Shown here in pieces: positions 1-64,000 of a stretch of DNA of 64,000 bases. Below the pieces are notes generated by a model that saw nothing but the letters and a program-made list of their open reading frames with translations, did not search any database and had not been told where the DNA came from. Both the position numbers and the translations under genes were made by a program. Positions within the stretch are counted from its first letter, which is position 1. Each line of letters begins with the position of its first letter. The stretch is from Mesorhizobium huakuii (GTDB lineage: Bacteria > Pseudomonadota > Alphaproteobacteria > Rhizobiales > Rhizobiaceae). The stretch is from the NCBI RefSeq assembly GCF_014189455.1, contig NZ_CP050296.1, forward strand, positions 1,116,001 through 1,180,000. Direction: 5' to 3'.

Positions 1-1
1 G

Positions 2-49
2 GTGTTGTTCAACAGCTATGTGCGCAACCGCGCCATGAGGAGCCGGTGA
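2..49 (+). CDS. C-terminal end of a sugar ABC transporter permease (partial)
   Basis: The first 48 bases read in one frame as the last 15 residues of a protein ending in NRAMRSR and a TGA stop, whose final A is the first base of the ATG of the next gene (ATGA overlap). This coupling to an FrcA-like ATPase, and the basic tail, fit the end of an FrcC/RbsC-type inner-membrane permease. Too little is present to see membrane segments; identity is inferred from context. Confidence 0.5.
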
Positions 50-843
50 TGGCCGAGCCCTATGTCGAACTGAAGTCGGTCAGCAAGTATTTCGGCTCGG
101 TCGTGGCGCTCAAGGACGTGTCCTTCGATGTCTGCCCCGGCGAGGTGCATTGCCTGCTCGGTGACAATGGCGCCGGCAAGTCGACGCTGATCAAGACGCT
201 GTCGGGTGTCTACACGCCCGACGAGGGCGAGATCCGCGTCCAGGGCAAGCCGACACGATTTGCCTCGCCCGCCGATACGCGTAACAGCGGCATCGCGACG
301 GTCTACCAGGACCTGGCGCTGGTGCCGCTGATGAGCGTGGCGCGCAACTTCTTCCTCGGGCGCGAGCCGATGCGCAAGTTCGGGCCGATCAGCCAGTTCG
401 ACGCCGACTTCGCCAACCGCACCGCCTATGACGAGATGTCGGCGATGGGCATCCAGCTGTGCGATCCCGAACAGCCCGTCGGCACGCTTTCGGGCGGCGA
501 ACGGCAATGCCTGGCTATCGCGCGCGCCGTCTATTTCGGCGCCAAGGTGCTGATCCTCGACGAGCCGACATCGGCGCTCGGCGTCCACCAGGCATCCGTG
601 GTGCTGAAGCTCATCGTCCAGTCCAAGGCGCGCGGCATCGGCGTCATCTTCATCTCCCACAACGTTCACCACGCCTATGTCGTCGGCGACCGCTTCACGC
701 TGTTGAAGCGCGGCAGAAGCACCGGCACCTACGCCAAGGGCGAAATCACCCGCGACCAGTTGCTCAATTTGATGGCAGGCGGCAAGGAACTGGTGGATCT
801 GGAACAGGAACTGGCGAAGTCGGCGAGGAATGGGCCGGCCTGA
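49..843 (+). CDS. Sugar ABC transporter ATP-binding protein, FrcA-like
   Basis: Cytoplasmic ATPase that would energise carbohydrate import. At 264 residues it holds one ABC domain, like rhizobial fructose importer FrcA and unlike the roughly 500-residue double-domain RbsA/XylG proteins. Walker [10 protein letters not shown] is at about 38-46, the signature LSGGERQ at 147-153, Walker [11 protein letters not shown] at 167-176 and an H-loop in ISHNVHHA near 208. The start is the ATG overlapping the permease stop; a GTG just upstream is in frame but less likely. The substrate-binding protein would lie outside the window, so the substrate is not proven. Confidence 0.88.
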
Positions 844-981
844 GATACGGCGCCGGCCTGGACGGAGCATTTGCCTTTCGTCTACCCCAGCGTAAGCTTG
901 TTATTGTGCAGTGCAGCAACGATGTTGCTGTAGGTGCATTGTGCTCGGGCTTCCGCCATTCCGGCGGTCTAGGATCTCGAT

Positions 982-2148
982 TTGCGGAACATCTCAGATA
1001 CGATCGCCCGCCTTTCGGCCATGCGAGGCCGGCCGGCATTTTCCCAACCGGGCCATCTCGACAGTCTGTCCGACCTGGCGGCGTTCGGGTCCAATCCAGG
1101 CGCCTTGCGGGCACGTTTCTACCTTCCTGAGAACTTGCCGCGCGGTGCAGCGTTGGTTGTCGTCCTGCATGGCTGCACGCAGACGGCTGCCGGCTATGAT
1201 CACGGGTCCGGCTGGTCGCGCCTGGCGGCAGAGGAAGGGTTCGCGGTTTTGTTCCCCGAACAGCAGCGCGCCAACAATGCCAATCTCTGCTTCAACTGGT
1301 TCGTGCCCGAGGATGTCACACGCGATCGCGGTGAAGTGCTCTCCATCCGCCAGATGATCGAAGCCATGGTGACGAAGCATGGCCTGGACCGCCGGCGCGT
1401 TTTCATCACTGGCCTTTCCGCCGGGGGCGCCATGGCGGCGGCAATGCTGGCAACTTATCCGGACGTGTTCGCCGGCGGCGCAATCATTGCGGGACTTGCC
1501 TATGGCAGCGCATCGACGATCCCGGAAGCGTTCGATCGCATGCGTGGGCATGGTGGCCCGTCTCAGTCGGAACTCCAGCGACGTCTGGCGCAGGCGTCGC
1601 CGCATCAGGGAAGCTGGCCGAAAATCTCAATCTGGCAGGGCACGGCCGACCACACGGTGGCGCCGTCCAATGCGGACTCCCTTGTCGCCCAATGGCAGAG
1701 CGTTCATCGCGTCGGGGCAAGCCCTGTTCGAAAAGAGACCGTCGATGGACAAACGCGGCAAGTCTGGTGCGACGCCGATGGCCGTGAGGTGATCGAAAAA
1801 TACACAATTGCCGGCATGGGCCATGGCACCCCCTTGAAGACAGGCGGTGACGGCGGCTTGGGCCATGCCGCGCCGTTCATGCTGGAGGTCGGAATATCGT
1901 CGACGAGACGTATGGCGGCCTTCTGGGATCTTGCGAGCCGGGATGCACCAAGAGGGGCCAAGCCTAAGGCGGCCGCAGCGAACCCCACTGCGGGTACGGA
2001 CTTGCGCCCATATATAGCGCCCGAAAAGTCGAGGCCAGCGCGGGTCGAACCTGCCGAACAACCGCGTCCAGATGGTTCACGCGCTTCTGCTACAGGCATT
2101 GGCAAGACTATTGAGGATGCGCTTCGCGCAGCCGGCTTGATGCGTTAG
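982..2148 (+). CDS. PHB depolymerase-family esterase (LpqC-like)
   Basis: Predicted alpha/beta-hydrolase of the poly(3-hydroxybutyrate) depolymerase/feruloyl esterase type. HGCTQ (about residues 63-67) forms the oxyanion region, GLSAGG (144-149) is the nucleophile elbow with Ser146, and GTADHTVAPSN and GMGHGT carry the likely catalytic Asp and His. No signal peptide is visible, so it is probably cytoplasmic and may act on short esters or intracellular polymer. The C-terminal 60 residues are a Pro/Ala-rich low-complexity tail. The start used is TTG at 982; ATG at 1021 would still keep the whole domain. Confidence 0.8.
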   Translation: MRNISDTIARLSAMRGRPAFSQPGHLDSLSDLAAFGSNPGALRARFYLPENLPRGAALVVVLHGCTQTAAGYDHGSGWSRLAAEEGFAVLFPEQQRANNANLCFNWFVPEDVTRDRGEVLSIRQMIEAMVTKHGLDRRRVFITGLSAGGAMAAAMLATYPDVFAGGAIIAGLAYGSASTIPEAFDRMRGHGGPSQSELQRRLAQASPHQGSWPKISIWQGTADHTVAPSNADSLVAQWQSVHRVGASPVRKETVDGQTRQVWCDADGREVIEKYTIAGMGHGTPLKTGGDGGLGHAAPFMLEVGISSTRRMAAFWDLASRDAPRGAKPKAAAANPTAGTDLRPYIAPEKSRPARVEPAEQPRPDGSRASATGIGKTIEDALRAAGLMR

Positions 2149-2204
2149 CCGAAGGCTGTTCGGCAGAATGGCCCCGCCGCCTTTCGGCAGCGAGGCCCTG
2201 TCGA

Positions 2205-2808
2205 TCAAACTCGGTTTACATCGCGAGCGCCATCGCGGCCGATTTCGTTCGAGCGGTAGTTCTCCGCGTCAGCGTCGAAGCCAGTCCAGCCATCGGCCTG
2301 GTATTCGCCACGCCGTTCTTGCAGGTTGACAGACGTAGCCTGTCCCAGGATCCCTTTCGGCCTCCGGCACCAACTGGTCGTCGACCTTGGCTGTGACCAG
2401 AGTGCCGCCGCGGCGCACACCCTCGGCGTAAACATGGGCATCATGTTCCGGGACACCGGAATCGGTGAGGGCACCGACGATGCCGCCTGCCGCGCCGCCA
2501 ACCACGGCACCGCCCACGGCACCGACCGCAGTGGCAGCCAGCCACCCGGCGGCCACCACCGGACCAACACCCGGTATGGCCATCAGGCCAAGCCCGGCGA
2601 GCAGTCCACCGGCTCCGCCGATCGCGGCTCCCAGTCCAGCACCGCCGGCAGCGTCGTCGGCGGCCTTGGACCCGTTGATCTCGTGCTGATTGTCCGAATT
2701 GCTGGAAACGATGCTGATGTTGTCACGCGCAACACCGCTGGCTTCCAATTCGCCAACGGCGTCGGAAGCATCATCGTAATTGTCGAAAAGTCCGGTTACG
2801 GTTTTCAT
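2205..2808 (-). pseudogene. General stress glycine-zipper protein, frameshifted
   Basis: The N-terminal frame begins MKTVTGLFDNYDDASDAVG, an alpha-beta fold with a glycine-zipper middle (AAIGGAGGLLAGLG and VGGAVVGGAAGG), as in general stress proteins with a YflT/DUF1269-like N-terminus. In that frame the reading runs into unrelated sequence after VDDQLVPEAE. The other frame continues ILGQATSVNLQERR and WTGFDADAE, which resembles the usual family C-terminus, and stops at 2205. The shift lies in an AAAGGG run (plus strand 2352-2357): one extra base there explains both frames. It lies 25 bp downstream of the DUF4142 gene on the same strand, probably in one transcript. It could be a sequencing error rather than a dead gene. 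Confidence 0.65.
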
Positions 2809-2833
2809 GATTTTGATCTCCTGGATTTCAGTT

Positions 2834-3583
2834 TCAGTTGACGCCGGCAACGACGTTGCCCTTGTAGTCCAGCGCCACGGTGGTGTTCTTGCCGTCCTTG
2901 TTGGCCTGGCCACGCCAGATGCCCTGGTCGTCCTTGGTCAGCTTCGACACATCGGCGAAGCCGGCATCCTGGATGCGGCCCTTGGCCTGGTCTTCGGTGA
3001 AGCTGTTGGCCCCGGGAAGCGGAGGCATGGGGTCGGGTGCGCCGCCGACCGTGTTCTTGGGCGTCTGCGAATCCGAGGACTGGGTGCCCATGGTCGCCGC
3101 GATCTTCTCGATCATCTCCTGGTGCATCTTGAGCGTCGGCACCGTCTGCTGGGCGAATGTCTTCAGCTCGGCGTTGTCGCCGTCCTTGGCGTAGCTCTCG
3201 AACAGCTTCACGGCATCGGTGTGCGCGTCGCGCTGCATCTGGACGTAGGGGCCATCGATCGGATCCTTGCCGTTCTGCAGAGTGTCGACATCACCCTTGA
3301 GCTTGGCATCCAGTTCCTTGGGAACCGTCAGCTTCTGCTCGCCGGCGATCGTCTCCAGCTTCGCGTTGGCGGCGCCGTGATCGTCGATCATCTTGTGGGC
3401 GAAATCCTTGACGCTCTGATCCTGCACCTTGCCTTCGGCGACCTTGCTGGAATTGACCTCGAACATGCCGCCCGCAGCGGCCTTGTTGACGAAGTCCTGC
3501 GCGCTGTCGGCGGCGAGTGCAGGCAGGGCAAAAGCCATGGCTGTAGCTGTGGCCAGTGAGGCCAGAAATAGGCGTGTTTTCAT
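2834..3583 (-). CDS. DUF4142 periplasmic stress-associated protein
   Basis: The 249-residue protein starts with a clear signal peptide (MKTRLFLASLATATAMAFALPALA, cleaved after ALA). A DUF4142 four-helix domain (about 30-165, rich in KDFAHKMIDDH and TLKMHQEMIEKIA patterns, ferritin-like) follows. After a Pro-rich linker there is a short C-terminal module (SFTEDQAKGRIQDAGF and GIWRGQA) resembling a PepSY/BON-like fold. Members are secreted or periplasmic and often stress-induced; the biochemical role is unknown. Upstream lies a possible EcfG-type promoter, and the stress protein gene follows on the same strand. Confidence 0.8.
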   Translation of the reverse strand: MKTRLFLASLATATAMAFALPALAADSAQDFVNKAAAGGMFEVNSSKVAEGKVQDQSVKDFAHKMIDDHGAANAKLETIAGEQKLTVPKELDAKLKGDVDTLQNGKDPIDGPYVQMQRDAHTDAVKLFESYAKDGDNAELKTFAQQTVPTLKMHQEMIEKIAATMGTQSSDSQTPKNTVGGAPDPMPPLPGANSFTEDQAKGRIQDAGFADVSKLTKDDQGIWRGQANKDGKNTTVALDYKGNVVAGVN

Positions 3584-3895
3584 TGGGGAAGGTCCTTTCA
3601 TGCACACATGTGCTGGGGACCTAACCTGCGCCAGTCGGCTTTGTTCCGGACGGTCAGAGATAATCTGGCGGGACCGGCCGCGAACCGTGTCGGCGGTGAT
3701 TTCGGGCGGCGGCTGGTCAAAGACTATGCCTGCGAGGCAGCAGCCATCGCCAAGAGGGTCAATGCCCCGCGCCGGCACTCGGCAACGCCCGCCACCGGAG
3801 AGCGGGTGCGCCGGCTGCCACTGCGCGATCTGGAGTATTCGCTGGCGGTTTGAGGGATTGATCCAGGCATTTGTAGAGCCAGCCGGCTTTACTCC
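3584..3895. other. Intergenic region, 312 bp
   Basis: It separates the start of the DUF4142 gene from the end of the NmrA-like gene. Apart from the candidate stress promoter nothing convincing is visible. An 81-codon plus-strand frame here has no family resemblance and no good ribosome binding site. Confidence 0.5.
3623..3647 (-). promoter_or_regulatory. Candidate EcfG (general stress) promoter for the DUF4142 gene
   Basis: On the minus strand GGAAC (3647-3643), a 16-base spacer and GGTT (3626-3623) resemble the EcfG consensus GGAAC-N16/17-CGTT with one mismatch in the -10. It ends 40 bp before the ATG. Consensus match only. Confidence 0.5.
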
Positions 3896-4786
3896 TCAGC
3901 TCGCCGCCGTCTCTATCGCCTGCGAACCAGCGATTGCTGAGGCGAAGTCGCGATACGGGCGCAGTGGGCGGCCCAGAAGCGCAGTCAGGCGCTCGACGTC
4001 GCCGTCCTCAGGCAACATCCCTTCGGTGAAGAAGCGCTCGCCCATCAGGCGCATGTCGTATGCCATCCAGGCGGGCAGGAACTGCTTCAGATTTTGCTCA
4101 AAGCCCTCTGCATTATCGCCGCCGTAATGGATCGGGCGGGCGAGCACGTCGGACCAGATGGCGGCGATATCCGTCCCAGTCAGTGTCTGCGGACCGACGA
4201 GGTTGATCCGGTCGAGCGCAAGCGGCTCTGCGGACTGCTCGCGGCGCAGCAGCTCAAGGGCGGCGATCTCGGCGATATCACGGACGTCAATCATGGCGAG
4301 ACCCTTGGCGCCGATCGGCATTGGGTAGGTGCCGTAGCCGGTGATGGCGTCTTCGATCATCAGATCGTTCTGGATGAAGTAGGCCGGGCGCAAGATCGTA
4401 GCCTTGAAGTCCATCTGCTCGATCATTCGCTCGACGGCGAACTTGCCCGCGAAATGCGGCACGTTCACATAGACGTCAGCGTGGATCACCGACAGATAGA
4501 CGATGCGCTCGATGCCGGCCGACCGGGCGACGTTGAGCGCGATCAACGCTTGGGTGAATTCGTCCGGTACCACGGCGTTCAAGAGGAACAGGGTTGAAAC
4601 GCCTGACATGGCTTTGCGCAGCGAATCGACATCGAGAAAGTCGCCTTGCACGACGGATACGCCTGCCGGGAAGCTGGCTTTCGACGGATCGCGGACGAGA
4701 GCACGGACATCAGCGTCGTGCCTGACGAGGTGTTCGACGACTTGGCGGCCAATATTGCCGGTGGCGCCGGTAACGAGAATGGTCAT
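3896..4786 (-). CDS. NmrA/atypical SDR family NAD(P)-binding protein
   Basis: A 296-residue Rossmann protein opening MTILVTGATGNIGRQVVEHL: the GATGNIG dinucleotide loop of NmrA-like atypical SDRs (QOR2/YtfG relatives). VSVVQGDFLD binds the adenine side and the family lacks the classical YxxxK pair in an obvious form. It is a cytosolic quinone or aldehyde reductase, or a redox sensor; the substrate cannot be told. It is divergent from the LysR gene at 4890 across 103 bp, so that regulator probably controls it. Confidence 0.8.
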   Translation of the reverse strand: MTILVTGATGNIGRQVVEHLVRHDADVRALVRDPSKASFPAGVSVVQGDFLDVDSLRKAMSGVSTLFLLNAVVPDEFTQALIALNVARSAGIERIVYLSVIHADVYVNVPHFAGKFAVERMIEQMDFKATILRPAYFIQNDLMIEDAITGYGTYPMPIGAKGLAMIDVRDIAEIAALELLRREQSAEPLALDRINLVGPQTLTGTDIAAIWSDVLARPIHYGGDNAEGFEQNLKQFLPAWMAYDMRLMGERFFTEGMLPEDGDVERLTALLGRPLRPYRDFASAIAGSQAIETAAS

Positions 4787-4860
4787 GAAATTTCTCCTGT
4801 TGGGTTGCTTGACACCTCCAATATGTGTGGCTCACTGAGAGCCCAATAGACGGAAATTTT

Positions 4861-4873
4861 AGACGCATCGTCT
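4861..4873. promoter_or_regulatory. Palindrome in LysR/NmrA divergent promoter region
   Basis: AGACG-CAT-CGTCT is a perfect 5-bp inverted repeat with a 3-bp centre, ending 16 bp before the LysR start. LysR proteins bind interrupted dyads between divergent genes, so this is a candidate autoregulatory site; the assignment rests on position and symmetry only. Confidence 0.4.
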
Positions 4874-4889
4874 CACTGGTGGAACACCC

Positions 4890-5780
4890 ATGGATCTTCT
4901 TGCGCTCGCCGATTTCAATCTCGTTGCCCGCCATGGTGGCTTCGGCAAAGCGGCAAGGGCCACCGGCCGGCCCAAGGCAACGCTGTCCCGGCGCGTTGCA
5001 GAGTTGGAAAGCAGTCTTGATCTGCGCCTGTTTGAACGCGGTGCGCGTAACCTGAAGCTCACCGAAGAAGGACGGGCGCTGTTCGAGCGGACGGGAGCGT
5101 TGCTTGCCGAATTGGACGAGACGACTTCGGCGATTGCCTCGGGCGCCCAGAGACCCAAGGGGAGATTACGGATCAGCGCACCTTTACATTTTTCGCAGAC
5201 CGCAATGGGAAGGATCGCCGCGGGCTTTGCCCTTAAGTACCCGGAGGTGAAGCTTGAAGTGACGACTGAGGACCGGCCTGTCGACATGATCGAGGAAGGC
5301 TACGATCTGGTAATCCGGGTCAATCCAGATCCCGACGAAGGCCTGGTCGGACGGGCGTTTCTCCGCGACCGCCTGATCGTTGTGGCGAGCCCCGATCTTC
5401 CTCGCAGCACCGGTGAGCGCGCCGCGCCCGGCGTTGCGCGCGGGGCAGGCGAACTGCAAACATGGCACGTGAAGACACAAGGTGGCCGGTCAACAATTAC
5501 AATCGAGCCGGTTCTCGTTTTGTCGACGCTCATTATGGTTAGGGATGCCGTGCGAGCCGGCGTCGGTGCAGGACGTCTTCCCATTTCGTTGGTGAGCCAC
5601 GACTTGGCTGACGGCACACTGGTGAATTGGGGGGATATTGACGGTCCCGAAATCTCGATTTGGACGCTCTACCCATCGCGGCGGCTGCTCAGCGCGCGAG
5701 TGTCGGCGTTCTTGGACTTTCTAAAACAGGCTTTCCCAAATGGGACGCCGGACGAACTCGCCGCCTACATTGGCAGGTGA
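4890..5780 (+). CDS. LysR family transcriptional regulator
   Basis: A 296-residue regulator with the N-terminal LysR winged helix (residues 1-60: FNLVARHGGFGKAARATG then TLSRRVAELE, with LFERG just after) and a type-2 periplasmic-binding-like effector domain from about 90 (GRLRISAPLHFSQTAMG). It is of the GcvA/DsdC-like subgroup that usually controls the divergent gene, here the NmrA-like oxidoreductase. Its stop is followed by the convergent GcvT-family gene. Confidence 0.88.
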   Translation: MDLLALADFNLVARHGGFGKAARATGRPKATLSRRVAELESSLDLRLFERGARNLKLTEEGRALFERTGALLAELDETTSAIASGAQRPKGRLRISAPLHFSQTAMGRIAAGFALKYPEVKLEVTTEDRPVDMIEEGYDLVIRVNPDPDEGLVGRAFLRDRLIVVASPDLPRSTGERAAPGVARGAGELQTWHVKTQGGRSTITIEPVLVLSTLIMVRDAVRAGVGAGRLPISLVSHDLADGTLVNWGDIDGPEISIWTLYPSRRLLSARVSAFLDFLKQAFPNGTPDELAAYIGR

Positions 5781-5875
5781 TGACCGAAGCCGCTTTCGGG
5801 CACCGACAGCCCTATGCAAAAAACAATGGAAGCTGCAAGCGTGCCCTCAATACCTTTGCTAACGTCTGCTGCGCG

Positions 5876-8314
5876 CTACATCCGCGCCCTGGCCGAGGTG
5901 GGGTCATATGGCGAATCCGCGATGACTTCAGCGGTCTTCCATTCCCCCAGTATGGCGACGTCGAGCTTGGTGCCGGGCGTGCCGAGACGTTCGGGCAACA
6001 GCGCCAGCGCCACATCATGTCCGAGCGTATAGCCATAGCCGCCCGACGTGATGCGCCCGACCAGTTCGCCATTGAGGTAAAGGCCCTCGGAAGCGAGCGT
6101 GCTGGCGCCGTCGGTCTCGATCCTGAGCGTCACCGACCGGCACTGGTCGTTTTTGTCCTTGTATTTCAAGACGGCGTCCCGGCCGATGAAGTCACCCTTG
6201 TCGAGGCGGATGAAGCGTTCGAGCCCGCTCTCCAGAGCGTTGAGCTCGGGATTCATGTCGCGGTACATGGCGCGGTAGGATTTCTCCAGCCGCAGCGATT
6301 CCAGCGCATGCAGGCCGACGAGCCGCAGGCCGTGCTTCTCGCCCTCTCCGAGGATCGCGTCGAGCAATTGCCGCTGGTAGGCCATGGGATGATAGAGTTC
6401 CCAGCCGAGCTCGCCTTCGTAGTTCACCCGCAGCATGCGCACATCGCTGGCAAGCGCGACGCCGCCGGTCTTCACACCGAACCAGGGAAAGGCTGCGTTC
6501 GACAGATCGATCTCCGTCAGCGGCTGCAGCACGTCTCGCGCCTTGGGACCGACGACGGTGAAGCAGCCGCGCTCGTTGGTGACGTTCCTCAGGCTGACGC
6601 TGCCGTCGGCGGGAAGCAGTTTTGACAGATCGTCGAAATTCCAGCGTTCGGCGCGCGGCGTCGAGATGAGATAGAAACTGTCGTCGCCAAGCCGCGCCAC
6701 CATATATTCGGCCTGCACGCCGCCGCCAGCGGTGAGGTGATGCGCCAGCACGGCCCGGCCGGTCGCCGGCAGGCGATTGGCGAGGATCCTGTCGAGCCAT
6801 AAGGCCGCGCCCGGCCCCGACACCTCGAACTTGGTCATCGGCGTCATCTCGACCAGGCCGACGGCGTTGCGCACCGCCTGCACCTCCTCGCCGACGAACA
6901 CGCCTTTGGCGGTCCAGCGCCAGCTGTACTGGTCCTTGGCCTCGACGCCCCTGGGCGCGAACCAATCGGGCATCTCCCAGCCGTTGAGCACACCCCAGAC
7001 CGCACCCAGTTCGGTCAGCCGCGCATAGGATTGCGCGGTCTTCTGTGGGCGGGCGGCGGGCATGTCCTGCCCCGGATATTTCTGCTCCGCATGCGTGCCC
7101 CAGGCCTCGCGGACCTTCTCGCGCGTCCAGGCCTTGTTGGCGTAGTCGCCGAAGCGGCGCGGGTCGAGATCCGAGGTGTCGAGGCTGTTGGTGCCCTCGA
7201 CGATCCGCTCCGACAGATAGTAGCCGATCGTGCCGCCCCACAATATGCCGCCCGGCACACCCTCGGCGAGCCACACATTGCGCAGGCCCCAGGCCGGTCC
7301 CATCAAGGGAAGCTCGTCCGCCGTCATCTGGAAGGGGCCGCGGACATTGGCCTTGATCCCGGCGCGTCCCAGTGCCGGCACAAGCTGCGTCGCCCGCTCC
7401 CAGTTCCATGACACCGCCTCGAAATCCTCTTCGACGAGATCGGCGCCGAACCAGGCGGGAACGCCGTCCTCGGCGAACAGTTTGAGGTGTTCGGTGCGCT
7501 CATAGGGCCCGAACATGAAGCCGTCGCCCTCCTCGCGCAGATAGCCTTCAAAACCCTCGTCGCGCAGGATCGGCATTTCCGCGCGTCCCTGCTTTTTGCG
7601 CTCCACGATCTCCGGCACCGGCTCGGTGATCCAGTACTGATGCAGGATCGGGATGGCGGGGATGTCGAGGCCGAGCAGCGCGCCGGTCTGGCGTGCGTAA
7701 TTACCGGTCGCGCAGACCACATGCTCGCAGATGATGTCGCCCTTGTTGGTCGCGACCCGCCATTCGCCGCTTGCGGTCCGCTGAAAGCCGGTGACCTCGG
7801 TGTTGAGATAGATCTTGGCGCCCAGATCCCGCGCGCCTTTGGCCATGGCATGGGTCACGTCGGCCGGCGCGATATGGCCGTCATCGGGATGATAGAGCGC
7901 GCCCAGCATATGCTTGTTGTCGAGAAGCGGGCACAGCGCCCTCGCCTCCGCCGGCGACAGCAAATGTGCCCGCATGCCCTGGACGTCGGCGACGCTCATA
8001 TAGCTTTTGTATTCGTCGAGCCGGTCCCTGGAATTGGCGATCCGCAACTGGCCGCATTTGTGCCATCCGACAGGCTGCCCGGTCTCGGCCTCGAGCCCTT
8101 CATAGATCTCGATGGTCTTGTTGATCATCCGGCCGATATTGATGTTGCGGGCATAGGACGGGACGAGGCCGGCCGCGTGCCATGTGGAGCCGGCGGTCAG
8201 CTGCGTGCGTTCGAGCAGCGCGACGTCGGTCCAGCCGCGCTTTGCTAGGCCATAAAGAATGCCCGCGCCAACACACCCGCCACCGACAACCACCACCCGC
8301 GCATGCGTCTGCAT
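5876..8314 (-). CDS. GcvT-family FAD-dependent oxidoreductase (dimethylglycine/sarcosine dehydrogenase-like)
   Basis: An 812-residue two-part enzyme. The N-terminal DAO domain carries VVVGGGCVGAGILYGLAKRG (FAD dinucleotide loop) and STWHAAGL, where the His aligns with the covalent FAD site of dimethylglycine/sarcosine dehydrogenases. The C-terminal half (from about 430) is a GcvT-like aminomethyltransferase/tetrahydrofolate domain (GCFTVVGPKARDVLQPL, NYEGELGWELYHP, LRLEKSYRAMYRDM). It probably oxidatively demethylates an N-methylated amino acid and passes the one-carbon unit to folate. The start chosen, 8314, sits directly before the Rossmann strand; an in-frame ATG at 8392 would add 26 unlikely residues. 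The exact substrate is unknown; rhizobia carry many paralogues. Confidence 0.87.
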   Translation of the reverse strand: MQTHARVVVVGGGCVGAGILYGLAKRGWTDVALLERTQLTAGSTWHAAGLVPSYARNINIGRMINKTIEIYEGLEAETGQPVGWHKCGQLRIANSRDRLDEYKSYMSVADVQGMRAHLLSPAEARALCPLLDNKHMLGALYHPDDGHIAPADVTHAMAKGARDLGAKIYLNTEVTGFQRTASGEWRVATNKGDIICEHVVCATGNYARQTGALLGLDIPAIPILHQYWITEPVPEIVERKKQGRAEMPILRDEGFEGYLREEGDGFMFGPYERTEHLKLFAEDGVPAWFGADLVEEDFEAVSWNWERATQLVPALGRAGIKANVRGPFQMTADELPLMGPAWGLRNVWLAEGVPGGILWGGTIGYYLSERIVEGTNSLDTSDLDPRRFGDYANKAWTREKVREAWGTHAEQKYPGQDMPAARPQKTAQSYARLTELGAVWGVLNGWEMPDWFAPRGVEAKDQYSWRWTAKGVFVGEEVQAVRNAVGLVEMTPMTKFEVSGPGAALWLDRILANRLPATGRAVLAHHLTAGGGVQAEYMVARLGDDSFYLISTPRAERWNFDDLSKLLPADGSVSLRNVTNERGCFTVVGPKARDVLQPLTEIDLSNAAFPWFGVKTGGVALASDVRMLRVNYEGELGWELYHPMAYQRQLLDAILGEGEKHGLRLVGLHALESLRLEKSYRAMYRDMNPELNALESGLERFIRLDKGDFIGRDAVLKYKDKNDQCRSVTLRIETDGASTLASEGLYLNGELVGRITSGGYGYTLGHDVALALLPERLGTPGTKLDVAILGEWKTAEVIADSPYDPTSARARM

Positions 8315-8546
8315 CGACCCACCAAATCCCCAGTCATTTCCACTCTGTAGCGTCGAAGCTACAGGCGGCGAAAGACCGTGTAACGTCTTCAAAAACTAGG
8401 GGTGATGATAAGCTGGATTTATGCAGGCGGTGCCTGGCCGCCCGTTCCTGTCGCGCCGTCTGGTGCTCGCAGTGCATCATGCTGACAAAATCTGTCACTG
8501 CCTTGTTCTATATGCCGGTCATCGACATCAAACAAAGGAACGAACG

Positions 8547-8924
8547 ATGACTGGAACAAACGGCAAGGCCCTGACGATCGCGCAGGCCTATTTCGACGCC
8601 ATGGCCAACAAGGACGTGGAGCAGATCTCCTCCATTTCTGCTGAGGACGTGGTTTGTATTTCTCCGTTGGGAGAGCTTCAGGGCGTGCAGGCATTCCGCG
8701 GCTTTCAGGAAGGCTTCGCCTCGATGATCAAGACGCTGACGCTGCTCGCAGCCTTCGGCGATGATGACCACGCCGTCATTGTCTACAATGCCGAAACCTA
8801 CCCCGTCCCGAGCGCGGTTGTCGCCGAGCACGTCGTCATCAAGGGCGGCAGGATCGCGTCGACCACCGTGATCTACGACGGCACGCCCTTCGCCGAATAT
8901 CTGAAAACGGTTCAACCGCACTGA
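8547..8924 (+). CDS. SnoaL-like / nuclear transport factor 2 fold protein
   Basis: A 125-residue single-domain protein with the NTF2/SnoaL pattern: ALTIAQAYFDAMANKDVEQI at the start, then DVVCISPLGELQGVQAF and a C-terminal beta-strand set ending GTPFAEYL. Such cone-shaped folds act as small isomerases or hydrolases, or bind ligands. The ATG has an AAAGGAACG ribosome binding site close upstream. It is followed 28 bp later by the dehydrogenase and may be co-transcribed; function is not predictable further. Confidence 0.75.
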   Translation: MTGTNGKALTIAQAYFDAMANKDVEQISSISAEDVVCISPLGELQGVQAFRGFQEGFASMIKTLTLLAAFGDDDHAVIVYNAETYPVPSAVVAEHVVIKGGRIASTTVIYDGTPFAEYLKTVQPH

Positions 8925-8951
8925 GCCGCGCCGGCAGACGGAAGTCCCCCA

Positions 8952-9959
8952 ATGACTACCAGCGCCCTTGAGACCGAACGGCCGAGCAGCTTGGCCGAGG
9001 TGATCTCCATCCCTGAGAGACGAGTTATGAAACGCATCCAATATGACCGCTATGGCGGCCCGGACTTGATGAAGCTCGAGAATTTCGAGCTTCGCGCGCC
9101 GGGCAAAAGCGAGGTTGCCGTCAAGGTCCACTTCGCGGCCATCAATCCCATCGACTGGAAAGTGCGCAACGGCGCGCTGAAGATGGTGACGGGGAAAACA
9201 TTCCCTCGTGCCCTGGGCAGCGATTTTTCGGGAACCGTCACTTCGGTCGGTCCCGGCGTCTCGCGCGTCAAGGTCGGCGATGCCGTGTTTGGCCTCGCGC
9301 CGATCAAGGATGGCGGTGCGATCGGCGAAGCCGTGATCGTGCCGGAAACCTTCCTTGCCAAGATGCCTAATTCGATCTCCTTCGAGGAGGCGGCGTGCCT
9401 TGCCACGCCCGGCATCACCGCCTGGAATGGTCTCGTCGACAAGGCGCAGTTGACGGCAGGCAAGCACGTCCTCATCAACGGCAGCACTGGCGCCGTCGGC
9501 GAGTCGGCGGTTCAAATCGCCCGCATGCTCGGTGCAACAGTCTCCGGAAGTTGCAGCGCGGAAGCGATGCAAAGGGCGCGCGACCTCGGCGTTCAGACCG
9601 TCTTCGATTATCGCAAGACGGACCTTTCGAAGATCAGCAACCGCTACGACGTCGTCTATGATACCGCCGGCACGATGACCGTCGCCGTCGGTCTCGGCCT
9701 GCTGCGCAAGCGTGGTTTCTATCTCGACATCAACCCGACGCCGGCCAAGTTCATCCGCGCGCTGTTCAACCGGCACCTGAAGCCGATCATCTGCACGGCG
9801 AGAGCCGACATTCTCGACAATCTCGCCCGCGCGGCGGGCAAAGGGGCACTCAAGCTGCCGGTGGTGGAAATCGTTCGTCTTCAGGATGCGATTGCGCTGG
9901 TGACCGCCCTTGAATCCGGCCGCAGACTCGGCGGAAAAGGCTTGGTGTCCATGGCTTGA
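8952..9959 (+). CDS. NAD(P)-dependent alcohol dehydrogenase / quinone oxidoreductase (MDR family)
   Basis: Medium-chain dehydrogenase/reductase without the structural zinc cysteines, hence of the quinone oxidoreductase-like branch. The catalytic GroES-like domain holds AINPIDWKVRNG and LGSDFSGTV. The cofactor domain has HVLINGSTGAVGESAVQIAR, the NADP-binding loop, and ends GRRLGGKGLVSM. The open frame begins at ATG 8952 behind GGAAG, but family proteins normally begin near MKRIQYDRYGGP, which matches the in-frame ATG at 9027; the first 25 residues may not be translated. The WYL regulator follows after 45 bp on the same strand. Confidence 0.83.
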   Translation: MTTSALETERPSSLAEVISIPERRVMKRIQYDRYGGPDLMKLENFELRAPGKSEVAVKVHFAAINPIDWKVRNGALKMVTGKTFPRALGSDFSGTVTSVGPGVSRVKVGDAVFGLAPIKDGGAIGEAVIVPETFLAKMPNSISFEEAACLATPGITAWNGLVDKAQLTAGKHVLINGSTGAVGESAVQIARMLGATVSGSCSAEAMQRARDLGVQTVFDYRKTDLSKISNRYDVVYDTAGTMTVAVGLGLLRKRGFYLDINPTPAKFIRALFNRHLKPIICTARADILDNLARAAGKGALKLPVVEIVRLQDAIALVTALESGRRLGGKGLVSMA

Positions 9960-10004
9960 CAGCCTGCTGCCAAAGTTTGGCACGGTGTGTGCTAGGATAG
10001 TCCG

Positions 10005-10703
10005 ATGTCCAAGAGCAACCGGCTTTTCGAACTTATGCAGATGCTGCGCCGGCACCAACGCCCGGTGCCGGGCACCGAGCTTGCGCGCGAAGCCGGGGTT
10101 TCCTTGCGGACCATCTACCGTGACATCGCCGCCTTGCAGGCTTTGGGCGCTCAGATCGAAGGCGAGCCGGGCTTTGGCTACATCCTAAAGCCCGGCTTCC
10201 TGCTGCCGCCGCTGATGTTCACCGAGGAAGAAATGCACGCGCTCACGCTTGGCGCCCAATGGGTAAGCCGGCAGACCGATCCTGGCCTCGCGCGCGCCGC
10301 AGAGAACCTGCTTGGCAAGATCGGGGCGGTGCTGCCTGCAGAGCTGCGCCCAACCTTAAATGAGAACGCCTTCCATGTCGGCCGTGCGCCGGCTCATGTG
10401 AACGAGATCGATTTGCAGATCGTGCGCCAGGCGATGCGCGAGCAGCGCAAGCTTCTCATAAGCTATCGTGACCCCAAGGGACCCGCGACCGAGCGGATCA
10501 TCTGGCCAATCATGCTTGGCTTTGTCGAGACGAAACGCTTCGTCGCCGGCTGGTGCGAGTTGCGGCAAGACTTTCGGCTGTTCCGCACGGACCGGATTGG
10601 CCGAGCTGAGTTACAGGCCGGCCGCTACCCGGGGCGCCGCCGTGATCTGGCCAAGCAATGGCGGGTCAAGGTTGATGGCGAAAACGCAAAACTATCCGGC
10701 TGA
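10005..10703 (+). CDS. YafY-type HTH/WYL domain transcriptional regulator
   Basis: A 232-residue regulator: an HTH_11 winged helix at 1-60 (RLFELMQMLRRHQRPVPGTELA then VSLRTIYRDIAAL) and a C-terminal WYL domain (KLLISYRDPKGPATERIIWPI and RFVAGWCELRQDFRLFR). WYL proteins bind ligands or nucleic acid and usually control an adjacent operon. The upstream dehydrogenase and SnoaL genes are the obvious candidate targets because all three lie on one strand, but no operator was identified. Confidence 0.85.
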   Translation: MSKSNRLFELMQMLRRHQRPVPGTELAREAGVSLRTIYRDIAALQALGAQIEGEPGFGYILKPGFLLPPLMFTEEEMHALTLGAQWVSRQTDPGLARAAENLLGKIGAVLPAELRPTLNENAFHVGRAPAHVNEIDLQIVRQAMREQRKLLISYRDPKGPATERIIWPIMLGFVETKRFVAGWCELRQDFRLFRTDRIGRAELQAGRYPGRRRDLAKQWRVKVDGENAKLSG

Positions 10704-10746
10704 AGTGAACATCCATTCCTTGCGGCGGACTGTTCGACCCAGTGCC

Positions 10747-11043
10747 CTACCCAAAAATCCGCTCGCCCTGTTCATCGACCAGCTGGATACCCTTCTTGAT
10801 CGAGATGTCGACGGCGTCGTCCAGTCCGGCGAAGCGGTCGGCGCGGATGAATTTGTGTTCCTTCATCACGCCGTCGATCTCCTTGGAGACGATTCCGCAG
10901 GTCTGGTACTGGCCGTCGGCCTTGTAGGGCGTGGCGCTGATCAGGAAACCCTTGTGCTCGACCTGCTTGGCGGGTGCCGCACTTTTGGGCTCGGCCGCTT
11001 CACCACTGCTGCCACCGCCGAATAGACGTTTCAGAAAAGACAT
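10747..11043 (-). CDS. HlyU family protein
   Basis: A 98-residue protein whose core EHKGFLISATPYKADGQYQTCGIVSKE and a closing helix match the HlyU family. The founding Vibrio HlyU is a haemolysin activator with a winged-helix fold; most proteobacterial members are annotated only by homology. The N-terminus (MSFLKRLFGGGSSGEAAEPKS) is a short amphipathic and flexible leader. It lies downstream of the TetR gene on the same strand. Confidence 0.8.
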   Translation of the reverse strand: MSFLKRLFGGGSSGEAAEPKSAAPAKQVEHKGFLISATPYKADGQYQTCGIVSKEIDGVMKEHKFIRADRFAGLDDAVDISIKKGIQLVDEQGERIFG

Positions 11044-11090
11044 CGCTCAAATCTCCTTGTTCGCCCTGCAAACCGCGGTCCGTTCGCGAT

Positions 11091-11732
11091 TCACGACGTT
11101 TTCGTCCCAGCATGCGCGAATGTGCCGCCGCGTTCCAGCCCCCTGATGAAGACCGCGACCAGCAGCTCGATCTGCTGGTCGATCTCGTCGGCCTGCCGGC
11201 GCACGGATCTGGCCGCATAGCCGCTGGTGACGATGCCATGCACGCTTGACCACAGCGTGCGCGCGGCGATCCGGCGCGTGTCGTCGTCGAGGTCGAAGTC
11301 GCCGCCGGCGAGCACCTGGGCAATGATCTCGAACAGCTGGTCGAGCCGCGCCTCATACGCGTCCGGCTCGGCCAGCGTCGGACGCCGCCTGTTGAAGGCG
11401 AGCAGTGCCGGCCAGCTGCCGGGATGCGCCTCGACAAAACGGACATACGCGTCGGCCAGCGCCAGCAGGCGCTGGCGCACATCGGTAGTGCCGCGCTTGG
11501 AAAGATCGGCCATCGCCGCTGCCCCTGCCGCACCCAGCCGGTCGAGCAGCCGCATGTTGACGGCACGGTGCACCCCGTCGAGATCGGAAAACAGGTTGTA
11601 GACCGAACCGACCGAGATGCCCGCCTGCTCGGCTATGGTCCTGGCCTTCAGATTGTCCATGCCGCCCTCGTTGAGCAGCACCTCGGCAATCGCCAGCACC
11701 CGCTCGCCCGTCTCTTCCCTGTCCAGTGCCAT
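11091..11732 (-). CDS. TetR family transcriptional regulator of the PspA-YiaAB operon
   Basis: About 213 residues from the ATG at 11732 (MALDREETGERVLAIAEVLL). The TetR HTH is seen in LKARTIAEQAGISVGSVYNLFSD, followed by a helical ligand domain with a C-terminal dimerisation region. An upstream in-frame ATG at 11852 would add 40 residues that overlap the operator region and is unlikely. The gene is divergent from the PspA-like operon, and three GAAC-N-GTTC palindromes lie between them, indicating control of both directions. Confidence 0.87.
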   Translation of the reverse strand: MALDREETGERVLAIAEVLLNEGGMDNLKARTIAEQAGISVGSVYNLFSDLDGVHRAVNMRLLDRLGAAGAAAMADLSKRGTTDVRQRLLALADAYVRFVEAHPGSWPALLAFNRRRPTLAEPDAYEARLDQLFEIIAQVLAGGDFDLDDDTRRIAARTLWSSVHGIVTSGYAARSVRRQADEIDQQIELLVAVFIRGLERGGTFAHAGTKTS

Positions 11733-11816
11733 ATCAATCCTTGTGAATGCGCGCGCCTTGCGCTGCACGCTGGTTCGAACCGCGATTTCCTCTTGTTTAC
11801 CATACCCGGGATTTCG

Positions 11817-11886
11817 TGAACAGCGTTCAAAAACCTCTTGAACAATGTTCATTTCCTGTTATGTTGGCTTCGTGAACATTGTTCAC
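11817..11886. promoter_or_regulatory. Three palindromic TetR operators
   Basis: Three dyads share TGAAC...GTTCA. At 11817-11829 the arms TGAAC and GTTCA flank AGC. At 11839-11851 TGAACA and TGTTCA flank one A. At 11872-11886 GTGAACA and TGTTCAC flank one T, a perfect 7-bp dyad. They lie between the TetR start and the PspA-like start. The symmetry and position strongly suggest binding by the divergent TetR protein. Confidence 0.7.
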
Positions 11887-11911
11887 GGGAACATTCGAAG
11901 GGAGAAGAACC

Positions 11912-12589
11912 ATGCTTAGCCTGATCAGAACATTGCTCGACGGCGCCAGCGCAAGGGCCGAGGACGGCCTCAAGGATCGCTTCGCCATCGACCTTCTGGC
12001 GCAGCGCATCCGCGACGCCGAGGCGGGCCTTGCCGCCGCCAAGCAGACGCTTGCTTCGCTGATCGTTCGCCAGCGTGCCGAGCAGGCCGGTCTCGACCAG
12101 CTCGAACGCCGCCATGCCGATCTCGAAAGCCGCACGCTCAGCGCGCTCGCCGCCGGTAACAACGGGCTCGCCGAAAGTGGTGCCGCGGCCATCGCCGAGC
12201 TGGAGAATGAACGCGAGGTCCGTCGCGCCACCGTGCAGAACCTTGGCGAAAAGACCTTGCGGATGCGCGTTTCGGTGGAGCGGGCGCATCGCCGCATCAT
12301 CGACCTCAACCAGGGCATGATCTCGGCCCGGGCCATCGATGCCGAGCGCAAGGCACAGTCACGCCTGGTCAGGTCGATCGGCAATTCTGGAAGCCTCAAC
12401 GACGCCGAGGAGCTCTTGGCCCGCATCAAGGGAGCCAGCGACCCGTTCGAGGAGGCCGGCATCCTCGACGAGATCGACGGCGAACTGCGTCACGAAGCGA
12501 TCCGCGACCGCCTTGCCGACGCCGGTCACGGCCCGGCGGTGAAGGTGCGCGCCAGGGACGTGCTCGAGCGCCTCAAGACCATCAACTGA
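11912..12589 (+). CDS. PspA/IM30 family protein
   Basis: A 225-residue, almost fully helical coiled-coil protein (MLSLIRTLLDGASARAEDGLKD at the start; long heptad-rich stretch to about residue 140) typical of the PspA/IM30 phage-shock family that coats and protects the inner membrane. The C-terminal part (DAEELLARIKGASDPFEEAGILDE) is the PspA-like helical end. A GGGAGAAG ribosome binding site precedes the ATG. The YiaAB gene follows 61 bp later, and the pair is probably one envelope-stress operon under the divergent TetR regulator. Confidence 0.83.
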   Translation: MLSLIRTLLDGASARAEDGLKDRFAIDLLAQRIRDAEAGLAAAKQTLASLIVRQRAEQAGLDQLERRHADLESRTLSALAAGNNGLAESGAAAIAELENEREVRRATVQNLGEKTLRMRVSVERAHRRIIDLNQGMISARAIDAERKAQSRLVRSIGNSGSLNDAEELLARIKGASDPFEEAGILDEIDGELRHEAIRDRLADAGHGPAVKVRARDVLERLKTIN

Positions 12590-12650
12590 AACCTGCTTTC
12601 GAACCTGACTTCCATCCAATCCAACATCATCGAACCAACGGAGAACTCCA

Positions 12651-12911
12651 ATGAACGCCAATCAGACCTACATCATGTTCAACACCGCCTCGGTCGGTGC
12701 CGCCTATTTCATGCTCGGCCTGTCGCTGTGGCTGGCGCCTGTCGACCTCGCGACGAAGGGTTACTGGGCCATGGGCATCCTGCTCTTGACCGGCAGCCTG
12801 GTGAACCTGGTCAAGTACCGCACCGACGAACGCCTGTCGGCCGAGATGACCGCCAAGATCGAAAAGGCCCGCAACGAAAAGCTGATCAGCGAATATGTCG
12901 GCAAGGAATGA
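12651..12911 (+). CDS. YiaA/YiaB family inner membrane protein
   Basis: An 86-residue protein with two transmembrane segments (YIMFNTASVGAAYFMLGLSL and GYWAMGILLLTGSLVNLVKY) and a charged cytoplasmic C-terminal helix, matching the yiaA/B two-helix domain. Start at ATG 12651 behind CGGAGAACTCC. It is the last gene of the PspA operon and is followed directly by a strong intrinsic terminator. The role is unknown but YiaAB proteins are linked to envelope or oxidative stress. Confidence 0.85.
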   Translation: MNANQTYIMFNTASVGAAYFMLGLSLWLAPVDLATKGYWAMGILLLTGSLVNLVKYRTDERLSAEMTAKIEKARNEKLISEYVGKE

Positions 12912-12930
12912 TGCCGGCCTGCCTTGACGC

Positions 12931-12960
12931 AAAAAAGCCCGGGTCTCCCCGGGCTTTTTT
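12931..12960. terminator. Intrinsic terminator after the PspA-YiaAB operon
   Basis: An A6 run, the stem AGCCCGGG, a loop TCTC, the stem CCCGGGCT and a T6 run. The symmetric A and T runs make it bidirectional in principle. It begins 19 bp after the YiaAB stop. Confidence 0.88.
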
Positions 12961-12965
12961 GTGCC

Positions 12966-13546
12966 TTGCAGAACTTGGGCTCCTCACCTCCCACGGGAGT
13001 GGGGGAGAGGTGGCGCGGCGAAGCCGAGACGGAGAGGGGGAATGGCTCGACCTTGAATGAGGTCTGAGAAAACTTGCCAGCGCAGCGACCCCTCTCCGAC
13101 CGCTTCGCGGCCACCTCTCCCCCGCTTTGCGCTACGGCATGCACACATTCCGAGCGGCTGGTCTTTGGCGATAGCGTACATGGTAGCTTGGCGCATGCAT
13201 GTCTTATGCTGCGCTGGTCGACCCCCACTCCGTCTCGGCTTCGCCGAGCCACCTGCCGGGGCGAGCCACGGGTCTCGCCCGTCCTTCGGACCCCCGATCG
13301 ACGGGGTAGAGGAAAGGCGCCAAGCTTTTTGCCGTCAACGCTCGTCCAGAAACGCTCCCTTCCTTTCCCTCCGGAGGGGGGAAGGTGGCGCTGCGAAGCA
13401 GCGACGGATTGGGGGAACCACGTAGCAATCAAGCCTCGGGCCGATCAGTCACGCCAGTCACAGAAGATGTGTGCATAGCGTAGCCGCTTTGCGGGGGCGA
13501 GGAATCCTGGTCTTGCTAGATCCGCGCCAGCACCCTGCTCCGCGCC
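12966..13546. repeat. Intergenic palindromic repeat cluster
   Basis: About 580 bp without a convincing gene. It is built of GC-rich modules also seen at 55.4, 57.2 and 60.6 kb: GGGGGAGAGGTGGC, CGGCGAAGCCGAG, CGGAGAGGGG, their complements, CCGACCGCTTCGCGGCC, and the CGGGTCTCGCCCGTCCTTCGG module shared with 60.75 kb. Two partial, differently oriented copies lie at about 12970-13140 and 13210-13410. These look like mobile intergenic palindromes of the kind common in rhizobia. Apparent open frames across it run antisense to each other and show no protein family. Confidence 0.75.
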
Positions 13547-14233
13547 TCAGCGGTGCGTCAGCGCTTCCAGCGCTTCGGCCGCGGCTTCGAGGATGGCGAT
13601 CGCCTCGGCCTGCTTTTCAGCCGGGGCATCGACGATCTCGCCCAGCGCCGCGCGCAGGCGGTGACGGATGGCGCGGAATTCGTCGCGCGTTTCCGAACGC
13701 TCGCCACGGCCACCACGGCCGCCGCGACGGTCCTCGCCATCGTCGTTCCAGCCGAACCAGTCGCGCGCCTTGGCCATCTTGCGGCCGAAGCGTTCGAGAT
13801 GGTCGAGCACGCCGTCGATCATCTCGCGATTCTCAGCCAGATGCGCCTGCCCGGCCTCGGTGATGGAAAACACCTTCTTGTTGCCGTCCGCAGCGGAGGA
13901 GGCATAGCCAGCCTCTTCCAGGAAGGTCAGCGTCGGGTAGACCACGCCCGGGCTCGGGCTGTAGATGCCGCTGGTGCGCTCTTCCAGCGCCTTGATGATG
14001 TCGTAGCCGTGGCGAGGCGCCTCGGCCAGCAGCGACAGGGTGATCAGCTTGAGATCGCCGTCGGCCAGCATGCGGCCGGCGCGAAACATGTCGCCCGGGC
14101 CACCACGTCCGCCACCGCGACCGCCATGGCCGAACGGGCCAAAGCCGCCGCCCCCTCTGCCGAACTTGCCGGCCATGTGCATGAACATGCGCTCGCCGAA
14201 ATGGCCGCGTCCGAAATGATTGTCCTTATGCAT
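13547..14233 (-). CDS. PadR family transcriptional regulator
   Basis: A 228-residue regulator. A Gly/Arg/Phe-rich flexible N-terminus (about 1-50: GRGGGGFGPFGHGGRGGG) is followed by the PadR winged helix (DLKLITLSLLAEAPRHGYDI, then SPGVVYPTLTFLEEAGY) and a C-terminal helical domain interrupted by a second Gly/Arg-rich stretch (DRRGGRGGRGER). The PadR core GYDIIKALEE and YPTLxxLE is unambiguous. Two direct repeats with palindromic TATCTTACGAT motifs lie upstream, pointing to autoregulation. Confidence 0.88.
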   Translation of the reverse strand: MHKDNHFGRGHFGERMFMHMAGKFGRGGGGFGPFGHGGRGGGRGGPGDMFRAGRMLADGDLKLITLSLLAEAPRHGYDIIKALEERTSGIYSPSPGVVYPTLTFLEEAGYASSAADGNKKVFSITEAGQAHLAENREMIDGVLDHLERFGRKMAKARDWFGWNDDGEDRRGGRGGRGERSETRDEFRAIRHRLRAALGEIVDAPAEKQAEAIAILEAAAEALEALTHR

Positions 14234-14251
14234 TGATTGCTCCTTGAGTTC

Positions 14252-14320
14252 TATCTTACGATATATCTTAATTAGGCGCGCTCTTTCGTTGAGTCAAGAT
14301 ATATCTTACGATGTATCTGA
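14252..14320. promoter_or_regulatory. Direct-repeat operators upstream of the PadR gene
   Basis: A 19-bp sequence TATCTTACGATRTATCTKA occurs at 14252-14270 and again at 14302-14320, exactly 50 bp apart. The second copy overlaps a perfect 12-bp palindrome AAGATATATCTT at 14296-14307. PadR proteins bind ATGT-N8-ACAT-like or ATAT-rich dyads and usually repress themselves; the AT-rich sites are embedded in a GC-rich genome, as expected for operators. Confidence 0.65.
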
Positions 14321-14505
14321 ATGTGGCGCCAGAGGCTTGCTTTCGCCGAAACGCGCGGCTAGAAGGCGCTCGAGGGTCGAAGACCGCTCCGTAAGCGTCT
14401 GACGTCAAGCAACGCATCCAACCCCGGTCCTTCCGGGCAGTTACGCCGAAACCGGCGAACGGATGCCACATGCGAACGACCGGACACTTCAGGGAAACTC
14501 CCAAA

Positions 14506-14763
14506 ATGACTGCAAGACATCAGCGCAGGAAGCTGCCTGCGCACTACGCCGCGATCCTCAGCCCCTTGGTGCTGTCGCTGCTGATGACCTTCATCGTCTC
14601 GTTCATCTCGACGTTGAAGAGTCTCGGCTTCCACCCCGGCCTGCCGTCCATCTGGATGACCGCCTGGGGCCTGTCCTGGCTGGTGGCGTTTCCAACGCTG
14701 CTGCTGGTGTTGCCCATGGTGCGCCGCATCGTCGGTGCGCTATGCGAGCCGGCCAGCCGATAG
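14506..14763 (+). CDS. DUF2798 membrane protein
   Basis: About 85 residues from the internal ATG at 14506 (MTARHQRRKLPAHYAAIL); an in-frame ATG at 14470 would add 12 residues. Two transmembrane helices are visible (SPLVLSLLMTFIVSFISTL and TAWGLSWLVAFPTLLLVLPM) with a basic C-terminus, the two-helix pattern of DUF2798. No function is known. It lies between the PadR operator region and a convergent gene; PadR regulation is possible but it is 190 bp from the sites. Confidence 0.78.
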   Translation: MTARHQRRKLPAHYAAILSPLVLSLLMTFIVSFISTLKSLGFHPGLPSIWMTAWGLSWLVAFPTLLLVLPMVRRIVGALCEPASR

Positions 14764-14818
14764 AGCCGGCAGACAAGGGTCCGGAGACACCTTCCGGACC
14801 TTTGCGCCTCATCGAATG

Positions 14819-15211
14819 TTACCAGCGGCCCTTGCGCCGGTTCCAGGCGTAGAGCAGGTCGGCGAAGCGATCATAGGCAAGGCGCGTCAGCGGCAAGGCA
14901 ACCGGATTGCCGAAAAGCGTGGCCAGCCAGCCCTCGCCTGGCGTCGCCTGCCACACGGCAATCGCGACATCAGCGCCGACCAGCAAGCGGCCATTCGCAT
15001 CGGTGGCATGCAACCGGCGGCGGATGTCTTCCAACGAAGCGCCAAAACGGCCAAGTGCCGCCGGCTCCAGATTGATGTCGCGAAATTCGATCCGCCCGGC
15101 CTTGACCGCTGCGATCAGCCGCCGCTTCTGCCGGCTGATGCCCGCATCGCAGACAGGGCAACGCGTGTTGTACCAAACGGTCAGTTCAGGCTTGGGTGTT
15201 TGCTTGAGCAT
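14819..15211 (-). CDS. DCC1-like thiol-disulfide oxidoreductase family protein (DUF393)
   Basis: About 130 residues starting MLKQTPKPELTVWYNTRCPVCDAG. The CPVC motif in WYNTRCPVCDAGI is the thioredoxin-like DxxCxxC signature of the DCC1/DUF393 family, followed by FRDINLEP and LHATDANGRLLVGADVAIAVW. Predicted to act in thiol-disulfide exchange; the partner is not known. The ATG at 15211 lies upstream of the Cys motif. An ATG at 15289 would extend the protein over the end of the neighbouring transporter gene and is less likely. Confidence 0.8.
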   Translation of the reverse strand: MLKQTPKPELTVWYNTRCPVCDAGISRQKRRLIAAVKAGRIEFRDINLEPAALGRFGASLEDIRRRLHATDANGRLLVGADVAIAVWQATPGEGWLATLFGNPVALPLTRLAYDRFADLLYAWNRRKGRW

Positions 15212-15224
15212 GATCTTGGCATGC

Positions 15225-16283
15225 TCAGCCGTGGCCGTGACGATGATGCAGGTCCGGATAGTGCGGATGCCGGTGGCGCGTCGGCGCATGCCGGTGCCTG
15301 TGCGAATGCGGCTCGCTCACCGGCCCATCATGATCATGCTGGTGGTGTTCGTCATGCACATGGCTGTGCTCATGTTCCAGCGCCTCATGGTCGTGCTCAT
15401 GCTCGTGGCGTTCCGACAGATGCAGCCACAGGCCGACGCCCATCAAAAACCCCGCAATCACCAGTTTGAAGGTGACCGCATCGCCCAGCATGACGATGGC
15501 CAGCAGCGCACCGATGAACGGAGCCAGCGAGTAATAGGCGCCCGTCCGCGCGGTGCCGAGATGGCGTAGCGCCAGGATGAACATCACCAGGCTGACGCCG
15601 ATGCCGAGGAAGCCGACGGCCGCCGTCGCCGCGACAATGGCCATCGCGGGAAACGATGCCCCGGCAACAAGTGCCAACCCGACATTGGCCGCACCCGCCA
15701 CCAGCCCTTTCAGCATGGCGATCACCACAGCGTCGGTGGCCGAAATCCGGCGCGTGAAATTGTTGTCCAGCCCCCAGGCCAGGCAGGCCGCCGCCACCAG
15801 CAGGGCGCCCGGGTTGAAAGCAACGCCGCCGCCATTCCACGACAACAGCACCGCGCCCGCCAGAATGGCTAAGGCGCCAAAAAGCAGGCGCCGGTCGACA
15901 TTCTCGCGGTAGACAAGCCAGGCGATCGCCATCGTCGCCAGCCCTTCCAGGTTGAGCAGCAGCGCTGAACTGGACGCCGTGTTGAGACTGAGGCCGAACA
16001 TCAACAGCACCGGCGCGACGATGCCACCCATGCCGATTGCCAGCGCCAGCCAGGGAATATCCCGGGCGCCCAGCTGCGCTTCGCCGGCCGCCGCCTGCTT
16101 GCCGCGAAGCAGGCGGTAGAGAGCGAGGCCGACGCCGGCACCGAGATAGAGCAGGCCGGCCAGCATGAAGGGGTTCACGGCATCGAGCAGCAGCTTGGAA
16201 AGTGGCGGCGTCGCGCCGAACAGAACAGCCGAGCCAAGGGCGAGCGGCACGCCGGGCCAGAGATGCGAATGCGTTTCGGACAT
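15225..16283 (-). CDS. EamA/DMT family transporter with histidine-rich C-terminal tail
   Basis: A 352-residue inner-membrane protein with about ten transmembrane helices in two EamA repeats (VPLALGSAVLFGATPPLSKL at the start and CLAWGLDNNFTRRISATDAV opening the second). Unusually, after the last helix (about residue 290) come some 60 residues packed with His, Asp and Glu, for example HEHEHDHEALEHEHSHVHDE, ending HHRHGHG. Such tails bind Zn, Ni or Co in ZIP and CDF transporters and in metallochaperones. The EamA fold usually exports metabolites, so this may be a metal-responsive or metal-exporting variant. It lies just upstream of the DCC1-like gene on the same strand. Confidence 0.85.
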   Translation of the reverse strand: MSETHSHLWPGVPLALGSAVLFGATPPLSKLLLDAVNPFMLAGLLYLGAGVGLALYRLLRGKQAAAGEAQLGARDIPWLALAIGMGGIVAPVLLMFGLSLNTASSSALLLNLEGLATMAIAWLVYRENVDRRLLFGALAILAGAVLLSWNGGGVAFNPGALLVAAACLAWGLDNNFTRRISATDAVVIAMLKGLVAGAANVGLALVAGASFPAMAIVAATAAVGFLGIGVSLVMFILALRHLGTARTGAYYSLAPFIGALLAIVMLGDAVTFKLVIAGFLMGVGLWLHLSERHEHEHDHEALEHEHSHVHDEHHQHDHDGPVSEPHSHRHRHAPTRHRHPHYPDLHHRHGHG

Positions 16284-16306
16284 GATCTCATCCTATAGCG
16301 TGCGCG

Positions 16307-16576
16307 TCACTTGCCGCGCATGGCAGCCTTTGGCCCGATGCATTTGTTGTCGCGAAACAGCGCCCACTCCTCGCACAGGCGCCCTTTGGGCAACCGGCAA
16401 AACCCGTATTCATTGCCGGCCTTGTCTTTCCGGATCACCAGGCGCCCGCCGATCTCGCCGCAATGGACGGATGCCGGATTGGCCATGCCGACCGGTTTTT
16501 GCGCGGCGGCGCCGGCGGCGAACGGCATCGACGATATCAAGGCGAGGCTGGCGGCCAATATCGAGGCGTTCTTCAT
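16307..16576 (-). CDS. DUF333 domain secreted protein
   Basis: An 89-residue protein with a signal peptide (MKNASILAASLALISSMPFAAGAAA) and a mature DUF333 domain: GMANPASVHCGEIGGRLVIR, then GNEYGFCRLPKGRLCEEWALF with four cysteines probably paired in the periplasm. Members are often called putative haemolysins without good evidence. The ATG at 16576 is chosen because the signal peptide begins there, behind GGGGAGATCGCG. It is 23 bp upstream of the EamA gene on the same strand. Confidence 0.82.
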   Translation of the reverse strand: MKNASILAASLALISSMPFAAGAAAQKPVGMANPASVHCGEIGGRLVIRKDKAGNEYGFCRLPKGRLCEEWALFRDNKCIGPKAAMRGK

Positions 16577-16684
16577 CGCGATCTCCCCTGGCCGCAGTCT
16601 ATCATGGCGACGCGTCCTGTCCTGCGGCAAAGCGCCGTCAGGCCGGCACTTGGCCGCTGCCTTCAAGGAGCCCTGTCGCTTGCT

Positions 16685-16978
16685 TCATCCAAGCGACGAG
16701 ATGATCTCGCGGTAAGCGAATTCCGGGAAAGCCTTCAGCGTGCGTGACTTGAGGTTTCCGTTCGCGGCCAGCATCAGCGCGAAACGCGCCAGCACCGCAT
16801 CATCGGGCGCTTCGACCACCGCCACCATGTCGTATTCGCCCATGGTCAGGTAGAACGCCTTGAACGACCCGCCCATGTCTCCCAGCTGCTTCCTGGCGGC
16901 GTCGAGGCGCTTGGGCGAATCGCGCACGTTCTTCGCGCCCTGCTCGGTCCAGTTCATCAGCATGATGTAGGTCGTCAT
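16685..16978 (-). CDS. GYD domain protein
   Basis: A 97-residue single-domain protein: MTTYIMLMNWTEQGAKNVRDSP at the start, then GGSFKAFYLTMGEYDMVAVVEAPDD, in which GEYDMV is the GYD-like signature. The fold is a dimeric ferredoxin-like alpha-beta barrel. Function is uncharacterised. The ATG at 16978 has a GGAAGGAGGCG ribosome binding site. Confidence 0.85.
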   Translation of the reverse strand: MTTYIMLMNWTEQGAKNVRDSPKRLDAARKQLGDMGGSFKAFYLTMGEYDMVAVVEAPDDAVLARFALMLAANGNLKSRTLKAFPEFAYREIISSLG

Positions 16979-17228
16979 GGTACGCCTCCTTCCGGAGCCA
17001 CGGAGCACGGCGGCTTCGCCGGGGCGGGCATCCGGGTTGTCGCCCAGAAAATGCATCCGACGCGAAATTATCCTCCCGCGGCGAACGTCCCGCAAGGACC
17101 ACCGCGCGTCGGCGCCGACCAAGGGAAAGCCGGTTTAAAAACCCGTCTGATTGCGGCAATCTCCATCTTGGCCGTCAGCCCGGGAAATCCCCAATGTCCA
17201 GAGCCGATCCGGCCCGCAGGAGAATGTC

Positions 17229-18284
17229 ATGCGCGAGACAACAGACCTGCCGCCGGACCGGGTCGACATTCCTGCGGCATGGATCGGCGAGGACATGGCA
17301 AAGCATTCTGAACAATGGCTGGTCGAACTGGGCTCGCGCGACGTCGCGGAACTGGAATCGGCGGCCGCCGGTTTTCTCGCCCGCTCACGCGATATCGGCA
17401 ACCTGAGCAAGGCCGATTTCCCCTTACCCCGGCTTGCCGGCCATCTTTCCGCGCTTCGCCAAAAACTGATCGTCGGAATAGGCTTCGAGGTGCTGCGCGG
17501 TCTCCCGGTCGCGGGATATTCCGCTGAAATGACGGCGACGATCTTCTGCGGGATCGGCGCGCATCTGGGAAGCGCACGCTCACAGAATGCCCAGGGCCAC
17601 ATTCTCGGCCATGTCCGCGACATCGGCGCCGACGCCAGGGACGCCACGACACGCATCTACCAGACGGCGGAACGCCAGACGTTTCACACCGATTCCGCCG
17701 ATGTCGTCGGCCTGCTCTGCCTAAGGGATGCCATGCAAGGCGGCGAGTCGCTGCTGGTCAGCACGGTGACGATCTATAACGAGATGCGCAAAAGACGGCC
17801 CGATCTGGTCCGCCTGCTGTTTGATCCGATTGCAACCGACCGGCGCGGCGAGATACCGGAAGGCGAAAAACCCTATTTCGAGATCCCGGTCCTCAACTGG
17901 CATGCGGGATTGCTGACCGGCATCTACCAGCGCCAGTACATCGACAGTGCCCAACGCTTCCCGGATGCCATGCGGCTCAGCCCCGCGCATGTCGAAGCGC
18001 TGGATCTCTTCGACAGCCTTGCCAATGATGTCAGGCTGAACCTGTCGATGCGGCTTCAGCCCGGCGACATGCAGTTCGTCTACAATCATTCGCTGCTGCA
18101 CGACCGCATGGGGTTTCGCGATTGGCCAGACCCGGACAAGCGGCGCCATATGCTGCGCCTGTGGCTATCGGTTCCCGGCGACCGCCTGCTGCCTGAGTGT
18201 TTCAGGCAGCGCTACGGCTCGATCGAGATCGGCGACCGGGGCGGGATCATTGTCAAGGGGACCCGGCTGAACGTGCCGCTATAG
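17229..18284 (+). CDS. TauD/TfdA-like Fe(II)/2-oxoglutarate dioxygenase
   Basis: A 351-residue protein. FHTDSADVVGLLCL places the metal-binding HxD at His153 and Asp155, and the distal VYNHSLLHDRMGF supplies the third His with RRHMLRLWLS giving the 2-oxoglutarate-binding Arg. This is the TauD/TfdA double-stranded beta-helix layout. Family members hydroxylate small molecules, including organosulfur compounds and amino acids; the substrate cannot be read from sequence. The ATG at 17229 follows CAGGAGAATGTC. It stands alone between the GYD gene and the rpoD terminator. Confidence 0.82.
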   Translation: MRETTDLPPDRVDIPAAWIGEDMAKHSEQWLVELGSRDVAELESAAAGFLARSRDIGNLSKADFPLPRLAGHLSALRQKLIVGIGFEVLRGLPVAGYSAEMTATIFCGIGAHLGSARSQNAQGHILGHVRDIGADARDATTRIYQTAERQTFHTDSADVVGLLCLRDAMQGGESLLVSTVTIYNEMRKRRPDLVRLLFDPIATDRRGEIPEGEKPYFEIPVLNWHAGLLTGIYQRQYIDSAQRFPDAMRLSPAHVEALDLFDSLANDVRLNLSMRLQPGDMQFVYNHSLLHDRMGFRDWPDPDKRRHMLRLWLSVPGDRLLPECFRQRYGSIEIGDRGGIIVKGTRLNVPL

Positions 18285-18318
18285 GGCAATTCCGGAAAAG
18301 TCTGAAACGGCTTTCCGC
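18285..18318. repeat. Short rhizobial intergenic motif, copy 1
   Basis: GGCAATTCCGGAAAAG followed by TCTGAAACGGCTTTCC. A related sequence lies at 47792-47820. The GCRATTCC-GGAAAAGT-TGAAA core recurs in rhizobial intergenic DNA as far as I know; here it sits just after a stop codon and before a terminator. Confidence 0.4.
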
Positions 18319-18332
18319 TGACGCTTGAAACG

Positions 18333-18355
18333 AAAAAGGGCGCCAATCGGCGCCC
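18333..18355 (-). terminator. Intrinsic terminator of rpoD
   Basis: Read on the minus strand: stem GGGCGCC, loop GATT, stem GGCGCCC and a T5 run, starting about 29 bp after the rpoD stop. Confidence 0.85.
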
Positions 18356-18383
18356 TCAACTCTTCGCAGAGATAAAACTCAAC

Positions 18384-20408
18384 TCAGCTGTCGAGGAAGC
18401 TGCGCAGCTTGCGGCTCCGGCTCGGGTGCTTGAGCTTGCGCAGCGCCTTGGCTTCGATCTGGCGGATACGCTCGCGGGTGACCGAGAACTGCTGGCCGAC
18501 TTCTTCCAGCGTATGGTCGGTGTTCATGCCGATGCCGAAGCGCATGCGCAGCACGCGCTCCTCGCGTGGCGTCAGCGAGGCCAGAACGCGCGTCGTGGTC
18601 TCGCGCAGATTGGCCTGGATCGCCGCGTCGATCGGCAGGATCGCCATCTTGTCCTCGATGAAATCGCCCAGATGCGAATCCTCCTCGTCGCCGACAGGCG
18701 TTTCGAGCGAGATCGGCTCCTTGGCGATCTTCAACACCTTGCGCACTTTTTCGAGCGGCATGGCGAGCTTTTCGGCCAGTTCCTCCGGCGTCGGTTCGCG
18801 GCCGATCTCGTGCAGCATCTGGCGCGAGGTGCGCACGATCTTGTTGATCGTCTCGATCATGTGCACCGGAATGCGGATGGTGCGCGCCTGGTCGGCGATC
18901 GAACGCGTGATCGCCTGCCGGATCCACCATGTCGCGTAGGTCGAGAACTTGTAGCCACGGCGGTATTCGAACTTATCGACCGCCTTCATCAGGCCGATAT
19001 TGCCTTCCTGGATCAGGTCGAGGAACTGCAGGCCGCGGTTGGTGTATTTCTTGGCGATGGAGATGACGAGGCGCAGATTGGCCTCGACCATTTCCTTCTT
19101 GGCGATCGCGGCTTCGCGCTCGCCCTTCTGCACCTGGTTGACGATCTTGCGGAATTCCAGGATCGAGATCGCCGTTTCGGTGGCCAGGTGCTGGATCTCG
19201 GCACGCAGGTCCTTGATCGCATCCTTCTCGTTCTTGGTGAATTCCTTCCAGCCGCGCGAGGTCAGATTGCCGATCGCGCGCGTCCAGTTCGGGTCGAGCT
19301 CGGAGCCCTGATATTCCTTCAGGAACTCCTCGCGGCGCACGCCATAGCTTTCGGCCAGCCGCAAGAGCTTGCCCTCGTTCTGCACCAGGCGCTTGTTGAT
19401 GTCGTAGAGCTGCTCGACCAGCGCCTCGATGCGCGCGGTGTTGAGCGAAAGCGACTTCACCGCCTTGATCAGCTGGTCCTTCAACTCCTTCAGCCGGCGG
19501 TCCTGGCTGGGCGACAACGTGCCGGCGGCGGCCAGGCGGTTCTCGACCTGCTGGTCCTGCAGCTTGCGCAGCTTCTTGTAGGTGTCGGCGATGACGTCGA
19601 GCGTCTCCATCACCTGCGGGCGCAGTTCGGCTTCCATCGCCGCCAGCGACAGGCTCGCCTCGTCCTCGTCTTCCTCGTCATCATCCCCGATGCCGCGCGT
19701 ATCGGCGCCGACATTGGTGATGTCGTCTTCCTCGTCGCGTCCACGGCGCGACTTTTCCTCGGGCTTGGGCGCTTCCTCGATGCGCTCGACCACCGGCGCC
19801 TGCTTGGCTTCGGGGCCGGCATAGGTGGCTTCAAGATCGATGATCTCGCGCAGCAGGATCTTGGATTCGTTGAGCTCGTCGCGCCAGATGATGATGGCCT
19901 GGAAGGTCAGCGGGCTTTCGCACAGGCCCGCAATCATCGTCTCGCGGCCGGCCTCGATACGCTTGGCGATCGCGATTTCGCCTTCGCGCGACAGAAGCTC
20001 GACCGAGCCCATCTCGCGCAGATACATGCGCACCGGATCGTCGGTGCGGTCGGTCGGCTCTTTCTTGGTGGTGGTGGCGGCGACCGCCGTGCCGGTCTGT
20101 TCGGCCAGCTCGTTGGCGTCTTCCTCGGCATCGGCCGCGGTGTCGCCGGCCTCGGCCTCTTCACCCTGCTCGTCATCCTCGACGACGTTGATGCCCATGT
20201 CGGACAGCATCGCCATCGTGTCCTCGATCTGCTCGGAGGTCACTTCCTCGGAAGGCAGCACCGAATTCAGCTCGTCCATCGTGACATAGCCGCGCTTCTT
20301 GGCGGCCTTGATCATCTTCTTGACAGCATCATCGGAAAGGTCGAGCAGAGGGCCATCGGTGGCGCCTTCGCGTTCGGTCTCGACCTCTTCCTTTTCCTTA
20401 GTCGCCAT
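18384..20408 (-). CDS. rpoD: RNA polymerase primary sigma factor (sigma-70, RpoD)
   Basis: A 674-residue housekeeping sigma factor. Region 1.1 is at the N-terminus, followed by a long acidic spacer ([20 protein letters not shown]). Region 1.2 holds [20 protein letters not shown]. Region 2 holds [20 protein letters not shown], then [20 protein letters not shown] (2.3/2.4). Region 4 holds [20 protein letters not shown], then [20 protein letters not shown]. The start at 20408 ([15 protein letters not shown]) is chosen over an ATG six codons upstream. It directs transcription from -35/-10 promoters such as those proposed here for carA and carB. It follows dnaG on the same strand, as in the classical macromolecular-synthesis operon. 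Confidence 0.98.
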
Positions 20409-20828
20409 TTTTTTTATCTTCTCCAAGCGGCTGCCATCGAAGCCGCATAAACTGTCGGACCAGTCAAAACCGGATGTGCTCGCTTAAAAACGCGCTTTCA
20501 CCGGGCCGGTAGCCGCATCTACCTTGTTTGGTACACGTCGTTGCCCAAAGCTGGTTTCCCCTTTTGGGCGACATGCATTAAGTCCAGATTAACCCTGATA
20601 TCTGTGGCAGGCTGCCTGCCTGTCCAGTCACCAGTACCTCACATCGCTCATTTCCCGTCGGCGCGGGTGCGGGTTAACGTTTCGAATCGTCCTGATTCCG
20701 CCATTCTGTCAGAAGGTCAAGCGCCTCTGGCATGATTCGCATGAAAAAAGCGAATCAATTACCCGACTTAGCGCGCCTCGCCCCCTTGGGAAGCCCAGCC
20801 ACGCTCTCATTCTTGCATTCAGCTGCAC
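20409..20828. other. dnaG-rpoD intergenic region, 420 bp
   Basis: Upstream of rpoD and downstream of dnaG. It is long enough to hold rpoD promoters, but no convincing -35/-10 pair or terminator was recognised by eye, and no conserved short gene is seen. Confidence 0.5.
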
Positions 20829-22763
20829 TTAGGCTCGCCCGGCCCTGCCCGACGAAACGCCGAATCCTTCGATCAGCGCTTCCGTCGCCTGTACATCCTG
20901 AAATTGCGCCTGAATTTCGATCAGATGGCGGAAGTTTTCGTCCGAGGGATCTGCTTCGAGCGCCGCTTCCGCCTGTTTCAGTTCCTTATGTAAGGTGCGC
21001 GCGCTGCGCTGCAAGTGCAGTGCCTGGTTCAGAGCGTCGCGGGCGTCGTCGAGTGCCGCCGTCTCCAGCGCCGGCCATTGCCGCGCCCGCCGGATCAGGC
21101 CGACGGCGCGCTCCCAGATCTCGGCGCAGCCGGCACGCTCGATCGTCGCCACCACGGCGTGGCGGTCATTGGCCGTGTCATGCGCCATCGCGTCAAGGAT
21201 GGCGGCATGCAGCCGCTGCAGATCGGAATTGGCAAGGTCGAGAAATTCGACATGGGCGAAATTCTCGTCGATCAGCGGTGGATGGTTGACCAGGGCCACG
21301 ATGATCGTCGCCTCGCGCACCGACATGCCCTCGCTGCCGCGCTTGACCAGCGCCGACTGGCCGAGGCTTTCGGTGATTGCCATGCGGCCGCCGCCAGGCT
21401 TGGCGAATTGGCCGCCGGGTGCGGCTGCCTTGCCCTGCCCCGGTTTCCAGTCCTGGCGCCCTTGCCGCGCATCGCGCTGCAAGCCGAAGAAGCTCTTTTC
21501 CCGCTCACGCATTTCCTGCTGGTAGTGATAGCGCGTGCTTTCGTCGCGGATGCGGCTGGCGAGTTCCCGCAGCGTCTTTCCCAGTTCCGCCCGCCGCTCC
21601 GGCGTGTCGAAGACACCACCCGCCGTCTCGCGCATCCACAACAGGTCGACCAGCGGCCGCGCATCGGCAAGCACGGCACGGAAAGCGTCCGGCCCCTCGG
21701 CCTTGACCAGGTCGTCGGGATCCTTGCCTTCCGGCAGCAGCGCGAAGCGCGCCGAGCGCCCGGCCTGCACCGAGGGTAATGCCAGATCCGCGGCACGCCA
21801 CGCCGCCTTCAGCCCGGCCTTGTCGCCGTCGAAGCACAGCATCGGTTCGGGCGCCATACGCCAAAGCAATTCCAGCTGGTTTTCGGTAAGCGCGGTGCCG
21901 AGCGGCGCCACGACATTCTCGAAGCCGGCCTGTGCTAGCGCGATCACGTCCATGTAGCCTTCGACGGCGATGACCGTGCCGCCTTTCGCGAGCGCCTTGC
22001 GGGCACGGGCGAAATTGTAGAGCACATTGCCCTTGTGGAAGAGCTCGGTGTCGGGCGAGTTCATGTATTTGGCCAGCGCATCGGCCGCCAGCGCCCGGCC
22101 GCCAAAGGCGATGATCTTGCCGCGCGAATCCGGGATCGGAAACATGATGCGGTCGCGGAACCAGTCATAGGAGACCGGAATGTCGTCGCCATGCCGCACC
22201 AGCCCGCAGGCTTCGATATCGGCTTTCGGCACGCCTTTTGCGGCGAGATGCTCCTTCAGAGCATTGCGGCTGTCGGGCGCGAAGCCGAGCCGGAACGACT
22301 GCTGCGTCGCTGGCGTCAGCCCGCGATCCCTGAGATACGCGCGGGCTTTGGCTCCCTCCGGTCCCTGCAGCCGCTCCTGGAAGAAGGCGGTCGCCATTTC
22401 CATGACGTCGGTCAGGCTGGCGCGCTCTTTCTCGCGCCGTTCCTCCCGCTCGTCGCGCACCGGCATTGGCACGCCGGCCATGTCGGCGATCTTCTCGACC
22501 GCCTCGGGAAAACTCATGCCGTCGAGTTCAGTGAGGAATTTGAAATGGTCGCCCGACACATCGCAGCCGAAACAATGGTAGCGGCCTTTCTTGTCCTCGC
22601 AGTGGAAGGACGGGCTTTTCTCGCCATGGAAGGGACAGCAGGCCCAATAGTCGCCGCGCGACGCATTGGTCTTCTTACGATCCCACGCGACGCGTTGGCC
22701 GATAACCGATGAAATCGGCACGCGGTCGCGGATCTCGTCGAGAAAGGCGGGCGGAAAGCGCAT
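20829..22763 (-). CDS. dnaG: DNA primase
   Basis: A 644-residue replication primase that lays down RNA primers at the fork together with DnaB helicase. The N-terminal CHC2 zinc ribbon is CCPFHGEKSPSF...YHCFGC (Cys43, His46, Cys64, Cys67). The catalytic core follows (GFAPDSRNALKEHL; RIMFPIPDSRGKIIAFGGRA; TOPRIM glutamate in VIAVEGYMDVIALAQAG and acidic residues in LCFDGDKAG). The C-terminal helicase-binding domain follows a Gly/Lys-rich linker near 440. The start at 22763 (MRFPPAFLDEIRDRVPISS) is the standard family start; an ATG 29 codons upstream is unlikely. Confidence 0.97.
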   Translation of the reverse strand: MRFPPAFLDEIRDRVPISSVIGQRVAWDRKKTNASRGDYWACCPFHGEKSPSFHCEDKKGRYHCFGCDVSGDHFKFLTELDGMSFPEAVEKIADMAGVPMPVRDEREERREKERASLTDVMEMATAFFQERLQGPEGAKARAYLRDRGLTPATQQSFRLGFAPDSRNALKEHLAAKGVPKADIEACGLVRHGDDIPVSYDWFRDRIMFPIPDSRGKIIAFGGRALAADALAKYMNSPDTELFHKGNVLYNFARARKALAKGGTVIAVEGYMDVIALAQAGFENVVAPLGTALTENQLELLWRMAPEPMLCFDGDKAGLKAAWRAADLALPSVQAGRSARFALLPEGKDPDDLVKAEGPDAFRAVLADARPLVDLLWMRETAGGVFDTPERRAELGKTLRELASRIRDESTRYHYQQEMREREKSFFGLQRDARQGRQDWKPGQGKAAAPGGQFAKPGGGRMAITESLGQSALVKRGSEGMSVREATIIVALVNHPPLIDENFAHVEFLDLANSDLQRLHAAILDAMAHDTANDRHAVVATIERAGCAEIWERAVGLIRRARQWPALETAALDDARDALNQALHLQRSARTLHKELKQAEAALEADPSDENFRHLIEIQAQFQDVQATEALIEGFGVSSGRAGRA

Positions 22764-22848
22764 TGAGGGAACTCGTTTCCCCACCATATAATCATGCCGG
22801 CGAAATCCGACGACCCCCAATACGGGCCATACCCGGTTTCCACAGGGC

Positions 22849-22878
22849 AAAAAGAAAGGCGGCCGTTGCGGGCCGCCC
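22849..22878 (-). terminator. Intrinsic terminator after the RcnB-like gene
   Basis: On the minus strand: GGGCGGCC, a CGCAAC loop, GGCCGCC and then TTTCTTTTT, about 27 bp after the stop of the gene at 22905. Confidence 0.75.
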
Positions 22879-22904
22879 TTCCTTCTCAGTCCAGCTGCCG
22901 GAAC

Positions 22905-23273
22905 TTACTGCGCGGCAAGCGCGCCGAAGATGACGCCCGACAGGATGCCGACCAGCACATAGTCGTTGCCGACGCGGATCCATTCCTGGCCGCGGCCGGG
23001 GCGATGTAGGCCGTAGCGGCCATAGTCGCGGATCGGCCGGTGCTGCCTCCAGCCCGAATACTTCTGGCCGTTGCGCCAGTGGTTGCGCTTCACGACGACC
23101 TTCTTCTTGAAGACGCGCTTCCTCACATCGTTGTGGTGGCCGGGCTTCTGCCAGTCGACCTTGGTGTAATTCGACTGCGGCGCGACCGGCGCGTTCATCG
23201 GCGCGGCCTGGCCGGTAAGCGACGTGGCGGCGAGCATCGCGACAGCGAGAGCAGAAAGAACAATGCGTTTCAT
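22905..23273 (-). CDS. RcnB-like small secreted protein
   Basis: A 122-residue protein with a signal peptide (MKRIVLSALAVAMLAATSLTGQA), a very basic central part (RKRVFKKKVVVKRNHWRNGQ) and the YGRYGLHRPGRGQEWIRVGN segment with DYVLVGILSGVI, which is the RcnB/DUF1236-like signature. RcnB itself is a periplasmic factor affecting Ni/Co efflux; most family members, probably including this one, are uncharacterised. The start at 23273 is where the signal peptide begins, behind AGGAGACTTCCC. Confidence 0.75.
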   Translation of the reverse strand: MKRIVLSALAVAMLAATSLTGQAAPMNAPVAPQSNYTKVDWQKPGHHNDVRKRVFKKKVVVKRNHWRNGQKYSGWRQHRPIRDYGRYGLHRPGRGQEWIRVGNDYVLVGILSGVIFGALAAQ

Positions 23274-23342
23274 GGGAAGTCTCCTTGGTTGTCGATGCCC
23301 CGAGGAATAGCGGCCAGGGGATGAACCGAAACTGAATGGGAG

Positions 23343-23360
23343 CATTACAATTACGTAATG
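23343..23360. promoter_or_regulatory. Palindrome upstream of the RcnB-like gene
   Basis: CATTAC, AATTAC, GTAATG: an 18-bp dyad containing the perfect 10-bp palindrome ATTACGTAAT, about 70 bp before the ATG. It is a candidate operator; no binding protein can be named. Confidence 0.4.
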
Positions 23361-23662
23361 AAATCTTCTACTTATTCCTGATATTTGAACATCATCGCAA
23401 AGTTGACAGCGAGCAGCGCGGCCGACGCGGCCGATCCGCCGTGATGCCACCGACCGGCGATGCAACCATTTGCGCATCCGTCCATTTTCCGACACGCCCT
23501 GTCGCGCACCAACAGCCCCTTGAAATCGACAAAATTTTATTATCCGGCTAAAATATTCCGGCTATTATCCACGGCTGCCATGACCATGATTCGTACCCTT
23601 GTTTTCTCTCCTGATCGCCACGATGTCCGCATCGTGGGCGCCATTCGCATGCAGGCGCCTCA
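23361..23662. other. Intergenic region upstream of the Na/Pi cotransporter gene
   Basis: About 300 bp. Near 23530-23575 an AT-rich stretch holds two copies of a TATTCCGGCTA/TATCCGGCTA sequence, the likely promoter area of the transporter gene. No Pho box of the form CTGTCAT-N4-CTGTCAT was seen, and no gene. Confidence 0.45.
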
Positions 23663-25326
23663 ATGAGCGGTTCCGTCGTCCTTCTGCATCTGGCCGGCGC
23701 GGTCGCGCTGATGCTGTTTGCCACCCGAATGGTCAAGACCGGCGTCGAGCGCGCTTATGGCGACGTGCTGCGCCACAGGCTGCGCGCAACCATGCGCAAT
23801 CCGATCATGGCGGTGCTGGCCGGCACAGGCCTCGCCATCGCCCTGCAAAGTTCGACCGCGGTGACGCTGCTGGTCGGCTCCTTCGCCGGTTCCGGCATCG
23901 TCTCGGGTGCCGCCGGCCAATTGGCCGTGCGCGGCGCCGAGATCGGCTCGGCGCTCGTGGTCAAGCTTTTGACCTTCGATCTCACGCTGCTGGTGCCGCT
24001 CTGCCTGATCACCGGCACGGTGATGTTCATGGCCACCGAGCGGCGCGACTGGCGCCAGACCGGCCGCATCCTGGTCGGCATCGGCCTGTTGATCCTGTCG
24101 CTGGAAATGATCGGCCAGGCATCCGAGCCGCTGCGCAACAGCCAGCTGATGCCGGTCATCATCAACTACTTCTCCAGCGATTCCATCACCGCCTATCTCT
24201 TGGCTGCGCTGATCACCTGGCTGTTCCAGTCGAGCATCGCGGCGGTGCTTTTGATGGCGACGCTGGCCGGCCGCGCCTGATCAGCCCGGAACTCGGCGTC
24301 GTCCTCATCCTCGGCGTCAATCTCGGCTCCTCGATCATCGCGCCGATGCTGACGCGCTCGACCGGCCCCGCCGTGCGCGTCGTGCCGATCGGCAATCTGC
24401 TGATGCGCGGGCTGGGCTCGCTGGTCATGCTGATCCTGTTCATGATCGTCCGCCCGCATGTCGGCTTCCTCGGCGCGACGGCGGCGGACCAGATCGTCAA
24501 CGCCCACATCCTGTTCAACGTCATCATCCTGCTTGCCGGCCTGCCGCTGGCCGGCTTCGTCTATCGCGCTTCGGAGAAGATCGTGGCGCTCGGCACCAAG
24601 CCGGCGCCGGCCGCCTCGCTCGACGTCATCGAGTTGTCGGCGCTCAACGAGAGCGCGCTCGATGTGCCGAGCCAGGCACTGGCCAACGCCACGCGCGAGG
24701 TGGTGCGGGTCTGCGAGACGGTCGAGATCATGCTGAAGCGCATCATCGAGCTCTATGAGAGCGCCGACGCCGACAAGATCAAGGCACTTGCCGCCCTCGA
24801 CGACCGCGTTGACCGCAAGCACGCGGCGATAAAACTCTACCTCGCCAAGGTCACCAAGAACCCGCTGACCGAGGACGAGGCGCTGCGCTGCCAGGAACTG
24901 ATCGGCGCCTGCGTCAAGCTCGAGCAGGTCGGCGACATCATCGTGCGCAACATGCTGGTGCATGTGAAGAAGAAGATTGAACACGGGCTGGAATTCACCG
25001 ACGAGGGCTGGAGCGAATTGTCCGCCTTCCACGCCTCGGTGCTGGCCAATGCAAGACTTGCCTTCAACGTCCTGGTCTCGCGCGACCCCGAAACGGCCCG
25101 CCAACTGGTGCTGGAGAAGGACCAGTTGCGCGACCGCGAGAAGGAAACCAGCGCCAGCCATTTCGTGCGGCTGCGCGAAGGCACCGCCAAAAGCGTCGAA
25201 ACCAGCTCGATCCACCTCGACACCATCCGCGACCTGAAGCAGATCAACTCGCTGCTGGCCTCGATGGCCTACCCGGTGCTGGAAGAGCGCGGCCTGCTAA
25301 CCGGGTCGCGGCTGAAGGCGAGCTGA
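23663..25326 (+). pseudogene. Na/Pi cotransporter family protein (NptA/PhoU-like), frameshifted
   Basis: The start at 23663 (MSGSVVLLHLAGAVALMLFA) gives the first Na/Pi cotransporter repeat, with the QSS motif GLAIALQSSTAVTLLVGSFAG. A second QSS motif is WLFQSSIAAVLLMATLAGRA, after which the frame stops at 24280. The rest continues in another frame as ISPELGVVLILGVNLGSSII and further membrane helices, then a C-terminal PhoU-like helical domain (LANATREVVRVCETVEIMLK, CVKLEQVGDIIVRNMLVHVK) ending at 25326. One missing base near 24265-24280 in a GGCCGGCCGCG stretch explains the break. If real, the membrane transporter is lost; if an assembly error, the gene is intact at about 550 residues. Confidence 0.72.
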
Positions 25327-25339
25327 GGCAAGCGCCGCT

Positions 25340-25492
25340 TTTCCCTTCTCCCCCTGTGGCAGAAGGTGGCCTCGCGAAGCGAGGTCGGATGAGGGGTGTT
25401 CCAGCTTGGCGAGGACGGCACTCCGTCACCCACCCCTCAACCGTCTCGGCGCTGCGCGCCGATCCACCTTCTCCCACAGGGGGAGAAGGAAG
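25340..25492. repeat. Large imperfect inverted repeat
   Basis: TTCTCCCCCTGTGGCAGAAG at the left and its near-complement CTTCTCCCACAGGGGGAGAA at the right enclose about 100 bp with CTCGCGAAGCGAG and GGCGCTGCGCGCC inner palindromes. It resembles, in plan but not in sequence, the palindromes at 12.97, 55.4, 57.2 and 60.6 kb, and is therefore a second repeat family. Confidence 0.7.
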
Positions 25493-25525
25493 AACCGCCC
25501 CCCACCCCCCACTCAAGAAAACCTA

Positions 25526-26567
25526 GAGCGGTTCGCATTTAGGTTGACTTGTATCCGGCGCTTTCGATGTAGTTGTTACATTCATTTGAGGTGACGACGT
25601 CGAGGGTGCTGGCGATGGCGCTGTGTACGGCCTGGATGCTTCGCTTGGCGGCACGTCGCATGCAGTGCTTGAGCTTGGCGAAGAGCTTCTCGATTGGATT
25701 GAGATCTGGACTGTAAGGCGGCAGGAAGAAGAGCCGCGCACCGGCGGCCCTGACGATGTCGCGGACGGCTTGGCCCTTGTGAGATCCGAGATTGTCGAGA
25801 ATGACGATGTCACCCGGCTTCAGGGTCTTGATGAGTTCGGTTTCGACATAGACACGGAAGGCCTGCGCATTGATGGGTCCGTCAATGACCCAAGGCGCCT
25901 CTACCCGATCATGCCGCAGTGCGGCGATGAAGGTCATCGTCTTCCAATGACCATATGGCGCGTGAGCCATCAGCCGCTTGCCGCGCACACCCCAGCCGCG
26001 CAACGGCGCCATGTTGGTCTTGACCCACGTTTCATCCAGGAAGACCAGGCGCGTTGGGTCAATGCGGGTCTGATAGCGCATCCATTGCGTCCGCCGACGC
26101 ATCAGCTTTGGCTTGAGTTGCTCAGCCGGCAGAACGGTTTTTTTAAAACTCTTGCCCTCGCGATGCAGGAAGCGACCGACGCTGGCAGGGTGGATGATGA
26201 GACCCCGGTCAGCCAGTGCGGCCGTCAATTCATGAAGCGTTATGTTGGCATCCCGCTCGACCTCGCTCAGGACGAAGGCACGATGCTCCCCGTCAATCAG
26301 ATAGGGTCGATGACCGCCCATCTTGCCGGGTGCCGCACTGCCCAGCCGACGCTTGCGCGCCGCCCACTTGATCACGCTCGAAACTGCCACCTTCAGTGCC
26401 GCGGCCACCTCTCGGCTCGTCTCGCCTTCTTCAAGGCGAGCCAACGCCCGTTCCCGCAAATCCATCGAATAAGGCTTGGCCATCTGTCCCGACCTCCAAC
26501 GGTCAGAACATCGAATCTGATTTGCTCAGTCTTGGGAATCCCGATTCAGACAAAACGCGAACCGCTC
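25526..26567 (-). mobile_element. IS630-family insertion sequence, copy A (1042 bp)
   Basis: Terminal inverted repeats begin GAGCGGTTCGC at both ends (left continues ATTTAGG, right complement GTTTTGTC). It is flanked by TA at 25524-25525 and 26568-26569, the TA target duplication of the IS630/Tc1 superfamily. It carries one transposase gene. Its transposase is identical in translation to copy B at 37295-38336, which lies in the opposite orientation. Its right end is 77 bp from the MFS gene start, so it sits in or near that promoter. Confidence 0.93.
25539..26483 (-). CDS. IS630 family transposase (copy A)
   Basis: A 314-residue DDE transposase: N-terminal HTH (MAKPYSMDLRERALARLEEG, SREVAAALKVAVSSVIKWAA) and the catalytic triad in VFLDETWVKTN (first Asp), DIVILDNLGSHKG (second Asp) and YSPDLNPIEKLFAKLK (Glu). 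Family length is normal and no frameshift is present, so it is probably active and catalyses cut-and-paste transposition into TA. Confidence 0.94.
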   Translation of the reverse strand: MAKPYSMDLRERALARLEEGETSREVAAALKVAVSSVIKWAARKRRLGSAAPGKMGGHRPYLIDGEHRAFVLSEVERDANITLHELTAALADRGLIIHPASVGRFLHREGKSFKKTVLPAEQLKPKLMRRRTQWMRYQTRIDPTRLVFLDETWVKTNMAPLRGWGVRGKRLMAHAPYGHWKTMTFIAALRHDRVEAPWVIDGPINAQAFRVYVETELIKTLKPGDIVILDNLGSHKGQAVRDIVRAAGARLFFLPPYSPDLNPIEKLFAKLKHCMRRAAKRSIQAVHSAIASTLDVVTSNECNNYIESAGYKST

Positions 26568-26644
26568 TAAAGTCGCGACAAAATTTCTGGATTGCCTGTG
26601 CCGCCCATCCGTGGTTTGAGGCCGTTCCAGCCAAGGCTTTCCCC

Positions 26645-27829
26645 ATGTCGCTTCCGCTTATCGCCCTGTTCATCGCCGCTTTTGCTTTCGGCACCACCGA
26701 ATTCGTCATTGCCGGCGTTCTGCCGCAGGTAGCGGAGGGGCTTGGCGTCTCGGTTCCCTCGGCAGGCTATCTCGTCTCCGGCTATGCCTGCGGCATCGCC
26801 ATTGGCGGCCCGCTGCTGGCGCTTGCGACCAAGTCGCTGCCGCGCAAAACCCTGCTGCTCGGCCTTGCCATCGCCTTCACCATCGGCCAGGCGGCCTGCG
26901 CACTGGCGCCAGACTTCACCTCGATGCTGCTGCTGCGCATTGCCGTGGCAGTCGCGCACGGCGCCTATTTCGGCGTCGCCATGGTGGTTGCCGTCGGCCT
27001 CGTTCCCGAGGACAAACGCGGCATGGCAGTGGCGGTCATCCTGTCAGGCCTCACCGTCTCCAACGTCATCGGCGTGCCGGCCGGCACCGCGATCGGCAAC
27101 ATCTGGGGCTGGCGCGCCACCTTCTGGGTGATGGGCGCGCTGGGCGTGGCGGCAACCCTTGCCATGGCAGCCCTTCTGCCGCGTACCGCTGGATATCAGG
27201 CCAAGCCCGCCGGCCTCGCCCGCGAGGTTCGCGTCCTGGCGCGCCAGCAGGTCTGGACGTCGCTGATCCTGATGCTGATGCTGATGCTCGGCCAGTTCTG
27301 CCTGTTCACCTACATCACGCCGACCCTGCTGGAGGTCACCGGGCTCGACGAGGACCTGGTGCCCTGGGTGCTGCTGCTCAACGGCGTCGGCGCCACCCTT
27401 GGCGTCTTCCTCGGCGGCAAGCTGTCGGACTGGAAGCTGATGCCCTCGCTGATCACCATGCTTGCCCTGCAGGCGGTGACGCTGGCGGTCATCTATGCCG
27501 TCAGCCCCTACCCCGTGCCGATGGTTGTCGCGATCGTCATCTGGGGCGGCCTCAACTTCGCCATCGGCACGCCGATCCAGACCCGCATCCTGGCGTGGAC
27601 CGCAGATGCCTCCAACCTCGCCTCCTCGCTGATCCCGTCCGGCTTCAATGTCGGCATCGCGCTCGCCGCGTCACTGGGCGCCGCCATGCTCAATGCCGGC
27701 TACGGCTACCGCAGCCTGCCGGTCGTCGGCGCTTTGGCGATGCTGGTCGCCGTGGTGGTCGCAGTCGTCTCCCAGGTCTGGGAAGGGCGCAGCAACGCCA
27801 CGCCACCGCTGACGGCACCCGCCGAGTAG
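26645..27829 (+). CDS. MFS transporter, AraJ/drug-efflux-like
   Basis: A 394-residue inner-membrane protein with 12 predicted helices. It begins MSLPLIALFIAAFAFGTTEF, the FGTTEFVIAG motif of AraJ/PbuE/YdhP-type exporters (DHA1 family), with GKLSDWKL in the second half. It likely exports a small metabolite or drug by proton antiport; the substrate is unknown. The reading frame is open further upstream into the IS, but the family start is the ATG at 26645. Copy A of the IS ends 77 bp before it and may have changed its promoter. Confidence 0.88.
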   Translation: MSLPLIALFIAAFAFGTTEFVIAGVLPQVAEGLGVSVPSAGYLVSGYACGIAIGGPLLALATKSLPRKTLLLGLAIAFTIGQAACALAPDFTSMLLLRIAVAVAHGAYFGVAMVVAVGLVPEDKRGMAVAVILSGLTVSNVIGVPAGTAIGNIWGWRATFWVMGALGVAATLAMAALLPRTAGYQAKPAGLAREVRVLARQQVWTSLILMLMLMLGQFCLFTYITPTLLEVTGLDEDLVPWVLLLNGVGATLGVFLGGKLSDWKLMPSLITMLALQAVTLAVIYAVSPYPVPMVVAIVIWGGLNFAIGTPIQTRILAWTADASNLASSLIPSGFNVGIALAASLGAAMLNAGYGYRSLPVVGALAMLVAVVVAVVSQVWEGRSNATPPLTAPAE

Positions 27830-27834
27830 CAGCT

Positions 27835-28732
27835 TCATCCCTTCGTCTCCTTCAACACGTCGATGAAAGCGCGTAGCGCCGGCGGCACCAGCCGGTGGCC
27901 AGGATAATAGAGGAACAGGCCGGGAATGGACGGACACCAATCGTCCAGCACAGTGACGAGCGCTCCCCGTTCGAGATAAGGCTTGGCGGATTTGTCCGAG
28001 ATGTATGCGATCCCCATACCGCCGGCGGCTGCCTCGGCCATCAACTCCATATTGTCGAGCGTCAAGGCGCCGGGAACATCGATGGCGATCTCCTGGCCAT
28101 GTTTTTCGAACTCCCAACGGTAGGGCTTGCCGCTCGGCAGACGGAACCGGATGCAGGCTTGATCCCTGAGATCGTCCGGCACGTTCGGGACCGGGCGGCC
28201 GGCGAGATAGGCTGGCGACGCGACAGCAATGAAGCGTGTCGGCCCGCCGAAGCGCACCGCGACCATATCCTGCGGCACGGCCTCGCCCAGGCGGATGCCA
28301 GCATCAAAGCCTTCGGCGACGATATCGACCAGTCTTCCCTCGGTGACGAGATCGAGCAAAACCTGGGGGGCAGCGCTGAAGAAAGGTCGGCACCACGGAT
28401 CCAAGCAGCAACCGGGCACCGATTTCGCTGGTGTTGATCCGCAGCGTCCCTGACACAAGACCACGGAAGTCGTCGACCTCGGCCAGTGCCGCGTCGATAT
28501 CCGACAAAAGCGGCCGCAGGCGCGTGACCAGCCGCTCGCCCGCCTCGGTGGGTGCCACGCTGCGCGTGGTGCGGTTGAGCAGGCGCACGCCCATGCCCCG
28601 CTCCAACGTCCTCATCATGTGGCTGAGCGTGGAAGGCGAAAGGCCGAGATCGTCGGCCGCCTTGCGGAAGCTGCGATGCGAGACAATCGCGGCGAGCGCT
28701 GTCAATTCGGGAAGTCCGGGCTTGCCATTCAT
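27835..28732 (-). pseudogene. LysR family regulator, frameshifted
   Basis: The N-terminal frame (28732 downward) has the LysR HTH: LTALAAIVSHRSFRKAADDL, then LSPSTLSHMMRTLERGMGVR. It passes into the effector domain as far as LLLGSVVPTFLQR and then stops. The other frame supplies LLDLVTEGRLVDIVAEGFDA and the remainder ending ALRAFIDVLKETKG. The break lies at a C6 run (G6 on the plus strand, 28365-28370): C5 would restore one frame. It is divergent from the SDR gene at 28828 and would be expected to regulate it. A real mutation or an assembly error are both possible. Confidence 0.75.
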
Positions 28733-28827
28733 GGGAAATCTTCATCAAGCTATATGAAATTGAACGGATAGTATCATGAGTTTGATGGCGTAGTCTTGGC
28801 CGAAGTCAGCAATGAAAGGACATTTCC

Positions 28828-29658
28828 ATGACCAGGACATGGTTCATCACCGGCACCTCATCCGGCTTCGGACGGCTTTTGACGGAAAGGCTTCTGGCCC
28901 GTGGCGACTGTGTCGCCGCAACGGTGCGCAAACCGCAGGCGCTCGCCGATCTGAAGGCACACCATGGCGATCGCCTCTGGATCGCTTCGCTTGAAATGAC
29001 CGACAGCGATGCGATCCGGGCAACGGTCGACAAGGCCTTTGGCGAGCTGGGGCGCATCGATGTCATCGTCAGCAACGCGGGTTACGGCCTGTTCGGCGCT
29101 GCCGAAGAACTGGACGACAGCCAGATCCGCGACCTGATCGATACCAATCTCATCGGCTCCATCCAGTTGATCCGGGCAGCACTGCCGAATCTGAGGAAAC
29201 AGGGCGGCGGCCGCATCCTGCAAGTCTCCTCGGAGGGCGGACAGATGGCTTATCCCGGTTTCAGCCTCTATCATGCCACCAAATGGGGCATTGAAGGCTT
29301 TGTCGAATCCGTTCGGCAGGAGGTCGCGCCGTTCGGCATCGGCCTGACGCTCGTCGAGCCAGGCCCGACGCAGACGAATTTTGGCGCCAGCCTGGTCAGT
29401 TCCGGGCCGGCGGATGCCTATGCGAACACGCCGGTCGGCGACCTGCGCCGGGCTTTTTCCGAGGGTTCGTTCGACATCAAGGGAGATCCCGGCAAGATGG
29501 TCGAAGCGATGATCGCCTCGGTGGAGCAGGATCCCGCGCCACGACGATTGACCTTCGGCGCCGCCGCCTACGCCTCGATCCGCGGCGCGCTCCGGGGCAG
29601 GCTCGCGGAACTGGAGAACCAGAAAGACGCGGCACTCGCCATGGATATCCACCCCTGA
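28828..29658 (+). CDS. SDR family oxidoreductase
   Basis: A 276-residue classical short-chain dehydrogenase/reductase: cofactor loop TGTSSGFG near residue 10, NAG in IVSNAGYGLFG, catalytic Ser in LQVSSEGGQMAYPG and YHATK (YxxxK). Basic residues after the second strand (TVRKPQ) suggest NADPH. Similar proteins are usually divergent from a LysR regulator, as here. The substrate is unknown. Confidence 0.88.
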   Translation: MTRTWFITGTSSGFGRLLTERLLARGDCVAATVRKPQALADLKAHHGDRLWIASLEMTDSDAIRATVDKAFGELGRIDVIVSNAGYGLFGAAEELDDSQIRDLIDTNLIGSIQLIRAALPNLRKQGGGRILQVSSEGGQMAYPGFSLYHATKWGIEGFVESVRQEVAPFGIGLTLVEPGPTQTNFGASLVSSGPADAYANTPVGDLRRAFSEGSFDIKGDPGKMVEAMIASVEQDPAPRRLTFGAAAYASIRGALRGRLAELENQKDAALAMDIHP

Positions 29659-29688
29659 CGGCTGCCGCTGAACGGTGGCCTCCGACCC

Positions 29689-31902
29689 TTACCCGCGCCA
29701 GCGCAAGAGACGCATGGCGTTGGCAGTAACCAGCACGGTGGCGCCGGTGTCGGCCAGGATCGCCGGCCACAGGCCGGTGATGCCCAAAATGGTGGTGACC
29801 AGGAACACCGCCTTCAGCCCCAGCGCCACGGTGATGTTCTGGCCGATATTGGCCATCACCGCCCGCGACAGCCGCACCATGCGGGCAACGTCCATGACGC
29901 GGCCATGCAGGATCGCCGCATCGGCCGTCTCCAGCGCCACATCGGTGCCGCCGCCGATGGCGATGCCGATGTCGGCGGCGGCGAGCGCCGGCGCGTCGTT
30001 GATGCCGTCGCCGACCTTGGCCACCTTCAGCCCTTCGCGCTGCAATTCGCCGACGATGCGCTGCTTGTCCTGCGGCAGCAATTCCGCCCGCGCCTCGATG
30101 CCGAGCAAAGCGGCTATTGCCTCAGCCGTGCGGCGGTTGTCGCCGGTCAGCATCACCGTGCGGATGCCCTCGGCCTTGAGTGCCATGATGCCGGCCGCCG
30201 CATCCGGCCGCGGTTCGTCGCGCATGGCGATCAGCCCGGCCACCATGCCATCGGCGACCAGCACCGACATCGTCTTGCCCTGGCCGTTGAGGCTGTCGAC
30301 GGCAAGACGCTGCGCTTGCGTCATGTCTGCGCGCTCGCCTGCCGCCGGGCCGGAGCCCAGGAAGACGGCCACGCCGCCGACGCTGCCCTCGACACCCTTG
30401 CCGGAGATCGCCTTTGCCGAGAGCGCCGGCGGCACCGGCGCCTTGTCGGCCTTGGCTCTGCCCAGGATCGCCACCGCCAACGGATGGCTGGAGCCCTGCT
30501 CGAGCGCGGCCGCCAGCGCCAGCACGCTGCGCTCATCGCGGCTGTAGGCGACGATGTCGGTAACGACAGGCTTGCCCGCTGTCAGCGTGCCGGTCTTGTC
30601 GAAGGCCACCGCCGTGATCCGGCGAAAGCCTTCGAGCACCGCACCGCCCTTCATCAGCAGGCCGCGCCGCGCGCCGGTCGCCAGCCCGGCGGCGATCGCC
30701 GCGGGCGTCGAGATGACCAGCGCGCAGGGGCAACCGATCAAAAGGATCGCCAGGCCCTTGTAGATCCATTCGTTCCAGTCACCGCCGGCGACGAGCGGCG
30801 GCAGCACGGCCACCAGCGCGCCGACCGCCAGAACGCCGGGCGTATAGGTGCGCGAAAAGCGATCGATGAAGCGCTCGGTCGGCGCCTTGGCCTCCTGCGC
30901 CTCCTCCACCAGGCGCACGACCCGGGCAATGGTGTTGTCGGAAGCGGCCGCCGTCACCCGCACCTTGAGCACGCCATCGCTGTTGATCGTGCCGGCGAAG
31001 ACCGGTTCCGTGACACCCTTGCGCTTCGGCGTGCTTTCGCCGGTCACCGGCGCCTCGTCGATATCGCTCGAACCTTCGACAATCTCGCCATCGGCCGGGA
31101 TGCGGTCGCCCGGCCGCACCACGATGACGTCGCCGACGCCAAGCTGTTCGGCGGGAACTTCAACCGTGCCGCCTCCCCGCTCGACCAGCGCCGTCTTCGG
31201 CACCAGACCGGCAAGGCCCTGGATGCTGGCCCGCGCACGGCCGGCGGCGACCCCTTCCAGCAGCTCGCCGATCAGGAACAGCACGACCACGGCTGCCGCT
31301 TCTTCCGTGGCGCCGATCATCACAGCACCGACAGCGGCGATGGTCATCAGCATCTCGATCGAGAACGGTGTGCCGGCCAAAGCCGCCATCAACGCGCGCC
31401 GCGCGATCGGCACCAGGCCAACCAGCAGCGCTGCCAGGAAGACCCAGCGCTCGGCCGACGGGAACAGGTGGCCCATGCCATGGGCGGCCAGAAGCGCTGC
31501 CGCACAAGCCAGCGTCAGCGCCGCGCGGCGGCTACGCCACCACGCCTGCCCCGGCTCGGCGTGGCTGTGGAGGTGGGATGACCCTGCGGCCTCTTCGGTG
31601 ATTTGCTGGCCATGGTCATGGCCTTCGTGATCATGAGCGGCACGGTCATGCGCCTTGGCCGCTGGCCCACCGGTCCCGGCTCCCGCCTTGACGAGGCCGT
31701 AGCCCAGCCGCGCCACCTGCCGCAGCACCTTGTCGTCATTGAGCGGCCGGCCATGGCTGACCGTCATGCTGGCGCCGGTCACTGAAACCGAGACGTCGGC
31801 GACGCCGTCGAGGCGGCGTACCGCCGTGTCGATCTTGGCCGCGCAGGAAGCGCAATCCATGCCGCCGATCTTGAACCGTGTCTGCTTGAGAGGAGCCGTC
31901 AT
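29689..31902 (-). CDS. Heavy-metal P1B-type ATPase (Zn/Cd/Pb exporter, ZntA/CadA-like)
   Basis: A 737-residue inner-membrane efflux ATPase. The N-terminal HMA domain has GMDCASCAAK, then a His-rich stretch (HDRAAHDHEGHDHGQ, HLHSHAE). Motifs follow in order: actuator TGES, transmembrane CPC (IGCPCALVIS), phosphorylation DKTGTLTAGKPV, HP in SSHPLAV and hinge GDGINDAPAL. CPC with this context marks the Zn/Cd/Pb exporters rather than copper ATPases. The ATG at 31902 (MTAPLKQTRFKIGGMDCASC) is used; the frame is open to 32010. It is divergent from a MerR regulator with a 19-bp-spacer promoter, so it is induced by its metal. Confidence 0.92.
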   Translation of the reverse strand: MTAPLKQTRFKIGGMDCASCAAKIDTAVRRLDGVADVSVSVTGASMTVSHGRPLNDDKVLRQVARLGYGLVKAGAGTGGPAAKAHDRAAHDHEGHDHGQQITEEAAGSSHLHSHAEPGQAWWRSRRAALTLACAAALLAAHGMGHLFPSAERWVFLAALLVGLVPIARRALMAALAGTPFSIEMLMTIAAVGAVMIGATEEAAAVVVLFLIGELLEGVAAGRARASIQGLAGLVPKTALVERGGGTVEVPAEQLGVGDVIVVRPGDRIPADGEIVEGSSDIDEAPVTGESTPKRKGVTEPVFAGTINSDGVLKVRVTAAASDNTIARVVRLVEEAQEAKAPTERFIDRFSRTYTPGVLAVGALVAVLPPLVAGGDWNEWIYKGLAILLIGCPCALVISTPAAIAAGLATGARRGLLMKGGAVLEGFRRITAVAFDKTGTLTAGKPVVTDIVAYSRDERSVLALAAALEQGSSHPLAVAILGRAKADKAPVPPALSAKAISGKGVEGSVGGVAVFLGSGPAAGERADMTQAQRLAVDSLNGQGKTMSVLVADGMVAGLIAMRDEPRPDAAAGIMALKAEGIRTVMLTGDNRRTAEAIAALLGIEARAELLPQDKQRIVGELQREGLKVAKVGDGINDAPALAAADIGIAIGGGTDVALETADAAILHGRVMDVARMVRLSRAVMANIGQNITVALGLKAVFLVTTILGITGLWPAILADTGATVLVTANAMRLLRWRG

Positions 31903-31972
31903 CGCATCACCTGTCTGCTCGTTTACCCGCGCGGCGATGCCGCCGCACGGGCCTTGAACCCTGATGTCAGGC

Positions 31973-32003
31973 ACTGTAATTGCTCTAGTCACTAGAGCTT
32001 CAA
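31973..32003 (-). promoter_or_regulatory. MerR-type metal-inducible promoter of the P-type ATPase
   Basis: On the minus strand -35 TTGAAG (32003-31998), a 19-bp spacer and -10 TACAGT (31978-31973). The over-long 19-bp spacer carries the dyad GCTCTAG-TCA-CTAGAGC at 31982-31998. This is the textbook layout where an activated MerR protein untwists the DNA. It lies between the ATPase and the MerR gene. Confidence 0.82.
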
Positions 32004-32015
32004 GAGGCAAAATGC

Positions 32016-32432
32016 ATGTTTTCGATCGGTGATCTTTCCCGCCGCACCGGGGTCAAGGTGCCGACCATCCGCTACTACGAGCAGATGGGCCTGGTCGCCG
32101 CGCCCGAGCGATCGGAAGGCAACCAGCGTCGCTACTCCAGGCAGGAGCTGGAACGGCTGGCCTTCATCCGCCACGCCCGCGACCTCGGCTTTGCCGTCGA
32201 CGATATCCGCGCTCTGATCGAATTGAGCGGCCACCCTGAGCAGCCTTGCGGCCATGCCGACAAGATCGCCGAAGAACAGCTGATCTCCGTGCGCGAAAAG
32301 ATCGCCCAGCTGAAGCGGCTGGAAACCGAACTGGAGCGCATCGCCTCCTGCTGCAACGGCAAGACGGTCGGCGACTGCTACGTCATCCGCGCGCTGTCCG
32401 ATCATGCGCTGTGTGCCGACGAGCACGGGTAA
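32016..32432 (+). CDS. MerR family metal-responsive regulator (ZntR/CadR/PbrR-like)
   Basis: A 138-residue regulator. The MerR HTH is MFSIGDLSRRTGVKVPTIRY with YEQMGLVAAPER. A dimerisation helix follows, with Cys in HPEQPCGHADKIAEEQ at the position of ZntR Cys79. The metal loop CCNGKTVGDCYVIRALSDH has a CC pair and a further Cys as in ZntR/CadR/PbrR, not the CxxxxxxxC of CueR. It therefore probably senses Zn, Cd or Pb and activates the divergent ATPase through the 19-bp-spacer promoter. An AGAGG ribosome binding site precedes the ATG. Confidence 0.9.
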   Translation: MFSIGDLSRRTGVKVPTIRYYEQMGLVAAPERSEGNQRRYSRQELERLAFIRHARDLGFAVDDIRALIELSGHPEQPCGHADKIAEEQLISVREKIAQLKRLETELERIASCCNGKTVGDCYVIRALSDHALCADEHG

Positions 32433-32499
32433 GATGTCCCCTATTGTCGGAGCCGACGCTCGAAAATGAGGACAGGCTGCAGGCTGCCCAACCTCCAAC

Positions 32500-33057
32500 C
32501 TACAGCTCGATCCGGAACCGTAAACTCTCGACCCCGCCATAGGCGGCGTCCTCGAAGAAGCGCTCGACGAGTTTGCCGCCATTGGCCAGGATTACCTTGT
32601 GCGAGGCCGGGTTGCCCGGCTTGGCGGTGATCTCGACATAGGGCAGGCCAACCGCCCTCGCCTCGTCGAGCATCAGCCGCAGGGCCTGCGTGGCGTAGCC
32701 GCGCCGCCGCTTCCACGGCACCACCGCATAGCCGATATGGCCAAGCACATGCGACGGCAGCGTCGCCGTGCCCTTCTGCCAGCGAAAGGCGATCGAGCCG
32801 GACGCCTCGCCATCCCAGATCCAGCGGCGGAAGCCCGGCAGGCGCGGCACTTGCGTGCCGTCGGGCAAGGTGATCGGGCCACCCCTGGCTTCGGGATCAT
32901 CGAGGCTGGCCAGGAACGCCACCGGATCGTCCTCTATGGCCGCAAGCTGCTCGCGCGTCGCCTCCATGAGCCGAACATTGTCCGGCGACCAGCCACGCTC
33001 GAGCGCCGCCTTGTAGGACGGCAGATGTTCAAGCGCTGGTTTGACGATCTCGACCAT
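32500..33057 (-). CDS. GNAT family N-acetyltransferase
   Basis: About 185 residues starting MVEIVKPALEHLPSYKAALE. The acetyl-CoA loop is VVPWKRRRGYATQALRLML (R/Q-x-x-G-x-G/A pattern), with preceding HIGYAV and the C-terminal ITAKPGNPASHKVILANGG and FEDAAYGG strands of GNAT enzymes. The substrate is unknown. The frame continues upstream without a stop into the neighbouring SDR sequence; this joining results from a frameshift in the SDR gene rather than a true fusion, because the GNAT domain starts cleanly at its own ATG. Confidence 0.82.
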   Translation of the reverse strand: MVEIVKPALEHLPSYKAALERGWSPDNVRLMEATREQLAAIEDDPVAFLASLDDPEARGGPITLPDGTQVPRLPGFRRWIWDGEASGSIAFRWQKGTATLPSHVLGHIGYAVVPWKRRRGYATQALRLMLDEARAVGLPYVEITAKPGNPASHKVILANGGKLVERFFEDAAYGGVESLRFRIEL

Positions 33058-33142
33058 GATCCATGCTCTCCAAGTAAGGCAGGGATAGCCTTCGCTGCCG
33101 GAGCGCTCAAGCCGTCTGGAAGCGGATCTCGCTCTGATCGCT

Positions 33143-33885
33143 TCAGCCCGCGTTTGCCAACGCGACCGCATCCGGGCCAGCCGGAAAGCGGAGTTGACCT
33201 GAAGTGTCGTGGACCGCGCCCAGACGGCTTCGGCGACGTCGCTTTCCCTGGTGATCAGCGCGGGCTGGGCGAAGGCAGCGAAGATCGGTGCCGCGAAATC
33301 GGCGTAGGCTTCGGGGATCATGTCTTCGATGCGCACTGAAGTGTTTTGCGTAAACCGCGTTGTTGGCGCGTATCCGGGCTCGACCAGCTTGGCGCGGATC
33401 CCGAAATAGCCGAGTTCGTGCGCGAGCGATCCGGTGAAACCCTCGATGGCCTGCTTGCTGGCGGTGTAGGCCGCCGCCAGGGGCATCGGTGCCAGCGTGG
33501 CGCTGGAGGTGACGTTGACGATCGCCCCGGACCGACGCGCGCGCATCTGCGGGATCACGGCCTGCGCCATCGCCATCACGCCAAGCGTATTGGTCTCGAA
33601 GACCTTGCGGATGTGCGACATCGTAGTCGCTTCAAAGGCGCCGACCACGCCGATGCCTGCATTGTTGACCAGAACATCGATCGGACCGGCGGCTTTGACC
33701 ACCGCCGCGATGCTGGCCTCGCTGGTGACGTCCAGGGGCAGGATCCGCAGGCGCTCCGAGCGCGGCAGTATGTCCTCTCGCGGTGTCCGCATGGTGGCAA
33801 TGACATTCCACCCGTTGGCGAGGAAATGGCGGGCCGTCTCGAGGCCGTAGCCAGAAGAACAGCCAGTGATCAGGATCGTTTGCAT
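33143..33885 (-). pseudogene. SDR family oxidoreductase, frameshifted near its C-terminus
   Basis: The start at 33885 gives MQTILITGCSSGYGLETARH (cofactor loop), NNAG in VLVNNAGIGVVG, VTSSATLAP and YTASKQAIEG (catalytic Ser, Tyr, Lys). It stays in frame to about ALITRESDVAEAVW. Beyond that the in-frame reading becomes Arg/Ser-rich nonsense and runs into the GNAT gene. Another frame continues AVHDTSGQLRFPAGPDAVAL and stops at 33143, the typical SDR end. One missing base at 33216-33223 explains it. The active site is unaffected, so a fusion product could conceivably fold. Confidence 0.75.
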
Positions 33886-33933
33886 GGTAAGCTCCGTTGG
33901 TTTCGATAAACCCTTCGTAGGCATGCCAACGCA

Positions 33934-33945
33934 GACGATCTATAA
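33934..33945 (+). promoter_or_regulatory. GACGATCTATAA motif upstream of the SDR gene
   Basis: The 12-bp motif GACGATCTATAA lies 49 bp upstream of the SDR start. The same motif occurs, as an inverted pair, upstream of the AraC gene (34974-35015). The shared element suggests the AraC protein regulates both itself and the SDR gene. Confidence 0.5.
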
Positions 33946-34060
33946 TTGATAGTCCGATTTTTATTTCCAACTGTCCAAAAATCGCTTAGGGCGAGCGAGA
34001 GCAGGTGGACGGGGCTATCAGCGGAAGCGTTTGAAGAGGCCTCGCCGCGAGGGAACAGCC

Positions 34061-34969
34061 TCAGCCGGTTACGCCGACACCGCCGCCGCGGGCGAACCTT
34101 CCCGGCGAGCAGCCAAGCCGTTTCCTGAAGGCCGTGCTGAAGGCGCTGGCTGACTCGTAGCCGATCTCATCTGCTATTTTGTCCAAGGTTTTCGAGCCGC
34201 GGATGAGAGCATCCTTGGCCAGCGCCATGCGCCAGCGAGCCAGATACTCGATCGGGCCGCAACCCAGCACGTCCACAAAGCGAGCCGCGAACGCCGACCG
34301 CGAGAGCCCGGCAACCCTAGCGAGTTCCGCGACCGTCCAGCCCGCCCGGACATCCTCGTGCATTGCGCGCAGCACGCGCGCGAGCACCGGGTCCCGCATC
34401 CCGCTGAGCAGGCCAGCTGCGCCGTAGGCGATGCCATGCCATCGCAGCGCTTCCACGAGCAGAACCTCAAGCAATCTCTGCAAAACCATTTCCTTGCCCG
34501 GATCTTCGTTCTCGCACTCTTCCATGATGAGCTCGATAACCTTGCCAAGCCTGCCGGAACGCCCCTGCGATACCGGCACGTGAATGACGCTCGGAAGGAG
34601 CGCAACCAGGAGCGGGGCGTTGACCGGCTCGATCCGGAACGTACCGCCGAGCGCGACAAAGTCGGGCTCTCCATCTGGGTCACCGTGCCGGATGGCAATG
34701 TCCATCGGCGCCCTGAGCTCACAGTCGATGCCCGGATGGCTGCTGAGGGAGAATGGCGGTGTGGAAGGCAAGAGGAGGAAGTCGCCTTTCTCGAACTTGA
34801 CCGGATCCTGGCCCTCGAACGCGATCCAGCACGTCCCCTCCACGATTATGGTGAAGCCGGGCGCATCATATGCGGCGTAACGGATACCCCATCGGCCACG
34901 ACCCTTGATGGGCTTGGAAATCGCCGTGCTGGGTTGCAGAAGAACAATGACGTCACTGAGGGGATCCAT
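34061..34969 (-). CDS. AraC family transcriptional regulator (cupin_6 type)
   Basis: A 302-residue regulator. The N-terminal cupin-like ligand domain has GIRYAAYDAPGFTIIVEGTC and KGDFLLLPSTPPFSL. Two HTH motifs form the C-terminal AraC domain (WTVAELARVAGLSRSAFAAR and LDKIADEIGYESASAFSTAF). The AraC_N/cupin_6 subgroup usually controls an adjacent oxidoreductase; here the SDR gene lies 175 bp downstream on the same strand and shares an upstream motif. Start at ATG 34969. Confidence 0.88.
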   Translation of the reverse strand: MDPLSDVIVLLQPSTAISKPIKGRGRWGIRYAAYDAPGFTIIVEGTCWIAFEGQDPVKFEKGDFLLLPSTPPFSLSSHPGIDCELRAPMDIAIRHGDPDGEPDFVALGGTFRIEPVNAPLLVALLPSVIHVPVSQGRSGRLGKVIELIMEECENEDPGKEMVLQRLLEVLLVEALRWHGIAYGAAGLLSGMRDPVLARVLRAMHEDVRAGWTVAELARVAGLSRSAFAARFVDVLGCGPIEYLARWRMALAKDALIRGSKTLDKIADEIGYESASAFSTAFRKRLGCSPGRFARGGGVGVTG

Positions 34970-34973
34970 TCAA

Positions 34974-35015
34974 GACGATCCATAATTATTTTGCTATTGA
35001 TAGTTATAGATCGTC
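34974..35015. promoter_or_regulatory. Inverted GACGAT motifs upstream of the AraC gene
   Basis: GACGATCCATAA on the plus strand at 34974-34985 and GACGATCTATAA on the minus strand at 35015-35004 face each other 18 bp apart. They start within 5 bp of the AraC start, consistent with autorepression. Confidence 0.55.
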
Positions 35016-35214
35016 CTCCCAGCCTGTCCAGCTTGGCTTGGCCGCGCGCAACTGTGCTGGGTTGACCTGCAGTGCGGCTGGTTGATCGCAAAACGATCGT
35101 TACCAGGCGCGCTGAACAAGATGTGTCTCGCCGATGGGCGCGGGACATTTTATGATTGATTGCGGATATAACACCGCCAAAGATTCGCATGGCTTCGGCA
35201 GGAGAATTGAACCG

Positions 35215-36210
35215 GTGCGGTTGAGATCTGTCTCGTTGGGTGTCGTCGTCACCCTCAGCCTTCTCATCATCGTCATTGCCCTGACGGCGACGGTTCGATC
35301 CTTCGCCGCGCCCTCGGCTATCCCGGCCTGGCTGCAGGCGCATATCGGCGACAGTGATGGCCAGATCTCTCAAGTGGTGCTGGAGCGAGCGCGCGCGCTT
35401 TACCAGAAAAAGGTGGCGCAAGGCGCGGTCAGGAACCCCTGCTATTTCGCCATGGATGCGACACGTCCCGGCGATCTCGGCAATGGCGTGCTCGGGCGCC
35501 GGTACTACGTCGTCTGCGAAGCCAGCCAGTCGTTTCGCGCTATCGCATCGGGTCACGGGGCCGGCAAGAACCTGAAGGGCACGGTCGATTTTTCAAACGG
35601 CAGGCGGTGCTCCAAGAATTTCGGCAATGCCATGGATTCGGAACTGACGGCCGGTGGCGCCTACATGACCCGGGAGTCGAAAACGTCGTTCAAGGGTTTT
35701 TATCGCACCGGCGCCAAACAGGACGCGGCTTTCCTGCGCACCTTCATCCAGTTCGACGGCGAAGGCGAAGCCGCCAATGCCAGGCAGCGCGTGATCGGCG
35801 GCCACGCGGCGCAGGTGCTGCGGGCCATGTGCATGCGCAAAAGCCCCAACAGCTCCTATGCCGACCATGATGGTCTGGTGCCGTTCGGCAAGCTGGTGGA
35901 CTATGCCGGCGGCCGCAGCAATGGCTGCACCAGCTGGTCGCCGGCGGATGCGCAGCAGATCATCGCCATGGTCAAGGACAACCCGACGACGCTCTACATC
36001 TACCCGGAATCGCGCGACATCGCCGCCGTCGCACAAGCGGCGAAAGGCCATTCGCCATCCGGCGAGGCGCATTACTGGAACGCATCCTGCCTGAAGGAAA
36101 TTGGCGCACCGAAATTCTGGCCGCAAAAAACCCTCGAGCCGATGATCGCCCAGTACAAGAAGGATCATCCCGCACCACCCGCGCAGCCGCTGCCGATGTG
36201 CAAGCCGTGA
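35215..36210 (+). CDS. YkuD_2 (murein L,D-transpeptidase-like) catalytic domain protein
   Basis: About 331 residues. One N-terminal hydrophobic segment (LGVVVTLSLLIIVIALTATV) is a signal peptide or anchor. The periplasmic domain matches PF13645: SFRAIASGHGAGKN, NAMDSELTAGGAYMTRESKT and the Cys motif GGRSNGCTSWSP, with nucleophile Cys near residue 238. Such proteins are predicted to act on peptidoglycan cross-links or attach proteins to murein. The start used is GTG 35215 behind AGGAG; an in-frame start at 35134 would add 27 residues without a role. It stands alone between the AraC and PcaD-like genes. Confidence 0.78.
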   Translation: MRLRSVSLGVVVTLSLLIIVIALTATVRSFAAPSAIPAWLQAHIGDSDGQISQVVLERARALYQKKVAQGAVRNPCYFAMDATRPGDLGNGVLGRRYYVVCEASQSFRAIASGHGAGKNLKGTVDFSNGRRCSKNFGNAMDSELTAGGAYMTRESKTSFKGFYRTGAKQDAAFLRTFIQFDGEGEAANARQRVIGGHAAQVLRAMCMRKSPNSSYADHDGLVPFGKLVDYAGGRSNGCTSWSPADAQQIIAMVKDNPTTLYIYPESRDIAAVAQAAKGHSPSGEAHYWNASCLKEIGAPKFWPQKTLEPMIAQYKKDHPAPPAQPLPMCKP

Positions 36211-36256
36211 AGTCCGCTCCATAACAGGCTGCGAACCTCACTCACCCCGCGCCGGT

Positions 36257-37048
36257 TCAGTGCAGGAAATCGAGCACCGCCTCTATGAACTCTGCCGGAT
36301 ACTCGACGTTTGACAGGTGAACCGCGGGCAGGACAACCAGCTTCGCGCCGGGCACCGCTGCGGCGATCAGCTCGCTGTGGCTGGCCGCCGTCACCTTGTC
36401 GTGCTCGCCGGCGATCACCAGCGTCGGCCGGTTGATCAGCGCCACCGTGCGACGAAGATCGGCGTCGCGAACCGCGGCGAACAGGCCTGCCAGGCCTTGT
36501 CGGTCGATCGCCAGCAGCATAGTACGAAACTCCTCAATCACCGGTGCGTTGGCCGCCACCATCCGCGCGGGGAACCAGTTGTTGAGGAAGATTTCGGCGG
36601 TTTCCGACATGTCCGGCGCCTGCCGGACAACGGCAATCCGCTCGTCGAAATAGCTGGCCGGCCCGAGATGAGACGAGGTGTTGCTCAGGATCAGCCGGTC
36701 GACGCGTTCGGGCGCATGGATGCCGAGCCACTGCCCGACGAAGCCGCCGAGCGACAGGCCGAGGAAATGCACACGACCAAGGCCGAGCGCATCGAGCAAC
36801 TCGATCACGTCGCGGCCAAGCCGGTCGAGCGAAGAGGCGCCGACTGGGACGCTTGACCCGCCATGGCCGCGAAAATCGTAGCGCAGAACGCGGAAATGCC
36901 TGGACAATTCGCCGACCTGCCCGTCCCACATGTGCAGCGTGGTGCCGATGGAGTTCGACAGCACCAGCACCGGCTTTGCGGCATCGCCGTCGAAGCGATA
37001 GCCGATGCGCGTGCCATCGCCGACAGTCACGAAATTCAGCTCACTCAT
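36257..37048 (-). CDS. Alpha/beta hydrolase, 3-oxoadipate enol-lactonase-like
   Basis: A 263-residue hydrolase: MSELNFVTVGDGTRIGYRFD, oxyanion region VLVLSNSIGTTLHMW, RYDFRGHGGSS, nucleophile elbow GLSLGG (Ser in FLGLSLGGFVGQW), Asp in LVIAGEHDKVTA and His in LPAVHLSN. The pattern closely resembles PcaD, which opens beta-ketoadipate enol-lactone in aromatic catabolism. No other pca genes are nearby, so the physiological substrate may differ. It is divergent from a LysR gene (37151) now broken by an insertion sequence; loss of that activator could silence it. Confidence 0.8.
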   Translation of the reverse strand: MSELNFVTVGDGTRIGYRFDGDAAKPVLVLSNSIGTTLHMWDGQVGELSRHFRVLRYDFRGHGGSSVPVGASSLDRLGRDVIELLDALGLGRVHFLGLSLGGFVGQWLGIHAPERVDRLILSNTSSHLGPASYFDERIAVVRQAPDMSETAEIFLNNWFPARMVAANAPVIEEFRTMLLAIDRQGLAGLFAAVRDADLRRTVALINRPTLVIAGEHDKVTAASHSELIAAAVPGAKLVVLPAVHLSNVEYPAEFIEAVLDFLH

Positions 37049-37294
37049 GATGAAAATTCCTTCTGGAACGTTTGAATGAGGCGGAGCGTAGCCGCGACAT
37101 GTTTTTGTTGATATTACAAAGATAGGACAAACTCTGTAGTCAAAGCTGACATGACCAACTTCACCTTGCACGATCTGCAATGTTTCGATGCGGTGATCCG
37201 CACCGGCGGTTTCCAGCCGGCAGCCGTCCTGCTGCATCGCTCGCACCCGGCGGTGTTCGCCGCCGTCGCCAAACTCGAACGGCAGCTCGATCTA

Positions 37295-38336
37295 GAGCGG
37301 TTCGCGTTTTGTCTGAATCGGGATTCCCAAGACTGAGCAAATCAGATTCGATGTTCTGACCGTTGGAGGTCGGGACAGATGGCCAAGCCTTATTCGATGG
37401 ATTTGCGGGAACGGGCGTTGGCTCGCCTTGAAGAAGGCGAGACGAGCCGAGAGGTGGCCGCGGCACTGAAGGTGGCAGTTTCGAGCGTGATCAAGTGGGC
37501 GGCGCGCAAGCGTCGGCTGGGCAGTGCGGCACCCGGCAAGATGGGCGGTCATCGACCCTATCTGATTGACGGGGAGCATCGTGCCTTCGTCCTGAGCGAG
37601 GTCGAGCGGGATGCCAACATAACGCTTCATGAATTGACGGCCGCACTGGCTGACCGGGGTCTCATCATCCACCCTGCCAGCGTCGGTCGCTTCCTGCATC
37701 GCGAGGGCAAGAGTTTTAAAAAAACCGTTCTGCCGGCTGAGCAACTCAAGCCAAAGCTGATGCGTCGGCGGACGCAATGGATGCGCTATCAGACCCGCAT
37801 TGACCCAACGCGCCTGGTCTTCCTGGATGAAACGTGGGTCAAGACCAACATGGCGCCGTTGCGCGGCTGGGGTGTGCGCGGCAAGCGGCTGATGGCTCAC
37901 GCGCCATATGGTCATTGGAAGACGATGACCTTCATCGCCGCACTGCGGCATGATCGGGTAGAGGCGCCTTGGGTCATTGACGGACCCATCAATGCGCAGG
38001 CCTTCCGTGTCTATGTCGAAACCGAACTCATCAAGACCCTGAAGCCGGGTGACATCGTCATTCTCGACAATCTCGGATCTCACAAGGGCCAAGCCGTCCG
38101 CGACATCGTCAGGGCCGCCGGTGCGCGGCTCTTCTTCCTGCCGCCTTACAGTCCAGATCTCAATCCAATCGAGAAGCTCTTCGCCAAGCTCAAGCACTGC
38201 ATGCGACGTGCCGCCAAGCGAAGCATCCAGGCCGTACACAGCGCCATCGCCAGCACCCTCGACGTCGTCACCTCAAATGAATGTAACAACTACATCGAAA
38301 GCGCCGGATACAAGTCAACCTAAATGCGAACCGCTC
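37295..38336 (+). mobile_element. IS630-family insertion sequence, copy B (1042 bp)
   Basis: Ends begin GAGCGGTTCGC on both strands and are flanked by TA at 37293-37294 and 38337-38338. It has the same length and the same transposase as copy A (25526-26567), but opposite orientation. It interrupts the LysR gene cleanly. Confidence 0.95.
37379..38323 (+). CDS. IS630 family transposase (copy B)
   Basis: A 314-residue DDE transposase identical in translation to copy A: HTH domains at the N-terminus, DETWVKTN, DNLGSHKG and PDLNPIEKLFAKLK as the catalytic triad. The intact gene and matching ends suggest recent transposition. Confidence 0.94.
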   Translation: MAKPYSMDLRERALARLEEGETSREVAAALKVAVSSVIKWAARKRRLGSAAPGKMGGHRPYLIDGEHRAFVLSEVERDANITLHELTAALADRGLIIHPASVGRFLHREGKSFKKTVLPAEQLKPKLMRRRTQWMRYQTRIDPTRLVFLDETWVKTNMAPLRGWGVRGKRLMAHAPYGHWKTMTFIAALRHDRVEAPWVIDGPINAQAFRVYVETELIKTLKPGDIVILDNLGSHKGQAVRDIVRAAGARLFFLPPYSPDLNPIEKLFAKLKHCMRRAAKRSIQAVHSAIASTLDVVTSNECNNYIESAGYKST

Positions 38337-39136
38337 TAGTTCTCCTGGATCGCAGCGGCTATCGCGTGCGCCCGACCGAGGCGGGGCTGTCGTTCCACCG
38401 CCGGGCGCAATCGCTGCTGCGCGAACTGGAGGGCCTGCGGGTGCACGCCGCCCAGCTCTCGATGGGTGAGGAAAGCGAGATCCATGTCGTGATCGGCGAC
38501 CTCTGCCCGCGCCCGCAAGTGCTGGGCATGCTCGGGCGCTTCTTCGCCCAATGCCCGGGCACGCGCCTGCATCTGCACTTCGAGGCCGTCGGCGGTCCGT
38601 GGGAGCGCCTCTTCGACGACGAGGCCGATCTGATCCTGCACTGGATCGACAAGGGCGATGCGCGGGTGGAGTGGGTCGATCTCTGCAAGGTGCCGTTCAT
38701 TCCCGTGGTGGCGCCTGGCTTTCTGCCGGAACGTATCAAAGAGCCGATCACGCCCGACCAGCTGCAGGCACTCACCCAATGCGTCATGCGCGACACCTCC
38801 CGCCATTCGCCACAACAAAGCTATTCGCTGATCGAAGGCGCGCCACAATGCCTGGTGGCCGACCAGGGCATGAAGAAGGAGATCATCCTGCAGGGCCTAG
38901 GCTGGGGCCATTTGCCCCGCTTCCTGATCGAGGAAGAGCTCCGCGACGGCCGCCTGAACTCCATTGCCGGCCGCCCCATGCCTGGCCGTATCGAAGAACT
39001 CGTGGTGGCGCGCCGCCGCGACCGGCCGCACGGGCCAGTGGCCAACCGGTTATGGGATCATGTCCAGCAGGAAGCGCCGGCCTTACGCCTCGCGCTCGAG
39101 CCGCAAGGCCAGACTTGGCGGTGCCCTTGACACCCC

Positions 39137-39586
39137 CTACTGCAGCAGCCCCTTGACGATGCCGCTCGCCTTGCTGAAATCCATCTGGCCGGCATATTTC
39201 TGCTTCAGCGCGGCGATCACCTTGCCCATGTCCTTCTGGCTGGCCGCACCGGTTTCGGCAATCGCCTCGCGTGCCGCCGCCGCGATCGCCGCATCGTCGA
39301 GCTGCGTCGGCAGGAAGCCGCGGATGATCTCCATCTCGCCGCGTTCCTGAGCGGCCAGTTCCGGGCGCTTGCCGTCTTCGAAGGCCTTGGCCGATTCCTC
39401 GCGCTGCTTCACCATCTTGGCCAGGATCTGCAGGATCTCCTCGTCGCTGGCGGGGTCCTTGCCGGAACCGCGATTGGCGATGTCGCGGTCATGGATGGCG
39501 GCCTGGATCAGCCGCAATGTCGGCAGCCGGTGCTTGTCCTGCGCCTTCATCGCGCTCTTCAGGGATTCGGCGATTTTTCCGCGCAT
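39137..39586 (-). CDS. GatB/YqeY domain protein
   Basis: A 149-residue protein: MRGKIAESLKSAMKAQDKHR, LPTLRLIQAAIHDRDI, IRGFLPTQLDDAAIAAAARE and KVIAALKQKYAGQMDFSKAS. This is the stand-alone YqeY form of the GatB tail domain, thought to bind tRNA. In Rhizobiales it usually lies near carA and dnaG-rpoD, as here, so it marks the resumption of conserved gene order after the accessory block. It is divergent from carA, with its start at 39586. Confidence 0.9.
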   Translation of the reverse strand: MRGKIAESLKSAMKAQDKHRLPTLRLIQAAIHDRDIANRGSGKDPASDEEILQILAKMVKQREESAKAFEDGKRPELAAQERGEMEIIRGFLPTQLDDAAIAAAAREAIAETGAASQKDMGKVIAALKQKYAGQMDFSKASGIVKGLLQ

Positions 39587-39713
39587 TGTGCTTCTCTCCT
39601 TCGAACGGCGCGGACCATAACCTTGCCGGGAGCACAAGGCAAATCCCGGATGGGGCGGCAAGCCACTGATATTGTTCGACGAAATAAATCGATCCCGGTC
39701 CCTGGCTGTATCA

Positions 39714-39742
39714 TTGACCGTTCTGGCACCTTCCCCTATGTA
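39714..39742 (+). promoter_or_regulatory. Sigma-70 promoter of carA
   Basis: -35 TTGACC (39714-39719), a 17-bp spacer and -10 TATGTA (39737-39742), about 118 bp upstream of the carA ATG. It is a good housekeeping promoter match; the leader is long enough for regulation but no attenuator hairpin was seen in it. Confidence 0.62.
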
Positions 39743-39860
39743 CTCGGCCTTGCATAAGACAATGAATTGACGCGCTGGGGCTCGAGAAATCGGCGCGGCG
39801 TCGTTTGCTGCGCGGATGGCCCGCCGGGCCCATGGAACGCAGCCTGATAGGAGTGCCGCC

Positions 39861-41066
39861 ATGGCCGAGATGACGCCCGCCTGGGCAACCGAAAAGCCGA
39901 CCGCCCTGCTGGTGCTGGCCGACGGCACCGTCATCGAGGGCCGCGGCCTCGGCGCCACCGGTTCCGCCGTCGCCGAAGTCTGCTTCAACACGGCGCTCAC
40001 CGGCTACCAGGAAATCCTCACCGACCCGTCCTATGCCGGCCAGATCGTCACCTTCACCTTCCCGCATATCGGCAACATCGGCACCAATGGCGAGGACATC
40101 GAGGACCTCAACCCGGCCGCCCGCGCCGGCGCCGTCGGCGCCGTGTTCAAGGCCGATGTCACCAACCCGTCCAACTACCGCGCCGCGGGTGGCCTCGACC
40201 AGTGGCTGAAGAAGCGCGGCATCGTCGCACTGTCGGGCATCGACACCCGTGCGCTCACCGCGCTGATCCGCGAAAAGGGCATGCCCAACGCCGTCATCGC
40301 GCATGCGCCCGACGGCGTCTTCGACCTCGACGATCTGAAGCAGCGCGCCGCCGCCTGGTCGGGCCTCATCGGGCTCGATCTCGCCAAGGAGGTCACCTCG
40401 GGCCAGTCCTCGGTCTGGCGCGAGACGCCGTGGGTGTGGAACGAAGGCTTTGGCGAACAGGCTGAGCCCTCGCTGCATGTCGTCGCCATCGACTACGGCG
40501 TCAAGCGCAACATCTTGCGCCTGCTTGCCGGCCTCGGCGCCAAGGTCACCGTGGTTCCGGCCAGCACCGGCTCGGAAGAAATCCTTGCCATGCAGCCGGA
40601 CGGCATCTTCCTGTCCAACGGCCCCGGCGACCCGGAAGCCACCGGCGGCTATGCCGTGCCGGTCATCCAGGATTTGCTCAAGACCGACATCCCGGTCTTC
40701 GGCATCTGCCTCGGCCACCAGATGCTGGCGCTTGCGCTCGGCGGCAGGACCGCCAAGATGCACCAGGGTCATCACGGTGCCAACCATCCGGTCAAGGACC
40801 ACACCACCGGCAAGGTCGAGATCGTCTCGATGAACCACGGCTTTGCCGTCGATGCCGACTCGCTGCCCGAGGGCGTCGAGGAAACCCATGTCTCGCTGTT
40901 CGACGGTTCGAACTGCGGCATCGCGCTCACCGGCCGTCCGGTGTTCTCGGTCCAGCATCACCCCGAAGCCTCGCCCGGCCCGCAGGATTCGCACTATCTG
41001 TTCCGCCGCTTCGTCAACCTGATCCGCGAAAAGCGCGGCGAGGAATTGCTGGCCGAACGGGCCTGA
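39861..41066 (+). CDS. carA: Carbamoyl-phosphate synthase small subunit
   Basis: A 401-residue glutamine amidotransferase subunit that supplies ammonia to CarB for carbamoyl phosphate, feeding arginine and pyrimidine synthesis. The N-terminal CPSase small domain has LVLADGTVIEGRG, FNTALTGYQEILTDPSYAGQ and GIDTRALTALIREKG. The C-terminal class I glutaminase has the catalytic Cys in VFGICLGHQMLAL and His/Glu in SVQHHPEASPGP. A GATAGGAGTG ribosome binding site precedes the ATG. carB lies 22 kb away (63026), so the two subunits are not in one operon. Confidence 0.98.
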   Translation: MAEMTPAWATEKPTALLVLADGTVIEGRGLGATGSAVAEVCFNTALTGYQEILTDPSYAGQIVTFTFPHIGNIGTNGEDIEDLNPAARAGAVGAVFKADVTNPSNYRAAGGLDQWLKKRGIVALSGIDTRALTALIREKGMPNAVIAHAPDGVFDLDDLKQRAAAWSGLIGLDLAKEVTSGQSSVWRETPWVWNEGFGEQAEPSLHVVAIDYGVKRNILRLLAGLGAKVTVVPASTGSEEILAMQPDGIFLSNGPGDPEATGGYAVPVIQDLLKTDIPVFGICLGHQMLALALGGRTAKMHQGHHGANHPVKDHTTGKVEIVSMNHGFAVDADSLPEGVEETHVSLFDGSNCGIALTGRPVFSVQHHPEASPGPQDSHYLFRRFVNLIREKRGEELLAERA

Positions 41067-41086
41067 TCCTGCAAGATTGGCGATTT

Positions 41087-41099
41087 GCGATAATATCGC
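41087..41099. promoter_or_regulatory. Palindrome in the toxin-antitoxin promoter
   Basis: GCGATA, A, TATCGC is a perfect dyad, followed by two more GCGATA half-sites at about 41110 and 41121. Toxin-antitoxin complexes commonly bind such dyads to repress their own operon; the assignment is from position. Confidence 0.55.
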
Positions 41100-41135
41100 T
41101 TAACTCGTAGCGATAAATCTGCGATATTGCTCTTC

Positions 41136-41387
41136 GTGAAGACGATCATCCTTTCGGTATCGGCGGCTCGCGATCTCGACAACCTGCCCGCCGATATTCG
41201 CGAGCAGGTCTCCGAAGGTTTGATCGCTTACGCCGTCACCGGCCGTGGAGATGTAAAGCGTCTTTCCGGCAGGGACGGCTACAGGCTGCGGATCGGCCGC
41301 TACCGCGTCATATTCGATGAAGATCGCGCCACCATCCTTGCGATCTACATCGGCAAGCGTGAGACGACGACTTACAGTCGGCCATAG
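41136..41387 (+). CDS. RelE/HigB-like toxin of a type II toxin-antitoxin system
   Basis: About 83 residues from GTG 41136; an in-frame TTG at 41127 is also possible. The RelE/ParE fold is seen as a helix with AARDLDNLPADIREQVSEGL, then VKRLSGRDGYRLRIGRYRVI and a strand DRATILAIYIGKRETTTY, with the basic Arg-rich strand of this family. It would cleave ribosome-bound mRNA if RelE-like. The antitoxin follows 11 bp downstream; toxin-first order is typical of higBA. Confidence 0.85.
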   Translation: MKTIILSVSAARDLDNLPADIREQVSEGLIAYAVTGRGDVKRLSGRDGYRLRIGRYRVIFDEDRATILAIYIGKRETTTYSRP

Positions 41388-41398
41388 GACAGGACATC

Positions 41399-41782
41399 AT
41401 GAACGCCCCGCAAATCATAAAGACCTCAACCGGCGAAGAACTGGTCGTCATTCCGAAGGCTGATTACGAGGCATTGCTGCATGCCGCCGAAGAAGCCCTC
41501 AAAGACGCCGCGGATGTAGCGATCTACGACGAACGGAAGGCTGAACTCGAAACCGAGAAGGCCCTGCCCGGTGACGTAACCATGGATATTTTGCGGGGTT
41601 CCAGCCGCCTAAAGGCGCTTCGCAACTGGCGCAAACTGACACAAGCAGAATTGGCCAGTGCGATCGGTGTCAGCCAGGGCTTCCTGTCGGACCTCGAATC
41701 CAATCGCCGCAAGCCATCGGCACAGACCAGCGCGATGCTGGCAAAGACGTTGGATGTCCCTGCCGAGTGGATTGAATCCTAA
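41399..41782 (+). CDS. Xre/HigA-like HTH antitoxin
   Basis: A 127-residue protein. The N-terminus (GEELVVIPKADYEALLHAAE) resembles Phd/YefM-type antitoxin strands. The C-terminus is a Cro/CI HTH (LKALRNWRKLTQAELASAIG, VSQGFLSDLESNRRKPS). It would neutralise the upstream toxin and bind the operon promoter dyads. The combination of a Phd-like front and an Xre back is a recognised antitoxin layout. Confidence 0.88.
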   Translation: MNAPQIIKTSTGEELVVIPKADYEALLHAAEEALKDAADVAIYDERKAELETEKALPGDVTMDILRGSSRLKALRNWRKLTQAELASAIGVSQGFLSDLESNRRKPSAQTSAMLAKTLDVPAEWIES

Positions 41783-41791
41783 TCCCTGAAC

Positions 41792-42712
41792 TTACGCCAC
41801 CGGCCGGCCTTCGCTCGCCTCCAGTATGGCGAACCATTGCTGGCGATCGAGCACGATGTCGAGCGCCTTGACCATGGCCGCCAGCCGTTCCGGCCTCATC
41901 GAACCCAGCACTGGCACCAGCCGGGCCGGATGCCGCAGCAGCCAGGCGATGGCAACGGCGGCGAGATCGCCGGCGCCGACTTCGGCGGCCACCGCCGCGA
42001 GCGCTGCCCGCACCCGAGCTTCTCGGGCTTCCTTGCCGGTGAACAGCGAGCCGCCGCCGAGCGGCGACCAGATCATCGGCGCGTAGCCCAGACGCTGCGC
42101 ATGGTCGAGGCTGCCGTCGGTCAACGCGGACGTCTTCAGCACCGACATCTCGATCTGGTTGGTGGCGAGCGCGAACGGCAGCCGCGAGGCCAGGAGATCG
42201 AACTGCGACGGCGTGAAATTGGAAACGCCGACCGCCCTCACCTTGCCCGCCTTGACCAGTCCGGCCAATGCCGCCGCCGTCTCGTCGGCATCCATCAGCG
42301 GGTCCGGCCGGTGCAGCAGCAACAGGTCGAGATAATCGGTGCCGAGATTGCCAAGCGAGCGGTCGACCGAGGCATTTATGTGGGCGGCGCTGGTGTCATA
42401 GTGCTTCAGCCGGTTTTGCGGCCGGTTGGCCGAGGCCAGCATGATGTCGCATTTCGAGATCAGCTCGATCTCCTCGCGCTTGCCTTTCCAGCGCGACAGC
42501 CCGGCGCCGAACGCCGCTTCCACCTCGTAATTCCCATAGATGTCGGCATGGTCGAAACTGGTCAGGCCGAGGTCGACGGCGGTGGCGATCAGCCGGGCGA
42601 CTTGATCGGCATCCGGGCGGGCGTCACCGTCGAGCAGGCGCCATGCACCGAAGACCAGCCGCGACAGCGACACCCCTTCCTTGGTCAATGCGATGCGGCT
42701 GTCATGGCTCAT
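41792..42712 (-). CDS. Aldo/keto reductase
   Basis: A 306-residue NADPH-dependent (alpha/beta)8 barrel enzyme: LVFGAWRLLDG, GLTSFDHADIYGNYEVEAAF (catalytic Asp and Tyr), ELISKCDIML (Lys), DYLDLLLLHRPDPLMD (His in the LLHRPD motif), and VPVLGSMRPERL for cofactor. It is of the YdhF/Tas-like subgroup. The start ATG overlaps the stop of the upstream MFS gene as ATGA, so the two are translationally coupled. The substrate is unknown. Confidence 0.9.
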   Translation of the reverse strand: MSHDSRIALTKEGVSLSRLVFGAWRLLDGDARPDADQVARLIATAVDLGLTSFDHADIYGNYEVEAAFGAGLSRWKGKREEIELISKCDIMLASANRPQNRLKHYDTSAAHINASVDRSLGNLGTDYLDLLLLHRPDPLMDADETAAALAGLVKAGKVRAVGVSNFTPSQFDLLASRLPFALATNQIEMSVLKTSALTDGSLDHAQRLGYAPMIWSPLGGGSLFTGKEAREARVRAALAAVAAEVGAGDLAAVAIAWLLRHPARLVPVLGSMRPERLAAMVKALDIVLDRQQWFAILEASEGRPVA

Positions 42713-43973
42713 GCCTGCGCTCCATCTTCGGCGACATCGGTGGTGACATTTGTGACCGTTGCCGGCCTCGCCACCTTGGTGACGAAGACGATAACCGCCA
42801 GCAGCAGGAAACACGCACCGACCAGATAGGGCGCCCCGCCGAAGGTCACGGGCGCGCTTGGTCCGGTGAACCAGGAGAAGATCGCGGTGTAGAGCAGCGG
42901 CGTGATGATCGAGGTGATCGAGAAGATCGAGGTCATCGCGCCCTGCAGTTCGCCTTGTGCCGAAGGTGGGACCTTGGCGGCGGCGAGGCTTCTGAGCGGC
43001 GGATCGGCCAGCGCTTCCAGGCAGCCGACGACGATCACCGCATAGATCATCCAGCCCTGCGAGGCGAAGGCATAGCCGAACGCGCTCGCCGCCGTGAACG
43101 TCAGGCCGATCACCGCGGTTCTCCATTCGCCGAGCCTGGGGATCACGCGCGGCAACACCGTGCCCATGACGATCGCGCCGCACAGGCCGAAGGCCCCAGC
43201 GAAAAACCGATCTGCTGCTCGCTCCAGCCATAGCGGTAGTTGGAGACGAACGACCACACCGCCGGATACATCATGTGGCCGAGCGTCATCAGGAAGAAGA
43301 CCAGCCCGATCCAGCCGATGCCCTGATACTGGCGCATCTGCAGCAGAGTGCCGACCGGATTGGCGCGCTTCCACTCGAAGCGGCGGCGATGCTTTTCATC
43401 CAGCGTTTCGGGCAGGAAGAACATCGCGATCAGGAAGTTCACAAAGGCGAGGCCAGCGGCGAAAAAGAACGGCACGCGCGGTCCGAACGTGCCGAGCAAT
43501 CCGCCCAGCACCGGCCCGATCACGAAGCCGACACCAAAGGCAATGCCGAGCAGGCCGAAATTCTTCGCCCGGTTCTCATCATTCGAGATGTCGGCGATGA
43601 AGGCCGACGTCGTCGAATAGCTGGCGCCCGAAATGCCGGCCAGCACACGGCCGATGAACAGCATCGGATAGGACCAGGCGATGGCGCAGATCAGATTGTC
43701 GATGGAGAAGGTCAGCACCGAGGCAAGCAGGATCGGCCGCCGGCCGAACCGGTCGCTCAAGCCGCCCATGATCGGCGCGAAGAAGAACTGCATGGCCGCA
43801 TAGACGAAGAACAGCCAGCCGCCTTCGATCGCCGCTTCACTAATGCCGACGCCGGTCAATTCCCTGAGAAAAGCCGGCAGCACCGGCATGATCATGCCGA
43901 AGCCGATAATGTCGAGCAGCAGCGTGGTGAAAACGAGCGCGAGGCCCCGCCTGGCGGTTTTGGGGTCGATCAT
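42709..43973 (-). pseudogene. MFS transporter (TetA-like), frameshifted
   Basis: The N-terminal frame from 43973 (RRGLALVFTTLLLDIIGFGM) has six or more helices with the TetA motif GGLSDRFGRRPILL, then breaks after EQQIGFSLG. The downstream frame continues AFGLCGAIVMGTVLPRVIPR with the remaining helices and stops at 42709. The shift is at a GGGG run (CCCC on plus, 43194-43197); one additional G restores GAFGLCG. It would otherwise be a 420-residue DHA1 drug-type exporter coupled to the aldo/keto reductase. Confidence 0.78.
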
Positions 43974-44127
43974 GACGGGTCAAGCTCCTCCGGCCGCCTT
44001 GGCGCAGGCGGACGCACCTTATAGGCGAACCCGCAAAAAGGAACAATGCGAGAACAGGCAGGAATGTTTGATCCTGACACCCCCTGACGGCGTCTTCGCC
44101 ATCAGGGAATTGCGGTAAGTCGAGTGC

Positions 44128-45048
44128 TTAAAGCGGTCCACTCATCGTGTTGCAGTCCGACAGCTTGCCGCTCTTGTAGCCGCGCGCCAGCCAGGTCTGC
44201 CGCTGCTGCGAGGTGCCATGGTTGAAGCTTTCCGGCACGACATAGCCCTGCATCTTCTTCTGCAGCGTGTCGTCGCCGATCTGCTTGGCCGCGTTCAGCG
44301 CGCTTTCGATATCACCCTGCTCCAGAATGCCCTTCTGCGCGGTGTAGTGCGCCCACACGCCGGCGAAGCAGTCGGCCTGCAACTCGATGCGCACCGACAG
44401 CTGGTTGGCATCGGCTTCGCTCATGCCTTGCCGCATCTGGTTGAACTTGCCCATGATGCCGGTGAGGTTCTGCACGTGATGACCGACCTCATGTGCGATG
44501 ACATAGGCCCGCGCGAACTCACCGGCAGCGCCGAACTTTTGATCGAGCTCCTGGAAGAAGGTCATGTCGAGATAGACCCTGTGGTCGCCCGGACAATAGA
44601 ACGGGCCGGCCGCCGCCGAGGCAAAGCCGCAGGCCGAACGGACCTGGCCGGAAAACAACACCAGCTTCGGGTCCTCATAGGTCAGGCCTTGCGACTTGAA
44701 GATGCCGGTCCAGGTGTCCTCGGTCTCGGCCAGCACGGTCGCCACGAACTGCTTCATCTCGTCATTGGCGGGTGCTGTGCCGCTGCCCTGGCCGCCGCCA
44801 TTGTCGGTGATCTGGCCACCGCCGCCCGGCAACAGGCCGCCATCGCCACCGCCCAGGATCGCCGAGGGATCGAAGCCGAAATACCATCCGGCGATCACCA
44901 CCAGGATGACGAGGATGATGCTGCCGCCGCCACCCGTCCGGCCGCCGATGGGGAGCTGGAAGCCGCCACCGCCGCCGATCCCGCCGCCGCCGCTGTCGCT
45001 GCGGTCGTCCTCGATATTGTCACTCTGACGACGGCCTCTCCAGAGCAT
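44128..45048 (-). CDS. Neutral zinc metallopeptidase (YpfJ family)
   Basis: A 306-residue protein. A Gly-rich N-terminal cytoplasmic part (SDSGGGGIGGGGGFQLPIGG), one transmembrane helix (GGGSIILVILVVIAGWYFGF) and a periplasmic YpfJ domain with VRSACGFASAAAGPFYCPGD, then the zinc motif HEVGH in AYVIAHEVGHHVQN and ELQADCFAGVWAHY providing the third ligand. Family members are predicted metalloproteases of unknown target. Start at ATG 45048 behind GGGGAGTTGCC. Confidence 0.9.
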   Translation of the reverse strand: MLWRGRRQSDNIEDDRSDSGGGGIGGGGGFQLPIGGRTGGGGSIILVILVVIAGWYFGFDPSAILGGGDGGLLPGGGGQITDNGGGQGSGTAPANDEMKQFVATVLAETEDTWTGIFKSQGLTYEDPKLVLFSGQVRSACGFASAAAGPFYCPGDHRVYLDMTFFQELDQKFGAAGEFARAYVIAHEVGHHVQNLTGIMGKFNQMRQGMSEADANQLSVRIELQADCFAGVWAHYTAQKGILEQGDIESALNAAKQIGDDTLQKKMQGYVVPESFNHGTSQQRQTWLARGYKSGKLSDCNTMSGPL

Positions 45049-45275
45049 GGCAACTCCCCGTGATAAACTTCCTCGTTGCTCCGGCAAGGCCGGCTCAACC
45101 CAACAAACAATTATCCCAATGGTTGCGCCAAGTCACAGTGTTTTTCGATGGCCTTTAGGCGATCAAAGCCGGCGAGCGGCCTCGCTCATGCCTTGGATTG
45201 AAGCAGACGGAACTCTTGCCGCCAAGTTCGTTGCTGCGACTGTCGCCCCATGGCCGAAGATCGGGAAGACCGCTA

Positions 45276-47375
45276 GTGTTTGATTTTCTGTGTAGCGAGG
45301 GGCGCTTGCGGATCATTGGCCAATTCCTGCCGTTGCTGATGGCATTGGGTTGCCTTGGGATCGGGTCGGCCGGCGCGGTCACGCTCGATTCCAGTGTCGC
45401 TGTCACCGATCCCGCCACCTTGCAGGCGCTGGAGCGCGGCGGCCTCTCCATCAGCCGCCTGCTCGGCCCCGCGCTCGGCCTCACCCGCGACGTCGACAAT
45501 CGCGGCCTGTTTTCCGTGCCGGCCCTGGCCACGGTGCGCGACACTGTCAAGCAGGAGATATCGGACGAGCCGAAGACCAGCCCAGACCCCTATGTCGCCG
45601 CCATGGCCAGATCGAGCGACACCAGCCAGAAATTCAATCCGAAATACATCGACGATGACGGCTCGACGCTGGACCTGACCGGCGTCGTCAACCGCATGGA
45701 TCGCGGCTATCTTGGCCACACCGAATGCGGCGAGATCCGGCTGATCTATCGCTTCCACTATTCGGTCGCCGAAAAGCCGGCCAAGGGCAAGGTGGCGCAG
45801 CGCATCTCTTCGCGCCTGCCGCTGACCATGAGCCTGGTGTTCAACGCCAAGCCCGTGCGGGCACAGGCGCGCGCCTCGAAGGATCTGCCGAGCGCCACCG
45901 ACGTATCCTGCGCCGACGTCGCCCAGCGCTGGCTTGCAGCAGGCCAAAAGGACCTGCCGCCCGAGCAGTTGGCCGCCTGGCTGCGTTCCGACGAAGGTCC
46001 GCTGTCCGGCGCGATGCTCAATTCCTCGCAGATCATGCGGCTCGAGCTCAACATGCAGGTGCTGCGGCTCTCGGCCTCGACGCGGCGCGATTTCGGCGGC
46101 CACGCCGAATATCTGCTGAAAATCTTCAAATGGAGTCCGGCGACCTCAAGCTTCTATGAATCGAGGATGGAGAACCAGATCGACCGGGCGACGGTGCTGG
46201 CCGACAGACCGTCCTTCGCCAAATGGCTGCTTACCGACCGCAACATCTACGACCTCGACCATGGCCGGCTGCTCATCGACGAAAAATTCCTGGCCAAGAG
46301 CGCCGTATCCGTCGCACCAGGAGGCTTGAGCCGCTCGCAGAACAACATCGCCTATGGGCTGGTCGACGACGCCGATATCGACAAGGCGCTGAAGGATTAC
46401 GTCGCCAGGGGCAACACGCTCGCCACCATCAAGTCGGTGGCCGGCTTCAATTTGCGGCTGAACGAGATGAGTTGCACCGGCTGCCACCAGACGCATGGCA
46501 TTGCCGGCTTCCACTATACTGGCGCCGACCCGGCGAGCGAACCGCGCCGCAACGCCGTCTTCGTGCCGGGATCGGCGGTGTTCTTCGCCGACCTGCCGCG
46601 CCGCCGCGCTATCGTCGAGCAATTCGCTGCCGGTGGCCATCCGGATTTCACCAAAGGTTTCGCCGCGCGTCCGGACCAGAAATATGCCGAAGCGCTGAAG
46701 GGCACCGACCTCTACAATGGCTGGGGCTCGATCTGCTATCGCGGCGAGGACGCAAGCTTCAAGGACTGGACCTGTGGTGCCGGCCTGCGCTGCGCCGGCG
46801 TCCACGAAAGCGCCATCCATCCGGGCTTCGGCACTTGCGTCAGCGAGAAGGGCACCGCGGTCGGCGACCCCGTCGAATTCGGCGAGATCAAAATGTCGAC
46901 ATGGGGCAACGACCAGTATTGCCGGCTCTCGCCGGCCACCGCCAAGGCCTGCGCCATCGATCCCGCGCGCGACAAGAAGCCGGTGGTCAAACTCGCCGGC
47001 TATGGCGCCGCGCGCCAGCGCTACGACAACCCCGAACAGAAGACCGGCGGCTTTCCCGGCGGCATGCTGCGCAAGGCGACCTGTGACAAGCTTCCCAACG
47101 AGGCGACATGCGGCCGTCTGGCCAAGACCGGCTTCAACGATTGCATCGCATCAGGCAAGGACCACAAATTCTGCACCCGGGAATTCACCAAGACCGCCGG
47201 CCTGCGCGCCTGCGACAAGGCGCATCCCTGCCGCGAGGACTATATCTGCACCGCCGGCTACGATGACCTACCCCAGGCCAAGCCTGGCGAGGGCACCTGC
47301 ATCCCGCCCTATTTCATCTTCCAGTTCCGCGTCGACGGCCACCCCAGAAGCTGGGTGCAGGATGTCCGTGAGTGA
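45276..47375 (+). CDS. Large secreted protein of unknown function with one CxxCH motif
   Basis: About 699 residues. The N-terminus (LRIIGQFLPLLMALGCLGIG, then SAGA) is a signal peptide. The mature protein has no family I recognise. A single haem-c-like CTGCH at about residue 400 lies in LNEMSCTGCHQTHGIAGFHY, preceded by a long helical/beta region. The C-terminal third is Cys-rich (GSICYRGEDASFKDWTCGAG and KAHPCREDYICTAGYDD), suggesting disulfides in the periplasm. The start is uncertain: GTG 45276 has GGGAAG at good spacing; TTG 45306 and TTG 45198 are alternatives. It could be an oxidase-like cytochrome-associated protein; this is inference only. Confidence 0.68.
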   Translation: MFDFLCSEGRLRIIGQFLPLLMALGCLGIGSAGAVTLDSSVAVTDPATLQALERGGLSISRLLGPALGLTRDVDNRGLFSVPALATVRDTVKQEISDEPKTSPDPYVAAMARSSDTSQKFNPKYIDDDGSTLDLTGVVNRMDRGYLGHTECGEIRLIYRFHYSVAEKPAKGKVAQRISSRLPLTMSLVFNAKPVRAQARASKDLPSATDVSCADVAQRWLAAGQKDLPPEQLAAWLRSDEGPLSGAMLNSSQIMRLELNMQVLRLSASTRRDFGGHAEYLLKIFKWSPATSSFYESRMENQIDRATVLADRPSFAKWLLTDRNIYDLDHGRLLIDEKFLAKSAVSVAPGGLSRSQNNIAYGLVDDADIDKALKDYVARGNTLATIKSVAGFNLRLNEMSCTGCHQTHGIAGFHYTGADPASEPRRNAVFVPGSAVFFADLPRRRAIVEQFAAGGHPDFTKGFAARPDQKYAEALKGTDLYNGWGSICYRGEDASFKDWTCGAGLRCAGVHESAIHPGFGTCVSEKGTAVGDPVEFGEIKMSTWGNDQYCRLSPATAKACAIDPARDKKPVVKLAGYGAARQRYDNPEQKTGGFPGGMLRKATCDKLPNEATCGRLAKTGFNDCIASGKDHKFCTREFTKTAGLRACDKAHPCREDYICTAGYDDLPQAKPGEGTCIPPYFIFQFRVDGHPRSWVQDVRE

Positions 47376-47505
47376 GAGAACGATTTGCCGCAGGCAAATT
47401 GAAAGGTCCGGTGGACCTTTCAAGGGCTCGAACGCCCGGAGCCATAGCGGAGGGCAACCGGCCGCTGAACAGACAGCTTCCGCCTGCCTTGACCTCGGCG
47501 CGGCC

Positions 47506-47694
47506 TCAGCTCTTCTGCTTGGCACCGGCGCTCTTGCCGTCGGAGCTTTTCGAACGCTCCTCGAAACGCGCAGCGCCCTTTTCCAGCGGCCGGCCGGTTT
47601 TGGCCTCGGTCTTGCGCTCGTCCTTCGCCGCCGCCTGCTTCAATCCCTTGGCGGCCTGCTTGCCCTTTGCGGTCGGTGCCTGTTCGACGCCCAT
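47506..47694 (-). CDS. Small lysine/alanine-rich protein (62 aa)
   Basis: MGVEQAPTAKGKQAAKGLKQ, then alternating Lys, Ala and Glu to the C-terminus. It resembles small basic stress proteins of low complexity. Two features support it as a real gene: GGGAGGAAGCA directly before the ATG, and an EcfG promoter 43 bp upstream (47737-47761). It may bind DNA or act as a hydrophilin; no family recognised. Confidence 0.65.
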   Translation of the reverse strand: MGVEQAPTAKGKQAAKGLKQAAAKDERKTEAKTGRPLEKGAARFEERSKSSDGKSAGAKQKS

Positions 47695-47736
47695 TGCTTC
47701 CTCCCTTGGCGCGACAATCGCGCACTGTTCAGGAGC

Positions 47737-47761
47737 AACGTGCGTAAGGTGCGGCGGTTCC
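47737..47761 (-). promoter_or_regulatory. EcfG-type promoter of the 62-aa protein gene
   Basis: On the minus strand GGAAC (47761-47757), 16-bp spacer, CGTT (47740-47737): a full match to the EcfG consensus. It lies 43 bp upstream of the ATG at 47694. Confidence 0.72.
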
Positions 47762-47791
47762 GGCGACCTCTGAGAACGGCTAAGCGACTTT

Positions 47792-47820
47792 AGAGCGATT
47801 CCAGGAAAAGTGTGAAAAAC
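47792..47820. repeat. Short rhizobial intergenic motif, copy 2
   Basis: AGAGCGATTCCAGGAAAAG then TGTGAAAAAC, related to the sequence at 18285-18318. It is followed by CGCCGCTCCAG and CGGAGCGG which can pair. Confidence 0.4.
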
Positions 47821-47881
47821 GCCGCTCCAGCCAAATCTAGCCGGAGCGGCCGCTCATAAAACAGGAAGTTCTGTGAGCGCC

Positions 47882-48112
47882 TTAATAGGCCTTCTTGGCA
47901 ATCGTGTGCTTTTTGGCGTGCTTCTTATGCTTCTTGACGTGTTTCTTGACCTGCTTCGTCGCCATAGCATCCGAGCCTTGCGAGGTGGTCGTTGCGGTCG
48001 TCGCTGCGGGGGCCTGGCTCATAGCGGCGTTGGCGCTGCTGGCGCCGAGGACCGGCATCGAGACAGCGAGCGCGAACGCAAGACCGAGGGCGGTGAGAAG
48101 GGACTTCTTCAT
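47882..48112 (-). CDS. Small secreted His/Lys-rich protein
   Basis: 76 residues: a signal peptide (MKKSLLTALGLAFALAVSMP, then VLGASSANA) followed by a Thr/Ala stretch and a very basic tail KQVKKHVKKHKKHAKKHTIA. The tail repeats K-K-H, which could bind metal or anionic surface polymers. The start at 48112 is where the signal peptide begins. No family recognised with confidence; similar short proteins are common in rhizobia. Confidence 0.7.
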   Translation of the reverse strand: MKKSLLTALGLAFALAVSMPVLGASSANAAMSQAPAATTATTTSQGSDAMATKQVKKHVKKHKKHAKKHTIAKKAY

Positions 48113-48530
48113 GGTTTCATTTCCTTTTTTGCAGTCGGTTTTGAGCGTCACTGAACCGGATTGACCGGTGTCGCTCCTGACAGCTTCAACGCATTCGCAA
48201 GCATCCGTATTCCCTGTGCCTGTTTCTTGTTGGCGCAGAACCGGCTTCCCTCTTCTTTGAAATGCCTTCGAAGTGCCTTCGCAGGGGTGAGGTTTTCGAG
48301 GCGCCGTCAGGTTGACGGCCGAGACTGCTGCAGCGCTCGCTGCGGCCTATCGCGTTGCGAGCGCACTTCCAAACAGGAAAAACCCGCCATCCCGGGTAGG
48401 AAGGCGGGCTCGTTTGGGAACACGTATTGGGAACCTCTCGCGGGCTGATCAATAAGATCGAAAGAAAACACGCCGAAGAGCCCAGGTTCCAGCGGCGCAT
48501 GAATTTTTACATGCATGGCCGAACGAAAGC
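48113..48530. other. Intergenic region, about 420 bp
   Basis: Between two small secreted protein genes. It contains a hairpin CCCGCC...GGCGGG (48383-48408) which, read on the minus strand, ends in T5, as in a terminator. No convincing gene was found; the open frames here overlap each other in several phases. Confidence 0.5.
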
Positions 48531-48555
48531 GGAACTTTTCTAAATTCTTCCCGTT
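48531..48555 (+). promoter_or_regulatory. EcfG-type promoter of the small secreted protein gene at 48612
   Basis: GGAAC (48531-48535), 16-bp spacer, CGTT (48552-48555): a full match to the EcfG consensus, 56 bp before the ATG. Confidence 0.78.
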
Positions 48556-48611
48556 TTTTGAGATGATCGATGCTTGGACGATCGTCAAAAGCTACCGAAA
48601 GGATTTTCGAC

Positions 48612-48905
48612 ATGAACACCAAGATGCTCTGCATGGGCGCCATGGCTCTCTCGTTGATGACAGGCGCCGCACTTGCCGGCGGCGGCACCGGCACTTCCGC
48701 ACTGGACGACCCGGCTAAGATGTCACCCTTCTTCACGGACGCCAGCATGAAGACCATGAAGTCGGAGAAGGAATTCAAAGCCGCATGGATGGCTATGAAG
48801 GAAGAAGACCGAGCGGGAATAACGAAGGAATGCGGCGACCAGGCCATCGCAAAATCGCACGACAATTTCTGCAAGATGACCAAACAGCTCGGAGGCGCGA
48901 ACTGA
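48612..48905 (+). CDS. Small secreted protein, stress-promoter driven
   Basis: 97 residues: signal peptide MNTKMLCMGAMALSLMTGAA, then LAGGG and a helical mature part SALDDPAKMSPFFTDASMKT, with ECGDQAIAKSHDNFCKMTKQ near the end carrying two cysteines that may form a disulfide. The ATG is preceded by GAAAGGATTTTCGAC. The upstream promoter has the EcfG consensus, which places it in the general stress response. Family unknown to me. Confidence 0.75.
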   Translation: MNTKMLCMGAMALSLMTGAALAGGGTGTSALDDPAKMSPFFTDASMKTMKSEKEFKAAWMAMKEEDRAGITKECGDQAIAKSHDNFCKMTKQLGGAN

Positions 48906-49177
48906 TCAACAAGAGAGCGTTTCGACCGGAATCTGCCGGGCCGAAAGGGCTCGCCTTTTTTCTATCGATGGCTCAATCGCCATCCAAGCGTTGAACGCAA
49001 TGATACAAGAAATAAGATCCTCCGATTGCAATGGGCGAGGACGATTCGACGTCCGGCAGGTCGCCGTGAACTATGTGCCGCACCTGGTTGAGCATCCCTC
49101 GAGGTTTTTTCAGAACGTCGTCGCTTGAACCACTTGCCCCAACTGCGAAAGATATCCGCATTTCAGATAGGTCCGCT
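48906..49177. other. Intergenic region, about 270 bp
   Basis: Holds AAAGGGCTCGCC near 48950 and little else. A 90-codon minus-strand frame (49245-48973) has no recognisable domain and a poor start, so it is not called. Confidence 0.4.
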
Positions 49178-49203
49178 GGAACAGGAATGCTCCGCAGAAC
49201 GTT
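49178..49203 (+). promoter_or_regulatory. EcfG-type promoter upstream of the DUF3309-like remnant
   Basis: GGAAC (49178-49182), 17-bp spacer, CGTT (49200-49203): a full consensus match in front of a tiny hydrophobic reading frame. Confidence 0.6.
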
Positions 49204-49259
49204 TATCTGCATCAAGTCACAGGCATTAGGCCCTGCCCAGGGCAAGAGCGGCGAACGGT

Positions 49260-49340
49260 ATCACCACGATTCTGGTCATCGTTCTTATTGTTTTGCTGCT
49301 AGGCGGCGGTGGTTTCTACGGCCGCGGGCGCTGGTACTAG
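49260..49340 (+). pseudogene. DUF3309-like tiny hydrophobic protein remnant
   Basis: In frame from 49260 the sequence reads ITTILVIVLIVLLLGGGGFY, then GRGRWY and a TAG stop, like the short one-helix DUF3309 proteins of rhizobia (typically starting M-x-TILIIILI). No ATG, GTG or TTG lies in frame between it and the upstream stop; the expected start codon appears as ATC. IS630 copy C is inserted exactly at the TAG; its first base supplies the G, so the stop is kept. It is probably a dead or start-mutated stress gene. Confidence 0.4.
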
Positions 49341-50388
49341 AGCGGGATGAATTTAGGTTGGTACATACCCGGCCTCGGTGAAGTAATTTCTGCATTCGGT
49401 TGAAGTGACGGTGCCGAGGATCTGACCGATGGCTTCGCAGACGGTCTCGACTGTTCGTCTGGCAGCCTTGCGCAGCCAATGCTTGAGCTTGGCGAAGAGC
49501 TTCTCGATGGGGTTCAGATCGGGCGAGTATTTGGGCAGCAAGAACAACCTGGCGCCGGCCGCGCGGATGGCGCGGCGCACGGCCTTGCCTTTATGTGAGC
49601 CGAGATTGTCCATGATGACGATGTCGCCGGGCTTGAGGACTGGGACGAGAACCTTGTCGACATAGAGCTGAAAACGCTCGCCGTTGATCGGTCCGTCGAT
49701 GAGCCATGGTGCATCGACGCAGTCATGACGCAGCGCCGCCAGGAAGGTCATTGTCTTCCAATGGCCGTGCGGCACCTTGGCCTTGATCCTCTCGCCGCGC
49801 GGCGCCCATCCCCTGAGCGGTGCCATGTTGGTTTTGGTCCATGTCTCGTCGATGAACACCAGACGGGAAGGATCGATGCGGTCCTGATACTTTGCCCACT
49901 GTGTCCGCCTGCGCGCCACATCCGGGCGATCCTGCTCAGCCGCGATCAGCGTCTTTTTTGTGACTGAGCTTCTCGGCGTGGACGAACTCCCACACCGAGC
50001 GGTAGTCGACCGCAAGGCCGCGCTCGGCCAGCTCGATCACAAGACCGCGCAGCGTAAAATCCGTGGCCCGGCAGCGCACCAGAAGCCAGTCCCGATGCTC
50101 ACCGGCAATCTTCTTCGGCCGGTGCCCACCCATCTTGCCGGGTGCAAGGCTGCTCGTTTCGCGCAAGCGGCGCACCCACCTGATGACGGTGCTGATACCA
50201 ACTCCATAGCGCACCGAGGCCTGCCGTCGCGACAGCCCCTCCCGCTCAACCGACGCAACAACCCGTTCGCGAAGATCCATCGAATAAGGCTTGCCCATCC
50301 TTACCAACCTCCTTGCCTAGCAAGAAGGTTGAATCAGATTTGCCACCCTAGGGGAATCCCTTCGATTCAGCCTCAATTCATCCCGCTC
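49340..50388 (-). mobile_element. IS630-family insertion sequence, copy C (1049 bp)
   Basis: Ends GAGCGGGATGAATT on both strands, flanked by TA at 49338-49339 and 50389-50390. It is a relative of, but distinct from, copies A and B: transposase homologous, ends different. The transposase is split over two frames. Confidence 0.92.
49353..50307 (-). pseudogene. IS630 family transposase in two frames (copy C)
   Basis: The N-terminal frame (from 50307 or the ATG at 50298) has the HTH MGKPYSMDLRERVVASVERE and RRQASVRYGVGISTVIRWVR, and stops soon after EFVHAEKLSHKK. The C-terminal frame continues TLIAAEQDRPDVARRRTQWA, DETWTKTNMAPLRGW, DIVIMDNLGSHKGKAV and SPDLNPIEKLFAKLKHW, ending at 49353. The frames meet at an A6 run (T6 on plus, about 49952-49957); A5 would give one continuous frame. 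Such splits in IS630 elements are sometimes programmed frameshifts at A-runs, so it may be functional by slippage. Confidence 0.82.
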
Positions 50389-50598
50389 TAGACTGTGAGG
50401 ATCGTCGTAGCGTCAATCGGAGCCTCTTGGTCCCGCTTTCCCACATAGTGCAAGGCATGGATTCCATCATACTGCGACGCCGCGTCTCCGACGTTGGCGC
50501 GGCCGACGGGTCTCCTCGTCGCTCTCATCAAGAGCGTCTCCGTTCCGGTCGATGGCCCGCCAAAGTGAATATTTCCGACAATGCGCTCGTCATCTCGC

Positions 50599-50985
50599 TC
50601 AGCCCCGGTTGTCGACACTCCAGGCTCCAGGTCCCGCGAAAAACAGGTAGAAGAAAGCAAAGCAGAACAGGATCGCCGCATCGCCCATATTGTTCGCGGG
50701 GAAAAAGCCCTTTTGGGCGTGAACCATGAAATAGGCGATCGCCATCATCCCGCAGAGAACGAACGAAACGGGCCGGGTTAAAAAGCCGACCAGGATCAGC
50801 AAGCCGCCGAGCAATTCAAGAATGCCCGTTACAATCATCAGCGTTTCCATGCCGGGCTGTGCAGGCATCGTCGATGGTGGAAAGTTGAAAAGCTTTTGGC
50901 TGCCGTGTTCAAGGAACAGAAGCCCCACAACGATCCTGAGCACTCCCAACGCCTGAGGCGAATATCTGGAAAGACCTTGGAGCAT
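50599..50985 (-). CDS. DoxX family membrane protein
   Basis: A 128-residue protein with four transmembrane helices: ALGVLRIVVGLLFLEHGSQK, MIVTGILELLGGLLILVGFL, VSFVLCGMMAIAYFMVHAQK and DAAILFCFAFFYLFFAGPGA. The RIVxGLLFxxHGxQKLF start is the DoxX signature. DoxX proteins take part in redox or membrane stress complexes in some actinobacteria; roles in rhizobia are not known. A possible EcfG-type promoter is 35 bp upstream of the start. Confidence 0.88.
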   Translation of the reverse strand: MLQGLSRYSPQALGVLRIVVGLLFLEHGSQKLFNFPPSTMPAQPGMETLMIVTGILELLGGLLILVGFLTRPVSFVLCGMMAIAYFMVHAQKGFFPANNMGDAAILFCFAFFYLFFAGPGAWSVDNRG

Positions 50986-51019
50986 CGGAAACTCCGTCGT
51001 GCTGATTTCTATCGAGTTT

Positions 51020-51044
51020 AACCGCGACGCTCCGCGAAGGTTCC
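51020..51044 (-). promoter_or_regulatory. Candidate EcfG-type promoter of the DoxX gene
   Basis: On the minus strand GGAAC (51044-51040), 16-bp spacer, GGTT (51023-51020), one base from the consensus CGTT. Confidence 0.5.
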
Positions 51045-51072
51045 GGTGGCATCCAAGAGAACTCGCTAACTC

Positions 51073-51228
51073 GTGCTTGACGATGAGGTTTTGATCGCCA
51101 TGGACTTGGAGCTTGCGCTCACAGATGCTGGCTTCATGGTCGCGGTTGGGCGCTGCCCGACGGTCGCGTCGCCGACGCGCTTTGGCTTTCGTGGGGATGG
51201 CGGATCGGTTACGGAATTAGTGCGCTAA
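51073..51228 (+). pseudogene. Response regulator receiver domain remnant
   Basis: The frame from GTG 51073 reads VLDDEVLIAMDLELALTDAG and FMVAVG, the first strand (with the acidic DD/E pocket residues) and first helix of a CheY-like receiver, then diverges into unrelated residues and stops at 51228. The phosphoacceptor Asp and the rest of the domain are missing. It is a decayed fragment, not a working gene. Confidence 0.5.
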
Positions 51229-51278
51229 TTTACGGGCACCAATCGCACAGCAAAGAAAGGGAGCCCGGGAGGATCACC

Positions 51279-51578
51279 ATGCATCTGTCGAACGAGAGCA
51301 TCATTGTCATATTGGTAGTCGGCCTTGTTGCCGGATGGTTGGCCGGGAAGATCGTGCGGGGGGCTGGCTTTGGCCTAATTGGGGACATAGCAATCGGGAT
51401 CATCGGCGCGTTCATCGGTGACTGGCTACTGCCTCGCTTAGGCATCCATCTTGGGAGCGGAACGATCAGCCTGATCGTCAACGCCACCGTCGGTGCGATC
51501 GTACTTCTCCTCATCATCCGGTTGGTTGCCGGTGGCGGTCGCTTCGGCGGCGGATGGAAGGGTCGTCGGTGGCGCTAG
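51279..51578 (+). CDS. GlsB/YeaQ/YmgE family stress-response membrane protein
   Basis: A 99-residue protein with three helices: [40 protein letters not shown] and SLIVNATVGAIVLLLIIRLV, with the characteristic GAWLAGK-like and GDIxxGIxGAxxG motifs. The C-terminus is Gly/Arg-rich. Members are associated with general, acid or osmotic stress. A GGGAGCCCGGGAGG ribosome binding region precedes the ATG. No EcfG promoter was found directly upstream. Confidence 0.9.
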   Translation: MHLSNESIIVILVVGLVAGWLAGKIVRGAGFGLIGDIAIGIIGAFIGDWLLPRLGIHLGSGTISLIVNATVGAIVLLLIIRLVAGGGRFGGGWKGRRWR

Positions 51579-51674
51579 CACGGGGTTGCAAACCCATCGT
51601 CCCGAACGACGGGCGCAATCGCGTTTTCGCACAACCTCGGTCGAACTCGGTCATCAGAACGATTGGGTCTGACC

Positions 51675-52127
51675 CTAGCGCGGCGCCGTCATCGCCTTGC
51701 GGAACGCTTCCAGCGTTTCGGCGCTGACATGGTGCTCGATGCCCTCGGCATCGATGCGCGCCGTCTCGGCGCTAACGCCGAGCGAGCGCAGGAAGGCTTC
51801 CACCGTCTGGTGGCGGATGCGGCTTTCCTCCGCGACCTTGCGGCCGGCCTCGGTCAGGAACACACCGCGATAGGGTTTTCTCGACACCAGCCCGTCGGCG
51901 CACAGCCGCGTCAGCATTTTGGCCACCGTCGGCTGGGCGACGCCGAGCCGTGCGGCGATGTCGACCTGGCGCGCCTCGTTGCCGTCCTCGATCAAATCGG
52001 CGATCAGCTCGACATAATCCTCGACCAGCGCGCTGCGGCGCGCTTGGCGCTGCTGCCGGAACCCTTCCGAGTGGACATCGGCGTCGGGCAGTGGCTCACG
52101 CGGGACCGGTCTGTTCTTCAGCGCCAA
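51675..52127 (-). CDS. mntR: Manganese-responsive regulator MntR
   Basis: A 150-residue DtxR-family regulator: HTH in [20 protein letters not shown] and the metal-binding/dimerisation helix set [20 protein letters not shown] with [17 protein letters not shown], where the E-x-x-E-H-H pattern is the family Mn site. It represses Mn uptake when Mn is sufficient. It is divergent from the mntH-type gene across 232 bp, the common arrangement. Confidence 0.9.
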
Positions 52128-52284
52128 TGCGCGCTCCTCCTCGGAGTTTGGCCGTCGGCGCTTTTATAGCACGGGCTCTGATTCTTCAGGCCGTTTATTT
52201 GCATTCCCCCACAGGCGCAACCGGCGTTTCCGATTGCCGTTCCGCAAACCCGGCCGAGCGCTCGACAAAAAGCACAAACAATGA

Positions 52285-52307
52285 AATATAGCCTATTGCA
52301 TAATGTT
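52285..52307. promoter_or_regulatory. Possible MntR box
   Basis: The reverse complement reads AACATTATGC, AATAG, GCTATATT, which partly resembles the MntR dyad AACATAGC-N5-GCTATGTT; one half matches 7 of 8 positions, the other is weaker. It lies 53 bp before the mntH start. Confidence 0.4.
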
Positions 52308-52359
52308 GAGCCATGGCATAGCTTAGCGACACCCCCTGGAAGTCTCGGAAAGCCTTTTC

Positions 52360-53724
52360 ATGTCAGACGCAGAAGCCACAGCCCCCCGTTCCTCATGGCG
52401 GTTCGCCGGACGGGACGAGGACGATCAGCCCAGCCTGCGCGAAGTCAATTCCACCATCGCCGTACCGAGCTCCGGCGCCTGGTTCCGTCGCCTCTTCGCC
52501 TTCATGGGGCCAGGCTACATGGTCTCGGTCGGCTATATGGACCCGGGCAACTGGGCGACCGACCTCGCCGGCGGCGCCCAGTTCGGCTACACGCTTTTGT
52601 TCATCATCATGCTGTCCAACCTGATGGCGATCCTTTTGCAGGCGCTGGCCGCGCGGCTTGGCATCGCCACCGGCCGCGACCTCGCCCAGGCCTGCCGCGC
52701 CTACTATCCGCGCCCAGTCAATTTCGTGCTGTGGATCGCCTGCGAACTCGCCATCATCGCCTGCGACCTCGCCGAAGTCATCGGCACCGCGATCGCCTTG
52801 CAGCTTCTGTTCGGCATTCCGCTGGTCGGCGGCGCCATGCTCACCGCGCTCGACGCCTTCCTCGTGCTGCTGTTGATGAACAAGGGTTTCCGCTATCTCG
52901 AAGCCTTCGTCATCGCGCTTTTGATCATCATCTTCGGCTGCTTTGCCATTCAGATCTTCTTCGCCGCCCCGCCGGCCGGCACGATCCTGCATGCGATGTT
53001 CGTGCCGTCGTCGGAGATCGTCACCAACCCCGCGATGCTCTACATCGCCATCGGCATCATCGGCGCCACGGTCATGCCGCATAATCTCTATTTGCACTCC
53101 TCGATCGTGCAGACCCGTGCCTATGAGCGCACCGAAAAGGGCAAGCGCGACGCCATCAAATGGGCGACGACGGACTCCACCATCGCCCTGATGCTGGCTT
53201 TGTTCGTCAACGCCGCCATCCTGATCGTCTCGGCCGTCGCTTTCCACGACACCGGCCATCAGGACGTCGCCGAGATCGGCCAGGCCTTCGAACTCTTGTC
53301 GCCGCTGCTGGGCCTCGGCATCGCCTCGATCCTGTTTGCCGTGGCGCTGCTGGCGTCAGGCCTGAACTCGACGGTGACGGCCACACTTGCCGGCCAGATC
53401 GTCATGGAAGGGTTTCTGCGGCTGCGCATTCCCAACTGGGCACGGCGGCTTCTGACGCGCGGCCTCGCCATCATTCCGGTGGTGGTCGTCACTGCGCTTT
53501 ATGGCGAAAAGGGCACCGGCCAGCTGCTGGTGTTCAGCCAGGTCATCCTGTCGATGCAGCTGCCCTTCGCGGTGGTGCCGCTGGTGCAGTTTGTCTCCGA
53601 CAAGAAGAAAATGGGCAACCTCGCCATCCCGCGCGGTGTCGCGGCCCTCGCCTGGGTGGTCGCGGCGATCATCCTCGTGCTCAATTTCAAGCTGCTCTAC
53701 GATACGATGTTCGGGGTCGGCTGA
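52360..53724 (+). CDS. mntH: Nramp family Mn(II)/divalent metal transporter MntH
   Basis: A 454-residue membrane protein with 11 predicted helices. Nramp motifs: [20 protein letters not shown] (DPGN metal site in helix 1) and [19 protein letters not shown] (MPH in helix 6). Proton-coupled import of Mn(II), possibly Fe(II). Controlled by the divergent MntR. Start at ATG 52360. Confidence 0.95.
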
Positions 53725-53779
53725 GCCTTCCGCCGGATAGCGCGACAAACCGCCAAATCGCGCTATCTTTCCAGGCATC

Positions 53780-54622
53780 ATGAGCAACATTGAAGACATA
53801 AGGAGATTCTACGCGCGGCTGATGGCGGCCAATGCCGGCTCATCGGATCCGCGCCTGGAAGAGGTGTTCGCCGGCGTGCCGCGCGAAGCCTTTCTCGGCC
53901 CGGGACCGTGGACGATCGTAGCCAGCGGCGACAAGATCACCACGCCGAGCGCCGACCCGGCCCATGTCTACCAGAACGTGCTGGTGGCGCTCGATGCCGA
54001 CAAGGGCATCAACAATGGTGAGCCGTTCCTGCACGCCATGTGGATCGGAAAACTGGCGCCGAGGCCCGGCGAGACCGTCACGCATATCGGCGCCGGCACC
54101 GGCTATTACTCCGCCGTGCTGGCCAGGCTGGTTTCACCTGGCGGCACCGTCACCGCCCTCGAACTCGACAGCAGACTGGCCGAGCTGGCGCGCAAAAATC
54201 TCGAAGCCTATGGCAATGCGACTGTCGTCCACGGCGATGCCGTGACCACACACCTACCGCCATCCGACATCATCTATGTCAACGCCGGCGTCGTCGCCCC
54301 TCCGGCCGGATGGCTGAAGGCGTTGCGCCCCGGCGGCCGCATGATATTTCCCTGGCGCCCGGCCGAGCGCGTCCCGCTGGCGGTGCTGGTGACCCGCACC
54401 GGGAAGGGTTTCGCCTGCAATCCCTTCATGCGCTCCTGGTTCATCCCGTGCTTCGGTGCCTCGGCCGCGGATCTTGCGGCGAAGATCCCGACACCGGAGC
54501 AGGCCGCGCGCAGCCGCTCGATCTGGTTGACGAGCGACAAGGCGCCGGACCGCACTGCCACGGCCATCTTCGGCGACGTCTGGTTCTCGACGAAAGACGT
54601 CCGCGCCAAACCCGGCAGCTGA
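53780..54622 (+). CDS. Protein-L-isoaspartate O-methyltransferase-like SAM methyltransferase
   Basis: A 280-residue protein. The PCMT-like start (REAFLGPGPWTIVASGD, TPSADPAHVYQNVLVALD) and the SAM motif I VTHIGAGTGYYSAVLARLV with ALELDSRLAELARKNLE and IIYVNAGVVAPPAGWLKAL. The substrate-binding S-Q-P-x-hydrophobic loop of true PCMT is not obvious, so it may methylate another substrate. Follows mntH by 56 bp on the same strand but is likely independent. Confidence 0.8.
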   Translation: MSNIEDIRRFYARLMAANAGSSDPRLEEVFAGVPREAFLGPGPWTIVASGDKITTPSADPAHVYQNVLVALDADKGINNGEPFLHAMWIGKLAPRPGETVTHIGAGTGYYSAVLARLVSPGGTVTALELDSRLAELARKNLEAYGNATVVHGDAVTTHLPPSDIIYVNAGVVAPPAGWLKALRPGGRMIFPWRPAERVPLAVLVTRTGKGFACNPFMRSWFIPCFGASAADLAAKIPTPEQAARSRSIWLTSDKAPDRTATAIFGDVWFSTKDVRAKPGS

Positions 54623-54739
54623 CGCGTCGATGCGCCAATTTGTCCAGAATTTCGCGGGCCCTGTCGGGATGGGTGCGGGCCGGCCGTCCTTGGGCCAAAG
54701 TCCGGCCGCGACAGCGTGAATGGAGCAAGGGAGAGACCA

Positions 54740-55390
54740 ATGAGAAAGATCATCGCCGCCACCTTCGTCAGCCTCGACGGCGTCATGCAGGCGCCTGGCG
54801 GGCCGGAAGAGGATCCGGTCGGCGGCTTCAGCTTCGGCGGCTGGACCTTCCACTACTTTGACGAGGTGGGCGGCGCGGCAATGGAAGAACTCTTCTCCAA
54901 ACCCTTCGCCCTGCTGCTCGGCCGCCGAACCTACGACATCTTCGCCGCGTACTGGCCGTACCAGAAAGATCCGATCGCCGATGCCTTCAACCCCGCGACC
55001 AAATATGTCGCGACGCATCGGCCTGACACCCTCACCTGGCAGAACACGCAATCGCTTGGGCCTGATATCGTCGCCACGCTGCGCCGCCTCAAGCAGGAAG
55101 ATGGACCCGACCTGCTCATCCAGGGATCAGGCAATCTGATCCAGACCTTGCTTGCCAACGGCCTGATCGACGAGATCCGGCTGATGATCTTCCCGCTGGT
55201 GCTGGGCAAGGGCAAGCGCCTGTTCGGCGACAGCGCGATGCCAGCCGCCTTCAAGCTTGCCAAGTCGCAGTCGTCGAGCACCGGCGTCATCATGGCGACC
55301 TACGAACGCGCTGGCGAAATCGAGGTCGGCTCGTTTGTCACGGGGGAGCCGTCGAACGCCGAACTCGAGCGGCGCAGGAACTGGAAGTAG
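54740..55390 (+). CDS. Dihydrofolate reductase family protein (RibD C-terminal-like)
   Basis: A 216-residue protein: MRKIIAATFVSLDGVMQAPG, LLLGRRTYDIFAAYWPY and LLIQGSGNLIQTLLANGLID with LMIFPLVLGKGKRLFG. This is the RibD_C/DHFR-fold family (YyaP/YwjB-like), NADPH-binding reductases of unknown substrate, not the housekeeping DHFR. Start at 54740 behind AAGGGAGAGACC. Confidence 0.88.
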   Translation: MRKIIAATFVSLDGVMQAPGGPEEDPVGGFSFGGWTFHYFDEVGGAAMEELFSKPFALLLGRRTYDIFAAYWPYQKDPIADAFNPATKYVATHRPDTLTWQNTQSLGPDIVATLRRLKQEDGPDLLIQGSGNLIQTLLANGLIDEIRLMIFPLVLGKGKRLFGDSAMPAAFKLAKSQSSSTGVIMATYERAGEIEVGSFVTGEPSNAELERRRNWK

Positions 55391-55404
55391 CTTTGCAAGA
55401 CCTG

Positions 55405-55575
55405 GGTTCCTCGCCCCCGCCAGAGCGGGGGAGAGTGGCCGCGAAGCGGCCGGAGCGGGGGCTTCGTAGGGCGGATGCTTATGAGAACTTGGCACCGCAG
55501 CGCCAATCCCCCTCTCCGTCTCGGCTTCGCCGAGCCACCTCTCCCCCACATTCGTGGGGGCGAGGAACCCGAGCT
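55405..55575. repeat. Intergenic palindromic repeat
   Basis: CTCGCCCCCGCCAGAGCGGG with GGGAGAGTGGCCGCGAAGC at the left, and CTCCGTCTCGGCTTCGCC with CCCCACATTCGTGGGGGCG at the right. It is of the same family as those at 12.97, 57.2 and 60.6 kb and occupies the gap before the LysR gene. Confidence 0.78.
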
Positions 55576-55585
55576 CTGGAGCCAC

Positions 55586-56455
55586 TCAAGCCGCTTGCGC
55601 TCGCCGCGCCAGCCCGTCGCGTATATGCCGCGCGAATTCCTGCGCGGCAGGCCCAACACCATGCCGTGGCAAATGCAGATTGATGGCAAAATTCGGCAGC
55701 GGCGGCAGGCCGGACTCAAAGGGCAAGATGTCGAGATCGGCCGGGACCGTGGACGCCAGCCAGGTGGTGACCGCGAGGTCGGACCGCACCGTCGCCGTCG
55801 TCGCGTCGATGTTGCCGTTCTCGAACACCGTGCGCCATTCCAGCCCATGCTCGTTGAGCGCCGAGAGCACGACCGGGCGAAAGGCGCAGGTGTCGGCGAC
55901 GATCGACACCGGCAGCGGCCGTTTTGCGCGGGCAGTGCCGCCTCTGGCGCCGACCCAGACCAGCCGGTCGACGGCCAGGCATTCGCCTGATGTCGGGCCG
56001 ACCCTCTCCTCGATCACCGCAAGGTCGATAGTGCCGGCCGCCAGCGCTGCCGCCAGTTCCGGTGACGACGCACAGACCAGCGAGATCTCGACCTGCGGAT
56101 AGGTCTCGGCATAGGCCTTCAGCACCGGCGCCAGCAAGGTTCCCACCAGATCGTAGGGCACGCCGAGCCGCACCTGGCCGGCGACAGCACTTCCCGCCAT
56201 CTCGGCCCAGATTTCGTCATTGAGGCTGAGCAGGCGCTTGGCCTTGTCGAACAGCCGCTCACCGGACCGCGTCAGGCGCAGGCCGCGCCGGTCGCGCTCG
56301 AACAGGCTGCAGCCAAGCACCTCCTCCAACCTTTTGACCTGCTGGCTGACGGCGCCCTGTGTCAGGTGAAGCGCATTGGCCGCCGCTGTCATGCTGGCCT
56401 TGTCGGCGACGGTGACGAAAGTGCGCACGAGCGCCGTGTCGAGGTTGCGGATCAT
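55586..56455 (-). CDS. LysR family transcriptional regulator
   Basis: 289 residues from ATG 56455 (MIRNLDTALVRTFVTVADKA): HTH SMTAAANALHLTQGAVSQQV and KRLEEVLGCSLFERDRRGLR, then the substrate-binding-like domain. It is divergent from the LysE-type exporter at 56551, the classical LysG/LysE arrangement in which the regulator activates export. An ATG 13 codons upstream overlaps the operator area and is not preferred. Confidence 0.88.
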   Translation of the reverse strand: MIRNLDTALVRTFVTVADKASMTAAANALHLTQGAVSQQVKRLEEVLGCSLFERDRRGLRLTRSGERLFDKAKRLLSLNDEIWAEMAGSAVAGQVRLGVPYDLVGTLLAPVLKAYAETYPQVEISLVCASSPELAAALAAGTIDLAVIEERVGPTSGECLAVDRLVWVGARGGTARAKRPLPVSIVADTCAFRPVVLSALNEHGLEWRTVFENGNIDATTATVRSDLAVTTWLASTVPADLDILPFESGLPPLPNFAINLHLPRHGVGPAAQEFARHIRDGLARRAQAA

Positions 56456-56467
56456 GCTGGCATTATA

Positions 56468-56486
56468 GATGCTAATGCTAAGCATC
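56468..56486. promoter_or_regulatory. Dyad between the LysR and LysE genes
   Basis: GATGCT and AGCATC arms flank AATGCTA, a LysR-like T-N11-A type dyad just upstream of both starts. Another GATGCT occurs at about 56505. Confidence 0.5.
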
Positions 56487-56550
56487 GCAAACATTGCATT
56501 TACTGATGCTCAGCCAAGCCTACCATGGAGCCTCCGACAAAGGACGCCTC

Positions 56551-57150
56551 ATGCTCCAGCCCATCCTGCCGCTCATCCTGTTTGCCTTCGTGGCCACCGC
56601 AACGCCGGGCATCGCCACGACCTTGTCGACCGCCTCGGGCGCGCAGTTCGGCTTTCGCCGTTCGGTTCCGCTGATGATCGGCAGTGCCGCCGGCCTCGCC
56701 ACCGTGACGGGGGCGGCCGCCGCCGGGCTCGCCGGCCTGCTGCTTGCGGTGCCGTCGCTGCAGTTGGCCATGAAGATCGCCGGCTCGCTCTATCTTCTGT
56801 GGCTGGCGCTCAAGATCGGCCGCGCTGGTCCGCCCAATCTCGATGTGACGATGGCCAGGCCGAACAGTTTTCTTGGCGGCGCCGGCATCCAGTGGATGAA
56901 CCCCAAGGGTTGGGCGATGGGACTGGGCGCGGCGGCCTCCTTCGCCGCTCTTGCCGACGGCCCGGGACAGCTAGCCTTGCTGCTCGGCTCGACCTTCGGC
57001 CTCACCGCCGCCATCTCGCTGTCCATCTGGTGCTTGGCCGGCATGGTTCTGGCCCGGCTGCTGAAGACCGAATGGCAGTGGCGCGCGCTCAACATCGTGC
57101 TGGCGCTGGTGCTGGCGGCGTCGATCATTCCGATGTGGCGGACGGCGTGA
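56551..57150 (+). CDS. LysE family translocator
   Basis: A 199-residue membrane protein with six helices (LILFAFVATATPGIATTLST, VPLMIGSAAGLATVTGAAAA and WMNPKGWAMGLGAAASF). The ATPGxxxx start and MNPKGW motif are typical of the RhtB/LysE amino-acid exporters. The exported compound is not known; it is expected to be controlled by the divergent LysR regulator. Start at ATG 56551. Confidence 0.88.
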   Translation: MLQPILPLILFAFVATATPGIATTLSTASGAQFGFRRSVPLMIGSAAGLATVTGAAAAGLAGLLLAVPSLQLAMKIAGSLYLLWLALKIGRAGPPNLDVTMARPNSFLGGAGIQWMNPKGWAMGLGAAASFAALADGPGQLALLLGSTFGLTAAISLSIWCLAGMVLARLLKTEWQWRALNIVLALVLAASIIPMWRTA

Positions 57151-57164
57151 GGCGCCGTCCTAGC

Positions 57165-57348
57165 AAGACAGGTTCCTCGCCCCCGCGAGAGCGGGGGAGA
57201 GGTGGCCACGAAGCGGTCGGAGAGGGGGCTGGCGCCAGCAGCTGGAGGATCCTTGAAGGCCGTTCACGGACAGGATTGCGCCACCCCCCTCTCCGTCTCG
57301 GCTTCGCCGAGCCACCTCTCCCCCACATTCGTGGGGGCGAGGAACCCA
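57165..57348. repeat. Intergenic palindromic repeat
   Basis: A near-complete copy: GTTCCTCGCCCCCGCGAGAG, GGGGGAGAGGTGGCCACG, ... CCTCTCCGTCTCGGCTTCG and CCCCCACATTCGTGGGGG, CGAGGAACC. Left and right arms are complementary over about 35 bp. Fills the gap between the convergent LysE and SDR genes. Confidence 0.82.
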
Positions 57349-57361
57349 GGCATGGATAGCC

Positions 57362-58156
57362 TCAAGCCGCGTAACGCGCCGCCGGCTTGTCGGCGTGCAG
57401 GCTGCCGTAGAAGGCCTGGCGGGCGCCGAGGAACGTGTCCAGCTTGCCGGCATCGGCAAGTGCGGGCACGGTGACGGCTTCGCCCCTGGCCAGGCCGACA
57501 AGAGCGGCATCGACCATATCGTCGGCGGTCATGATGATTTCCTTCGGAAGCTGGTCGATATCACTGCCGGCAAGCTCCCAGAAATCGGTCCGGGTCGCAC
57601 CGGGCAGCACCACCTGCACCTTCACATTGGTACCCGCGACCTCGCGGTGCAACGCTTCGGTGAAGTTGACGACATAGGCCTTGGTGCCGCTGTAGATGCC
57701 GCCGAACGAGGTCTCATAGGCGAGCACCGAGGCGATGTTGACGATGGCGCCGCGGTTGCGCGCCAGAAGACCCGGCAGCACGGCACGGGTCAGGCGGGTC
57801 AAGGCGATGACATTGACCTTGATCATGCGTTCGGCCGCGTCGGCGTCGGCCGTCGCCACCACCTGCTGGCCGCCCAGGCCGGCATTGTTGACGAGCAGCG
57901 TTACGCTGTCGTCGGCTGATATCAGCCGCTCGACACGGCGCACATCGTCGTCGTCGGACAGATCGGCTGTGATGAAGCTGACCTTGCGGCCATAGGCATA
58001 GCGCAGCTTCTCGGCCAATTCCTCAAGCCGGTCGGCGGGCCGCGCCACCAGCACCAGATCATAGCCCTGCCCGGCCAGCCGGTCCGCATAGACCGCGCCG
58101 ATGCCCGATGAGGCACCAGTGACGACCGCCGTGCCCTTGTTTGTCTGTCCACTCAT
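57362..58156 (-). CDS. SDR family oxidoreductase
   Basis: 264 residues from ATG 58156 (MSGQTNKGTAVVTGASSGIG): GASSGIG cofactor loop, NNAGLGG, IASVLAYETSFGGIYSGTKA with the catalytic Ser and YxxxK. ARPADR after the second strand favours NADP. The frame is open upstream but the operator palindromes lie there. Divergent from the MarR regulator, which probably controls it. Confidence 0.88.
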   Translation of the reverse strand: MSGQTNKGTAVVTGASSGIGAVYADRLAGQGYDLVLVARPADRLEELAEKLRYAYGRKVSFITADLSDDDDVRRVERLISADDSVTLLVNNAGLGGQQVVATADADAAERMIKVNVIALTRLTRAVLPGLLARNRGAIVNIASVLAYETSFGGIYSGTKAYVVNFTEALHREVAGTNVKVQVVLPGATRTDFWELAGSDIDQLPKEIIMTADDMVDAALVGLARGEAVTVPALADAGKLDTFLGARQAFYGSLHADKPAARYAA

Positions 58157-58251
58157 TGTCCTGTTCCTTCTGTTTCGAGCTGTTCGCTTCGACCTGGCCG
58201 CCGGCACCGCAGGCATTCGCCTCGGCTCACCGGAAAGCCGCCTGATTGACT

Positions 58252-58294
58252 TAGTGGCATATACCACTATCAACGAAATAGGCATATGCCACTA
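58252..58294. promoter_or_regulatory. Paired palindromic operators between SDR and MarR genes
   Basis: TAGTGGCAT-ATACCACTA at 58252-58269 is an 18-bp near-perfect dyad. TAGGCATATGCCACTA at 58279-58294, with perfect core GGCATATGCC, is a second. Their centres are 25 bp apart, on the same side of the helix within error. They fit binding by the divergent MarR protein. Confidence 0.68.
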
Positions 58295-58370
58295 TCTTGT
58301 CAATGAGCGCATCCGGGATTATTTGTCAGGCAGCAGCCGGACATCATGTCTGCGCCGCCAAGGAATCGCT

Positions 58371-58826
58371 ATGTCGAAAGAGGCCCTGCCCGGACTGTCG
58401 CTCTGCAACAACGCCATGCTGCGTCGCGCGACGCGCAAGATTGGCCAGTACTATGATGATGTGCTGGCGTCCTCGGGCCTGAAAGCCACGCAGCAGGGCC
58501 TGCTCTATCAGATCCACATTGGCAACGAACCGGCGATGGGCGCCATTGCGTCTGCCCTGATCATGGACCTGTCGGCGCTCGGCCACACTCTGAAGCCGCT
58601 GATCCGCGACGGCTATGTCGAGACCTTCGCCGATCCGGATGATCGCCGCATCAAGCGGGTGCGGCTGACGCCTCGAGGATTGGTCAAGCTCGATGAGGCG
58701 ATGAAGCTGTGGCAGGTCGCCCAGCAGCGTTTCGAGGACGTGGTCGGCAAGGAGAAGGCGGCGAGGTTGCGCGCGGCGCTGGATGATATTTCCGCACTGG
58801 ATTTTGATCTGCCGCCGGCCAACTGA
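58371..58826 (+). CDS. MarR family transcriptional regulator
   Basis: 151 residues: NNAMLRRATRKIGQYYDDVL at the dimerisation helix, winged helix GAIASALIMDLSALGHTLKP, with wing YVETFADPDDRRIKRVRLTP. Start at ATG 58371 behind AAGGAATCGCT. Probably represses the divergent SDR gene and itself via the two palindromes upstream. Confidence 0.88.
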   Translation: MSKEALPGLSLCNNAMLRRATRKIGQYYDDVLASSGLKATQQGLLYQIHIGNEPAMGAIASALIMDLSALGHTLKPLIRDGYVETFADPDDRRIKRVRLTPRGLVKLDEAMKLWQVAQQRFEDVVGKEKAARLRAALDDISALDFDLPPAN

Positions 58827-58852
58827 GCTGGCCGGCGGGTTCGAGACTGGTC

Positions 58853-60031
58853 CTACTCAGCCGGCATCGCGACCGGCCGTGCCGCCCAGCGGCCGGCCAG
58901 CACGATGCCCAGCCCGATCAACGGAAAGGCCGCCGCGACCAGGCCGAGATCGGCCGGCGCGCCATAGCGCAGCACGCCACCGCCAACCACCGCGCCCAGC
59001 GCCACGCCGAGATAGAGCGCCGAACCGTTCAGCGACAGCACGATCGGCGCGGCATCGGGCGCCAGCTTGATGATGCGGCTGGCCTGCGCCGGCGGGAAAG
59101 CCCAGCCGACGATGCCCCACGGCACCATCATCGCCATCAGCGCCGGGCCGGCAATGTGCTGCGGCAGGAAGGTCGGGATGACCGACAGCATCACCAGCAT
59201 GGCGGCACTCAGCGTCAGCGACCAGCCGACGGTGCGGGTGGCGCCGAAACGGTCCGCCGCCTGGCCGCCGGCAATGTTGCCGATGACGGCGCCGACGCCG
59301 AAGGCGAGCAGCATGCCGGGCAGCGCGATCTGGCTGAGCCCGCCGCCCTCGATGGCCAGCGGCGCGACATAGGCAAAGACAGTGAAGGCGCCGGTCAGCG
59401 CCAGCAATGTCGTCACCAGGATCGGCATCACGCCGGGCCGCATGGCTGCCGCCAGCCGGCGCTTCAGCGGTAGCCTGGTGCCGACGATGCCGCGCGGCAG
59501 CCTATACCACAGGATGGCGCCGGCGAGCGCGCCGAGCCCGGCAATGGCGTAGAAGGTGCCGCGCCAGCCGGCGACGGCCGCGACCAGCGCGCCAAGCGGC
59601 GCCCCGACGGCGACGGCCACCGTGGTGCCGCCGACGACGACGGCGATGGCGCGTGCCCGGTGGTGGTCATCGACCAGCGCCACGGCGGTCCCTTGGGCGG
59701 TCGCGGCGAACAGGCCCGACGACAGCGCCATGATGATGCGCGCGATCAGAAGCACTTCGAAGGAAGAGCTCAAGGCAGCGGCGATGTTGCCGATGACGAA
59801 GAACACCAGTGTCCACAGGATGACGCGGCGCCGGTCCCATTCGCCGGTCAGCGTCGCCAGGATCGGCGTGCCGATTGCATAAGCGAGCGCAAAGGCGGTG
59901 ATCAGCGTGCCGGCGAGGGGGATGGAAATGCCGGCATCCCTGGCAATGTCGGGCAGAAGGCTGGAGATGACGAAGCCTTCGGTCGAGATCGTGAACGATC
60001 CGAGCGCAAGCCAAAAGAGGCGCTTGTCCAT
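58853..60031 (-). CDS. MFS transporter (DHA1-type efflux)
   Basis: 392 residues, 12 helices, beginning MDKRLFWLALGSFTISTEGF, with the DHA1 family motif TLTGEWDRRRVILW after helix 2 and PLGALVAAVAGWRGTFYAIA (motif C-like) at helix 5. A likely drug or sugar-efflux protein of the AraJ/NepI type. Start at ATG 60031, preceded by a dyad at 60046-60063. Convergent with the MarR gene. Confidence 0.88.
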   Translation of the reverse strand: MDKRLFWLALGSFTISTEGFVISSLLPDIARDAGISIPLAGTLITAFALAYAIGTPILATLTGEWDRRRVILWTLVFFVIGNIAAALSSSFEVLLIARIIMALSSGLFAATAQGTAVALVDDHHRARAIAVVVGGTTVAVAVGAPLGALVAAVAGWRGTFYAIAGLGALAGAILWYRLPRGIVGTRLPLKRRLAAAMRPGVMPILVTTLLALTGAFTVFAYVAPLAIEGGGLSQIALPGMLLAFGVGAVIGNIAGGQAADRFGATRTVGWSLTLSAAMLVMLSVIPTFLPQHIAGPALMAMMVPWGIVGWAFPPAQASRIIKLAPDAAPIVLSLNGSALYLGVALGAVVGGGVLRYGAPADLGLVAAAFPLIGLGIVLAGRWAARPVAMPAE

Positions 60032-60045
60032 GGCTGATGTCCTTA

Positions 60046-60063
60046 GTTCAAAAGTTATTGAAC
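60046..60063. promoter_or_regulatory. Dyad just upstream of the MFS gene
   Basis: GTTCAA, AAGTTA, TTGAAC: an 18-bp inverted repeat 14 bp before the MFS start. It is likely an operator; the divergent ArsR-like protein is one candidate. Confidence 0.5.
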
Positions 60064-60120
60064 AATTGGACATAACAGGGCAATGATGTCAATGAAGCCA
60101 GGGCAAAATAGCTGAACCAT

Positions 60121-60140
60121 CCTGACAGCCCTGTGTCAGG
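60121..60140. promoter_or_regulatory. Inverted repeat in the MFS/ArsR intergenic region
   Basis: CCTGACA, GCCCTG, TGTCAGG: a perfect 7-bp stem with no T-run, so more likely an operator than a terminator. It is 100 bp before the ArsR-like start. Confidence 0.45.
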
Positions 60141-60239
60141 ACAGCCTGTTGGCACGGCCATGGGCGGGAGAAACAGTGTGGACGCCAGGGGAAAGATGGA
60201 TGCGTTGAAATCGGCCCGAACTGTGCTTAGGTTCGGGCC

Positions 60240-60596
60240 ATGACGTTACCTCATCCCAATACGGACCAGATCAGCCTGCCGATCGTGCTTGGCGTGCTCG
60301 GCGATCCGACGCGGCTCGCCATCGTGCGCTACCTCGCCAGCAAGGAAGGCATGGCGCTGAACTGCAGCCAGTTCCTCGATCTCGGCTCCAAGACCAATCT
60401 CAGCTATCACCTCGCCAAGCTGCGCGAGGCCGGCGTCACCCGCGCCGAAGTGGTCGGCACCAACCGCATGATCACGCTACGCCGCGCCGACCTCGACGCC
60501 CGCTTCCCCGGCCTGCTCGACAGCGTCATCGCCGCGGCCGTGGACGACCCCGCCCTGCCGGCGGTCGGTGGGCATGATATCGAAGTGCCGGCCTGA
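60240..60596 (+). CDS. ArsR-like HTH transcriptional regulator
   Basis: 118 residues: IVLGVLGDPTRLAIVRYLAS is the ArsR first helix set, then KTNLSYHLAKLREAGVTRAE (recognition helix and wing), TNRMITLRRADLDARFPG. No CxC metal site, so it senses something other than arsenic. It is divergent from the MFS exporter and probably represses it. Confidence 0.85.
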   Translation: MTLPHPNTDQISLPIVLGVLGDPTRLAIVRYLASKEGMALNCSQFLDLGSKTNLSYHLAKLREAGVTRAEVVGTNRMITLRRADLDARFPGLLDSVIAAAVDDPALPAVGGHDIEVPA

Positions 60597-60602
60597 CCTT
60601 TG

Positions 60603-60815
60603 AAGAACTTGGGTTCCTCGCCCCCACGTGAGTGGGGGAGAGGTGGCTCGGCGAAGCCGAGACGGAGAGGGGGCTGCCGAGACGGTGATCAAGTTCTGCA
60701 AGGCATCCGCCCTACGAAGCCCCCTCTCCGACCGCTTCGCGGCCACCCAGCCGGGGCGAGCCACGGGTCTCGCCCGTCCTTCGGACCCCCGCTTTGCGGG
60801 GGCGAGGAACCCAAG
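60603..60815. repeat. Intergenic palindromic repeat
   Basis: A copy with the same arms as at 57.2 kb (GAACTTGGGTTCCTCGCCCC, GGGAGAGGTGGCTCGGCG), plus the CGGGTCTCGCCCGTCCTTCGG module found also at 13.27 kb. The mixture suggests recombination between repeats. Confidence 0.78.
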
Positions 60816-60871
60816 TCCTGATAGGTTTGCCCTTCCGATCAGTCGTTCGCCAATCCACGGAGCCCCTAAAA

Positions 60872-61630
60872 ATGCGCATCGCCGTCCTCGCCGACATCCA
60901 TGGCAACGTCCTGGCACTCGATGCCGTGCTGGAGGACCTGGCGCGTCGTGGCGGTGCCGACCTCACCGTCAATCTCGGCGACAGCGTTTCCGGCCCGCTC
61001 TGGCCGCGCGAGACGTTTGAGCGCCTGGAAGCGCTGAACCTGCCGACGGTGCGCGGCAACCATGACCGCCGCGTCGCCGCCGATCCGGCCGACGAGACCA
61101 TGTGGGCTTCCGATGTCTATGCGCAGGAGCGGCTGACCGAGGCGCAACGCGAGGTGCTTTTCGCCCAGCCGCTGACGCTGGAGATCGCTCCAGGCATCGT
61201 CGCCTTCCATGCCCGTCCCGACCACGACGAAAAATATCTGCTCGACGCGGTTGTCGATGGCCAATTGGTGCGCGCGCCGCTGGCGGCGATAAGGCGGCGG
61301 CTGAAGGCGCTCGACCCGGCCTGCCGCATCGCGCTGTGCGGCCACAGCCACCGCACGGAGCTGGTCCGCATCCCCGACGGTCCGGTGATCTTCAACCCTG
61401 GCAGCATCGGCTGCCCCGCCTATGACGATTCCACCCCGCCGGCGCATGTGTCCGAACAGGGCTCGCCGCATGCGCGCTACGGCATCGTCACGTTGGGCGG
61501 CGAAGGCCGGCCCGACCGTTTCGAGGCGATCGCGGTCGACTACGACCACGAGGCGGCGGCACGACAGGCCGAACAGGCGGGCCGCCCGGAATGGGCCTAT
61601 GCGCTCAGGACTGGCTTCATGCCGGGCTGA
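60872..61630 (+). CDS. Metallophosphoesterase (YfcE-like)
   Basis: 252 residues: MRIAVLADIHGNVLALDAVL (D-x-H metal motif), NLGDSVSG (GD), VRGNHDRR (GNHD), CGHSHRTELV (GHSH) and FNPGSIGCP. A calcineurin-fold phosphodiesterase close to the YfcE/MJ0936 group; the cellular substrate is unknown. Start at ATG 60872. Confidence 0.9.
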   Translation: MRIAVLADIHGNVLALDAVLEDLARRGGADLTVNLGDSVSGPLWPRETFERLEALNLPTVRGNHDRRVAADPADETMWASDVYAQERLTEAQREVLFAQPLTLEIAPGIVAFHARPDHDEKYLLDAVVDGQLVRAPLAAIRRRLKALDPACRIALCGHSHRTELVRIPDGPVIFNPGSIGCPAYDDSTPPAHVSEQGSPHARYGIVTLGGEGRPDRFEAIAVDYDHEAAARQAEQAGRPEWAYALRTGFMPG

Positions 61631-61778
61631 AACCGCGTTCCTGCCCGCCTCGCAGTGCGCTTCACATTCGGGCTGAAAAAGGTGTGAACATCTCGCTTGT
61701 AGACACGGCGGCGCACCGTCGCTTATAAACCGGCTTCGCGTGCGGCAGCGTTTTTGGGTTCTGGCGGTGCCTTTGTTA

Positions 61779-62774
61779 ATGCAATTGATCGCCGACAGCC
61801 AAGGGCGCCGAATTACGTCGCGGACAACGCTCTTGGCGCTGATTGCCGCTCCGTCCCTGCTGGCGGCGCTTGCGGCTGTTGTGCCTGCCCATGCCGAAGA
61901 CACGCCCTTCATCTCCATCGTCACCGGTCTCGCGCCCGACGACCTGCTCAATGTCCGCGCCAAGCCATCGGCGACCGGCAAGACCGAGACGCGCCTGGCT
62001 GCCGGCGCGAGCGTCCGGAACCTCGGCTGCAACGACATTGACGGACACCCCTGGTGCAAGGTGGAGTCCGACAACCCCAAAGCCAGCGGCTGGGCCCCGG
62101 CGCGCTACCTCGTTCCCGTCAATCCGGCGACGGTGCCCCTCGACCAGGCGGGGGATGCAGGCACGGCGCCCGATGCGGCGATGTCGCCGCCGCCGGCGCA
62201 GCCCGACCTGACGGCGCGGCTCGGCGGTGTGGCCCATCCCGTTGCTCCCGAAGCCCCGATGAAATCCGCCGCCGACATCGCCATGCAGGATGCCTACGGG
62301 CTGGCGCTGGCGGCGAATGAAACCCCGCCGACCGGAGAAAACCCCGCCCTCGCCCAGGATGCGGCCACCGGCACGGCCGCGGATAGCGGCTCGGCGGCGG
62401 GATCGGTTCCCGTTCCCACGCCGCGTCCTGACGGCGCCGCGCCCGCCCTCGACACCCAGACCGTCGCCGAACTGCCGCCGCAACCGACCTCCCTTGGCTC
62501 GGGCGGTGACGTCGAGATCCCCTGCGCCCGCTATGTCGGCCAGCCGATGACGAGCTGCGCGGCGGCCATCGTGCGCAAGGGCGCCGACAAGGCCGACATC
62601 ACCGTGACCTGGCCCGACGGCGGCTCGCGCCTCATCTCCTTCGACGCCGGCGTGCCGGTCGGCTCGGACGCCAAGAGCGATTTCCGTTTCACCCGCGAGG
62701 GCAGCCTGAGCATGATCCGCATCGGCGTCTCCGAACGCTTCGAGATCACCGATACGGTGGCGTTTGGGCACTAG
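61779..62774 (+). CDS. Secreted SH3 domain protein
   Basis: About 331 residues from ATG 61779; the frame can be extended to GTG 61740. A hydrophobic signal segment (TLLALIAAPSLLAALAAVVP, AHA) is followed by a bacterial SH3_3 domain (ISIVTGLAPDDLLNVRAKPS, VRNLGCNDIDGHPWCKVESD, SGWAPARYL), a long Pro/Ala linker, and a C-terminal beta domain (DVEIPCARYVGQPMTSCAAA, SLSMIRIGVSERFEITDT) found in many rhizobial SH3 proteins. It probably binds cell-wall material in the periplasm. Located upstream of carB but separated from it by repeats and a promoter. Confidence 0.82.
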   Translation: MQLIADSQGRRITSRTTLLALIAAPSLLAALAAVVPAHAEDTPFISIVTGLAPDDLLNVRAKPSATGKTETRLAAGASVRNLGCNDIDGHPWCKVESDNPKASGWAPARYLVPVNPATVPLDQAGDAGTAPDAAMSPPPAQPDLTARLGGVAHPVAPEAPMKSAADIAMQDAYGLALAANETPPTGENPALAQDAATGTAADSGSAAGSVPVPTPRPDGAAPALDTQTVAELPPQPTSLGSGGDVEIPCARYVGQPMTSCAAAIVRKGADKADITVTWPDGGSRLISFDAGVPVGSDAKSDFRFTREGSLSMIRIGVSERFEITDTVAFGH

Positions 62775-62782
62775 GTGTCAGT

Positions 62783-62888
62783 GGGCAGTAGGGCAGTACG
62801 GCAATAGGGCAATATGTTTTAAGGGCGCTCGAGCCCTCCCCCTACTGCCCTACTGCCCTACTGCCCTACTGCCCTACTGCCCTACTCC
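62783..62888. repeat. Inverted octamer arrays
   Basis: Four tandem octamers GGGCAGTA, GGGCAGTA, CGGCAATA, GGGCAATA at 62783-62814 face five perfect and one degenerate octamer CCTACTGC at 62841-62888, the reverse complement in phase. Between them is a small dyad AGGGC, GCTCGA, GCCCT. The whole can fold as one long hairpin of up to about 32 paired bases, ending only 14 bp before the carB -35. Confidence 0.88.
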
Positions 62889-62901
62889 CTCATTTTCGGG
62901 G

Positions 62902-62930
62902 TTACATCCGCCAAAACTCTTCCCTATAAG
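62902..62930 (+). promoter_or_regulatory. Sigma-70 promoter of carB
   Basis: -35 TTACAT (62902-62907), 17-bp spacer, -10 TATAAG (62925-62930). Transcription from about 62937 would give a leader of about 90 nt before the carB ATG. Confidence 0.6.
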
Positions 62931-62969
62931 GCCCACCTAGCCTGATACCAGAATCGCGAGCACAACCGG

Positions 62970-62994
62970 CCGGGTCTTCCCGTCCCGGTTTTTT
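62970..62994 (+). terminator. Terminator-like hairpin in the carB leader
   Basis: CCGGG, nine-base loop, CCCGG, T6; the stem can be lengthened by G-U pairs. It lies after the carB promoter and 31 bp before the start codon, so it may act as an attenuator or block read-through from the upstream region. Confidence 0.62.
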
Positions 62995-63025
62995 GTGCAA
63001 GCCGCCCGCCGAACGGACCTATGAC

Positions 63026-64000
63026 ATGCCAAGACGCACTGACATCAAGTCGATCCTGATCATCGGGGCCGGCCCCATCGTCATCGGTCAGGCCTGTGAG
63101 TTCGACTATTCCGGCACCCAGGCCTGCAAGGCGCTGAAGGAAGAAGGCTTCCGCGTCATCCTGGTCAATTCCAACCCGGCCACCATCATGACCGACCCGG
63201 AACTGGCCGACGCCACCTATATCGAGCCGATCACGCCCGAGGTCGTCGCCAAGATCATCGCCAAGGAGCGGCCCGACGCGCTGCTGCCGACCATGGGCGG
63301 CCAGACCGCGCTCAACACCGCGCTGTCGCTGCGCCGCATGGGCGTGCTCGAGCGTTACAATGTCGAGATGATCGGCGCCGACGCCACGGCAATCGACAAG
63401 GCCGAGGACCGGGCGCTGTTCCGCGAGGCGATGAAGAAGATCGGCCTGGAAACGCCGAAGTCGATGCTGGCCAACGCCACCGACGTCAAGAATGCCGACC
63501 GCAAGACACATGAGGCTGAGCGCGCCGCACTCAAGGCCGAGAAGCCGGAAAACCTCGACGCCGAGCTCGATGCGCTGGAAACCCGCTGGAATCTCGGCGA
63601 AGGCGACCGCAAGCAGCGCTACATCAGCCATGGCATGGCGATCGCCGCGCAAGCGCTCGACCATGTCGGCCTGCCCGCCATCATCCGCCCCTCCTTCACC
63701 ATGGGCGGCACCGGCGGCGGCATCGCCTACAACCGGGCCGAATTCTACGACATCGTCCAGTCCGGCCTCGACGCCTCGCCGACCACCGAAGTGCTGATCG
63801 AGGAAAGCGTGCTCGGCTGGAAGGAGTATGAGATGGAGGTCGTCCGCGACAAGGCGGACAATTGCATCATCGTCTGCTCGATCGAGAACATCGACCCGAT
63901 GGGCGTGCACACCGGTGACTCGATCACCGTCGCCCCGGCGCTGACCCTCACGGACAAAGAATACCAGATGATGCGCAACGCCTCGATCGCGGTGCTGCGC
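63026..64000 (+). CDS. carB: Carbamoyl-phosphate synthase large subunit (5' part)
   Basis: The first 325 residues; the gene runs off the window. [20 protein letters not shown] is the classic N-terminal CPSase L-chain start, with [40 protein letters not shown] and [16 protein letters not shown] (ATP-grasp). A lysine- and glutamate-rich insertion (about residues 155-200, [20 protein letters not shown]) is typical of alphaproteobacterial CarB. It makes carbamoyl phosphate with CarA (39861). The ATG at 63026 is used; one at 63021 is out of frame. Confidence 0.97.

Follow-up and report, generated by a model that had tools for sequence, protein, structure and literature searches.

The window, a 64,000-nt stretch of DNA from Mesorhizobium huakuii analyzed at its full length, holds an island of small genes beside mntR, spanning 4,073 bp (47506..51578). 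The initial annotation had placed the motif GGAAC-N16/17-(C/G)GTT, the consensus of the general stress sigma factor EcfG, upstream of four island genes within 4 kb, and a further candidate before a DUF4142 gene elsewhere in the window. All four island motifs lie exactly as placed, and the fifth is an exact match as well. The features are as follows:

2834..3583, minus strand: DUF4142 protein, outside the island (PF13628, E 3.5e-37)
3623..3647, minus strand: predicted EcfG-type promoter of the DUF4142 gene (exact motif, conservation)
47506..47694, minus strand: conserved 62-aa Lys-rich ORF beside mntR (sequence conservation)
47737..47761, minus strand: predicted EcfG-type promoter of the 62-aa gene (exact motif, conservation)
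47787..51676, no strand: accessory insertion of ~3.9 kb including an IS, between the 62-aa promoter and mntR (empty and filled sites of relatives)
47882..48112, minus strand: secreted protein of 76 aa, rich in Lys and His, with no exact match to the EcfG motif upstream
48188..48213, minus strand: GGAAT-N17-CGTT before the 76-aa gene, differing from the EcfG motif by one base (weak candidate)
48531..48555, plus strand: predicted EcfG-type promoter of the 97-aa gene (exact motif, family conservation)
48562..48586, plus strand: inverted repeat with an 8-bp stem in the 5'-UTR of the 97-aa gene (z -3.19 here)
48612..48905, plus strand: 97-aa secreted protein with two invariant Cys, from a multi-copy family (sequence conservation)
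49178..49203, plus strand: predicted EcfG-type promoter of the DUF3309-like gene (exact motif, conservation)
49251..49340, plus strand: DUF3309-like membrane-peptide remnant, 29 codons and a stop (family name from the initial annotation)
49340..50388, minus strand: IS630-type element with TA on both sides (PF01710 and PF13358; ends by eye)
50599..50985, minus strand: DoxX-family membrane protein (PF07681, E 6.5e-17)
51020..51044, minus strand: predicted EcfG-type promoter of doxX, -10 GGTT (exact motif, close orthologues)
51279..51578, plus strand: GlsB/YeaQ-type (Transgly_assoc) membrane protein (PF04226)

Across the window the motif occurs 8 times, against a mean of 1.31 (sd 1.09, largest 4) in 100 dinucleotide shuffles. 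Four matches fall in the island, against an expectation of 0.08 derived from 13 stretches of 20 kb taken at even spacing from this genome, and four in the remaining 59,927 bp. Three matches (17348, 41578 and 52219) were additional to those of the initial annotation, and all three were rejected as EcfG promoters: those at 17348 and 41578 lie inside coding sequence (two of eight window matches, context judged by eye), and that at 52219 lies in the mntR/mntH gap, where the motif is found in just 1 of 61 such gaps. For these reasons, three of the eight matches are probably due to chance. The suggested genome-wide scan recovered matches that include the nepR/ecfG/phyR cluster, but showed no raw excess, with 176 matches for the CGTT-only pattern compared to 231 for its reverse. 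Since the reversed pattern is equally frequent, we dropped the genome-wide number as evidence and based the case for promoters on position and conservation instead. The distance from the -10 element to the ATG is 42 nt for the 62-aa gene, 56 nt for the 97-aa gene, 34 nt for DoxX and 39 nt for DUF4142; the DUF3309-like copy in the window has no start codon.

Conservation bears out the earlier suggestion that the tiny genes are real, with a match to the 62-aa gene in 109 of 146 congeneric genomes and the 97-aa family present in 132 of the 146. Among the best 80 of 111 named 62-aa loci, which include Sinorhizobium, Rhizobium and Aminobacter, GGAAC-N16/17-C(G/A)TT is kept in all 80, as the exact motif in 69 and as GGAAC-N16-CATT in the other 11. 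The spacer itself drifts, its columns averaging 60% over 63 distinct N16 sites. The 97-aa family counts 10 matches in this genome and 14 in one relative. The exact motif lies within 120 nt upstream of 24 of its 30 best copies (the window's own counted) and of 30 of 60 diverged copies, compared to a background rate of 0.0014 per 150 nt; it is absent before the other 30 diverged copies and before 3 of the 9 full-length copies in this genome. Family members also occur on 19 plasmid records, all from Mesorhizobium, of which a single one covers at least 80% of the query; the copy on pMLb (MAFF_RS00820) has the motif upstream. Neither the 62-aa nor the 97-aa protein matches a Pfam family (E up to 0.1) or an NCBIfam family. 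The fold model of the 97-aa protein (mean pLDDT 68.9) is mostly helical over residues ~31-90, at a pLDDT of ~80, and searches against solved structures gave no sequence match at E <0.1 (best 0.12) and no fold match. A 5'-UTR stem is tentatively proposed for this family from single-sequence energies (mean z -1.68, n=54) and a column-pair scan; RNAalifold gave no useful consensus on the UTR alignments (0.0 for the 97-aa family, -0.42 for the 62-aa alignment over its first 60 rows), and no known RNA family reached its gathering threshold between 47 and 52.5 kb.

For the DUF3309-like gene, the motif is found within 300 nt in 27 of 30 copies (own counted), in 21 of these at 107-122 nt before the aligned start. 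The copy in the window has lost ~40 bp relative to two relatives (L282 and L283), including the ribosome site and start codon that relatives possess, in agreement with its earlier description as a remnant. Its transcript would therefore not be translatable in the usual way in this strain. The 29 remaining residues have no NCBIfam match. The adjoining IS630-type element lies inside the island and is absent from L282-L285; L096 carries its first ORF again, at 100% identity. Island-type DoxX (identity at least 90%) is restricted to 5 of 146 genomes, and the motif is present in all five close orthologues (own counted, mostly near-identical), twice with N17. More distant DoxX genes have the original pattern in 0 of 25 cases and a relaxed -10 in 9 of 25. 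Upstream of DUF4142, the exact motif is found in 9 of 30 copies (own counted), and GGAAC-N16 with a relaxed -10 in a comparable position in 28 of 30, as a raw count. Judged on these patterns, support for a predicted EcfG promoter is strong at the 62-aa gene, good at the DUF4142 gene, the DUF3309-like gene and the 97-aa family, and moderate at doxX. The upstream regions of GlsB carry the motif in 0 of 30 cases; no EcfG-type promoter was found for this gene, and by this measure it does not belong to the EcfG group. The 76-aa protein shows a weak similarity to the NCBIfam Asr (acid shock) family (E 0.05; 14 bits, where the cut-off is 50). By eye, the GGAAT-N17-CGTT variant is kept in 5 copies of its upstream region, but this candidate is weakened by the near-invariance of the -35 AAC reported for Sphingopyxis (PMC7083833). 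We propose that GlsB is a passenger or under some other control, and the evidence so far suggests the same for the 76-aa gene.

Few genomes have the block, which is an accessory insertion. One relative (L286) joins window position 47786 to 51677 with 3 bases between; the site is likewise empty in L287 and L301, part-filled in L284 and filled in L282 and L283. A relative whose site here is empty carries the module elsewhere, and in genome G134 the module stands at a second place with gene order and orientation kept. Membership varies as well: the islands of G007 and G135 have no 97-aa gene, and that of G018 has neither DoxX nor the 76-aa gene. No repeats were seen by eye at the cassette ends, and the sole recombinase among the named genes is that of IS630, which is missing from the islands of relatives. 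We consider it very probable that this locus represents an old general-stress gene (62 aa) with an EcfG-promoter cassette of ~3.9 kb inserted in its upstream gap, in which the 97-aa, DUF3309-like and DoxX genes would each bring their own EcfG promoter.

The EcfG gene, whose absence had been named as a refutation, is present, and so are those of NepR and PhyR: together with an HWE kinase they are encoded at C1:2.219-2.222 Mb. By eye, this region is the densest motif cluster among the listed matches, and ORFs of <130 aa follow 5 of its 10 sites; many of the other clustered EcfG-type sites in the genome are likewise followed by small ORFs. Of the explanation, the parts observed here are the conserved motifs, the genes of the regulators and the insertion. 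From established family knowledge, HWE/HisKA_2 kinases would sense stress, and phosphorylated PhyR would bind NepR and free EcfG. RNA polymerase with EcfG would then initiate transcription of these genes from separate points, each a few bases past a -10, and the products are presumably small stress proteins of the periplasm, the membrane or, where basic, the cytoplasm.

Could the motifs be chance matches in GC-rich DNA? The genome-wide frequency of the reversed pattern and the three probable chance matches in the window would fit this, but the motifs are conserved, with much the same spacing to the start codon, while the spacer drifts, which refutes chance for the 62-aa, 97-aa and DUF3309-like genes and nearly so for DUF4142. 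Although doxX is not covered by this refutation, we regard chance as a very improbable explanation overall. Nor is it likely that these promoters are read by a different ECF sigma factor, whether in place of EcfG or alongside it. The genome does contain 13 additional sigma-like matches, two of which share 38% identity with EcfG and have PRK12511 as best NCBIfam fit (one below its cut-off), but the same motif precedes nepR and phyR here, as it does nepR in another EcfG system (PMC7083833).

The initial annotation went further, proposing an undescribed envelope branch of the stress regulon, whose genes would cooperate on the envelope. Most products do appear secreted or membrane-bound from sequence, as it had stated, and the module with its kept gene order and orientation in G134 is in line with this reading. 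However, the block is an accessory insertion of variable membership, GlsB is not under EcfG, the DUF3309 copy is broken, and envelope genes and many unknown genes have already been reported in EcfG regulons (PMC6599016, PMC7083833, PMC3616915), so that we find a distinct branch quite unlikely.

Beyond this locus, the cassette reading suggests a broader possibility, which we put forward tentatively and hold at somewhat under even chances: the Mesorhizobium stress regulon may grow by self-wired cassettes, in which genes, most of them supplied with an EcfG promoter of their own, collect in islands, travel between loci as blocks and become part of the regulon on landing. The 97-aa periplasmic family, with a 5'-terminal mRNA stem and as many as 14 matches in a genome, would be the most amplified part. 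Several tiny unannotated rhizobial gene families, above all the 97-aa one, are hereby assigned an expected regulation. The locus also offers a case in which a block that came already wired was added to a stress regulon at one defined position, and because empty, part-filled and filled relatives can be compared, regulon growth becomes directly testable in laboratory rhizobia.

The ms- gene tags of Mesorhizobium loti MAFF303099 are, we assume, those of short genes. In the heat shock response of this strain, 15 of the 50 genes with the strongest induction carry such tags and are mostly hypothetical, msr9689 is among the top heat-induced genes, and induction extends to an rpoE2-like gene (PMC3989490); the likeness to our locus lies in the short genes as a type. 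In Sinorhizobium meliloti, overexpression of rpoE2 raises 202 genes, 150 of them without predicted function (PMC3616915), and the resemblance lies in this large share of genes that lack a functional prediction. The EcfG regulon of Rhizobium etli (GGAAC-N16-CGTT; PMC3892343) is identical in -35, spacing and -10; our case differs in being built on sequence and in its Mesorhizobium-centred small genes. The regulons of Sphingopyxis granuli and Sphingomonas melonis hold envelope genes, a "predicted small secreted protein", a PRC-barrel protein and many hypotheticals, and share the -10 variants CATT, TGTT and GGTT with our sites, whereas the available parts of those reports describe no cassette structure (PMC7083833, PMC6599016). 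In an established EcfG regulon these variants are the ones most often seen where CGTT is not used, and replacing CGTT with CATT or TGTT reduced in vitro transcription (PMC7083833), so variant sites may be weak. While the kind of system, and small and envelope genes within EcfG regulons, were already known, the cassette, the multi-copy 97-aa family often found under EcfG-type sites and, tentatively, its 5'-UTR stem are new here.

The initial annotation had assigned EcfG-type promoters, GGAAC-N16/17-(C/G)GTT, to the 62-aa, 97-aa, DUF3309-like and DoxX genes of a small-gene island (47506..51578) and, as a further candidate, to a DUF4142 gene outside it (2834..3583), and had seen in the island a possible undescribed envelope branch of the EcfG regulon. 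The pattern was found at all five places, and the proposal withstands the search for its regulator, because the genome encodes EcfG beside NepR and PhyR. NepR has one match in the genome, and adjoining nepR are genes for an EcfG-type sigma factor (NCBIfam PRK12547, E 2e-107; Pfam sigma regions 2 and 4), PhyR (NCBIfam PRK09191, E 2.1e-116) and an HWE histidine kinase. Motif sites precede nepR and phyR in this locus (C1:2.213-2.223 Mb of the strain's own contig), which on visual inspection is the densest motif cluster among the matches listed. Thirteen other sigma-like matches occur in the genome, the closest two being 38% identical to EcfG.

The window holds 8 motif sites versus 1.31 expected from shuffles, and the island 4 in 4,073 bp; sampling the genome in 13 stretches of 20 kb at even spacing predicts 0.08 for the latter. 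A whole-genome scan with the CGTT-only pattern gave 176 matches, and a reversed control pattern gave 231; this count alone is no evidence, and position is better evidence. On a gene map built with a simple codon-usage model, which leaves ~20% of the window non-coding and misses some tiny genes, including the 97-aa gene, the sites classed as intergenic were 25 of 27 in clustered stretches, 1 of 5 in control stretches, 3 of 15 for the reversed pattern, and 22 of 33 at the first 30 listed genome matches (a set that counts one pair twice and includes overlapping readings on the reverse strand). Judging from the sequence, roughly five of the window's eight sites are probably real promoters and three chance occurrences. 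Those rejected are 17348 and 41578, both inside genes, and 52219-52243 in the mntR-mntH gap; the motif occurs in 1 of 61 such gaps among relatives (L211), and there the sequence differs from that of the window. For the spacing of 5' ends relative to the -10 element, we followed general knowledge and the figure in the initial annotation.

On comparative grounds, the promoter of the 62-aa gene is the best supported of the set. The gene has a match in 109 of 146 congeneric genomes, and its promoter was compared in the best 80 of 111 loci from named records, mostly Mesorhizobium, with two Sinorhizobium, Rhizobium leucaenae, Aminobacter, Corticibacterium and Oryzicola. The exact motif precedes the gene in 69 of these 80, starting 52-73 nt 5' of the ATG, and the remaining 11 carry GGAAC-N16-CATT at the same position; spacer columns average 60% identity across 63 distinct N16 sites. 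Excerpts of a Sphingopyxis study place CATT among the usual alternative EcfG -10 boxes, weaker in vitro than CGTT (PMC7083833). mntR lies within ~0.7 kb of the gene in 69 of the 80 loci.

Between these two genes, one relative's locus (L286) matches the window to 47786 and resumes at 51677, with 3 bases between, and is thus an empty site; L287 and L301 are likewise empty. The gap is filled with 76-aa Lys/His-rich, DUF3309-like, DoxX and GlsB genes in the window, L282 and L283, and with no more than a DUF3309-like gene and GlsB in L284; among these four, the 97-aa gene and an IS630-type element are at the site only in the window. A tblastn scan of the 80 named loci, which could miss the short DUF3309 peptide, found the DoxX/GlsB block at the site in one (L210). 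In the relative G134, whose 62-aa/mntR site is the empty L301, the block including the 97-aa gene keeps its gene order at a location ~250 kb away (L285), with ~2.5 kb of other DNA separating the DUF3309-like gene from DoxX and piecewise homology to window 47821-51679, near both insertion ends. Visual inspection revealed no terminal repeats at these ends, and the named insertion genes include no recombinase besides the IS. The IS630-type element (49340-50388; two overlapping frames, TA-flanked) sits directly where the DUF3309 remnant ends, at its stop codon, and the first ORF of the element has a 100% copy in L096 of the same genome. A gene for a PAS-HisKA_2/HWE-type histidine kinase, the class signalling to PhyR, adjoins the same or a related module in two relatives, at L285 (~9790-11201, -) and L288 (~1700-3171, +), its frame interrupted in both, at different places.

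Of 30 copies sampled of the DUF3309-like gene (33 genomes matched), 27 carry the motif, 21 of them 107-122 nt 5' of the aligned start. Relative to L282 and L283, the window copy lacks ~40 bp, including the ribosome site and ATG, and therefore keeps its promoter before a reading frame without a start. For DoxX, the motif (-10 GGTT) is present in all five close orthologues, own included, two having a spacer one base longer; at lower identity (~60%) it is found in 0 of 25, or 9 of 25 if TGTT or CATT is allowed. For DUF4142, 9 of 30 copies match the motif exactly, and 28 show GGAAC-N16 with a relaxed -10 at similar distance. GlsB has it upstream in none of 30 loci; these 3-kb loci (L172-L201) contain 46 matches elsewhere versus 7 in DoxX loci, and GlsB genes may be situated in motif-rich neighbourhoods. 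At 48188-48213 (-), GGAAT-N17-CGTT, one change from the EcfG -35, precedes the 76-aa gene and is kept in all 5 copies compared; the protein faintly resembles acid-shock Asr.

The remaining gene of the island belongs to a multi-copy family:

48612-48905, 97-aa secreted protein

Family members occur in 132 of 146 genomes, with 10 matches here (one a fragment) and 14 in one relative. No Pfam or NCBIfam family matched at E up to 0.1, and among 120 listed of 260 database homologues the named ones are hypothetical or uncharacterised, nearly all from Mesorhizobium. Two cysteines are invariant across 38 aligned members, and the predicted structure, of moderate confidence, is a small helical domain for which no known match was found. 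Of 30 best-per-genome copies (own included; fetched from the 132 genomes), a choice by similarity to the window's protein that favours copies resembling it, 24 have the exact motif no more than 120 nt from the start. So do 30 of 60 further copies picked from the listed matches, which are the fairer sample; in the own genome the motif is at 6 of 9 full-length copies. Near six of the eight other own full-length copies, 45.5 kb (stretches of 5.5-8 kb, one cut with a listed match in view) contain 11 additional matches versus ~0.9 expected, not counting the promoters of the copies themselves or cluster L094, which was pre-selected; the genome thus has several islands in which EcfG-type sites are concentrated. 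Two further clusters of such sites, with mostly small ORFs downstream, lie at 2.565-2.585 Mb (L094) and 3.284-3.312 Mb (L095, L096) of the own contig C1, and include a 97-aa paralogue and ORFs that look CsbD-like and DUF3309-like on visual inspection. The M. japonicum MAFF303099 plasmid pMLb, typed conjugative, encodes a family member preceded by an EcfG-type site of its own (L409, 2841-3195); a gene for an ATP-dependent DNA ligase is ~2 kb away. This member is possibly the heat-induced msr9689; locus tags of that type denote short genes.

Close behind the -10, the 97-aa family has an inverted repeat. For the 30 nt beginning 5 nt after the -10, folding energy averaged -7.41 versus -3.92 for shuffles in 54 distinct UTRs, all from copies with the motif (z averaging -1.68 and below -1 in 41), and -10.27 versus -7.36 for 62-aa UTRs (mean z -1.2; 46 of 75 distinct below -1). 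The 23 other cluster EcfG-type sites had a mean z of -0.36 (5 below -1), and the window's own 62-aa, DUF3309, DoxX and DUF4142 sites were unremarkable (z -0.78 to 0.30). Across 36 sequences of the 97-aa alignment, one stem pair is G-C in 19, A-U in 9 and G-U in 6. Because RNAalifold gave no useful consensus structure on the 97-aa and 62-aa UTR alignments, the stem is a lead towards a candidate RNA element and not a proven one; a protein-binding dyad would look identical.

Taken together, the best reading would be an accessory general-stress cassette that was inserted behind the 62-aa gene, itself an old stress gene, with the cassette's EcfG-controlled genes apparently self-wired, each having its own promoter. 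The distinct envelope branch is a weak explanation of the island, because block membership varies, GlsB is not wired to the motif, the DUF3309 copy is dead, and envelope genes and genes of unknown function already figure in EcfG regulons, as far as the excerpted sources go (PMC6599016, PMC7083833, PMC3616915). Among the titles and abstract openings listed by a literature search that covered few subscription journals, we found no description of these genes under EcfG. Parallels come from excerpted accounts of related systems: rpoE2 raises 202 genes, 150 of them without predicted function (PMC3616915), and short-gene tags mark 15 of the top 50 genes induced by heat shock in Mesorhizobium loti (PMC3989490).
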